The position numbers and the translations under genes were made by a program. The notes beneath the pieces are model-generated. The model saw only the letters and a list, made by a program, of their open reading frames with translations, was not told the DNA's origin and made no database searches. Positions 1 to 39,729 of a DNA stretch of 39,729 nucleotides are shown in pieces. The stretch covers positions 1 to 39,729 of the forward strand of contig JAHRWT010000064.1 in the NCBI GenBank assembly GCA_019105045.1, written 5' to 3'. This stretch comes from Sterolibacterium sp. Its GTDB lineage: Bacteria > Pseudomonadota > Gammaproteobacteria > Burkholderiales > Rhodocyclaceae. The number at the start of each line of letters is the position of its first letter. The stretch's first letter is position 1.

Positions 1-78
1 TTCGTGGTCTGGCTGGGCGCCCAGCAGGATCGTGGCGGCCTCAAGTCGGTCAGTCCTGGCTGGCTCGACATCGCCTGA
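1..78 (+). CDS. C-terminal end of a hydroxylase gamma subunit (partial)
   Basis: The first 25 codons are the tail of a gene that begins upstream of the window. They read through a GLKSVSPGW motif and stop at 76-78. The complete gamma subunit at 5072-5617 ends almost identically. Gamma subunits of type II DMSO-reductase-family enzymes (ethylbenzene dehydrogenase, steroid C25 dehydrogenase) carry one heme b, and the lysine in this motif is the expected axial ligand. A delta chaperone gene starts one base after the stop, so this is the end of a further alpha-beta-gamma-delta operon whose alpha and beta genes lie outside the window. Confidence 0.85.
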   Translation, partial: FVVWLGAQQDRGGLKSVSPGWLDIA

Positions 79-79
79 C

Positions 80-676
80 ATGTCGGAGGCACAACTCCCC
101 ATCGATGAGGCGAGCGCCATCATCGAGCAACTCAAGCCGGAAACCCTCAATTTCCTGGCCTGGAGTGCTCTGTGGAGCTCGCTCACCGAAGACGAGCTGC
201 GTGAGGCGGCCTGGCAGGCGCTGGAGCTGCCAGGCACGCTTGCCGAGGTGAATGCCGCCTACTGGAGCCTGTTTCACGCCGGCATTCCGCAGCCGCCCAT
301 CCCGGCATTGGTGCACGCCATGCTCAATCTGGACGGCGCCGGCGTGCGCGAGGACTGGATGCGTGCGGCGACCTATCTCGATCTCACCTGGTCACATGCG
401 CGCCTGCCGCCTGATCAACTCGGACCGGCCTGCGAAATCTTCGCCATGGCCTGCGAGCGAGAGGAGCCGGTGATCATCGACACGCTGGTGGAGCGTTACC
501 TGCTGCCCTGGCTGGATCAGGCGCAGAAGCTGTTGAATGCCAACGAACAGCCAGCACTTGCCACCATGCTGGCGCGTTTTCGCACGCATATCGATGAGGC
601 GCGAGCCTTGAGTGCGCGTGTGGCGCGCGCCCTGCGCGCGGCGCAGGCGGATGGTTCCGGGACCGTGCCTCATTGA
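80..676 (+). CDS. TorD/NarJ-like redox enzyme maturation chaperone (delta subunit)
   Basis: This 198-residue all-helical protein is of the TorD/DmsD/NarJ type. Delta proteins of this kind hold the alpha subunit while its molybdenum cofactor is inserted and before Tat export, and are not part of the finished enzyme. The family-typical P-D-Q-L-G-x4-E-I-F stretch is visible in the C-terminal half. It is clearly paralogous to the delta at 5680-6261, sharing NFLAWSALWS and LTEDELR. The ATG at 80 was chosen because it lies one base after the gamma stop; an in-frame start at 32 would overlap gamma. It would act in the cytoplasm on the alpha subunit encoded upstream of the window, and may also serve the orphan alpha at 6389. 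Confidence 0.85.
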   Translation: MSEAQLPIDEASAIIEQLKPETLNFLAWSALWSSLTEDELREAAWQALELPGTLAEVNAAYWSLFHAGIPQPPIPALVHAMLNLDGAGVREDWMRAATYLDLTWSHARLPPDQLGPACEIFAMACEREEPVIIDTLVERYLLPWLDQAQKLLNANEQPALATMLARFRTHIDEARALSARVARALRAAQADGSGTVPH

Positions 677-695
677 GTGGTCACTCACTCTTTGT

Positions 696-720
696 AAGCC
701 GCCATGTTGGCGGCTTTTTC
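696..720 (+). terminator. Rho-independent terminator after the first delta gene
   Basis: A perfect 8-bp stem (AAGCCGCC at 696-703, GGCGGCTT at 709-716) with a 5-nt loop runs into a T-tract. It lies 20 bases after the delta stop and separates the upstream operon from the next alpha-beta-gamma-delta operon. Confidence 0.85.
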
Positions 721-791
721 GTCTACGGCCCACACGGCATGAGTGGCACACGTGCATGCGCTGAGCGTGCCGCCTGCTACCGGGCGAGAGC

Positions 792-826
792 GTGCCATGC
801 AGCCGAGCAAAAAATAGGGTAGGATG
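792..826 (+). promoter_or_regulatory. Putative promoter of the alpha-beta-gamma-delta operon
   Basis: GTGCCATGC at 792-800 and GGTAGGATG at 818-826 recur as GTGCCATGC (6277-6285) and GGTAAGATG (6310-6318) upstream of the second alpha gene. Each pair lies just ahead of the shared palindrome. TAGGAT/TAAGAT could be weak -10 boxes. No good -35 is visible, so the promoter class is unknown and activator dependence is possible. The recurrence is seen directly; promoter function is inferred. Confidence 0.4.
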
Positions 827-834
827 CTCGCACT

Positions 835-858
835 AAAACTTACACGGGTGTAAGTTTT
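835..858. promoter_or_regulatory. Perfect 24-bp palindrome, likely operator of the alpha-beta-gamma-delta operon
   Basis: Two perfect 11-bp arms, AAAACTTACAC and GTGTAAGTTTT, flank a GG centre. The site lies 70 bases before the alpha start and just downstream of a weak -10-like TAGGAT. A shorter palindrome with the same core, TNACACGGGTGTNA, lies before the solitary alpha at 6329-6342. Dyads of this size suit a dimeric repressor of the TetR or GntR kind, but no regulator gene is present in the window. It could also fold as an RNA hairpin in the leader. Confidence 0.6.
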
Positions 859-927
859 TGGCCATGGTGGCGATAGCCTACGCGGTGATTTGCCTGGCTT
901 GCACCCGATCAATCAGGTGGAGCCCGC

Positions 928-3900
928 ATGAACCCTGCAGCCCTGGCCGGCATGGCCCTCAGTCGTCGTAAATTCCTGTTTCTTTCCGGGGCCAGCCTGG
1001 TTTCAGGTCTCGCCGCCTGTCAGGGCAAGCCCTTGTTGCACTTCAGTTCGGCCGCACCGGGGGGGCTGGGGCCACGCAGCACGCCGAAACTCGGTAATTG
1101 GCAGGACTTGTATCGTCAGCGCTGGACCTGGGACAAGATCACCAAGGGGTCACACGGCTGGGCCAATTGCCGTTCGGCCTGTGAGTGGGATCTGTACGTC
1201 AAGGACGGCATCGTGGTGCGCGAGGAGCAGAGCGCTACTTATAAAGCCTCCGAGGCCGGTGTGCCCGACTTCAATCCGCGCGGTTGCCAGAAGGGGGCTT
1301 GTTATACCGAAGTGATGTACGGCCCTTCGCGCACCACCGTGCCACTCAAGCGCGTCGGCCCGCGTGGCTCAGGCCAGTGGGAGAAAATCTCCTGGGAGCA
1401 GGCGATGCAGGAAATCGCCCGCAAAACCGTCGATGCCGCCGAAAAATGGGGCACCGACACGATCTATCAGGATCTGGGGCCCAACTTCGACTTCGGCGCC
1501 AGCACGGCCGGACGTTTCAAGTTCCAGTTCATGGCCGGCGGTATTTTTGCCGACAACTGGGCGGAAATCGGCGATTTGAACGTCGGCGCTTCGATCACCG
1601 TTGGTGCAGCCCACCTGGGCGGCTCTTCGGATGAATGGTTTTTGTCGGATTTCATCGTGGTCTGGATGATGAATCCTTCGGTGACCCAGATTCCCGATGC
1701 CCACTTCCTCTACGAAGCGCGCTACAACGGCAGCGAGCTGGTGGTCATCGATCCGCAGTATTCGGCCACCGCCATTCACGCCGATCAGTGGCTGCCGATC
1801 GAAACCGGCACCGATGCCGTTCTCGGCCTGGCCGTGGCCCGCCATCTGTTGGAAACCGGCGCCATCGATCTGCCCTACATTCAGGAGCAAACCGACCTGC
1901 CGCTGCTGGCCCGCCTGGATACCGGCCGTTTCCTGCGTGAATCCGAAATGGTCGCCGGCGGCGATGAAGACCAGCTTTACATGTGGCATCCGCAGCAGAA
2001 CAAACCCGTGCCAGCACCAGGTTGTTTGAACAACACCACGCGCAACCTCAAACTCGATTTCGAACCGCCCATCGATGGTCAGTGGATGGTGAAGCTGGCC
2101 GATGGCACGGAAGTTGGCGTCGTGCCGGTCGGCGCCATGCTCAAGGAGCACCTCGCGCCCTGGACTTTCGAACACGCCGCCGAGCTGACCCATCTGCACA
2201 TCGATCAGATCAAGAAGTTCGCCGAAGGCTGGGCCAAGGCCGAGCGGCCGATGGTGTTGTCGTCCTGGGGGTCGAACCGTTTCGTTCATTCCGATCTGAT
2301 GAACCGCACCAAGATGCTGCTGTTGATGCTCAAAGGTGCGCTGGGCAAGAAAGGGGCGGGTTATCAGGCCACCGGCTGGGTTGATCTGGACGGTTTCGGC
2401 AACGCCATGCAGATGGAAAAAGGCGGCATGACCGGCCGCCTGGCGGTGATGCTCAATGCCATGCCGCCCAAGGAGCTGTTCAACGCCATCATCGACATCA
2501 TCAAGAAACGCAAGACCGAAGGCGATGTCGCGCTGGCCGGCGAGAACAACTATCTGCGCACCAAGCTATGCACCAGCGACGTGGTCGAAGTGAACCTCAA
2601 GTCGGACGGTTATCGCGCCGCGCTCAACAAGGAACAGCATGGCATGTACGAGCGCGACCTGGACGATTACTACCAGGAAGCCCACGACAAGGGCTGGGCA
2701 CCGGGTCTGCCGCGCAAGGCGCCGCCGAAGATTTTCTTCTCCGGCGGCTCCAACCTGCTGCGTCGTAACAACATGCCGCAATATCTGAAGGCCCACATCT
2801 GGGATCAGATGGAATGCATCGTCGATATCAATCCCAAGTATTCCTACACCGGCACCCAGGCGGATTACATCCTGCCGTCCGCCGGCTGGTATGAGAAAAC
2901 CGGCATCAAGTACACGATGTCCTACATTCCCTATCTGCACTACTGCGATGCGGCCGTGCCGCCACTGGCAGAAAGCAAGGGTGAGTGGGAAATCTACTGG
3001 CTGCTGACGCAGGAAATGGAGCGTTACGCCAAGGAAAAGAACCAGCCGGTGCTGGACGGCTGTGGCCGTGGCGCCATCGACATGAAAACCATCCACCAGC
3101 GCTACACCAACCAGGGTGAGCTGGGGCAGCATGACCAGGACAAGGTCACCGAAGAAATCCTGCGCTCCGAATCCACCAAAGGCATGACCGTCGAAGGGCT
3201 GCGCGAAACCGGGATCGCCAAATACACTTCCACCGGCAAGAACGTTCAGGCTACCGCGCTCAACAACCCGGACTGGAAAGGCGAAGGCGTGCTCACCACG
3301 CTCACCCGCTTCACGGTGCACAAGGAACCCTGGCCCACTTACAGTGGCCGCATCGCCAGCTTCATCGACCATCCCTGGTTCATCGATGCACGTGAGCAGT
3401 TCGCGACCCACAAGGACAGCCCGAAAACGGGGGGCAACTATTCCTTCCAGTTCATCAGCTGTCATGCGCGTTGGTCGATCCACTCAAGCTGGCGCGATAC
3501 GCCGATGATGCTGCGCCTGCAGCGCGGCGAGCCGCTGGTCTATATCAACCCGACGGAAGCCGAGAAGCTGGGCGTCAAGGATTTCGAATATGTCGAAGTC
3601 CACAATAATTACGGTTCCATCCGTATGCGCCTCAAGGTCACCGCCATGGTGCGTCCGGGCGTGGCGTATTACTACCATGCCTGGGAGCCGCATCAGTTCC
3701 CGAATCACACGTCCTACAAGAATCTGATTCCGGGCATCGTCAAACCGCTGCACTACGCCGGTGGCTATGGTCACATCAACCATGCACTGAACCGTTTCCA
3801 GCCGGGCAGCGCGGTGCATGACGTGCGGGTCGGCATCAAGCCCTGGACCGGTCAGGAAACTGCCATCAAGCCAGTGACGGTGACCGCTGAAGAGCAAGCC

Positions 3901-3933
3901 GATATCGACAAATATTCCATCCAGCCCCTGTGA
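928..3933 (+). CDS. Molybdenum-dependent hydroxylase alpha subunit (steroid C25 / ethylbenzene dehydrogenase type)
   Basis: This 1001-residue catalytic subunit belongs to the type II DMSO reductase family. Known relatives hydroxylate a hydrocarbon or sterol side chain with water in the periplasm, using a bis-MGD molybdenum cofactor. A twin-arginine signal is visible (SRRKF, residues 12-16, then a hydrophobic stretch). The first Fe-S cluster would be bound by His76, Cys81, Cys85 and Cys120; a histidine first ligand is typical of this subgroup. Asp216 in EIGDLN is the likely Mo ligand. The start has AGGTGG nearby. Beta, gamma and delta genes follow. The closest described system is steroid C25 dehydrogenase of Sterolibacterium, which has many alpha paralogs, so the exact substrate cannot be read from sequence alone. 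Cys31 sits in a lipobox-like LAAC. Confidence 0.88.
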   Translation: MNPAALAGMALSRRKFLFLSGASLVSGLAACQGKPLLHFSSAAPGGLGPRSTPKLGNWQDLYRQRWTWDKITKGSHGWANCRSACEWDLYVKDGIVVREEQSATYKASEAGVPDFNPRGCQKGACYTEVMYGPSRTTVPLKRVGPRGSGQWEKISWEQAMQEIARKTVDAAEKWGTDTIYQDLGPNFDFGASTAGRFKFQFMAGGIFADNWAEIGDLNVGASITVGAAHLGGSSDEWFLSDFIVVWMMNPSVTQIPDAHFLYEARYNGSELVVIDPQYSATAIHADQWLPIETGTDAVLGLAVARHLLETGAIDLPYIQEQTDLPLLARLDTGRFLRESEMVAGGDEDQLYMWHPQQNKPVPAPGCLNNTTRNLKLDFEPPIDGQWMVKLADGTEVGVVPVGAMLKEHLAPWTFEHAAELTHLHIDQIKKFAEGWAKAERPMVLSSWGSNRFVHSDLMNRTKMLLLMLKGALGKKGAGYQATGWVDLDGFGNAMQMEKGGMTGRLAVMLNAMPPKELFNAIIDIIKKRKTEGDVALAGENNYLRTKLCTSDVVEVNLKSDGYRAALNKEQHGMYERDLDDYYQEAHDKGWAPGLPRKAPPKIFFSGGSNLLRRNNMPQYLKAHIWDQMECIVDINPKYSYTGTQADYILPSAGWYEKTGIKYTMSYIPYLHYCDAAVPPLAESKGEWEIYWLLTQEMERYAKEKNQPVLDGCGRGAIDMKTIHQRYTNQGELGQHDQDKVTEEILRSESTKGMTVEGLRETGIAKYTSTGKNVQATALNNPDWKGEGVLTTLTRFTVHKEPWPTYSGRIASFIDHPWFIDAREQFATHKDSPKTGGNYSFQFISCHARWSIHSSWRDTPMMLRLQRGEPLVYINPTEAEKLGVKDFEYVEVHNNYGSIRMRLKVTAMVRPGVAYYYHAWEPHQFPNHTSYKNLIPGIVKPLHYAGGYGHINHALNRFQPGSAVHDVRVGIKPWTGQETAIKPVTVTAEEQADIDKYSIQPL

Positions 3934-3970
3934 GTCACGGGCCAATTGAGACGAACAGGAGGACCACACA

Positions 3971-5008
3971 ATGACGACAGCTACACCCGCCAAGCGCCAG
4001 GTTTCGATGGTGCTGGATCTCAACAAATGCCTGGGTTGCCACACCTGCAGCATCGCCTGCAAAAAAATGTGGAACACCGATCCGGGCACGGACTACGCCT
4101 ACTGGAACAACGTTGAAACCATGCCGGGCAAGGGCTACCCCGCCAACTACCCGGAAATCGGCGGGCGCACCGATACCGGCGAAGTCAAACGCGGCCAGGT
4201 GCCCAGCCTGGACACCGGCTATGGCCGTTCCTGGAGCTTCAACCACAAGGACGCTCTGGCTTCCACCGGCCAGGCGGTGAAAGTCTGGATCAAGCCCAAG
4301 GAAGAAGTGAAGTGGGGCCCCAACTTCGACGAAGACGAAGGCACCGGCCATTATCCGCAGGACAACCACTACTTCTACCTGCCCCGCCTGTGCAACCACT
4401 GCACCCACCCGGCCTGTCTGGATGCCTGTCCGCGCGGCGCCATCGAAAAGCGCGAACACGACGGCATCGTACTGGTCAATCAAGACCGCTGTCACGGCTA
4501 CCGCTTCTGTGTTGAAGCCTGCCCCTACAAAAAAGTCTATTTCGACCACGTCCGCCAGGTTTCCGCCAAGTGCATTTTCTGCGCGCCGCGCGTCGAAGAA
4601 GGCGTGGCCCCGGCCTGTGCCCGTCAGTGTCCCGGCCGCCTGCGCTTCGTTGGCTATCGCGACGACGAAGACGGCCCGATCTGGAAGCTGGTCGAAAAAT
4701 ACAAAGTCGCCCTGCCGCTGCATGGTGAATGGGGTCTGGGCCCCAACGTCTTCTACGTACCGCCGATGAGCCCACCCAAGCTGGATGCGACGGGCAAACC
4801 CACCGACGAAGCCCGCATTCCCCTGGCCTTTCTTGAATCCATGTTTGGTCCCCGCGTCAAAGAAGTGCTCGACCTGCTGCACGCCGAACGAGACAAGAAG
4901 AAGCGTGGCGAGAAGAGCGAGCTGATGGATCTTCTGATCGCCTACAACTGGAACGACAACTTCAAACTCGAACCCCAGCAGCGCGAAGTTTTCAGCGAGC
5001 ACGGCTGA
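3971..5008 (+). CDS. Hydroxylase beta subunit, four-cluster Fe-S electron transfer protein
   Basis: This 345-residue ferredoxin-like subunit resembles EbdB, DdhB and NarH. It passes electrons from the alpha active site towards the gamma heme. Four cysteine groups are visible: Cys20/23/26/30, Cys141/144/149/153, Cys174/180/184 and Cys201/204/216/220. In the third group the expected second cysteine is Tyr177 (C-x2-Y-x2-C-x3-C), which fits a [3Fe-4S] cluster as in relatives that have Trp there. No signal peptide is seen, and export by hitch-hiking on the Tat signal of alpha is the known route. It starts 37 bases after alpha with a strong AGGAGG at 3958-3963. Confidence 0.9.
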   Translation: MTTATPAKRQVSMVLDLNKCLGCHTCSIACKKMWNTDPGTDYAYWNNVETMPGKGYPANYPEIGGRTDTGEVKRGQVPSLDTGYGRSWSFNHKDALASTGQAVKVWIKPKEEVKWGPNFDEDEGTGHYPQDNHYFYLPRLCNHCTHPACLDACPRGAIEKREHDGIVLVNQDRCHGYRFCVEACPYKKVYFDHVRQVSAKCIFCAPRVEEGVAPACARQCPGRLRFVGYRDDEDGPIWKLVEKYKVALPLHGEWGLGPNVFYVPPMSPPKLDATGKPTDEARIPLAFLESMFGPRVKEVLDLLHAERDKKKRGEKSELMDLLIAYNWNDNFKLEPQQREVFSEHG

Positions 5009-5071
5009 TCTGACCATTGATGAACCCCCGGTCGTGACTTTGCGCACGGCCTTACCTGAGGGACGACCCAC

Positions 5072-5617
5072 GTGAAAAAAAACATCACCATGATCGCGGC
5101 GCCGACCGCGCCGCAGCCCGGTGGCTATATCGCCAAGGCGTATGAAGACCGTACCGTGCCCGGCATCAGCCAGGCTGAACTGGAAGTCGAAGCCAAGGGC
5201 CAGGGCTGGCAGGTTACGCTCTCCTGGGCCTGCCCGGCGCCGATCAAGAGCATCGCCCGCGAAACCGACAAATTCCTCGACAGCTGCGCCCTGCTGGTGC
5301 CCGCCACCGAAAATGCCCAATGGATCACCATGGGCTCCAAGGAAGATCCGGTCGAAGGCCTGCTCTGGAAAGCCGACCGCGAAAAACCCTGGCGTATGCG
5401 TGCCGAGGGCCTGGGTACGATGATCCGCAATGAAGCGCCGACGGACTGGACGGTGGCTGCCGAACATGCCAATGGCCGGTGGACCGTGCGTTTCGACATC
5501 GGCGAATGGCCGGTGCTTTCCCAGTTCAAGCAACTGGGCTTCGCCATCTGGTTGGGTGAGCGTCAGGATCGCGCCGGCCTCAAGTCCGTCAGTCCGGGCT
5601 GGCAGGAAATCGCCTGA
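5072..5617 (+). CDS. Hydroxylase gamma subunit, heme b binding
   Basis: This 181-residue protein resembles the gamma subunits of ethylbenzene dehydrogenase, dimethylsulfide dehydrogenase and selenate reductase. They hold one heme b with Met/Lys axial ligation and hand electrons to an external acceptor. Met87 (in WITMGSKEDP) and Lys171 (in LKSVSPGW) are the best ligand candidates. The start is a GTG with GAGGG upstream; an in-frame stop near 5057 rules out a longer form, and ATG 5090 is the alternative. I see no cleavable signal peptide in the N-terminus, although the mature enzyme should be periplasmic. The gene lies 63 bases after beta. Confidence 0.85.
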   Translation: MKKNITMIAAPTAPQPGGYIAKAYEDRTVPGISQAELEVEAKGQGWQVTLSWACPAPIKSIARETDKFLDSCALLVPATENAQWITMGSKEDPVEGLLWKADREKPWRMRAEGLGTMIRNEAPTDWTVAAEHANGRWTVRFDIGEWPVLSQFKQLGFAIWLGERQDRAGLKSVSPGWQEIA

Positions 5618-5645
5618 ACCGGCGGTCCACCTGAAGTTGCAAAGC

Positions 5646-5672
5646 GTGTAAAGCTTGTAGAGCTCGTAGAGG
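5646..5672 (+). repeat. Three imperfect 9-nt tandem repeats before the delta gene
   Basis: GTGTAAAGC, TTGTAGAGC and TCGTAGAGG follow each other without gaps between the gamma stop and the delta start at 5680. The last unit supplies the purine-rich ribosome-binding site. The first gamma-delta pair in the window has only one base between the genes, so this spacer is specific to this operon. Confidence 0.6.
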
Positions 5673-5679
5673 GTCTGCC

Positions 5680-6261
5680 ATGACTGATGAACTGCCCGCC
5701 GCTGCGGAGACGGATGCTCCCGCGCCGCTGGATGCCGAGGCTTTTGAACAGATTGCCGAGCAGCTGCGACCACAGACCCTCAACTTTCTTGCCTGGAGCG
5801 CGCTGTGGAGCACGCTCACCGAGGATGAGTTGCGTGCTGCGGCCTGGGAAGCACTGGAACTACCCGGTGATTTCGAAGCCATCCGCATCAGTTACTGGAA
5901 TACTTTTCAGGTCGGCATTCCCCAGCCGCCGATTCCGGCACTGATCCACGCCCTGATGAATATCGACGGCGCCGGTGCACGTGAAGATTTCATGCGCGCT
6001 GCCGACCACCTGGGCCTGTCCTGGGGCCATGCCCGCCTGTCGCCCGATCAGCTCGGTCCAGCCTGCGAAATCTTCGCCATGGCGGTGGAACAGGAAGAGC
6101 CGGTGATCATTGCGCACCTGTCCAAGACCTACCTGCTGCCCTGGCTTGATCTGGCCCAGGAGCAACTGAATGCCAGTGCCAACCCTGAGCTGGCACAGAT
6201 GCTGGCCTTGTTCCGTGAACACATCAACGAAGCCATCCGCTTGATCCCTGTGGTCGGTTGA
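5680..6261 (+). CDS. TorD/NarJ-like redox enzyme maturation chaperone (delta subunit)
   Basis: This 193-residue paralog of the chaperone at 80-676 shares NFLAWSALWS near residue 36, LTEDELR and the S-P-D-Q-L-G-x4-E-I-F stretch. It should bind the alpha subunit in the cytoplasm, help insert the molybdenum cofactor and delay Tat export until folding is complete. It is the last gene of the complete operon, 62 bases after gamma, and has its own ribosome-binding site (GTAGAGGG). It is the nearest chaperone to the solitary alpha gene downstream and may serve both alphas. The N-terminal 15 residues are unlike the first copy. Confidence 0.85.
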   Translation: MTDELPAAAETDAPAPLDAEAFEQIAEQLRPQTLNFLAWSALWSTLTEDELRAAAWEALELPGDFEAIRISYWNTFQVGIPQPPIPALIHALMNIDGAGAREDFMRAADHLGLSWGHARLSPDQLGPACEIFAMAVEQEEPVIIAHLSKTYLLPWLDLAQEQLNASANPELAQMLALFREHINEAIRLIPVVG

Positions 6262-6328
6262 CGGGCCTTTGCTGCTGTGCCATGCGGCGTGCAGGATGGC
6301 AGAAAATCCGGTAAGATGTACGGCTAAT

Positions 6329-6342
6329 TAACACGGGTGTTA
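6329..6342. promoter_or_regulatory. Palindromic operator before the solitary alpha gene
   Basis: TAACAC-GG-GTGTTA is a perfect 6-bp dyad around the same GG centre as the longer palindrome at 835-858. The shared core is ACACGGGTGT. It lies 46 bases before the second alpha start and 11 bases after a TAAGAT that could be a -10. The two alpha genes are therefore probably under the same regulator, with lower affinity expected here because the arms are shorter. Confidence 0.6.
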
Positions 6343-6388
6343 GATAGCCGTTTCGACACGCGTCATAAGACAATACGAGGAGAACAGC

Positions 6389-9388
6389 ATGGGTCGCAGT
6401 CCAGCCTGGGGCAGCGTGTCGGAAAGTCGTCGTCGTTTCTTGATCAAGGCCGGCATGGCCAGCGCGGCTGGTGCGGCACTCAGCATGTTCGGCTGTGGCC
6501 GGGCACCGCTGCAGCATTTTCAGGGCGCGACGGCTGGTCGTTTCGATCTCGGCCCGCGCAGCGTCGCCAAGCTCAACAACTGGCAGGATCTCTATCGCCA
6601 GCGCTGGACCTGGGACAAGGTGGTGAAAGGCTCGCACGGCTGGGCTAACTGCCGCTCGGCCTGCGAATGGGATTTGTATGTGAAGGACGGCATCGTCGTT
6701 CGCGAGGAACAATCCGCCACTTACGAGGCGTCCGAGCCGGGCATACCGGATTTCAACCCGCGCGGCTGCCAGAAAGGTGCTTGTTATACCGAAGTGATGT
6801 ATGGCCCTTCGCGTACCACCGTGCCGCTCAAGCGCGTCGGCCCGCGCGGTTCGGGCCAGTGGGAAAAAATCTCCTGGGAACAGGCGATCCAGGAAATCGC
6901 TGAAAAAACCGTTGATGCCGTGGAGGAATTCGGCACTGATACGGTCTTTCAGGATCTGGGCCCCAACTTCGATTTCGGCCCCAGCACGGCGGGACGCTTC
7001 AAGTTCATGTATCAGGCCGGCAGCCTGTTTGCCGACATGTGGGGCGAAATCGGCGATCTCAACTTCGGTGCCACCATGGCGCTGGGCGCTGCGCAGATCG
7101 GCGGCTCGTCGGATGACTGGTTCCTTTCCGATTATCTCGTCGTCTGGATGATGAATCCTTCGGTGACCCAGATTCCCGATGCCCATTTTCTTTACGAAGC
7201 GCGTTACAACGGCGCGGAACTGGTGGTCATCGATCCGCAGTACTCGGCCACCGCCATTCATGCTGACCAATGGCTGCCGATCGAAACCGGCACCGATGCG
7301 GCGCTGGGACTGGCCGTTGCCCGTCATCTGCTGGACGTGGGTGCCATCGACCTGCCTTTTCTGCAGGAACAGACCGATTTGCCGCTGCTGGTGCGCATCG
7401 ACAATGGTCGTTTTTTGCGTGAGGAAGACCTCAAGGAAGGTGGCCGCCCCGATCAGCTCTATATGTGGCATCCGGCCAACAATGCGCCGGTCGAGGCCCC
7501 CGGCTGCACGGGGAATACCACGCGCAAGCTGACGTTGGATTTCGCACCGCCGATCGATGGCCAATGGCCGCTCAAGCTGAAGGACGGCACGGAAGTGCTG
7601 GTTGCCCCGGTCGGTACCTTGCTCAAGGAACATCTGGAGCCGTGGACTTTTGAACACACGGCAGCGGTGACCAAGCTGCATATTGAGCAGATCAAGACGT
7701 TTGCCGAAGGCTGGGCCAGGGCCAAACGGCCCAAGGTGCTGTCGTCCTGGGGTTCAAATCGTTTCGTCCATTCCGACCTGATGAACCGCGCCAAGATACT
7801 CTGCCTGATGCTGAAAGGTTCGTTCGGCAAGAAAGGCTGCGGTTACGAAGCCACCGGCATCGTCGATATGGAAGGCTTCAACAACGCCATGCGCATGGAA
7901 AAGGAAGGCTTGCCCGGCCGCCTGGGGGCCTTGATGGGCATGATGACGCCGGGCGAGCTGTTTTCCAACGTGCTGGAAATCGTCCGCCAGCGCAAGACCG
8001 AAAGCGATTTCATCCTTGAGACGGAAATGAAATATCTCAAGGAAAAACTCTGCAGCAGTGACGTGGTGGAAACCAACTTCAAGTCGCCCGGCTACCGCGC
8101 AGCCATCGTCAAGGAACACGAAGGTATGCAGCCGCGCTCACTGGAAGCGTATTACCAGGACGCGCGCGAGAAAAACTGGTCGCAGGGCCTGCCGCGCAAG
8201 GCGCCGGTGAAGATTTATTTTTCCGGCGGCGCCAACATGCTCCGCCGCAGCAACCTGCCACAGTACCTGAAGGCTTTCATCTGGGACGACATGCATTGCA
8301 TCGTCGATATCAACCCCAAGTATTCCTATACAGGCACCCAGGCTGATTACATCCTGCCGGCGGCCGGCTGGTATGAGAAATCCGGCATCAAATACACCAT
8401 GTCCTACATTCCCTACCTGCATTACTGCGACGTGGCCGTGCCGCCGCTGGCGGAAAGCAAGGGCGAGTGGGAAATCTTCTGGCTGCTGACGCGCGCCATG
8501 GAAAACTACGCCAAGCAGAAGAATTTGCCGGTGCTCGATGGCTGCGGGCGCGGTGCGAATGACTTCAAGACCTTGCACCAGCGCTATACCAACCAGGGCG
8601 CACTGGGGCAGCACGATGACGACAAGGTGATGAAGGAAATCCTGCATGGCGATGCCACTGAAGGCATGACCATCGAAGGGCTGAAGCAGACCGGCATCGC
8701 CAAATTCACTTCCGCCGGCAAGCCGGTGGCGGCCGATGCCATCAACAATCCGGACTGGAAAGGCGAAGGCGTGATGACCACGCTGACCCGCTTCACCACC
8801 CACAAGGAGCCCTGGCCGACTTACAGCGGCCGCATCACCAGTTTCATCGATCACCCCTGGTTCATTGAATTCGGCGAACAGTTCCCGGTACACAAGGACA
8901 GCCCCAAGGCCGGCGGCGATTATCCTTTCTACTTCGTCAGCTGCCATGCCCGCTGGTCGATCCATTCGACCTGGCGCGATACGCCCATGATGCTGCGCCT
9001 GCAGCGCGGCGAGCCGCTGGTCTATCTGAATCCGCGCGATGCAGAACGCATCGGCGTGAAGGATTTCGAATATGTCGAGATTTTCAACAACTATGGCTCG
9101 ATCCGTATGCGTTTGAAAGTCACCGCCATGGTGCGGCCCAGCGTGGCTTACTATTACCACGCCTGGGAACCGCATCAATTCGCCAATCACGAATCCTTCA
9201 AGTTCCTCATTCCCGGCATCGTCAATCCGCTGTTGATGGCCGGCGGCTATGGCCAGATCAACCACGCCATGAACCGCTACCAGCCGGGCAGCGCGGTGCA
9301 GGATACGCGAGTCGGCATTCGTCCCTGGACGGGGCAGAAAACCGGCGTGCATCCGGTGGTCAAGGAAGCCGTTGCAGCAGATGCGTGA
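6389..9388 (+). CDS. Solitary molybdenum hydroxylase alpha subunit (steroid C25 dehydrogenase-type paralog)
   Basis: This 999-residue paralog of the alpha at 928-3933 is collinear with it and identical over long stretches. It has a Tat signal (SRRRF, residues 13-17), Fe-S ligands His83, Cys88, Cys92 and Cys127, and a likely Mo ligand Asp223. Residues around the Mo ligand differ from alpha 1 more than the rest does, which suggests a different substrate or position of attack. No beta, gamma or delta gene follows; a convergent unrelated gene starts 31 bases later. It probably borrows beta, gamma and delta from a sister operon. ORF integrity and intact cofactor ligands argue against a pseudogene. 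Cys36 follows the signal hydrophobic region, as Cys31 does in alpha 1. Confidence 0.88.
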   Translation: MGRSPAWGSVSESRRRFLIKAGMASAAGAALSMFGCGRAPLQHFQGATAGRFDLGPRSVAKLNNWQDLYRQRWTWDKVVKGSHGWANCRSACEWDLYVKDGIVVREEQSATYEASEPGIPDFNPRGCQKGACYTEVMYGPSRTTVPLKRVGPRGSGQWEKISWEQAIQEIAEKTVDAVEEFGTDTVFQDLGPNFDFGPSTAGRFKFMYQAGSLFADMWGEIGDLNFGATMALGAAQIGGSSDDWFLSDYLVVWMMNPSVTQIPDAHFLYEARYNGAELVVIDPQYSATAIHADQWLPIETGTDAALGLAVARHLLDVGAIDLPFLQEQTDLPLLVRIDNGRFLREEDLKEGGRPDQLYMWHPANNAPVEAPGCTGNTTRKLTLDFAPPIDGQWPLKLKDGTEVLVAPVGTLLKEHLEPWTFEHTAAVTKLHIEQIKTFAEGWARAKRPKVLSSWGSNRFVHSDLMNRAKILCLMLKGSFGKKGCGYEATGIVDMEGFNNAMRMEKEGLPGRLGALMGMMTPGELFSNVLEIVRQRKTESDFILETEMKYLKEKLCSSDVVETNFKSPGYRAAIVKEHEGMQPRSLEAYYQDAREKNWSQGLPRKAPVKIYFSGGANMLRRSNLPQYLKAFIWDDMHCIVDINPKYSYTGTQADYILPAAGWYEKSGIKYTMSYIPYLHYCDVAVPPLAESKGEWEIFWLLTRAMENYAKQKNLPVLDGCGRGANDFKTLHQRYTNQGALGQHDDDKVMKEILHGDATEGMTIEGLKQTGIAKFTSAGKPVAADAINNPDWKGEGVMTTLTRFTTHKEPWPTYSGRITSFIDHPWFIEFGEQFPVHKDSPKAGGDYPFYFVSCHARWSIHSTWRDTPMMLRLQRGEPLVYLNPRDAERIGVKDFEYVEIFNNYGSIRMRLKVTAMVRPSVAYYYHAWEPHQFANHESFKFLIPGIVNPLLMAGGYGQINHAMNRYQPGSAVQDTRVGIRPWTGQKTGVHPVVKEAVAADA

Positions 9389-9419
9389 ACGATTCGAACC
9401 AGGCTGCCACGCTGCCGGG

Positions 9420-10196
9420 TTACTGCTTCAAGTTGCTGATGCAGCGCGACAGGGACTCCTGGGGATTTTTGCCGTCAATGTTGCAGGTTCCCGGGCTGGC
9501 CGGCTGCGGGGCAGCGGGGATGGTTTCCTGGCGTGAGCCGGCGCGCGGTGGCGGTGCGGCGGCATCCATCTTGTCCGTAATGGCTGGGGCGCCGCTGCCC
9601 AGATTGCTGCGGGCGGGCTTGCTGGCAGGCAAGCGGGCTGGCGCGCTGGATCGAGCGGTACCGAATGTTGACAGCCGACTCAAGGCGAGCTGGGTTTCGA
9701 GCAACTCCTTGTGCGTATCGGCCAGTACCTTGCGCAGCTCAAGCAACGCGTCGCGATCGCGCTGCATGCGAAAGTTCTCTTTTTCGATTTCGATCAGGGC
9801 CATCTGCTGGTCTTCGATCCGCTCAGCCTGGCTGTCCAGCCGCGTGGCAAACAGCGGATAGGCCAGCCAGGCGCCGGCCAGCAGACCGATCGTCAGCATC
9901 AGCAGGGCAATGAAAAACGTGCGTGCCAGCGGTGGCGGATCGGCCGGTACGGTGACATAGACAACTTCCTTGATGATTTCACGGCTGTCGGCAACACTGT
10001 CGGCCTGTTCAGTGGAGAGGCTGTGCGCACCGCCCTCTGGCGAGAGGCCGACAATACGTCTGAGGTGATAGCGTAATTGCAACCAGCGGATACGCAATGC
10101 CGCGCCGCCGCGCTGAAAGAATGCGCCGACAGGATTGCTGCTGGCCGGTTGGGTTGCGATGGATTGCGTCTCTTCGGTGATGTTTTTTTCGCTCAT
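9420..10196 (-). CDS. Single-pass membrane protein with coiled coil, unknown function
   Basis: I do not recognise a family for this 258-residue protein. Residues 1-90 are polar and presumably cytoplasmic. Residues about 93-115 form one hydrophobic transmembrane segment. Residues about 118-178 are rich in E, Q, R and L in a heptad-like pattern and should form a coiled coil. The last 80 residues are rich in A, P and S and end with two cysteines. The layout recalls cell-envelope scaffolding or polar-localisation proteins, but that is only architecture. It is transcribed towards the end of the solitary alpha gene. Confidence 0.7.
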   Translation of the reverse strand: MSEKNITEETQSIATQPASSNPVGAFFQRGGAALRIRWLQLRYHLRRIVGLSPEGGAHSLSTEQADSVADSREIIKEVVYVTVPADPPPLARTFFIALLMLTIGLLAGAWLAYPLFATRLDSQAERIEDQQMALIEIEKENFRMQRDRDALLELRKVLADTHKELLETQLALSRLSTFGTARSSAPARLPASKPARSNLGSGAPAITDKMDAAAPPPRAGSRQETIPAAPQPASPGTCNIDGKNPQESLSRCISNLKQ

Positions 10197-10514
10197 CGAA
10201 TGGACCCTTTTCGTGGCAAAGGGTTACAGGTTGAATGGTCATGAGCGCAGGCGCAGACGCCCGCCGTTCAGCCAGGTACACCAGAGATTCCGTAAATCAG
10301 GCTCAAGCCCGGTGGCTCCGATTCTAACGAAATTGATGTGACAAGGCGTGCCGTCGGCACAGCGTTGGCCTTGTCCAGTGGGCAGCCACGATCGTATCGT
10401 CGCGCCGCGGCGTTGCCGCAGAGCGAAATGGCACCGGCACCGGCACCGTCAATGAAAAAGCCGCCAGAGAATCTCTGACGGCTTTCTGGTCGAACACTGA
10501 ACGATGGAAACGAA
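10197..10514. other. Intergenic stretch between the coiled-coil gene and rpsI
   Basis: This 318-base gap should contain the promoter of the minus-strand coiled-coil gene and, near 10454-10485, the terminator of rpsI. A short GGCACC tandem (three units, about 10430-10447) is present. I see no convincing coding sequence or RNA gene. Confidence 0.5.
10454..10485 (-). terminator. Rho-independent terminator of rplM-rpsI
   Basis: Read on the minus strand, arms AAGCCG-T-CAGAGA and TCTCTG-G-CGGCTT form a 12-bp stem with one mismatch and a 2-nt loop, followed by a T-run (A-run at 10455-10459 on the plus strand). It lies 30 bases after the rpsI stop. Confidence 0.85.
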
Positions 10515-10907
10515 TCAGCGCTTCGAGAATTGCTTGCGGCGACGGGCCTTGTGGAAGCCGACTTTCTTGCGTTCGACTTCGCGCGAGTCGCGCGTCACGA
10601 AACCCGCATTTGAAAGTGCGGGCTTCAGGGTTTCGTCGTAGTCAATCAGGGCGCGGGTGATGCCATGACGTACGGCACCCGCCTGACCGGATTCACCACC
10701 GCCGACCACATTCACCATGATGTCGAATGTTTCGGTGTGTTGCGTCAGTTCAAGCGGTTGACGGACGACCATGCGGCCGGTTTCGCGCGAGAAGAACTCA
10801 TCGACCGGCTTGTCATTGACGATGATCTTGCCGGAACCTTTTTTCAGGAAGACACGTGCAACCGCAGTCTTGCGGCGGCCGGTTCCGTAGTTGTAATTGA
10901 CTGCCAT
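10515..10907 (-). CDS. rpsI: 30S ribosomal protein S9
   Basis: This 130-residue protein is S9 of the small ribosomal subunit. The N-terminal [17 protein letters not shown], the central [15 protein letters not shown] and the basic C-terminal tail ending in [11 protein letters not shown] are hallmark sequences; the tail reaches the P-site tRNA. The ATG at 10905-10907 gives the standard length; a longer in-frame reading into the rplM spacer is not supported. It lies 20 bases after rplM in the usual rplM-rpsI operon and shares its promoter. Confidence 0.98.
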
Positions 10908-10927
10908 GGTTTTCCTTACCGTAACTT

Positions 10928-11356
10928 TTAGATGACCAGGGTTTTCGGTTGCTGCGCGGTATGCGGATGCTCGGTACCGGCGTAGCATTTCATTTTCTTG
11001 AGCATGGCGTAACCCAGCGGACCTTTTGGCAACATGCCCTTGACGGCCCGTTCCAGTGCGCGGCCCGGGTGGCGTTGCTGCAGCTTGGTGAAGCTGGTTT
11101 CACGGATGCCTCCCGGAAAACCGGTGTGGTGATAATACTTCTTGTCCAGTGCCTTGTTGCCGGTGACCTGCAGCTTGTCTACATTCACCACGACGATATA
11201 GTCGCCGGTATCGACGTGCGGCGTATATTCGGTCTTGTGCTTGCCGCGCAGGCGACGGGCGATTTCGGTTGCCAGACGACCCAGCACCTTGTCGGAAGCG
11301 TCGATGACGAACCAGTCGCGCTTGACTTCATGCGGCTTGGCAGAAAACGTTTTCAT
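10928..11356 (-). CDS. rplM: 50S ribosomal protein L13
   Basis: This 142-residue protein matches L13 in length and sequence: [15 protein letters not shown] at the start, then [26 protein letters not shown] and the [11 protein letters not shown] motif. It is an early-assembly protein of the large subunit. The ATG at 11354-11356 was chosen over an upstream in-frame start because it gives the standard N-terminus and length. It is the first gene of the operon with rpsI. In enterobacteria L13 represses its own operon; whether that holds here cannot be seen. Confidence 0.98.
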
Positions 11357-11424
11357 AAAATCCTCGAATCCTTGAATTCCTCGTCGACACGCACAGGCGC
11401 GCAGACTCATTGCGGAAACCGCGC

Positions 11425-11454
11425 ATTATAAGCCGATCGATTTCCGGCTGTCAA
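11425..11454 (-). promoter_or_regulatory. rplM: Near-consensus sigma-70 promoter of rplM-rpsI
   Basis: On the minus strand TTGACA (11449-11454) and TATAAT (11425-11430) are both perfect and separated by 18 bases. Transcription would start near 11418, giving a leader of about 60 bases before rplM. Confidence 0.85.
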
Positions 11455-11479
11455 ACAGAATTCCACAACAGAATTCCAC
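11454..11479 (-). repeat. Two exact 13-bp tandem repeats against the rplM -35 box
   Basis: AACAGAATTCCAC occurs twice in direct tandem (11454-11466 and 11467-11479), and a degenerate third unit follows (GGAAGAATTTC). The block ends at the outer base of the -35 hexamer, where UP-elements or activators bind. An effect on ribosomal-protein transcription is inferred. Confidence 0.75.
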
Positions 11480-11591
11480 GGAAGAATTTCATGGCGAATT
11501 TGCCTGGGATGGCGCATCAGCCATCAGCGGACGGCGACTCGGGCTAGAATTTCCTCTTCTTCAATGTTCACTTCAAGAGCGGGCAAATATC

Positions 11592-12008
11592 ATGGAATGC
11601 AAAGTCAGCTGGCACGACGGCATGAGTTTCATTGCAGAGACCGGCAGCGGTCATCTGGTGGCGATGGACGGTTCGCCCGAAGCGGGTGGTCGCAACCTGG
11701 GGCCGCGACCGATGGAAATGTTGCTGGTCGGCGCAGGCGGCTGCACTTCCTTCGATGTGGTGATGATCCTCAAGCGGGGCCGCCAGGAGATCACCGACTG
11801 CCAGGTGCAGATCAGCGGGGAGCGCGCCACCACTGACCCCAAGGTCTTCACCAGAATCCACATGCACTTCGTGGTGAGCGGAAAAAATCTGAAGCCGGAG
11901 GCGGTCGAGCGGGCGATCAAGCTGTCTGCGGAAAAATACTGCTCGGCATCGATCATGCTGGGGGCAACAGCCGAAATCACGCACGACTGGGAAATCGTCG
12001 AGGTCTGA
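11592..12008 (+). CDS. OsmC/Ohr-family protein (YhfA-like)
   Basis: This 138-residue protein belongs to the OsmC/Ohr superfamily of thiol peroxidases. The two cysteines expected for peroxide reduction are Cys51 (VGAGGCTSFDVV) and Cys117 (AEKYCSAS). NLGPRPMEMLL before the first cysteine is typical of the YhfA branch, whose substrate is not established. It is a cytoplasmic dimer in known relatives. The gene stands alone, divergent from rplM and convergent with coq7. Confidence 0.88.
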   Translation: MECKVSWHDGMSFIAETGSGHLVAMDGSPEAGGRNLGPRPMEMLLVGAGGCTSFDVVMILKRGRQEITDCQVQISGERATTDPKVFTRIHMHFVVSGKNLKPEAVERAIKLSAEKYCSASIMLGATAEITHDWEIVEV

Positions 12009-12043
12009 CGTCGGCGCGGTGGCTGATCTGCGGCTGATAACGC

Positions 12044-12667
12044 TCAGAGGTAGTAGGCCACCGTCGTCATCACTTTCGAGGCCAGCCGCATAGCCTGCTT
12101 GATGGGTGCCGGCAGTTCGCTGGCGCCCAGACGCAGGGCGGTTTCGGCGTGGCTGGCTTCATCCCGTTGCATCTGTGCGAGGATGGCCCGGGAACGCTGG
12201 TCTGCAGCGGGCAGGCGTGCCTGGTGATTTTCCAGGTGGGCGCCGACCTGACGTTCGGTTTCGGCAAGAAAGCCCAGATTCCAGGCATCACCAAACTTGC
12301 CGGCCAGCACGCCCATGCTCAACGCGCCGGCATACCAGAGCGGGTTGAGCAGACTCTTGCGACCGCCCAGTTCCGCGATGCGGCGCTCGGTCCAGGCGAG
12401 GTGCTCGGTTTCCTCGTGGCCGGCCTGTTCCAGTGCCTGCTTGATCGAGGCATCGCGCGAAGTCAGCGCCTGCCCCTGATACAGCGCCTGGGCACAGACT
12501 TCGCCACAATGATTGACGCGCATCAGAGCTGCCGCATGGGCGCGGGCCGCAGCATCCAGCTCGGCTTCGGGCTGATCCACCCCGGGTACGGGACGCGTCG
12601 TCGGCGCCGGTGCAAAGACGGTGCGCAGGGCCTTGTCGAATTCGATGATCAGCGCATCGGGTGTCAT
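12044..12667 (-). CDS. coq7: Coq7-type demethoxyubiquinone hydroxylase
   Basis: This 207-residue di-iron protein catalyses the last hydroxylation of ubiquinone synthesis. Candidate metal ligands are Glu56 (NHCGEV), Glu86 and His89 (HEETEH), Glu138 (AETERQ), Glu170 and His173 (RDEASHAE), the two-EXXH-repeat pattern of the family. The C-terminal part should lie on the inner membrane. It overlaps the rppH stop by four bases (ATGA), so the two are probably translationally coupled. Ubiquinone fits respiratory growth with oxygen or nitrate. Confidence 0.95.
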
Positions 12668-13206
12668 GAACGCTGCTCTGATGCGGATGTTTCAACCAGT
12701 GGTTGTGGCCAGCGTGGCATGCGATCGGCAGGGCGGGAAAACAGGTGACGCGCCAGTTCGGTCAGCGCGGCTTCATAGACGTCGCGCTTGAATTCGATCA
12801 CGGTATCCAGCGGAATCCAGTAACTGTGCCAGCGCCAGGCATCGAATTCGGGACGCTCACTGGCGCGCAGGCAGACATCGCTGTCGCGGCCAATCAGACG
12901 CAACAGATACCAGATCTGCTTTTGTCCGCGATAAGTATTGCGCCATTCGCGCCGCACCCAGTGACGAGGCACGTCGTAGCGCAACCAATCGCGCGTGCGG
13001 CCAAGGATGGCGACATGTTCCGGTCGCAACCCGACTTCCTCGTGGAGTTCGCGATACATCGCCTGCTCGGGCGTTTCGCCCTTGTTGATGCCCCCTTGCG
13101 GGAATTGCCAGGAATGTTCGCGGACGCGCTTGCCCCAGAAGACCTCGTTGTGGTTATTGACCAGCACTATGCCGACGTTCGGGCGATAGCCTTCACGATC
13201 AAGCAT
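12664..13206 (-). CDS. rppH: RNA pyrophosphohydrolase, Nudix family
   Basis: This 180-residue protein removes pyrophosphate from the 5' end of triphosphorylated mRNA and so starts RNA decay. The Nudix box runs from Gly38 to Leu60 with all key positions (G38-x5-E44-x7-R52-E-L-x-E56-E57-x-G59). The N-terminal [15 protein letters not shown] and the WQFPQGG motif are those of RppH. The gene overlaps coq7 by four bases. Confidence 0.95.
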
Positions 13207-13644
13207 GATGAACCTTCAATCTGAAATTTATCTGCCGTTATTTTTTCATAGATTGCGCACGAATAGAAGCCACGATCACCGTCATGCGCCGCGCCAGCAC
13301 ATTGTTCAATGACAGGAGGCAACGCAGGCAGCCATGAACAGATTAAAGTATTGGGCCTGATCGCCGATATTCCAGAGACGACCAGAACCTGCAATGCCCA
13401 GTTGGCCGCTTGCACGTCTCTTCAGTTTCGCGGTTTCGTCAAATTTTCTATCTACAAGCGGTATCTCATGGGTGAGATCGTGACGTTTTCGATTGCACAT
13501 TTTTCGGGCAGCCTGACGAAGCTGTTCTTTGTTGCCGGCTGCAAGCACGCTGTTCCGATGTGCTCGGCGCGTCTTGCCGGACAGTCCGAAAAACGCACAT
13601 TCAAGTGTACCCAACGATAGTTTACTGGTTGAAAGGATACGACC
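13207..13644. other. 438-base stretch without a confident gene
   Basis: This gap separates divergent rppH and the carbonic anhydrase gene and looks somewhat A+T richer than its neighbours. An open frame at 13309-13620 (+) could encode 103 residues but has no recognisable domain or family motif, and I do not accept it as a gene. The ribosome-binding site AAAGGA for the next gene lies at 13631-13636. Promoters for both flanking genes must be here, but I cannot assign hexamers. Confidence 0.5.
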
Positions 13645-15171
13645 ATGCGTGTGCAAATACTTGCGATTCCGCTGGCCCTGTCGATGCTTCTGGTTGTGCC
13701 GGACAGCCTGCTTTCGGTCGCGCACGCGGCAAGCAAATGGCAGACGCTTGCCAGCCAGGATGGCAAGCGTATCGACATTGACAAGGCTCGCATCGCCCGA
13801 ACGGGTCCGGCCCAGACCATGGCCTGGAGCCGACTGGTGCTCGATCGCGATCTGGTTGTCGATGCGCAGCGCTATAACCGGGTTGAAGTACTCAATCGCT
13901 ATGACTGTGCGAGTGCCGGTTTTGTTACCGTCAAGCGCATCTATTTGCACGATGCGCTGCCCATCAAAGAGGAAGTCATCGACAGTGGCGCGCAGCGGCG
14001 GATCAGCGCGCAGGCAGGCAGCGTCGATGCCAGGCTGCTCGACGAAGCCTGCAAACCGCGCACGGCGGGCGAAATGCAGGCGGTTGCCGACCGTGCAGCC
14101 GCATCGGCCAAGGCAGCGGTCGAGGCGCCGCTGACGGCCAAGGTGATCCTGGCCGATGTCCGCCAGCTTGCCGAGTCTGCTGAAGAGGCAAGGGAAAAGG
14201 CAGCGCGCACGCTCACCGTCGCCGAACAGCGGATAGAGCTGCCAAGCAAGGCCGAACTGGCCGCCCAGGCGGAAAAGGACAAAGCCTTGCTGAATGAAGT
14301 GGCGCCACCCGCCACGACAATGAATGCGAATGCAAGTGCTGCGTCGGCGACGCCGCCCGCAGCAACCGTGAAGCCTCCGCCGGTGGTCTTGCCGGTGCCT
14401 TCCGCAAGCAGTTTGCGTCGCCCGTTGCCGCGCCGCGCGGCAACGCACAAGGTGGTTGCGCCCGCCGTGGTTGAGACGGTCGCCGCCACACGTCCGGCCA
14501 TTCCCTGGCGCTACGAAGGTGAAGGCGCGCCGGCCAACTGGGGCACGCTGCGCAGTGATTACGCGACATGCGACACCGGCAAGCGTCAGTCACCGATCGA
14601 CATCCGCGACAGCATCAATGTCGATCTTGAACAGATCAAGTTTGATTACAAGCCGACTCTGTTCCGTATCATCGATACTGGCCACACGGTGGAGGCGCAT
14701 GTCGGCGAAGGCAGCACGCTGACCGTCATGGGCAGGCAGTACGAACTGGTACAGCTGCATTTTCACCGGCCAGCCGAAGAGCGCATCAACGGCAAGGTTT
14801 ACGACATGTCCGTGCATCTGGTGCATCGCAGTCTGGACGGTCAGCTGGCCTATCTGGCCATCCTGCTGGAAAAAGGCGATGCGCATCCGCTGATTCAGAC
14901 GCTGTGGAACAATCTGCCGCTGGAAGTCGGTCAGGAACTGCTGCCCGAGGTGTCGATCGATCCTGCCAGCCTGCTGCCGGAAAATCGTGCCTACTGGACT
15001 TACATGGGGTCATTGACGACACCGCCATGTACCGAAAACGTGCTCTGGCTGGTACTGAAACAGCCCGTGCAGGTTTCGCCCGAGCAGGTGGCCATCTTCT
15101 CGCGGTTGTATCGTTACAACGCGCGGCCGATCCAGCCGACCAACAATCGGTTGATCAAGGGGTCGCGCTGA
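13645..15171 (+). CDS. Exported alpha-carbonic anhydrase with N-terminal adhesin-E-like domain
   Basis: This 508-residue exported protein has a signal peptide ending near AHA (residues 26-28). Residues about 30-130 resemble the surface-adhesin E family (SKWQTLAS, a YDCASAGF block). An Ala/Lys/Glu-rich helical region and a Pro/Ala-rich linker (about 150-285) follow. Residues about 287-506 are an alpha-carbonic anhydrase: zinc ligands His372 and His374 (LHFH) and His391 (HLVH), QSPIDI, and Thr458 in SLTTPPC. The enzyme interconverts CO2 and bicarbonate, here in the periplasm or at the surface. Usual alpha enzymes are about 230-260 residues, so the N-terminal half is an addition. AAAGGA precedes the ATG. 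Confidence 0.9.
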   Translation: MRVQILAIPLALSMLLVVPDSLLSVAHAASKWQTLASQDGKRIDIDKARIARTGPAQTMAWSRLVLDRDLVVDAQRYNRVEVLNRYDCASAGFVTVKRIYLHDALPIKEEVIDSGAQRRISAQAGSVDARLLDEACKPRTAGEMQAVADRAAASAKAAVEAPLTAKVILADVRQLAESAEEAREKAARTLTVAEQRIELPSKAELAAQAEKDKALLNEVAPPATTMNANASAASATPPAATVKPPPVVLPVPSASSLRRPLPRRAATHKVVAPAVVETVAATRPAIPWRYEGEGAPANWGTLRSDYATCDTGKRQSPIDIRDSINVDLEQIKFDYKPTLFRIIDTGHTVEAHVGEGSTLTVMGRQYELVQLHFHRPAEERINGKVYDMSVHLVHRSLDGQLAYLAILLEKGDAHPLIQTLWNNLPLEVGQELLPEVSIDPASLLPENRAYWTYMGSLTTPPCTENVLWLVLKQPVQVSPEQVAIFSRLYRYNARPIQPTNNRLIKGSR

Positions 15172-15205
15172 AAACCCCGGCAGTCCAGGTTTCAGGCGTC
15201 TTCGG

Positions 15206-15979
15206 TCAATAAGGCCAGGTGCTTGATTCGGCGCCGCCGTCGACTTCAAGTATCTTGCCGGTGATCCAGCGCGCGGCCGGCGCGGCCAGATAGAGTGCGG
15301 CCATGGCGATGTCGTTGGGCATGCCCATGCGCTTGAGTGGCGTCAGACCAATCATTTTTTCGCTGGCTTCCTCATCCAGAAAAGGGGCCAGGGCATCGGT
15401 CAGAATGGCGCCGGGCGCAATCGCATTGACGCGGATCTGCGGCGCGAAATCAGCCGCCAGCAGGCGTGTCATCTGGTTCAAGGCGGCCTTGGCACTGCCA
15501 TAGGCGCTGAAATGTTTCTGCGCATAGCGCGAAGCCGATGAGCTGATGTTGATGATCGCCCCGTCGCCCGCCTGGCGCATGTGAGGGGCGCATTTGCTGG
15601 ATAACACGTAAGCAGTGGTCACGTTGAAATGCAGCACTGCGTTGAAATCTTCAGCTGTGGTCTGTAGTGGGTCATTGGGCCCGGCGCCACCCGCGTTGTT
15701 GACCAATAAATTGATACGACCAAATTCTTGCAGCGTGCGCGCGACCAGTTGGTCCAACTGTGCTTCATCATTGACATCGCAAGTCACGGCCAGGGCCTGT
15801 CCGCCAAATTGACGGGCCTGTTCAGCGACCGCAGTCACCGCATCCAGGCTGCGTGCCGCGCAAACCACCTTGGCCCCGGCCTCGGCATAGGCCAGGGCGA
15901 TGGCACGGCCGATGCCACGGCCGGCGCCGGTGATGATGGCAACCTGATCCTGCAGTGAAAATTGTTGACCGATATTCAT
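15206..15979 (-). CDS. Short-chain dehydrogenase resembling 7-alpha-hydroxysteroid dehydrogenase
   Basis: This 257-residue classical SDR has the TGAGRGIG nucleotide-binding motif (17-24), NNAG and the catalytic triad Ser147, Tyr160, Lys164. The NNAGGAGP stretch, the IAPGAILTDAL block and the WITGKILEVDGG end closely resemble E. coli 7-alpha-hydroxysteroid dehydrogenase, whose triad is at equivalent positions. A steroid alcohol/ketone substrate is therefore plausible but not proven, since SDR specificity is hard to read from sequence. The start was placed at 15979, where the ATG overlaps the stop of the flavin reductase gene by four bases. It is the last gene of a three-gene operon. Confidence 0.85.
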   Translation of the reverse strand: MNIGQQFSLQDQVAIITGAGRGIGRAIALAYAEAGAKVVCAARSLDAVTAVAEQARQFGGQALAVTCDVNDEAQLDQLVARTLQEFGRINLLVNNAGGAGPNDPLQTTAEDFNAVLHFNVTTAYVLSSKCAPHMRQAGDGAIINISSSASRYAQKHFSAYGSAKAALNQMTRLLAADFAPQIRVNAIAPGAILTDALAPFLDEEASEKMIGLTPLKRMGMPNDIAMAALYLAAPAARWITGKILEVDGGAESSTWPY

Positions 15980-16533
15980 GAGCGTGACTCCTCGGCGGGT
16001 GAATCGGTAGCCAGACAGCGATAGCGGCCGCCATGAAAAATCAGCGGCGAACGTTGCTGTTGCGCGCGGCGAAAAGCCTCGACCAGGCCGACGAAAATCA
16101 GATGATCGCCGCCGGGATGCCGCGTTTCGTTGCGGCATTCGAACCAGGCGCAGCAATCGCGCAGCAGTGGCGCGCCGCCGGCGCCCTCGTCGAAATCGAT
16201 ACCGGCGAACTTGCCGGCAGCCGTTTCGCCCGGCCGCGAAAAACGTTGCGAATACTCGATCTGGTCGACGGACAGAATGTTGATGGCGTAGTGCGAGCAG
16301 TGCTGGAAGGCGGCCAGAGAAGGCGAATACAGCGACAGGCTCCACAACACCAGTGGTGGATCGAGCGAGACCGAAGCAAAGGAGTTGATCGTCAGCCCCA
16401 CCGGGTCGCCGCGCGCGTCGCGTGTCGTGACGATGGCGATGCCGGTGGCGAAGCTGCCCAAGGCATGGCGAAATTCGCGTGGATCAAGGATTTCTGTGGC
16501 AGTTCGATCGGACACGGGATGCTCGGCGTTCAT
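15976..16533 (-). CDS. Flavin reductase of a two-component monooxygenase (HsaB-like)
   Basis: This 185-residue flavin reductase-like protein has the family-typical start (FRHALGSFATGIAIVTT), then GLTINSFASVSLDPPLVLWSL and a late GDHLIFVGLVEA block. Such proteins reduce FMN or FAD with NAD(P)H and pass it to a separate oxygenase. The neighbour at 16530-17741 is such an oxygenase and overlaps this gene by four bases, as does the SDR downstream. The pairing resembles HsaA/HsaB of the 9,10-seco steroid pathway. Confidence 0.88.
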   Translation of the reverse strand: MNAEHPVSDRTATEILDPREFRHALGSFATGIAIVTTRDARGDPVGLTINSFASVSLDPPLVLWSLSLYSPSLAAFQHCSHYAINILSVDQIEYSQRFSRPGETAAGKFAGIDFDEGAGGAPLLRDCCAWFECRNETRHPGGDHLIFVGLVEAFRRAQQQRSPLIFHGGRYRCLATDSPAEESRS

Positions 16534-17741
16534 CGTTCGTAGGGGGGCAGGTCGGCGCTGTGGCCGACGGCAACGCTACCGTACAGCGAAGCGGCGGCAT
16601 CCCAGTTCAGGCTGATGTGGGCGCAGACGGCGCGCATGTCACGCAGGTTGCGCTGTGCCGGATGCGACAGATACAGCGCGGCACCACCGCAGGCATCGAA
16701 CAGCAGGTCCAGCGCCTGGCGGCAGAGTCGGGCGGCAAAGGCGGCATCACGCCGCCAGCGCATTTTTTCGATCAGGGAGGCTGCCGTCGTTGTGCACTCG
16801 GCGGTCTGCATCAGCGTTGCGCAATTGTCCAGCAGAATGCGCCGCGCGGCATCGATGCTGGCGGCTGCTTCGGCCACACGCAGATGGACCGACGGATAGT
16901 CGGTCATCACCCGACCTGAGTAAGAGGTCAGTCGGTTGCGGCTGTCATCGACGAAAAGATCCAGCATACCCTGGGCAATGCCCAGCGCCACGGCCGCAAT
17001 CACATGGCCAAAGCCGGGCAGCAACGGCAGGCGGTAGAGTGCGGGCAGGCTGCGCTGCGCTGCCGTGTCGTGCAGTGCCGTCAACGACAGGCTGCGTTCT
17101 GTCGGCACGTTGATGCCAGCAACATTCACTTCATTGCTGCCGCTGCCACACAGGCCGGCGGCCTGCCAGGTGTCACGCAGGCTGTAATCGCTGCGTGGCA
17201 GCAGAAACAGCCGATATTCGCCTGCCACGCCCGTTGTGTTTTCGCTGTCATAGCCGTCGCCTTCGACAATGGCGCCAAGAATCACCCAGTCGCAGTCGTC
17301 GATGCCACTGGCGTAGTTCCAGCAGCCCGTCAGGCGAAAACCCGTGCTGCAGGGCTGGGCGCGGCCGGCCGGAAAAATCAGCGAAGCGCCGATCAGTGTA
17401 TCGGCATGCTCGCCGTGTTTGCCCCAGACGGTATCCTGCGCTGATTGTGGCCACATGCCCAGCAACCAGTGATGACTGGCCAGATTGGCCAGTACCCAGG
17501 CCGTCGACGCACAGGAACGGGCCAGTTCGGCAGTGACTTCGACCAGGGCGGCAAGCGGCAGTTGGCCACCGCCCACCCGGGCCGGCTGCAGCAAGCGGAA
17601 AAGTCCTGCAGTATGCAGATCCGCCAGCGTACTGGCGGGCAGGCGGCGCGCACTTTCTGTTGCCTCGGCGCGCTCAACCAACTGCGCACGCAGTTGGGCA
17701 GCGTGATCGACAGCGGTTTTTATCCTTGGATCATGGGGCAA
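16530..17741 (-). CDS. Flavin-dependent monooxygenase, acyl-CoA-dehydrogenase fold (HsaA-like)
   Basis: This protein of about 403 residues is a group D flavin monooxygenase related to HsaA (3-HSA hydroxylase). Recognisable blocks are RRLPASTLADLHTAGLFRLLQP near the N-terminus, CASTAWVLAN, a W-N-Y-A-S-G motif, and LPRSDY followed by GLCGSGSNEV. HsaA-type enzymes hydroxylate phenolic substrates with reduced flavin from a partner, here the next gene. A TTG start at 17739-17741 is preferred because AGGGAG lies upstream and the length matches HsaA; an in-frame ATG at 17846 would add 35 unrelated residues. The substrate could be a seco-steroid or another phenol. Confidence 0.82.
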   Translation of the reverse strand: MPHDPRIKTAVDHAAQLRAQLVERAEATESARRLPASTLADLHTAGLFRLLQPARVGGGQLPLAALVEVTAELARSCASTAWVLANLASHHWLLGMWPQSAQDTVWGKHGEHADTLIGASLIFPAGRAQPCSTGFRLTGCWNYASGIDDCDWVILGAIVEGDGYDSENTTGVAGEYRLFLLPRSDYSLRDTWQAAGLCGSGSNEVNVAGINVPTERSLSLTALHDTAAQRSLPALYRLPLLPGFGHVIAAVALGIAQGMLDLFVDDSRNRLTSYSGRVMTDYPSVHLRVAEAAASIDAARRILLDNCATLMQTAECTTTAASLIEKMRWRRDAAFAARLCRQALDLLFDACGGAALYLSHPAQRNLRDMRAVCAHISLNWDAAASLYGSVAVGHSADLPPYER

Positions 17742-17941
17742 GACGGACTCCCTGCTGAAGTAGGCGGCACGCACACGATAGATGACACGGATGCCGAAAA
17801 GCGCGCAGCTGATTATCATCCGCCAGTGTCCTGTCGTCGAGTCCATGACCCAGCCGACGGACGCGTGCGCTGCATTGTTCGGCGCGTTGTTTGCCGCACT
17901 TCAATGCGGATGCCTGTTTTCACTTTGCCGTGTCGTCATTC

Positions 17942-19057
17942 ATGAATACTGATTCCTTTGCCGAGCGTCTGATCCACTGGCAGCGTCAGCATGGTCGCCA
18001 TGGCCTGCCCTGGCAGAACACGCAGGATGCCTATCGCATCTGGTTGTCGGAAATCATGTTGCAGCAGACCCAGGTGGTGACGGTCATCCCCTATTACCAG
18101 CGTTTTTTGACGCGCTTTCCTGATCTGGCTGCATTGGCGGCTGCCACGCAGGAGGAGGTGATGCCTTGGTGGAGCGGCTTGGGTTATTACGCCAGAGCGC
18201 GCAATTTGCATCGCTGCGCCCAGCAGATCATGGCTCAATATGCTGGCCAGTTTCCGGCCGATCCGGCTCTGCTGGCTCAGTTGCCCGGCATAGGCCAGTC
18301 GACTGCCAATGCCATTGCGGTGTTTGCCTTTGGTCAGCGGCTGCCCATTCTCGATGGCAACGTCAAGCGCGTACTCTGCCGTGTTTGTGCCATCGAGGAT
18401 TTTCCCGGCACGGCGAGTGTGGAGCGGCAATTATGGCAGCTGGCGGCAACCTTGCTGCCCAGCCAGATCGCCGAGGCTGCGGCCGGGGATGAGCCTGTGA
18501 CTGCGATTGTGACTGCGGTCAAGACGGATTGCGCCCGCTACATCCAGGCGCAGATGGATCTGGGCGCGACTGTCTGTACCCGTCATCAGCCAGCGTGCGG
18601 CGTCTGTCCCTTGCAGGCCATCTGCATTGCTCATCGTGATGGCCGCACGGCCGAGCTGCCTCGCTCCCGGCCACGCAAGACCTTGCCGCAGCGCAGCGTG
18701 CAGGTGTTGTTGCTGCACGATGGCCAGCGCTGGCTGCTCGAACAGCGTCCTGGCCGGGGGATCTGGGGCGGTTTGCTGAGTCTGCCGGAACTGACCGAAG
18801 GTGAAAGCCTGCAGCAAAGACTCGATGCCCTGGCCTGCACGGCGACGGCAGACGAGCAGGCATTGCCGCCCTTGCGCCATGGCTTTACCCATTTCCAGCT
18901 GACGCTGCGGCCACTGCTGGTCGCTGTCCAGCCAGTGCAAAAAGTTGCCGAGGCCGGGCATCAGCACTGGCTGACGCCGGCTGAACTGGACCATGCAGCC
19001 CTGCCCGCACCCATACGCAAGCTGCTGCACGCGGCAGGGCTGCGGCTGGCCGTCTGA
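17942..19057 (+). CDS. mutY: Adenine DNA glycosylase MutY
   Basis: This 371-residue protein removes adenine mispaired with 8-oxoguanine. Glu37 (SEIMLQQTQV) and Asp138 (ILDGNVKRV) are the catalytic pair, at the same positions as in E. coli. LPGIGQSTA is the helix-hairpin-helix. The [4Fe-4S] ligands are Cys212, Cys219, Cys222 and Cys228, shifted by 20 from E. coli because of an insertion near residues 175-198. The C-terminal Nudix-like domain (about 240-365) reads 8-oxoG. ATG 17942 was chosen over an upstream in-frame start by homology of the N-terminus. Confidence 0.96.
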   Translation: MNTDSFAERLIHWQRQHGRHGLPWQNTQDAYRIWLSEIMLQQTQVVTVIPYYQRFLTRFPDLAALAAATQEEVMPWWSGLGYYARARNLHRCAQQIMAQYAGQFPADPALLAQLPGIGQSTANAIAVFAFGQRLPILDGNVKRVLCRVCAIEDFPGTASVERQLWQLAATLLPSQIAEAAAGDEPVTAIVTAVKTDCARYIQAQMDLGATVCTRHQPACGVCPLQAICIAHRDGRTAELPRSRPRKTLPQRSVQVLLLHDGQRWLLEQRPGRGIWGGLLSLPELTEGESLQQRLDALACTATADEQALPPLRHGFTHFQLTLRPLLVAVQPVQKVAEAGHQHWLTPAELDHAALPAPIRKLLHAAGLRLAV

Positions 19058-19114
19058 TTTCTGTTAGGCTGACCGGTTTCAACTTCAACTTCAATTTCAT
19101 TGGATGCATTCGCC

Positions 19115-19753
19115 ATGCAATACAAGATCATTCCCGTTACGCCTTTCCAGCAGAACTGCAGCCTGCTCTGGTGCGAGCAAACCAGGGAGGCCGCAGTGGT
19201 CGATCCGGGAGGGGATATCGACCGCATTCTCGCCGTCGTCCAGCAGCAGGGCGTGCGCCTGGTCAAGATTCTGCTGACCCACGGTCACATTGACCATGCT
19301 GGTGGCACCGCCGAACTGATGGCCCGGCAGCCACTGCAAGTGGAAGGGCCGCAGCAGGACGATCAGTTCCTGATCGATCAGCTCAGCCAGCAAGGGAGGA
19401 TGTTCGGTCTGGCCTCAGGCGGCAGCTTCACGCCCGATCGCTGGTTGCAGGACGGCGACCAGGTCAGCTTCGGCCAGATCACCCTGGATGTGCTGCACTG
19501 CCCGGGGCACACGCCGGGGCACGTGGTGTTCTTCCATGCGCCTTCACGACTGGCGTTGGTGGGCGATGTGCTGTTTCAGGGGTCGATCGGTCGCACCGAT
19601 CTGCCGGGAGGCGATACGCAAGGTCTGCTGAATTCGATTCGCGGCAAGCTCTGGCCGCTGGGCAATGATGTGCGCTTCATCCCCGGCCACGGCCCCATGT
19701 CGAGCTTTGGCGATGAGCGGCGCAATAATCCCTTTGTGGGTGATCGTGCCTGA
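19115..19753 (+). CDS. gloC: Metallo-beta-lactamase-fold hydrolase, YcbL/GloC-type glyoxalase II
   Basis: This 212-residue protein has the binuclear zinc motif THGHIDH (ligands His56, His58, Asp60, His61), then HTPGH, GDVLF and a late PGHGP. The N-terminus MQYKIIPVTPFQQNC and the length match YcbL/GloC, which hydrolyses S-lactoylglutathione in the cytoplasm. The ATG at 19115 was chosen by homology; an in-frame start at 19100 adds five residues. It lies 57 bases after mutY and may be co-transcribed. Confidence 0.9.
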   Translation: MQYKIIPVTPFQQNCSLLWCEQTREAAVVDPGGDIDRILAVVQQQGVRLVKILLTHGHIDHAGGTAELMARQPLQVEGPQQDDQFLIDQLSQQGRMFGLASGGSFTPDRWLQDGDQVSFGQITLDVLHCPGHTPGHVVFFHAPSRLALVGDVLFQGSIGRTDLPGGDTQGLLNSIRGKLWPLGNDVRFIPGHGPMSSFGDERRNNPFVGDRA

Positions 19754-19782
19754 GTCCGCTCTGCCATTTTTGTGCACGGCGG

Positions 19783-19814
19783 CTGCCGTCAGACGTGCAG
19801 GTGTCTGACGGCAG
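19783..19814. terminator. Perfect 12-bp hairpin between convergent gloC and mscL
   Basis: CTGCCGTCAGAC (19783-19794) and GTCTGACGGCAG (19803-19814) form a perfect 12-bp stem with an 8-nt loop. No T-run follows directly on either strand. A second small hairpin at 19815-19829 that overlaps the mscL stop is followed by six T on the plus strand and could end gloC transcripts. The pair probably acts as a bidirectional terminator. Confidence 0.65.
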
Positions 19815-19819
19815 GCCCG

Positions 19820-20257
19820 TCACGCGGGCTGTTTTTTCAGTGAATCGCGAATTTCACGCAGCAGCAGCACGTCCTCAGCGGGTTCGGTAGGTGCGGGTTC
19901 TTCAACTGACGTTTCGCGCTTGAGGCGGTTGATCTGCTTGATCATCATGAAGATGATGAAAGCCAGGATCATGAAGTTGAGGGCAATGGTGATGAAATTG
20001 CCATAGGCCAGCACTGGAATGCCGGCTGCCTTGACGTCTGCCAGGGTCATTGCCACATCGGCAGGCACGGTTTTCAGCGGGATGAAGTAATTGCTGAAAT
20101 CCAGGCCGCCGACGACCACGCCGACCAGCGGCATGATGAGGTCGCCCACCACGGAATCGACGATCTTGCCGAAAGCGCCACCGATGATGACCCCCACTGC
20201 CAGATCGACGACACTGCCTTTGACGGCAAATTCCTTGAATTCCTGCAAGACGCTCAT
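19820..20257 (-). CDS. mscL: Large-conductance mechanosensitive channel MscL
   Basis: This 145-residue inner-membrane protein forms a homopentameric emergency valve opened by membrane tension. The N-terminal [20 protein letters not shown] and the first transmembrane helix (about 15-45), the periplasmic loop, the second helix (about 75-105) and the charged C-terminal helix are all recognisable and of usual length. It stands alone on the minus strand. Confidence 0.97.
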
Positions 20258-20384
20258 ATCGACTCCTTTGCCTGATAATTGTGGCTGTTCAAAAGCGTGA
20301 TTCTACCCAGCGAGTCCTGCTGCATGACCAAACCCATAGCGTGAACTGACATGGTTTTCAGGCTGAATTTTGGATATCCGGCAA

Positions 20385-21872
20385 ATGTCTGACCGATACG
20401 GCGGGCGTGTGGTCACTGTGGCAAAACGTGCATTGGCCGGTCTGCTTCTCTGCCTGTTGCTCGTGCTGGCCGGCGCGGCGGTGTTGCTTGCGCATGTGGA
20501 TGCGGGGTGGCTGGCCGAGCAGATCAATCGGCATGTACTGGCCGACAGGCAGCGCGTGCTGAAAATTGAAGGGCCGCTGAAGCTGGATTTGCTGCCGGTG
20601 CTGCATCTTGAGGTGCAAGGACTGAGCTTGTCCGAACACGCCAGTACGGCCACTTTTGTCCGCCTGGAGCGGGCAGCGTTCTCCTTGCAGTGGCAGCCGC
20701 TGTTTGCGCGGCGGCTGGCCATCGATGCGTTGACGCTGGATGGCCTGTCGATGACGGTCGAACGTGATGCGGCCGGCCGTTACAACTTCGCCGATCTGCT
20801 GGAAAAGCAGGAAACTTCGGCCAGCCCATGGACGGTCGCGCTTGCCAGCCTGCAACTGAAGCAGGGGCGGGTGCTCTGGAAGGCAGCGCAGGAAAACGGG
20901 CCGCCACAGGAAATCACTGTGGATGACATCGATCTGCGCAGCGGAAGGCTTGCCAGCAGTGATCCGCCGGTGCACGGCGAGCTGCAGCTGGCCGCCCGGT
21001 TGCACAGTGCCTCGGCACCGCAGTTCGCTGGGCATCTGCACGGGCAGACGCAATATCAATACACATGGGCAGAGGGTCGCCCGCAAGGCCGTTTGCATAC
21101 GCTGACGCTCAAAGCACAAGGCCGGCTGGCCGGGCAGCCCGATGCGGCAGTCGCAATGCAGATCGGCAGTCTGACTCTTTCCAGTGAACCATCCGGCCCC
21201 GTGCTCGCGTTGGCAGACCTGCAACTGCAAGCGCAACTGGATGCGCCGGTGACAGAACTGTCTTTTGTCCTACCCCGGCTGACATGGCAGGCGCCTTTGC
21301 TGCAAGCCGGGCAGGCGCGTTTGCAGCTGCACGCCCACCGCGCACAGGAGAAAAATTCCAGGCAGCCGGAGATGACGTTGCAGGTCGCTATCAAGACCGA
21401 CATCGTGGCAGACATGGCGGCACGCAGCCTGCGCCTGGATGCCCTTGCCAGCGAACTGGACATCAATGCCGGCCAACAGCTTGCCCGCCCGCTGCATCTT
21501 GCCTTGCAGGGCGGGGCGCAGGCAGACCTGGCGCAGCAAAAGACTACTTTGCAACTGACCGGCCGGCTGGATGAAAGCCATCTGGCCGGGCGGCTGGAGG
21601 CGACGGGAAGCCGTTTGGCTGCGATGCAGCTGGATTTTGCCCTGGATGTGGATCGCTTCAATGTGGATGATTATCTGAAGCAATCGTCGTCAGCCACTTC
21701 GACAGCGCGCGGATCATCGACAGGAGGCCGCTTCGAATTGCCGGCCGGCCTGAATCTGCAGGGGCAACTGATGCTGGGCAGGTTGCAGGTTGCCGGTGTT
21801 ACCGCGCGCAATCTGCGCCTGTCTGTGAGCACAAGGCAAGGGCGTTTGCAAATGCAGACCATGGCGCGCTGA
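20385..21872 (+). CDS. AsmA-family protein, C-terminally shortened
   Basis: This 495-residue protein has one N-terminal membrane anchor (about residues 14-38) followed by the AsmA N-terminal domain and repeats of beta-strands. AsmA-like proteins are thought to bridge inner and outer membranes and move phospholipid. Relatives are generally longer; here the frame stops soon after LRLSVSTRQGRLQMQ, where family members normally continue. I find no continuation in other frames before the carbonic anhydrase gene, so the C-terminal part appears lost. ATG 20385 is preferred; TTG 20370 is an alternative. The protein may be non-functional or have a reduced role. Confidence 0.8.
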   Translation: MSDRYGGRVVTVAKRALAGLLLCLLLVLAGAAVLLAHVDAGWLAEQINRHVLADRQRVLKIEGPLKLDLLPVLHLEVQGLSLSEHASTATFVRLERAAFSLQWQPLFARRLAIDALTLDGLSMTVERDAAGRYNFADLLEKQETSASPWTVALASLQLKQGRVLWKAAQENGPPQEITVDDIDLRSGRLASSDPPVHGELQLAARLHSASAPQFAGHLHGQTQYQYTWAEGRPQGRLHTLTLKAQGRLAGQPDAAVAMQIGSLTLSSEPSGPVLALADLQLQAQLDAPVTELSFVLPRLTWQAPLLQAGQARLQLHAHRAQEKNSRQPEMTLQVAIKTDIVADMAARSLRLDALASELDINAGQQLARPLHLALQGGAQADLAQQKTTLQLTGRLDESHLAGRLEATGSRLAAMQLDFALDVDRFNVDDYLKQSSSATSTARGSSTGGRFELPAGLNLQGQLMLGRLQVAGVTARNLRLSVSTRQGRLQMQTMAR

Positions 21873-22063
21873 AGCAACGGTAGCAGGCATTGGGATGGGA
21901 TCTTGTCTGCACATGCTGCCGAGGGCGGGCGGATTTAATTAGAATGGCGGACGCGGCAACCGTGGCCGCCGGGACAGGCGCCAGCAGCGCCGAATACGCT
22001 GTCCCTGACAGAGATTGCAATGCGCTTGCCACACCTTACCGCCCACAAACCGGACGCGACAAC

Positions 22064-22720
22064 ATGCCTCTTTCACACCTGATTGCCAACAATCGTCGCT
22101 GGGCTGAACGGCAGCGTGCCGAGGATCCCGAGTTCTTCAGCCGACTGGCTGCCCAGCAGAATCCGGAATATCTCTGGATCGGCTGTTCCGACAGCCGCGT
22201 GCCCGCCAACCAGATCACCGGCCTGGCTCCCGGCGAAGTCTTTGTTCATCGCAATGTCAGCAATCTCGTGGTGCATAGCGATCTCAACTGCCTGTCGGTG
22301 ATTCATTACGCCGTCGAAGTGCTCAAGGTGCGCCACATCATGGTGGTTGGCCACCATGGCTGCGGCGGCGTGCGCGCTGCCCTTGAGGAGCGCGATCACG
22401 GCTTGATCGACAACTGGCTGCGGCATGTGCAGGATGTCTATTACCGGCATCGCAGCAATCTGGATGGTCTGCAGCTGGATGAACGGGTGAATCGTCTGTG
22501 CGAGCTCAACGTCATCGAACAGGTGATGAATGTCTGCCGTACCACCATCGTGCAGAATGCCTGGGCCAATGGCCAGCGCATCTCGGTACATGGCTGGGTG
22601 TATGGCCTGAATGACGGCCTGCTGCACGAGATGTGTCATTCCACTTCGTCCAGGCTGGAGTCCGAGCAGACCTACAGCATGGCACTGAAGAACATTGGCT
22701 GTTGCGGCAACGGCAGTTGA
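22064..22720 (+). CDS. can: Beta-class carbonic anhydrase
   Basis: This 218-residue cytoplasmic zinc enzyme interconverts CO2 and bicarbonate and supplies bicarbonate for carboxylases. Zinc ligands are Cys41 (CSDSRVP, with Asp43 and Arg45), His97 and Cys100 (GHHGCGGV). Length and sequence match E. coli Can. ATG 22064 was chosen by homology over a longer frame from 21890 with unrelated sequence. It complements the exported alpha-class enzyme at 13645-15171. Confidence 0.95.
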   Translation: MPLSHLIANNRRWAERQRAEDPEFFSRLAAQQNPEYLWIGCSDSRVPANQITGLAPGEVFVHRNVSNLVVHSDLNCLSVIHYAVEVLKVRHIMVVGHHGCGGVRAALEERDHGLIDNWLRHVQDVYYRHRSNLDGLQLDERVNRLCELNVIEQVMNVCRTTIVQNAWANGQRISVHGWVYGLNDGLLHEMCHSTSSRLESEQTYSMALKNIGCCGNGS

Positions 22721-22752
22721 GGCCGAGGCCGGGGAGCTGGCGGGATGCCTGA

Positions 22753-23622
22753 TCAGCCGCTGACCAGGCGCAGTGCAGGCGGCGGCCGGAACTGCTGGCG
22801 GTTGTCGTAATAGCTGGCAGAAGCGTTGTCTGCCGTTGCGCCGGGAATACCCAGCAGGGGAAGCGGGTGAAAATCTCGTGGCTGCCGGTAACCGTTGAGG
22901 CTGTTGCCAAAGCGCTGGGCGATGCGCTGGTCGATATCGGCCAGCTGCACGGCGGCCGACTGCCTCAACCAGTCCGCCGCAACGTGCAGAAACACTGCCT
23001 TGGCGCACAGCCCCAGATGAGGTTGGCGCAGCAGGTCATAGCTGGCATGACCGACAATGAAAACGCGCAGTGTTGCCTGGACCTGGGTGCGGCGGTCCCA
23101 GAAAACTTCTTTCCAGCGATGCGCGCAGATGTCCTGCCACAGATCGGCATCGCTGGCGACGACAATGGCGCCACATTCGTCGAACTGGGTCAACGCATCG
23201 CGCAGTGCGCCACGCTGCGGGCTGGTCGGCGCTTGCTGTCGCTGGGCAGCGAGCACTTGGTGATGGCCTTGATTGAGCGCAGACTTTATTTGCGGAAAAG
23301 TCAACCAGACCAGGGCATTGAATGCGTCATGCCAGTTGTCCGGCCGGGTTTCGACTTCCCCCAGCCACCAGATGCGTTCTTCATAGGCCATGCCGCTGCC
23401 ATGCGGCAACACGAAGCGCAGCGGTTTGCCGTTGTTGTTGCAAATATCCCGTTGTTCGGCCAGCGCATTGAGCGTCTGCAGTGCCGGCGGTTTCAGCGCA
23501 TGTCTTGTCCTGTCCTCTTCTGCCAGCAGCGACAGCAACGGCAGCAGGGGTGCATACAGCGGCTGCTGGCTGAAAATCCTGTCAAGCGAATGTGGCGGAG
23601 CGGACAAACGAGGCGGCTGCAT
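22753..23622 (-). CDS. DUF3025-family protein
   Basis: This 289-residue protein resembles the DUF3025 family. The best family feature is the central NWHDAFNALVWLTFPQIKSA with following His residues and a DECGAIVV block. No catalytic mechanism is established for the family and no signal peptide or membrane segment is seen. It starts six bases after the stop of the lipoprotein gene and is the last gene of the pyrC operon. Confidence 0.8.
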   Translation of the reverse strand: MQPPRLSAPPHSLDRIFSQQPLYAPLLPLLSLLAEEDRTRHALKPPALQTLNALAEQRDICNNNGKPLRFVLPHGSGMAYEERIWWLGEVETRPDNWHDAFNALVWLTFPQIKSALNQGHHQVLAAQRQQAPTSPQRGALRDALTQFDECGAIVVASDADLWQDICAHRWKEVFWDRRTQVQATLRVFIVGHASYDLLRQPHLGLCAKAVFLHVAADWLRQSAAVQLADIDQRIAQRFGNSLNGYRQPRDFHPLPLLGIPGATADNASASYYDNRQQFRPPPALRLVSG

Positions 23623-23628
23623 CTGCTG

Positions 23629-24078
23629 TCATTCATCAGCAGGCTGGGCCGTTTGCCGGACGTCTGCATCTGCCGTGATGAAAGCCAGTTGCTCCTGTTG
23701 CTCGATGAATTCGCCAATCAGCTCGCCGGGTGCGGGCGGCGCATCGGCAAACTGCTGAAAGCGGCATTCCTGCATGGTTGTGACATACCAGTTGTCGTCC
23801 TGGTTCAGGATGAAGACGCCAGCTTGCGGACGGTACAGGCGGATCCGAAAGTTTTCCAGCGGCGCGTCTGCCAGGGCATAGCGGCGCTGGCATTGCGAGC
23901 CATTGGACGTGACCAGTTTGATTGTCCAGGCGCTGCTCCACAGATAGCTTTCCCGCAGAATGGACAGGCTGTTGCGGTTGTCGCCATCCAGTGAATAGAA
24001 GGCGGCATCCTGCCGCACGCAGGCGGACAGCAGCAGGCTGGTCAGGCATAGCAGCAGCACGGCAAGACGACGCATCAT
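23629..24078 (-). CDS. Small lipoprotein of unknown function in the pyrC operon
   Basis: This 149-residue protein has a lipoprotein signal (hydrophobic residues 5-17, lipobox LSAC with Cys20). The mature part contains two further cysteines (CQRRYALAD and MQECRF) that could form a disulfide in the periplasm. I do not recognise a domain. The start overlaps the pyrC stop by four bases and DUF3025 follows closely, so the three are probably one transcript. Confidence 0.82.
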
Positions 24079-25148
24079 GATTGCAGCCTCCAGGCAATGT
24101 TTTCCCCTGCGCGCAGGGGGATCAGGGGGTCGCCCTCGACATAGGGCTGGCTGGCCGGTACGCGCCAGCTTTCCTTGCGCAAAGTGATTTGCTCGCGATT
24201 GCGTGGCAAGCGATAGAAGTCGGCACCATGAAAGCTGGCGAAGCCTTCCAGCCGGTCGAGCGCGCCGATTGCATCAAAGGCTTCGGCGTAGAGTTCAATG
24301 GCAGCGTGTGCCGTGTAACAGCCTGCGCAGCCGCAGGCCGCTTCCTTGGCGTGACGTGCGTGCGGCGCGGAGTCGGTGCCGAGAAAGAATTTCGGGTTGC
24401 CGGAAGTGGCCGCCGCCAGCAGCGCCTGACGATGGGTTTCGCGCTTCAGTACCGGCAGGCAGTAGTGATGGGGATGCACCCCGCCCACCAGCAGATCGTT
24501 GCGGTTGAGCAGCAGGTGGTGGGCGGTGATGGTGGCGGCGACATTGGCAGATGATTCAGTGACGAACTGTACAGCCTGGCGGGTGGTGATGTGTTCCATG
24601 ACCAGCCGCAGACCGGGAAAATGCCGCAACAGCGGTTGCAACGTGCGTTCGATGAAGACGGTTTCGCGATCAAAAATATCGACCGCTGGATCGGTGCTTT
24701 CGCCATGCACCAGCAGCGGCAGGCCGCATTCTTCCATGCGGGCCAGAGCGGCCTGGCAGCGGTTCAGATCGGTCACGCCGGCATCTGAATGGGTGGTCGC
24801 TCCGGCGGGATAGAGTTTGACGGCATGAACGAAATCACTGGCGCTGGCGGCATCGATGTCTGCTGCCGTGGTGGTGTCGGTCAGGTACAGCGTCATCAGC
24901 GGTTCAAAATGCAGGTTTGCCGGCAGGGCGTGCAGAATGCGCTGACGATAGGCAGCAGCCTGCGTCACCGTGGTGACCGGCGGCTTCAGGTTGGGCATGA
25001 CGATGGCACGGGCGAACTGACGCGCCGTATCCGGCAGCACGGCGGCCAGCGCCGCGCCGTCACGCAGATGCAGATGCCAGTCGTCAGGGCGGGTGATGGT
25101 CAGCGTGGATGCGGAAGGAGGCGCGGTCATTGTCATCGTCATTGTCAT
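24075..25148 (-). CDS. pyrC: Dihydroorotase, class II
   Basis: This 357-residue enzyme cyclises carbamoyl aspartate to dihydroorotate in pyrimidine synthesis. Metal-binding His25 and His27 (DWHLHLRDG), the carboxylated lysine in [18 protein letters not shown] and later His residues (LLVHGES, MEHITT) are visible. The N-terminus is a run of four Met-Thr pairs from a tandem hexamer, so the true start among four in-frame ATGs is uncertain; the first is used. An upstream TTG at 25154 is less likely. Confidence 0.95.
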
Positions 25149-25170
25149 GCACAAATTTTCTGGTGCGGAA

Positions 25171-25198
25171 ATTATAGCCCTTGCGCCTTCATGCCCAA
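25171..25198 (-). promoter_or_regulatory. pyrC: Possible pyrC promoter overlapping the rsmI stop
   Basis: On the minus strand a perfect TATAAT (25171-25176) lies 16 bases after TTGGGC (25193-25198). Initiation near 25163 would leave a very short leader before pyrC. The -35 is weak. Confidence 0.4.
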
Positions 25199-26005
25199 GG
25201 CCGTTTGATACAGTGTATTTTTGGCAATGCCGCTGATTTCGGCGGCCAGTTTGACGGCTTGTTTCAGTGGCAGTTCTGCCAGCAGCAGACGCAAGATGCG
25301 CAGCGCCTCGGCGGGCAGATCCGTACTGGCGGGTGCGGCAGAAACCAGCAGCACGAATTCGCCGCGCCGGTGATTGCTGTCGGCAGCCAGCCAGGCTGGA
25401 CCGTCAGCCAGCGGCATACTGACGATCTGCTCGAACAGCTTGGTCAGCTCGCGGGCAACCACCAGCGTGCGCTGTGGCTCAAGCAGTGCAGCCAGGTCGG
25501 CTACGGTTTCCTCGATGCGATGGGGGGCTTCATAAAACACCAGCGTGGCGGGTGTGGTTTTGAGAGCGCCAATCTGCTGCTGCCGCGCGCCGGCCTTGGC
25601 AGGCAGGAAGCCGACAAATAGAAAATGTGGCTGATCCAGACCGGCGGCCGACAGGGCGGTGATTGCCGCGTTGGGCCCGGGCAATGGGATCACCGGCAGG
25701 CCGGCAGCACGCACGGCCGCGACGGTGCGCGCTCCCGGATCGGAAATGGCTGGCGTGCCGGCATCGCTGATCATGGCGATACGCTGACCGCTGCGCAGAC
25801 GTTCGATCAATTTCTGCGCAGTCGCCGCTTCGTTGTGTTCATGCAGGGCGAAAGTGGGCACGTGAATGTCGTAATGCGCCAGCAGACGGCGGCTGTGGCG
25901 AGTGTCCTCGCAGGCGATGGCGTCGACGCTGCGCAGCGTATCAATCGCACGTTGGCTGATGTCGGCAATGTTCCCGAGCGGTGTTGCCACCACATATAAT
26001 GCCAT
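25172..26005 (-). CDS. rsmI: 16S rRNA (cytidine-1402 2'-O)-methyltransferase
   Basis: This 277-residue SAM-dependent enzyme of the tetrapyrrole-methylase fold methylates C1402 in the decoding centre of 16S r[15 protein letters not shown] at the start, [31 protein letters not shown] and the FYEAPHRI block are hallmarks. ATG 26005 (AAGGA upstream) is preferred over an in-frame start at 26041. It diverges from the yraN operon, the arrangement known from many proteobacteria. Confidence 0.95.
25995..26000 (+). promoter_or_regulatory. Possible -10 box of the yraN operon
   Basis: A perfect TATAAT on the plus strand lies inside the first codons of divergent rsmI, 95 bases before yraN. The -35 at the right distance (TTCCCG) is poor, so this is tentative. 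Confidence 0.35.
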
Positions 26006-26094
26006 TGTCCTTGACTCCTGCGCCTGTTCTGTCGCGTCCATCCCATGTCTCTTTCATTTGTTCAGCAGTGCATTGTCCAGCCTGCGCCCCGGCC

Positions 26095-26448
26095 ATGCAA
26101 GTAAGGAAGCAGACCGGCGATAGCGCCGAGGAATTGGCCGCCAGATTTCTTGAGCGCAATGGTTTGCAGGTCGTAACGCGCAACTGGCGGGTACGTGGGG
26201 GCGAGATCGATCTGATCTGTCGCGATGGCCATACCCTGGTCTTCGTCGAAGTCCGCCTGCGTCGTGGCCAGGGCTATGGCGGTGCGGCTGCCAGCATTAC
26301 TGCCACCAAGCAGCGCCGCATCATCCTGGCGGCGCAGCATTATCTGAGTGGCCAGGCAGAATGCTTTTGCCGTTTTGATGCCATCCTGCTGGATGCGCTC
26401 GACCCGGCGCGGATCGAATGGCTGCGTGATGCGTTTTCGGCTGACTGA
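26095..26448 (+). CDS. yraN: YraN/UPF0102 endonuclease-like protein
   Basis: This 117-residue protein belongs to the UPF0102/YraN family, which has a Holliday-junction-resolvase-like fold. The signature GEIDLICRDGHTLVFVEVR, with acidic metal-binding positions, is clear. Biochemical function is not established. ATG 26095 gives the standard N-terminus (TGDSAEELAARFL). The next gene starts inside its 3' end (20-base overlap). Confidence 0.92.
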   Translation: MQVRKQTGDSAEELAARFLERNGLQVVTRNWRVRGGEIDLICRDGHTLVFVEVRLRRGQGYGGAAASITATKQRRIILAAQHYLSGQAECFCRFDAILLDALDPARIEWLRDAFSAD

Positions 26449-26839
26449 GCGGCGCGGCGGGCGGCGGTCATTCCTGGCGTGCCTGCTGTGTCTGTTGCTC
26501 GGCGCAATGCCTGTCCAGGTGCAGGCGCAGGCTGTGCGCATTCTCGTGCAAAGCTCGCCGCTGGCCGGCTTCCAGCACCATGCCGGCGCGGCTTTCTGGC
26601 ACCAGTTGCAGGTCGGCGATTCGCTGGTCTTGCAGCGCGAACCGGACAATTCCCATGATGCCATGGCGGTGCGGGTTGTCTGGCAGGGTCAGCAACTGGG
26701 TTATCTGCCGCGCGCGCAGAACCGGGCAGTGGCCGTGGAAATGGATCGCGGTGCGCGGGTGGAAGCGCGCATCGCTCGCTTGCGCGAACACCGGAACCCC
26801 TGGCAGCGGGTGCTGGTCGAAGTCTGGCTGGTGCTCTGA
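26429..26839 (+). CDS. Exported HIRAN-domain protein
   Basis: This 136-residue protein has an arginine-rich N-terminus, a hydrophobic stretch (about 15-28) and a likely cleavage after VQAQA (about 35). RRSFL at 12-16 resembles a twin-arginine motif but could simply be a basic n-region. The mature part matches the HIRAN pattern: LQVGDSLVLQREPDN, then H-D-A-M-A-V-R-V and QQLGYLPRAQN. HIRAN domains bind DNA ends in HLTF-type helicases; an exported one must do something else or bind DNA outside the cytoplasm. It overlaps yraN and sits where lpoA is absent from the otherwise conserved locus. Confidence 0.8.
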   Translation: MRFRLTERRGGRRSFLACLLCLLLGAMPVQVQAQAVRILVQSSPLAGFQHHAGAAFWHQLQVGDSLVLQREPDNSHDAMAVRVVWQGQQLGYLPRAQNRAVAVEMDRGARVEARIARLREHRNPWQRVLVEVWLVL

Positions 26840-26893
26840 ACAACGAACAACGTGGCGATTGCCCCTGTATTCAGGCGGCGACCGGGGTGCTGA

Positions 26894-28239
<1,346 letters not shown>

Positions 28240-28256
28240 TAACGCAGGCCGCAGTG

Positions 28257-28748
28257 ATGACCGCAGCCAGCCAGCTGGCGTTTGAAGCCAAGTGCTGTGC
28301 GCCGCAAGAACTGCCGGCGCGCATTGCCGCTCTGCCGCGGCCGCTGGTATTTACCAATGGCTGTTTCGATATTCTTCATCGCGGCCATGTCACCTATCTG
28401 GCCCAGGCACGTGCGCTTGGGGCAGCGCTGGTGGTGGCGGTGAATTCAGATGCGTCGGTACGGCGGCTGGGCAAAGGTGATGAGCGTCCGGTCAATGTGC
28501 TGGAAGATCGCATGGTGCTGCTGGCCGCCCTGGCCTGCGTGGATCTGGTGACCTGGTTCGACGAAGACACGCCGCTGGCTCGCATCGACGATTGTCAGCC
28601 GGATGTGCTAGTCAAGGGGGGCGACTGGCCTGTCGAACGCATTGTGGGGGCGCCGCAAGTGCAGGCGCGCGGCGGTCAGGTGATTTCGATTCCTTTCATT
28701 CACCAGCGTTCAACCACGGCGTTGCTGGAAAAAATCCGCCGGCTCTGA
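28257..28748 (+). CDS. rfaE2: D-glycero-beta-D-manno-heptose-1-phosphate adenylyltransferase
   Basis: This 163-residue nucleotidyltransferase is the stand-alone C-terminal half of Hld[16 protein letters not shown] with the HxGH motif, [15 protein letters not shown] and the LVKGGDW block are diagnostic. It makes ADP-heptose for LPS inner core. The kinase half is not in the window and must be elsewhere. GTG 28254 is directly followed by ATG 28257; the ATG is preferred. It lies 17 bases after dolP. Confidence 0.93.
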
Positions 28749-28749
28749 A

Positions 28750-29136
28750 TCAGTTTTTGTGCTTCAGCCGGGGATCGGCCCAGTCCGGCATGGCAGGAAT
28801 CGGCCCGGTGCGGCCGCCATAACTGAATTCAGGACGCCTGGAGTCACACGTGCAGGGCAAGCCGCTTTCCGTGGTGGCCGGCAACGGGCAATGCCCGGCG
28901 CTGGTGATGCAGCGGTCAGTTGGATTCTTCAGTCGGGCCGCTGGCTGGCCATAGACGCTGCCTTGTGCGGAAGGCAATGGCTGGGTGTTGCGAGGTGGCG
29001 GCAGCTTGTAACGATCCGGCTGGCTGGCGCAGGCGGAAAAAACCAGTGGCAGCAGGATGCAGGCCATGGCCAGCGTCAGTGCGCTGTGCCGCGCTGCAAT
29101 TGGCAATAGAGAGAGTGGGCGCGAAGTGGTGTGCAT
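28750..29136 (-). CDS. Small lipoprotein, unknown function
   Basis: This 128-residue protein has a long N-terminus and a lipobox FSAC with Cys36. The mature part is proline-rich with four further cysteines (DRCITSAGHC and PCTCDSRR), probably disulfide-bonded in the periplasm. I do not recognise a family. It converges on rfaE2 with one base between the stops. Confidence 0.7.
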   Translation of the reverse strand: MHTTSRPLSLLPIAARHSALTLAMACILLPLVFSACASQPDRYKLPPPRNTQPLPSAQGSVYGQPAARLKNPTDRCITSAGHCPLPATTESGLPCTCDSRRPEFSYGGRTGPIPAMPDWADPRLKHKN

Positions 29137-29276
29137 GGGGGCAGTCCTTGGGCGGGATGGCGGGAGAACGGGGGCATCGCTGCATGGTGCGCGGTTCGGA
29201 TAATATTCTGCCCGATGAGATGGATGATGTTTCCAAAAGATGGCGACCGGCCCGGGCCGCAGCGGATGACCTGGCG

Positions 29277-29993
29277 ATGACTGAAGACCAACGCAGTCTG
29301 CTGCTCGCGCTGGCCATTTCCTTGATCTGTCATGGCCTGCTGCTGTGGCTGATGCCGCGCCTGGATTCGTCGGCGCCGGTGAGGCCGCAAAAAATCGCGC
29401 TGGCCGTCAGGCTGGCCGCCCGCCCTGCGCCGCCGCCAGTTCCGCCGCCCCCCGCTGAACCGCTGCCGCGCCCGGCGATCACGTCGCCGCCATCACCACA
29501 GCCGACGCCGCGACTGACCAGGCCGACGCCCAGTGCCGCCAGCGTGGCCACGGTGCCCGCAGTGGAAGACGCGCCGCCGCCCCCGCAAGCGCCACCGGCA
29601 CTTCCTGTCCCGCCGCGTCACCAGATGAAAGCGGCCGGCAACCGTGCAGCAGGCAGTGGCCGGCCGGATGGCGTTCGCGCAGGCCAGGGCAGTATCGGTA
29701 CCCATGTTTATGCGCCGCCGGATTATGCGGAAAAGGTCAAGACGCGCGTGAATGCCGCCATTGTCTATCCGGCCGATGCCAGGCGTTTTCTGCAACAATG
29801 CTGGGTTGAATACACGCTGACCGTCGATCGCAATGGCAATCTGCTGAATTACCGGATCGAAAACTGCGGTGATGACCGGCTGGATGCCGCCGCTCAGGCA
29901 GCCTTGATCAAAGGGGGCCCTTATCCCTCACCGCCTGACAGCGGCGCTGAAAGTTATGAAATCCACGGCGCGCTGGTATTTACCCTGCAATGA
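29277..29993 (+). CDS. TonB-like energy transducer protein
   Basis: This protein of about 238 residues has one N-terminal membrane helix (about 6-24), a proline-rich spacer (about 40-115) and a C-terminal TonB-like domain (about 145-238) with VYPADARRFLQQCWVEYTL and AAQAALIKGGPYPSPP. TonB proteins couple the proton-motive force to outer-membrane receptors; no exbB, exbD or receptor gene is adjacent. The start is uncertain: ATG 29184 and 29220 are alternatives that would lengthen the cytoplasmic tail. The downstream start overlaps its stop by four bases. Confidence 0.78.
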   Translation: MTEDQRSLLLALAISLICHGLLLWLMPRLDSSAPVRPQKIALAVRLAARPAPPPVPPPPAEPLPRPAITSPPSPQPTPRLTRPTPSAASVATVPAVEDAPPPPQAPPALPVPPRHQMKAAGNRAAGSGRPDGVRAGQGSIGTHVYAPPDYAEKVKTRVNAAIVYPADARRFLQQCWVEYTLTVDRNGNLLNYRIENCGDDRLDAAAQAALIKGGPYPSPPDSGAESYEIHGALVFTLQ

Positions 29994-31882
29994 GATCAAT
30001 GCCCATGTTCTGGTTGTCCCGTTTCACGCTCATCGTGATTGCTCTGAGCCTGCTGGCCTGCGCCAAACCACGCCGGCCGGCGCCGCCGCCACAGGTGATG
30101 CCGGCACAGACGTTTGCCTGCGACATGACGGCGCAAGCAGTGATGTGCAGCAGTGAACGCCTGGCGAAACTGGACGGTGAGCTGGTGGCGGCGTTTCATG
30201 CCGCCCTGCGACGCAGCGACAGCCTTGGTCGCGAACACCTGAATGCCATGCAGAAACGCTGGCTGGCAGACCGGGCACGGGCCTGTGGCGTGCCGACGCT
30301 GCAGAGCTTGCCGGATGATCGTGCTGCACCACCTGCGCTGGCGGCTTGCCTGATCAATCTTTATGCCGATCGCGTCGATGTGTTGCGTCGCTGGCCGGTA
30401 GCCCTGCCTGTCCCATCCGTCGACGGTGCTGCCGCCAAGTCGCATCCGCTGGCGGCCTATGTTGAATTCCGTTTGGTCGAATCTGCCGATGCGCCGCGTT
30501 GCGGGGCGCTGGCGCAAGCGTTCAACGGTGCCTTGCGAACCATCGGTGCGCTGGATATTGGACGCATTCCCGGCCTCGGCGAAATTGCCGGCACGCATGG
30601 TCTGCCGCGTGCCCAAGGCTATAGCGTGGATTTGCAGGATGCCGGGCCCTATGCCGGGTTTGCCCTGCGTGGCAGCACGTTGCGCGATGGTAGCGGGCTG
30701 CTGCTGGATGCCGCCAGCCTCGGCAACTGGGTGCGCCGCCTGCCCAATCATGGCGGCCGGGCCAGCAGCATTGCCACGCAGACGGGCGACTACGAAAGCA
30801 TCGATGTTTTCCGCAGCACACAATGGCCCAATCAGACCTTGGCGCTGCTGGTTGAGCCGTGGGGAAAGTACGCACCCGGTGCACAGGGTGAGTGGGCCTA
30901 TGCCGGCGTCTATCGTCTGCTGCCAGGTGCGCCGGCCGAACCACTATGCCTTTATCGCACCTACATGACGCCACCGCTGAAGAATGAACTGGCAAGCCTG
31001 TCAGGTTATGTCGCATTGCAGAAAACGCTGGCAGAAATCGCTGCGACAGCACCGTCCGCCACGGGCGAACTGGTCGGCCGCGAACTGCATGAGGACTATC
31101 TGCTGCGTCAGGAACTGCAATGGCAGATTCAGAACATGCCGCTCATCGCCCTGGGTGAAGCACAACGCAACGGCTGGTGGGGCTGGTTGCGCAAGCGTCA
31201 TGACAGCGTGCATGACGCGCTGTTTGCCTGGTCGGAGCGCAGCCTGCGCAACAAGCGTGTCTGGCGCCGGCTGCTGACGCAGCTGGAACCGGCCGCCGAG
31301 GAACTCGCCGCGCTGTGGCAGCGCACCCAGCGCCTGAGCGAAGCCGACGCACAGCAGGCCGCCCAGCTCACGCTGATGCGCCTGCTTGCCCAATACGCCA
31401 GCGACCTGCCCGGGTTGCTGGTACATCTGCCGAATGCGCCGCTGGCCGGCAATCCCGGTTATGCGGCGAAATATCCGCCACTGGCCAGCGAGGCAGACAT
31501 CCTCGACGAGCGCAGCTATGGCGGTCTTTACAGCGCAGCACTGAACGGGGCTGACGCAGAAGTGATCGACGATTACCTGCGTTTTGAACTGGCCGATGCG
31601 CAAACGCGAATGACACAGGGGGAGGACGGCGAAACCGCGCTGATGGCAGCCGTTGAATCACCCGCCATCGTGCAACAGCTGATCGCCGCTGGTTTCAACG
31701 TCAATGCCAGCGATGCGCGAGGCCGCAACGCCCTGATGAATGCGCTGCTGGTTGGCCAGGTTGAGTCGGTGCGCCTGCTGCTGGCGTCCGGTGCCCGCGA
31801 TGCCGGCACGGCCTGCCGGCTGCTGGCGACCATTGCACCGGCTGCCAGCCGGCCACAACTTGCCAAAATGCTATGTCAATGA
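29990..31882 (+). CDS. Lipoprotein with LprI-like N-terminal and ankyrin-like C-terminal repeats
   Basis: This 630-residue protein has a lipobox (LLAC, Cys24). Residues about 40-135 carry the four-cysteine pattern of LprI/DUF1311 (Cys44, Cys53, Cys99, Cys120), a domain known in lysozyme-inhibitor-like proteins. The central 400 residues are not recognised. Residues about 542-610 read as two ankyrin-like repeats (GETALMAAVE, GRNALMNALL with VRLLLASGA). It is probably a periplasm-facing lipoprotein. ATG overlaps the TonB-like stop and its own stop overlaps the norE start. Function unknown. Confidence 0.8.
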   Translation: MRSMPMFWLSRFTLIVIALSLLACAKPRRPAPPPQVMPAQTFACDMTAQAVMCSSERLAKLDGELVAAFHAALRRSDSLGREHLNAMQKRWLADRARACGVPTLQSLPDDRAAPPALAACLINLYADRVDVLRRWPVALPVPSVDGAAAKSHPLAAYVEFRLVESADAPRCGALAQAFNGALRTIGALDIGRIPGLGEIAGTHGLPRAQGYSVDLQDAGPYAGFALRGSTLRDGSGLLLDAASLGNWVRRLPNHGGRASSIATQTGDYESIDVFRSTQWPNQTLALLVEPWGKYAPGAQGEWAYAGVYRLLPGAPAEPLCLYRTYMTPPLKNELASLSGYVALQKTLAEIAATAPSATGELVGRELHEDYLLRQELQWQIQNMPLIALGEAQRNGWWGWLRKRHDSVHDALFAWSERSLRNKRVWRRLLTQLEPAAEELAALWQRTQRLSEADAQQAAQLTLMRLLAQYASDLPGLLVHLPNAPLAGNPGYAAKYPPLASEADILDERSYGGLYSAALNGADAEVIDDYLRFELADAQTRMTQGEDGETALMAAVESPAIVQQLIAAGFNVNASDARGRNALMNALLVGQVESVRLLLASGARDAGTACRLLATIAPAASRPQLAKMLCQ

Positions 31883-32505
31883 GTGAATCAAATACCGCAC
31901 ACACGCAACCAGGGCTGTTCGACTCCCCTGCTGCCAGTATTCATCGGGGCAAGGGACGCATCCCCGGCAATACCGGCATCTGGGTGGGCATCACCTGCGA
32001 ATTCGTCGAGTTCGCCCTGCTCTTCTGCGTCTACTTCGTCGCCCGCGCCCATTTTCCGGAATCCTTCGAAACCGGGGCTTCCCAGCTATCGAAGCTGGCT
32101 GGCACGGTCATCACCCTGCTGATGGTGACCAGCAGTTATTGCATTGCCTGTGCCGTGATCGAAATCCGTCGTGACCAACGGCGGCGTTCACTGCTCTGGC
32201 TGATTGGCGGCATGCTGCTGGCACTTGGCTATCCCGTTGCCAAATTACTGGAATTCCGCTGGAATCTGGCGCATGGCATCACCGGTGAGTCGGGCATTTT
32301 CTTTACCGTGTACTACTACCTCACCCTGACCCACATGGTGCACGCCATCTGGGGGATCCTCGGTATGTTCTGGGTCATTTTTCGCCACCTCACCGGCGGC
32401 TACAGCGCGCGCGACCACGGCGGCCTGGAAGCGCTGGCCAGTTACTGGCACGCCACCGATATCATCTGGCTGGTAATTTTCCCCTTTTTCTATGTACTGG
32501 TCTGA
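31873..32505 (+). CDS. norE: Cytochrome c oxidase subunit III-like protein, NorE type
   Basis: This 210-residue protein has about five membrane helices and the subunit III pattern: IWVGITCEFVEFALLFCVYFVAR near residue 36, YYYLTLTHMVHAIWG and a final SYWHATDIIWLVIFPFFYVLV. Its short form and pairing with a small subunit-IV-like protein match NorE/NorF, accessory proteins of nitric oxide reductase in denitrifiers. norCB is not in the window, so a role with another terminal oxidase cannot be excluded. It overlaps the preceding gene by 10 bases; ATG 31879 is an alternative. Confidence 0.8.
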   Translation: MSMSESNTAHTQPGLFDSPAASIHRGKGRIPGNTGIWVGITCEFVEFALLFCVYFVARAHFPESFETGASQLSKLAGTVITLLMVTSSYCIACAVIEIRRDQRRRSLLWLIGGMLLALGYPVAKLLEFRWNLAHGITGESGIFFTVYYYLTLTHMVHAIWGILGMFWVIFRHLTGGYSARDHGGLEALASYWHATDIIWLVIFPFFYVLV

Positions 32506-32508
32506 ACC

Positions 32509-32817
32509 ATGACAAGCAACGACGAACAGGTTTCCACTTCGCTCAAGCCCGTCACCTGGGCCTGGCTGGCGCTGGTCGCGCTGACGCTGATCAGTCTGGA
32601 ACTGGGCCAGTGGCTGCACGGTGTGGGCTGGCTGCAACTGATCGTCGCCGCCATCATCTGGCTCAAAGGTATGCTGGTTGCCCGTGGTTTCATCGAATCA
32701 CAACTGGCCTATCCCCTGATCCGCAACATCCTGCTCGCCTTCATCAGCTTCGCCCCGCTGGCATTGATCCTGATCGCCTTCTTTGGCCGTGAATTCGCCC
32801 GCTGGACGACGCTTTGA
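32509..32817 (+). CDS. norF: Cytochrome c oxidase subunit IV-like protein, NorF type
   Basis: This 102-residue protein has three hydrophobic segments (about 17-34, 41-60, 72-93) and the small prokaryotic subunit IV pattern, with WLKGMLVARGFIE between helices 2 and 3. It begins three bases after norE. NorF-like proteins accompany NorE in denitrification loci. It is the last gene of the TonB-like / LprI-ankyrin / norEF run. Confidence 0.72.
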   Translation: MTSNDEQVSTSLKPVTWAWLALVALTLISLELGQWLHGVGWLQLIVAAIIWLKGMLVARGFIESQLAYPLIRNILLAFISFAPLALILIAFFGREFARWTTL

Positions 32818-32850
32818 AGCCGGCTCGCAGGGCATCTTCAAACGTGTGTT

Positions 32851-32885
32851 TTGTGGATTGCCTGGCAAGGGCTGTTCATCCACAA
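32851..32885. repeat. 8-bp inverted repeat after norF
   Basis: TTGTGGAT (32851-32858) and ATCCACAA (32878-32885) are perfect inverted repeats with a 19-nt loop containing TGCCTGGCA. No T-run follows, so a terminator role for norF is only possible. It lies at the border with the glycan locus. Confidence 0.45.
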
Positions 32886-32911
32886 GGTGATGCCTGCACA
32901 TGCCGCTAAAC

Positions 32912-32934
32912 CAAAAATAGTCCCGATGTCGGGG
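32912..32934 (-). terminator. Terminator of the minus-strand glycan operon
   Basis: On the minus strand CCCGA-CA-TCGGG forms a short stem followed by ACTATTTTT. It lies 35 bases after the last stop of the minus-strand genes. The stem is short, so confidence is moderate. Confidence 0.6.
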
Positions 32935-32968
32935 AGGGTGGTAGACGACAAGGTTTGCTTAGATTGAG

Positions 32969-34897
32969 TCACTTCCGGTCAGCATTCTGGTGTTCCAAGG
33001 TATAACCTGTGATCTGCAATACATCACTTGATCCGACGTATACCCGAACTTCCAGGTCCAATTCGTCATTGGGTAAATGAATAAACTCATCAAGCAGCAA
33101 GCTTTCACCCGTTACCAGCGGAAATTTTGCGTATTGCACATTACCGCCACGTGCAGCCACATCCACCCAGGCTGTTTGCGTCTGCAGTGCATGACCAAAC
33201 ATTCGAAGCCGATAAGTCCCCGCTGATGCGAGGCGGTATGGCCCATAGAGCAGAAATCCTGCTTCACCCAGGCTGCGCACTCCCTCGGCATTCCGATCGC
33301 CCACCAAACCGGGTTGCGAAGCCAGGTCGCCACCCTGGTAATGCCAGTGATCTGCCTTGGGCTTGTTCGTGTGCAATGAGTCTGCAACACCGGGTTCCAG
33401 CAATAAATTCCAGGCCGCCATGCGGCCGGAGATGAATTGACTCTCCCGCAGGCGCATCGGGAGTCCCACATGTTTATTCGCTTGCATCACGCAGTTATCG
33501 GCCGTTTCCTGCAGGCAGACAACGCGTAAAAAACCATCGCGTTCGAGCATTTTTGCAACATGTTGCTGAAGGTCATGGGCATTGCCTTCCGCTCTGCCTG
33601 CCAGCCCGAATGCCGGTTGACCTCGCAACATACCCAGCACGACCGCCGACCAGGCCAGGTTGAAATCACCTGCGTACAGTGTCGCGCCTGTATTCATGAA
33701 GGGTGATAGCCGTTGGGAAAATGCATACTGTTGCAGAGGTGTGAGAGGGTATGTCAGGGCAATACCAATGACCAATCCTGCTAAGGCGGCGACACCTGAT
33801 TTCAGGAAACGATTGGTGGTCAGCAACAGCTTCGCCATTTCCAGCGACAGCATCATGGTCAGCGCCAGTAACACAAAGATGAAATAACGGTAATTGAAGT
33901 GGTTCTCACGCACCCAGGTGTTACCACCAAACAATAGCAACCAGGCCAGTGCAAAAAGCAGAAGCAGCCCTTGCATCCATCGCGTTCGGGTGTTTTTTGG
34001 CGCCCGTCCATGCCATAGCTGCAACAAACGCCCTGTGACCAGGGTTGCCAGCAGTCCTGCCAGTCCAGGCAGCCATGTTGCGCTCAGTAGACTGCCAATA
34101 ACCTGGGGTAGGCCTGCACGTAATGTGGCCAAAGAAAATTCCGCGTATGCGCCAGTCTTCGGGCCGGGTATCGCACGCGCCACAGAGAGCCACAACAGCA
34201 GCAAAATGACCGTCAACAAGGCAAAGCTCAGAGTGTGTCGCGTCAGGTTGCGTTGTATCAATACCCGTCCTCCCACCAGGGCCAGTGCCGGGATGGCTAT
34301 GCTGAAATTCACGCCGATGGCCAGCCCGAGCAACAGCGTGCCGGCCAGTCTCCGGCCATGCTGCAACCGAGTGTTGCTGCCGGCGCTGGCATCATCAATA
34401 CCAAACCACAAGTCACATGCCCACAGCAGCAACAAGCATGACAGTGGATATTCCACATGCCACACCACTACTTCATATATGGCATGAGGCTGCAAGACCA
34501 GCAATACCGTGGCTGCTAGCAGCAGAAACAAGGTGCGTGCCAGCCATGTATCGGCATTGGAGGCATGGCTTCCATTGGTTATCAGCCGTATTGCCACGCT
34601 TGCCCAACTACGCAGCAGACCGTAAAAAACCAGTGCAGGAAAGAGGAGATTGGCCCACAGATTTGCAGCTGGATCGTGTATCCAGGTAGTCAAGGCCGGC
34701 CCCACGTTCAGCAAGCGGTTTTGTGCCCAGAAGAACAACGTCACCTTCTGCAACGACATTACCGAATACAGCATGACATCGCCGCTGATTTGTACAGGTG
34801 CGTAACGATTGACAGTACCGATGGCAAGCCCCAGCAATAGCAGGGTGTCCAGAGCCAGCCCAGGCCAGCGTGACTGCTTGAACGCGAGCGTCAACAT
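32969..34897 (-). CDS. Large polytopic membrane protein with C-terminal beta-sandwich-like domain, glycan locus
   Basis: This 642-residue protein has about ten hydrophobic segments in residues 1-400, spaced as in GT-C-fold glycosyltransferases, with an early acidic site (SGDVMLY). The last 240 residues are soluble. The final 100 (GPYRLASAGTYRLRMFG to LQITGYTLE) read as a beta-sandwich carbohydrate-binding type domain facing the periplasm. I do not recognise the exact family; a role in glycan transfer or modification is inferred from neighbours. It overlaps the preceding gene by seven bases. Confidence 0.72.
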   Translation of the reverse strand: MLTLAFKQSRWPGLALDTLLLLGLAIGTVNRYAPVQISGDVMLYSVMSLQKVTLFFWAQNRLLNVGPALTTWIHDPAANLWANLLFPALVFYGLLRSWASVAIRLITNGSHASNADTWLARTLFLLLAATVLLVLQPHAIYEVVVWHVEYPLSCLLLLWACDLWFGIDDASAGSNTRLQHGRRLAGTLLLGLAIGVNFSIAIPALALVGGRVLIQRNLTRHTLSFALLTVILLLLWLSVARAIPGPKTGAYAEFSLATLRAGLPQVIGSLLSATWLPGLAGLLATLVTGRLLQLWHGRAPKNTRTRWMQGLLLLFALAWLLLFGGNTWVRENHFNYRYFIFVLLALTMMLSLEMAKLLLTTNRFLKSGVAALAGLVIGIALTYPLTPLQQYAFSQRLSPFMNTGATLYAGDFNLAWSAVVLGMLRGQPAFGLAGRAEGNAHDLQQHVAKMLERDGFLRVVCLQETADNCVMQANKHVGLPMRLRESQFISGRMAAWNLLLEPGVADSLHTNKPKADHWHYQGGDLASQPGLVGDRNAEGVRSLGEAGFLLYGPYRLASAGTYRLRMFGHALQTQTAWVDVAARGGNVQYAKFPLVTGESLLLDEFIHLPNDELDLEVRVYVGSSDVLQITGYTLEHQNADRK

Positions 34898-35493
34898 TCG
34901 TAGCCGGAACTTGGTTTGCCGTGCCGGAACGGATCGGTCAGCACGTCCGAATACTCACCCATCAGCAAACGTTGCCGGGGCAGAAAATGTTGTCTGAAGT
35001 AGCGACTGAATCCGGCAATCTGTTGGCCGCGCTGCGTCAAGCGTACGCAATTGTTGTCCAGTACAACCGTGCCTGAGGCGATCTGTTCGGTCAGCCGAAT
35101 TTGCATCAACCGGTGTTCCGGCATGTACTCCCGTACGAATATTTCGTCAAAACGCGCCAGCTGGATGCCGCCACCACGTTGCTGCAACTTTTCAAGCAAG
35201 TAGAAGGATAGTGACCGGTCAATGACCGTTGGTACTGAGATTGCGAACGCATAGCTCATGAGCAGCCAGATCAGGAACAACTGTAGGCGTTCGAATTTAC
35301 CCAATTGCTTCAACCAGCGCGTCTGCCATAGCAGCACGGTTGTAAGCACACTGGCCAGCAATCCATCGAAGATTGCACCATACAGCACCACATTCACACT
35401 GAAATAACGTGCATGTACGCCATATGTCAGCAACAGGATGATCAAAAAAATCGCTGTGGCCAGACTGGTGCGCCATAGCTTGTTGATCGTCAT
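34891..35493 (-). CDS. Membrane protein of unknown function, glycan locus
   Basis: This 200-residue protein has about three hydrophobic segments in residues 8-105 and a soluble C-terminal part. That part, from FDEIFVREYMPEH to LTQRGQQIAGFSRYFRQHF, looks helical with a possible winged-helix-like turn, though no family is recognised. The seven-base overlap with the 642-residue protein suggests that the two products work together. Confidence 0.68.
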   Translation of the reverse strand: MTINKLWRTSLATAIFLIILLLTYGVHARYFSVNVVLYGAIFDGLLASVLTTVLLWQTRWLKQLGKFERLQLFLIWLLMSYAFAISVPTVIDRSLSFYLLEKLQQRGGGIQLARFDEIFVREYMPEHRLMQIRLTEQIASGTVVLDNNCVRLTQRGQQIAGFSRYFRQHFLPRQRLLMGEYSDVLTDPFRHGKPSSGYEC

Positions 35494-35517
35494 GACGGGT
35501 GTCTCTCGGTCTGTTCT

Positions 35518-36477
35518 TCAGGTCTCATGAAATGGGCCATTACTGTATTCCTGCCGTGCAATGAAGACGTTGTGAGCAGGTGGCGTGGCTGCGGTTCCAC
35601 GCACCGTCCCGGTCAGCATCAGTGTCAGCAAGGTCAGCGTGCCGGTTTGCAAGACCATCAATATCAGTAGCCCCAGCGCCACAGAGAACCATCCCGGCGT
35701 GGCGAATCCCGCCAGTTTCAGAAAAATCGCCGCGGTCATGGCCAGTATCGCCATGCTGGCGATACTGGCGCAGGCGACACCCACGCGTACCAGAACATCT
35801 TCGGCAAATACCATGGCAGCGCGAAAGCCATGCAGTGCCAGACCAACAAAATTCATTTTGCTGTGTCCGGTATAGCGTACTCCCCGATCCAGGGGGCAGG
35901 ATGCGATACGCAGTCGTGAGGCCAGGACGCATGAGGCGACATGCGTCCATAACTCCGGCATGGCCACCAGCCGTTGCAATGCCTGGGGTGAGAGTGCCAT
36001 GAAGTTGCCAAAGGTCAGTTTTCGCCCTGTCAATAGGCCAAACAGTCGTTTGTATATGGCGTAGAACATACGAAACTGCAGTGACTCAGCGCGTCGTCCG
36101 CGCTGGGCCACCACCACATCGACGGCTTCCCGCGCCAGATTCTGCAACAACCCGAGAACACTGGAGGGCAGATCTTCGCCATCGGAGTCCATTACCACTA
36201 CGGCCGTGATGTCGGACATGCAGGTGGCGACATGGCTCAAACCCACGGCAATTGCCCGTTGATGGCCCATGTTGCGTCGCAAATGCAATATCACGCCTGA
36301 GGCCAGACCCAAACAACGGGAGTCCAGTGCCGCCTGTACCGAACCATCTTCAACCGCGACGATCCACAGCGAGTCTCCCAATATGGCATGCAGCTCGGCA
36401 AAGAGTCGACTGGCGGCATAACGATCTTCAAACACAGGGGTGACCACCACGATGCGGCCTGTCATCGTCTGGTTCAT
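35518..36477 (-). CDS. Family 2 glycosyltransferase, DPM1/ArnC/GtrB type
   Basis: This 319-residue protein has a GT-A domain (IVVVTPVFEDRYAAS, VAVEDGSVQ, VVVMDSDGEDLP as the DxD-like site) and two C-terminal transmembrane helices (about 230-290). Such enzymes move a sugar from a nucleotide donor to undecaprenyl phosphate on the cytoplasmic face. The product could feed the GT-C-like 642-residue protein. ATG 36477 lies three bases after the decarboxylase stop; a longer frame would run into that gene. Confidence 0.87.
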   Translation of the reverse strand: MNQTMTGRIVVVTPVFEDRYAASRLFAELHAILGDSLWIVAVEDGSVQAALDSRCLGLASGVILHLRRNMGHQRAIAVGLSHVATCMSDITAVVVMDSDGEDLPSSVLGLLQNLAREAVDVVVAQRGRRAESLQFRMFYAIYKRLFGLLTGRKLTFGNFMALSPQALQRLVAMPELWTHVASCVLASRLRIASCPLDRGVRYTGHSKMNFVGLALHGFRAAMVFAEDVLVRVGVACASIASMAILAMTAAIFLKLAGFATPGWFSVALGLLILMVLQTGTLTLLTLMLTGTVRGTAATPPAHNVFIARQEYSNGPFHET

Positions 36478-36479
36478 AC

Positions 36480-37418
36480 TTATACTCTCAGTAGTTGCCT
36501 GAAATATGCCACGGTTTCGCGCAAGCCATCCTCCAGCGCAACGCGTGGTTGCCAGTTCAGTTGTGTTCTTGCAAGCGTGATATCCGGCTGGCGCTGGCGT
36601 GGATCGTCCGTGGGGAGCGGACAAAATTCGATCCGTGACACACCGCCGACCAGTTTCAGAACCTGTTCGGCCAGTTCCAGCATGGTGAATTCGCTGGGGT
36701 TTCCCAGATTCATCGGCCCGGTGCATTCCGCTGGCGATTCCATCAGTTGCATCAGCCCTTCCACCAGATCGTCCACATAGCAGAAGCTGCGTGTCTGTTG
36801 TCCATCACCATATACCGTCAATGCCTGTCCGCGTAGCGCCTGCACGATGAAATTGCTGACTACTCGGCCATCATTGGGTTGCATGTGCGGCCCATAGGTA
36901 TTGAAAATCCGTGCCACCTTGATCAATAGCCGGTACTGTCGCCAATAGTCGAAAAAAAGTGTCTCTGCGCAGCGCTTGCCTTCGTCATAGCAGCTGCGCG
37001 GCCCGATTGGGTTTACTCGCCCCCAGTAATCTTCATGTTGCGGGTGCACTTCAGGATCGCCATATACTTCGGACGTAGATGCCTGCAGAATGCGGGCCTT
37101 GACGCGCTTTGCCAGGCCGAGCATGTTGATCGATCCATGTACTGCTGTCTTTACCGTCTGTACAGGGTCTTGTTGATAAAATACGGGCGAAGCCGGGCAG
37201 GCCAGATTGTAGATTTGCCCCACCTCCACATACAGAGGAAAAGTCACATCGTGACGCATCATCTCGAAATGTGGGTTGGCCAGCAAGTGCGTGATGTTGC
37301 GTTTGTCGCCGGTAAAATAGTTATCCACGCACAGAACATCATTGCCTGCTGCAACGAGACGGTTGCACAAGTGTGAACCAATGAAGCCCGCGCCACCTGT
37401 TACCAGTATTTTGTTCAC
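36480..37418 (-). CDS. UDP-glucuronate decarboxylase (UDP-xylose synthase)
   Basis: This 312-residue extended SDR has [10 protein letters not shown] (8-17), the family-specific [24 protein letters not shown], the catalytic Y-D-E-G-K and [15 protein letters not shown]. It converts UDP-glucuronate to UDP-xylose, a donor for polysaccharide. The start is a GTG. It is the first gene of the four-gene minus-strand unit, separated by only two bases from the glycosyltransferase. Xylose in the surface glycan is implied. Confidence 0.93.
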
Positions 37419-37483
37419 CTGATGTCCTGTTCGGTTTTAGTTCATTTTGCTATCTGGCGCTATTATGCGGCCAGTTTTCTTAG

Positions 37484-38275
37484 ATGCGTCTTACACGAAA
37501 CCATCAGTCGAATGATCTGCTTGATGCCATTATGGCTTATGATCTCTGGTCGTTTCTTGCTTGGCAGGATATCCGTATCAGGTATCGGCGCTCTAGGATC
37601 GGCCCCTTCTGGATCACGCTGAGCACGGCGATCTTCTGTGTAGCACTTGGGGTCGTCTATGGCCGGTTGTTCCAGACGGAAACTGCCGAGTTGTTGCCCT
37701 TCCTGTCGATCGGTCTGGTGGCCTGGAGCTTCATCGCCGCCTGCGTCGGTGAGATGCCCAATCTGTTCGTCGAGAACGCGCCCTATCTCAAGGACATGCG
37801 CATCAATCCACTGACGATCCTGCTTCGCGCACTTGCCAGGAATGTGATCATCTTCGGTCACAACCTGCTCATCGTCGTCGGGATTTACCTGTATTTCGGC
37901 ATCTGGCCGGGCTGGACCGGCCTGCTGGCCTTGCCCGGTCTGCTGCTGGTCATACTGAATCTACTGGTGATCGGCATCGTTCTGAGTATCATCGGTGCCC
38001 GGTTCCGCGATCTTGCCCAGATTACCCAAAGCGTTCTGCAGGTGATTTTCTTCATCACCCCCATCTTCTGGTTTCCCCGCATGCTTGCGGAAGGCAGCTG
38101 GATCATCGCTGTCAATCCGGTGGCCTATTTCATCGATCTGCTGCGCTCCCCCTTGTTGGGGCATGCGCCGGCGCCGGCGTCGTGGGGCGTTGCGTTGATC
38201 ACGCTGCTTGCCGGCGCGGTCGTCGCAGTCCGCGTCTATCGCGGCAAAAGCGCTCGCATCGCGTTCTGGGTGTAG
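37484..38275 (+). CDS. ABC-2 type polysaccharide export permease (Wzm type)
   Basis: This 263-residue protein has six membrane helices and the ABC-2 pattern of Wzm/KpsM/TagG: SFLAWQDIRIRYRRSRIGPFW near the N-terminus and FFITPIFWFPRML followed by NPVAYFIDLLRSPLLG. It moves a lipid-linked polysaccharide across the inner membrane. No clear ribosome-binding site precedes ATG 37484; ATG 37532 is an alternative. It diverges from the decarboxylase gene and is followed by its ATPase 11 bases later. Confidence 0.9.
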   Translation: MRLTRNHQSNDLLDAIMAYDLWSFLAWQDIRIRYRRSRIGPFWITLSTAIFCVALGVVYGRLFQTETAELLPFLSIGLVAWSFIAACVGEMPNLFVENAPYLKDMRINPLTILLRALARNVIIFGHNLLIVVGIYLYFGIWPGWTGLLALPGLLLVILNLLVIGIVLSIIGARFRDLAQITQSVLQVIFFITPIFWFPRMLAEGSWIIAVNPVAYFIDLLRSPLLGHAPAPASWGVALITLLAGAVVAVRVYRGKSARIAFWV

Positions 38276-38286
38276 GAGAGGCGACC

Positions 38287-39033
38287 ATGAGCTCGATCGA
38301 AGTCACCCATGCGCATCTGGACTATCCGCTCGTCGGCACGGGTAGCCGGTCGCTGAAAACGCGGCTGCTCGGCGCAGCAACCGGCGGCCGCATTTCATCC
38401 GGTGATGCCATCCCCGTCGTCAACGCGCTGCAGGACGTCAGCCTCTCGCTCCGGGAGGGGGAACGCCTGGGACTGGTCGGCCATAACGGCGCGGGCAAGT
38501 CCTCGCTGCTGAAAGTCCTGGCGGGCATCTATCGACCGACGAGCGGATCGGTCAAGGTTGCCGGCAGGGTCGTGTCCACGCTGAACATTTCCCTGGGCAT
38601 GGAGCCGGAAGCGACTGGATTCGAGAATATCGTCATGCGCGGGTTGCTGCTCGGCATGAAGCGCGCGGAGATCGACAAGAAACTGGACGAGATCGCCGCC
38701 TTTACCGAACTTGGCGACTATCTCGACATGCCCGTGCGCATCTACTCCGCCGGCATGGCTACCCGGCTTGCCTTTGCCACCATCACGGCAATGGATGCGG
38801 ATATCCTCCTCATGGACGAAGTCATCGGCACGGGCGATGCCACTTTCCTCGACAAGGCGGAACGGCGGCTGAATGCCTTCATGAACAGAAGCAAGATCCT
38901 GGTTCTCGCCTCGCACTCGGACCAGGTGATCAGGAAATTCTGCAACACAGCGTTGTTGCTTGAACGCGGCCAGGTCATCGCAACAGGCAGTCCCGATCAG
39001 GTCTTCTCCGTCTATCATCGCGAGCGCGGTTGA
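38287..39033 (+). CDS. ABC exporter ATPase (Wzt/KpsT type)
   Basis: This 248-residue ATPase has Walker A GHNGAGKSS (65-73), the altered signature YSAGM (153-157) typical of polysaccharide exporters, Walker B with Glu178, and the switch His210. It lacks the extra C-terminal carbohydrate-binding domain of O9a-type Wzt, so it is the short type in which export does not depend on such a domain. GGAG precedes ATG 38287. It pairs with the permease upstream. Confidence 0.92.
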   Translation: MSSIEVTHAHLDYPLVGTGSRSLKTRLLGAATGGRISSGDAIPVVNALQDVSLSLREGERLGLVGHNGAGKSSLLKVLAGIYRPTSGSVKVAGRVVSTLNISLGMEPEATGFENIVMRGLLLGMKRAEIDKKLDEIAAFTELGDYLDMPVRIYSAGMATRLAFATITAMDADILLMDEVIGTGDATFLDKAERRLNAFMNRSKILVLASHSDQVIRKFCNTALLLERGQVIATGSPDQVFSVYHRERG

Positions 39034-39095
39034 TCCGGAAGGCATCAGTCAGCCGTCCGGATTCCGTCATTCCCCAGAATGGAAAACGCAATCTC

Positions 39096-39729
39096 ATGTC
39101 CCTGTCCTCGTTGATTCCCCGGCTGCGCGCAGCCTTTCTTTCCGCGACGCACGCGAGTTCGGCTGCGAATGTGGATGCAGCGGCGCATCGGGTCGATCTG
39201 AACATCGCCGGCCTGCCGGTGCAGATCGTCTATGCAGACGAAGCGCTGCGCGACGCCTTTGCGCCATCCCTGTCGGGGCTGGTCGTGAAACCGCCGCCAT
39301 CGGCTGGCGGCACGACGCGCGGTTTGTCCATTCATGCCTGGACGGGGCGCGCGGGCGAAATGCCCTGCCCCGATATCATTGCGGATCTGGAACGTTTTCC
39401 CGACAAGATTTCGGTCGTGAATGCCGGCGATCTGCATTTGCAGTACAACCCGGATGGAAAAATCCTGAGCTGCATCGATACCGGCCTGGGCGAGGCTTAC
39501 TACTATGCGGCCGACGCCAGCAAGCTCCCCGATTATGAAGTCTGCACGCCGATGCGCATGCTGTTCAATTGGAGCTGCGCGATGAGCGGCGCGCTCATGG
39601 TGCATGCCGCCGCCGTCGGCAAGGATGGCGTCGGTGTGCTGATCGTCGGCAAGAGCGGGGCAGGCAAGTCGACGACCGCGCTGCAATGCCTGCTCAACGG
39701 CCTCGACTACCTGGGCGACGACTACGTGG
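39096..39729 (+). CDS. HPr kinase-like P-loop protein (partial, runs off the window)
   Basis: From the ATG at 39096 the frame is open to the window edge for 211 residues. Residues 1-165 are not recognised. Residues 165-211 show GALMVHAAAV, a P-loop GKSGAGKSTT (185-194) and a following GDDY, which together match the C-terminal kinase domain of HPr kinase/phosphorylase. Relatives of this kind occur beside polysaccharide and peptide-modification genes and need not act on HPr. It is 62 bases after the exporter ATPase and probably in the same operon. Confidence 0.75.
   Translation, partial: MSLSSLIPRLRAAFLSATHASSAANVDAAAHRVDLNIAGLPVQIVYADEALRDAFAPSLSGLVVKPPPSAGGTTRGLSIHAWTGRAGEMPCPDIIADLERFPDKISVVNAGDLHLQYNPDGKILSCIDTGLGEAYYYAADASKLPDYEVCTPMRMLFNWSCAMSGALMVHAAAVGKDGVGVLIVGKSGAGKSTTALQCLLNGLDYLGDDYV

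Follow-up and report, generated by a model that had tools for sequence, protein, structure and literature searches.

The solitary catalytic subunit gene alpha2 of a Sterolibacterium sp. genome very probably encodes a second functional sterol hydroxylase catalytic subunit, which shares the beta-gamma pair(s) of the gene array that it terminates. Sharing of beta and gamma subunits was explicitly proposed in 2018 for Sterolibacterium denitrificans, which has eight alpha genes and fewer beta-gamma sets (Jacoby et al., 2018, PMC6016249) and, as far as the available text of that paper goes, the locus described here adds a further example to an arrangement already on record. What is added is a comparison within the genus, where the same alpha occurs with and without an adjacent, near-identical copy of the beta-gamma genes. 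The analyzed stretch of DNA (hereinafter the window; 39,729 nucleotides) is the whole of contig C108 from a 2.36-Mb genome assembly that consists of 121 contigs and is 84.8% complete. Together with this genome, the genus set includes G027, G087 (L021, Gw_Eff_bin_535) and G121 (L022, Gw_Eff_bin_349), that is, four genomes, L021 and L022 being Sterolibacterium sp. isolates. For the identity comparisons of alphas, betas and gammas, the first start codon within each open frame was used.

The array and its terminal alpha subunit

The first 9.4 kb of the window encode, all on the forward strand, a gamma' tail, delta', alpha1, beta, gamma, delta and alpha2. Alpha1 (928-3933), the molybdenum-bisMGD catalytic subunit with a Tat motif, is 89% and 90% identical to the first alphas of the G027 and G087 arrays, respectively. 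It is followed by beta (3971-5008), the iron-sulphur electron-transfer subunit, which scores above the cut-off of TIGR03478 (486.4 against 480.7 bits) and is 92% identical to three copies in G027, and by gamma (5072-5617), the heme b subunit, with a match to TIGR03477 that is under the cut-off (E 3.8e-19) and 89-90% identity to the G027 copies. The next gene, delta (5680-6261), had no match in Pfam or NCBIfam and was assigned as the SdhD-type maturation chaperone on the basis of its position and of its identity to the delta in the same place in G027 (84%) and G087 (83%); it ends 127 bp upstream of alpha2, on the same strand. After the end of alpha2 (6389-9388), a gap of 31 bp separates the array from a convergent gene on the reverse strand (9420-10196), for which the Pfam search gave no match and which has a homologue directly 3' of gamma2 in G027 (51.5%) and of alpha2 in G087 (27%). 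Farther to the right are the genes for ribosomal proteins S9 and L13, COQ7 and others unrelated to the system. The truncated module at the left end, which the initial annotation overlooked, consists of the 3' tail of a second, heme b gamma gene (gamma'; 1-78), cut by the contig edge, and of a second delta, an SdhD-type chaperone gene (delta'; 80-676). The 25 residues of the gamma' tail correspond to residues 157-181 of the window gamma, 18 of them (72%) being identical; delta' (198 amino acids) shows 70% identity to the window delta and 74% to that of L022.

When beta, gamma and delta were used as queries against the window, none of these genes was found downstream of alpha2, and the alpha2 frame is an uninterrupted one of 999 amino acids, in agreement with the original description of an intact alpha that is not followed by partner genes. 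The identity of the protein is 86-90% to the alpha2 proteins of its congeners, 75% to alpha1 and 40% to an alpha encoded on contig C12 of the same genome. It aligns with the type II DMSO-reductase alpha profile TIGR03479 over positions 2-913 of 913 with 801.4 bits, under the curated cut-off of 984.75; given that alpha1 of the complete operon misses the same cut-off (796.1 bits), the latter may exclude this branch, the comparison having been made between the two alphas of the window. Both molybdopterin domains, PF00384 and PF01568 of Pfam, are above their cut-offs, and residues 12-968 match the alpha subunit of ethylbenzene dehydrogenase (EbDH; 2ivf_A, E 2.6e-131). This homology spans the full length of the subunit; however, alpha2 scores far under the cut-off of the EbdA equivalog model (479.8 of 2000 bits). 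Ethylbenzene dehydrogenase has a single alpha-beta-gamma set.

Residues H83, C88, C92 and C127, which we take to be the ligands of the [4Fe-4S] cluster FS0, and D223, presumably the molybdenum ligand, are found in alpha2 and throughout the 13 aligned alphas, and all five align with identical residues in 5e7o_A. Four of the five (H83, C92, C127 and D223) are matched in EbDH, where C88 is opposite a proline and the cysteine is two residues off. The earlier statement that alpha2 keeps all cofactor ligands thus holds for the putative ligands. The 2018 review names just the molybdenum aspartate and a lysine, in its own numbering, in its available text (PMC6153880). A twin-arginine signal is suggested by the motif SRRRF from residue 13. 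Judging by its sequence, alpha2 is an intact molybdenum alpha subunit of the S25DH kind within the type II DMSO reductase family.

The initial annotation offered, as one of two possibilities, that alpha2 has become independent. Such a one-subunit hydroxylase, working by itself or passing electrons to an unrelated acceptor, would fit the absence of partner genes downstream and the recurrence of solitary alphas in relatives (G083b and two of the eight G027 alphas). Nevertheless, the putative FS0 ligands, which would serve no purpose in the absence of a relay, are intact in all of the aligned alphas, and S25DH1 of S. denitrificans was active solely when alpha1, beta3, gamma3 and SdhD were all supplied, constructs short of the four components being inactive (PMC6016249); for alpha alone, the verdict of the authors comes, in the text available, from preliminary experiments only. 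We therefore disfavor independence and consider it highly improbable.

The alpha2 locus in the genus and the search for partner genes

An orthologue of alpha2 is encoded in each of the four genus genomes (90-91% identity in G027, 86% in both G087 and G121), and the order alpha1-beta-gamma-delta-alpha2 is common to all four. In G121, alpha2 is cut by a contig end, so that the region downstream is readable in three genomes: a beta-gamma pair follows alpha2 in G027 and is absent at this place in the other two, the window and G087. A homologue of the convergent gene comes immediately after the array in all three and, accordingly, what distinguishes the genomes is whether or not they have a beta-gamma block at this place. 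It is conceivable that a beta-gamma pair really follows alpha2 in the window and was skipped as a repeat, given that near-identical copies like those in G027 are the type of repeat that breaks short-read assemblies; however, a junction of the same type is found in G087, a separate assembly, and we regard an artefact as very unlikely.

At E <= 1e-150, G027 encodes eight alphas, along with six betas besides NarH. The block on the alpha2 side of its array is 98.9% identical to that on the alpha1 side over 1608 bp that start at the ATG of beta and extend one base beyond the stop codon of gamma. About 700 kb away, a third alpha adjoins a beta-gamma pair that is 96.8% identical over a nearly equal stretch. 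The three beta proteins are 99-100% identical, compared with 78-84% for the adjoining alphas; likewise, dS is 0.02-0.05 for the betas and 0.47-0.55 for the alphas, which implies that copying or conversion of beta took place long after the alphas had diverged. For gamma, this holds for the tandem pair only (dS 0.03, as against 0.31 to the third copy). Given that the gamma next to the third alpha is 94-96% identical to the other G027 gammas, the identity of the partners is strict for beta and not for gamma. Thus, nearly one beta sequence adjoins three different alphas in G027, those of the alpha1 and alpha2 classes included. An assignment of G027 to S. denitrificans was considered and not adopted: its three close alphas are 78-84% alike, compared with 72-82% for the published four.

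In the alpha tree, the four alpha2 orthologues are grouped at 100/100, with the window and G027 sequences as sisters and L022 and then G087 outside; in the alpha1 part of the tree, the window sequence groups with that of G087. None of the six inner branches of the beta tree is starred, and the trees accordingly favor neither the gain of a beta-gamma block in G027 nor its loss in the other genomes. One could tentatively view the array as a modular device in which the alphas diverge for sterol range and a common beta-gamma block is copied or gene-converted from beta start to gamma stop, a scenario that we find possible and somewhat less probable than its negation. If so, the solitary state of alpha2 would be ancestral and the additional beta-gamma of G027 a late copy.

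The remainder of the source genome was inspected for other S25DH-like genes. Contig C71 ends within the start of another alpha (124 amino acids; 88% identity to alpha2 and 71% to alpha1), and its flank (within 3606-10008, search orientation) aligns with the flank to the left of the first G027 alpha; the right flank of the window aligns with the right flank of G027. This third alpha start in a syntenic context suggests that the array probably began with alpha0-(beta0)-gamma'-delta', and a single array appears to have been split by the assembly, probably in the order C71 flank-alpha0-(beta0)-gamma'-delta'-alpha1-beta-gamma-delta-alpha2, where the parentheses mark the missing beta0. Beside an alpha of the distant type (39-40% identity), contig C12 encodes a beta and a gamma that are more distant (59% and 28%, respectively), and contig C37 gave a weaker, NarH-like beta match. 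Altogether, the close-type genes of this 84.8% complete genome are alpha1, alpha2 and the C71 fragment, as against one whole beta-gamma pair and the gamma' tail.

The possibility that alpha2 has a dedicated beta-gamma pair elsewhere deserves consideration; a candidate is the beta0-gamma' module that was lost where the contig breaks off. The gamma' tail and delta' at the start of the window, together with the failure to find a matching beta0 in the assembly, favor this possibility, and near-identical copies can vanish or collapse in short-read assembly. Given the 84.8% completeness of the genome and its breaks at these very repeats, further beta-gamma genes such as beta0 may exist unseen, and one of these may be the true partner of alpha2. 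Against this, the lost module belongs by position to alpha0, considering the synteny of the C71 flank with the flank of the first G027 alpha, and G087, which also lacks beta-gamma next to alpha2, has just one close-type beta in an assembly that is 93% complete. In the source genome, at 84.8% completeness, no beta or gamma of alpha2's own was found elsewhere, the rest of the S25DH-like genes being the gamma' tail and those of C12. A dedicated partner hence appears unlikely, and sharing of the array's beta-gamma remains the preferred reading.

Selection on alpha2 and class-specific positions

The dN/dS values of alpha2 are 0.095 for the window-G027 pair and 0.108 for the window-G087 pair, both members of the latter being without an adjacent beta-gamma of their own; the values for alpha1 are similar (0.128 and 0.077, respectively). 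Alpha2 is thus under purifying selection. This finding bears on the interpretation of alpha2 as a decaying duplicate en route to loss, for which the lack of partners downstream could be cited: in addition to the low dN/dS values, the frame is full-length and free of stops, the Tat motif and the putative ligands are present, and an orthologue is found in all four genomes, one of them contig-cut. We consider decay scarcely credible. Both the one-subunit enzyme and the decaying duplicate were rejected on the strength of the putative ligands, the constraint and the component dependence of S25DH1 in the published account.

The positions that distinguish alpha1 from alpha2 are unevenly distributed along the protein. 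When the window and G087 are compared, there are 98 such class positions, only 3 of which are in residues 61-180, where 13.5 are expected (hypergeometric P 0.0002, assuming independent positions). We take this segment to be the FS0 domain that meets beta, as in the structures of EbDH and NarGH. Sixteen of the 98 positions are in residues 181-240, around the molybdenum aspartate, 23 in 481-600 and 15 in 721-780. The FS0 region is not the sole quiet stretch because residues 241-300 hold none in 53. With G027 added, 73 class positions remain, of which 2 are in residues 61-180 versus 10.5 expected (P 0.00068); with all four genomes, there are 52, none of them in residues 41-160 and, the L022 alpha2 being cut, nothing past residue ~841 is countable.

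Low synonymous divergence between alpha1 and alpha2 at residues 61-180 was observed in G027 and L022, a sign of recent conversion, and for this reason the test with the window and G087 was used. In these two genomes, synonymous changes at 61-180 match those elsewhere (pS 0.80 and 0.43; 0.48 and 0.57), so that recent gene conversion does not explain the pattern. The class differences between alpha1 and alpha2 thus appear to avoid the [4Fe-4S] (FS0) domain.

Probable subunit sharing, known relatives and operator-like sites

The suggestion of the initial annotation that alpha2 docks onto the beta-gamma of the neighboring operon is the best-supported one, by virtue of the near-identical beta-gamma copies in G027, the constraint on alpha2 and the precedent of S. 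denitrificans; the idea itself is not new (PMC6016249). Under this scenario, alpha2 would be made without a dedicated beta-gamma, would mature with the help of the delta chaperone(s) of the array and would assemble with the beta-gamma pair(s) that its array encodes, after which the predicted Tat signal of alpha2 would export the complex with beta in tow. Electrons would pass from the substrate to the [4Fe-4S] cluster of alpha2, then to the clusters of the shared beta, to the gamma heme and to cytochrome c. Alpha1 and alpha2 would differ mainly near the active site, and the array would provide two substrate specificities, or three, probably, with alpha0, on one electron-transfer base.

Several lines of published evidence from S. 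denitrificans are relevant in this context. The beta3gamma3 and beta4gamma4 pairs are 99% identical; recombinant alpha2 of that organism was active with beta3gamma3, alpha3beta3gamma3 was weakly active, and both complexes were of alpha-beta-gamma size (PMC6016249). In enriched wild-type S25DH1, other alphas were always present as impurities (PMC6016249). An observation that speaks against sharing is that S25DH4 purified from the wild type carried the beta4 and gamma4 from the locus tags adjoining alpha4 (PMC6016249). In the 2018 review, the tally is seven additional alphas and five additional beta and gamma genes, and S25DH-like enzymes acting on different sterols are described as complexes that the alphas of the isoenzymes "may be used to assemble" (PMC6153880). 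In the available text of the literature on the S. denitrificans enzymes, we found neither a native subunit-exchange experiment nor a native alpha2-beta complex.

S25DH1-4 of S. denitrificans resemble the system described here in the combination of several alpha paralogues, fewer beta-gamma sets and an SdhD chaperone (PMC6016249); in contrast, the solitary alpha of the window ends a tandem alpha-beta-gamma-delta-alpha array. The C26-hydroxylase-type enzymes S26DH1 (DH5), S26DH2 and DH5-8 belong to the same class as the window enzymes and were coproduced with the same chaperone (PMC7411048), but their gene clusters include their own beta and gamma (PMC7411048, PMC11061730) and they are distant from alpha2, the distant type being represented in the source genome by the C12 alpha. 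The wider family is also covered in PMC6208644. Enzymes of the S25DH type serve the anaerobic removal of sterols and the enzymatic synthesis of 25-hydroxyvitamin D3. In this genus, one and the same alpha stands alone in two genomes and has beta-gamma beside it in a third, which offers a natural test for the exchange of subunits, and the alphas of the genus represent a compatible set for one expression platform.

Palindromes resembling operators precede both alphas of the window, AAAACTTACACGGGTGTAAGTTTT 5' of alpha1 (835-858) and TTAACACGGGTGTTA 5' of alpha2 (6328-6342), both on the forward strand. At zero mismatches, the pattern TNACACGNGTGTNA has two forward matches in the source genome, 5' of alpha1 and at 6329, and no control matches; a narrower palindrome pattern matched the alpha2 site alone. 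The plain TNACACGNGTGTNA pattern has no match in G087 or G083, the site before alpha2 of G087 being one base different, and the control pattern has one match each in G027 and G087. No such site was detected within 160 bp of the leftmost alphas of the arrays (those of C71, G027, G087 and L022) or of the third alpha of G027. The block and an upstream GTAGGATG-like stretch are kept before alpha2 of G027, G087 and L022, and the alignment of the five sequences from the four genomes, window alpha1 included, has 30 invariant columns. The operator that the initial annotation ascribed to alpha2 is therefore a real palindrome, but not one that is exclusive to this gene. The interpretation that alpha2 is regulated on its own is weakened by the sister copy before alpha1 and by a further palindrome site in G027, located ~0.9 kb 5' of a different beta gene; the motif common to alpha1 and alpha2 argues instead for co-regulation. 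Alpha2 hence carries a predicted promoter-operator-like site of the alpha1 type.

S25DH-type genes at the contig ends

Besides the two alpha (molybdenum catalytic subunit) genes of the steroid C25 dehydrogenase (S25DH) type in the window, the start of a third, alpha0, is located at the end of C71, another contig of the same genome (positions 3-401, minus strand). This start is syntenic with the left flank of the array in G027, a genome of the same genus, and over the short length available is 94% identical to the first alpha of that array, compared with 75% to window alpha1 (928-3933). Approximately 0.3 kb upstream of alpha0, on the same strand, a phage-integrase-family (tyrosine recombinase) gene is encoded (681-1655), which may be of the housekeeping XerC type.

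The window itself begins within another S25DH module, of which the tail of gamma' (heme b subunit) and a complete delta' (chaperone) are present (1-676); this module did not figure in the initial annotation.

Operator-like site and alpha pair in related genomes

A perfect form of the operator-like palindrome that precedes alpha2 (6389-9388) was identified in G027 (C1:1704051-1704064). It precedes, by about 0.9 kb, the beta gene of a different S25DH-like operon, which hints at a single regulon. In a further Sterolibacterium sp. contig, L022, the alphas at 8242 and 13699 are nearly identical in their first residues, and their synonymous divergence stays low as far as residue 180 or so. This points to gene conversion of the part that holds the export signal and the region of the [4Fe-4S] cluster FS0.

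Outside the genus, another solitary alpha is found in genome G083 (L063, about 6956-9904), and a Halieaceae contig (L027, 1408-5859) carries two tandem alphas with no beta in between.

Carbonic anhydrases of the window

The window also encodes two carbonic anhydrases of unrelated families, one eukaryotic-type (13645-15171) and a second at 21890-22720; the stretch behind which the eukaryotic-type gene stands yielded a weak, below-cut-off match to Adhesin_E.
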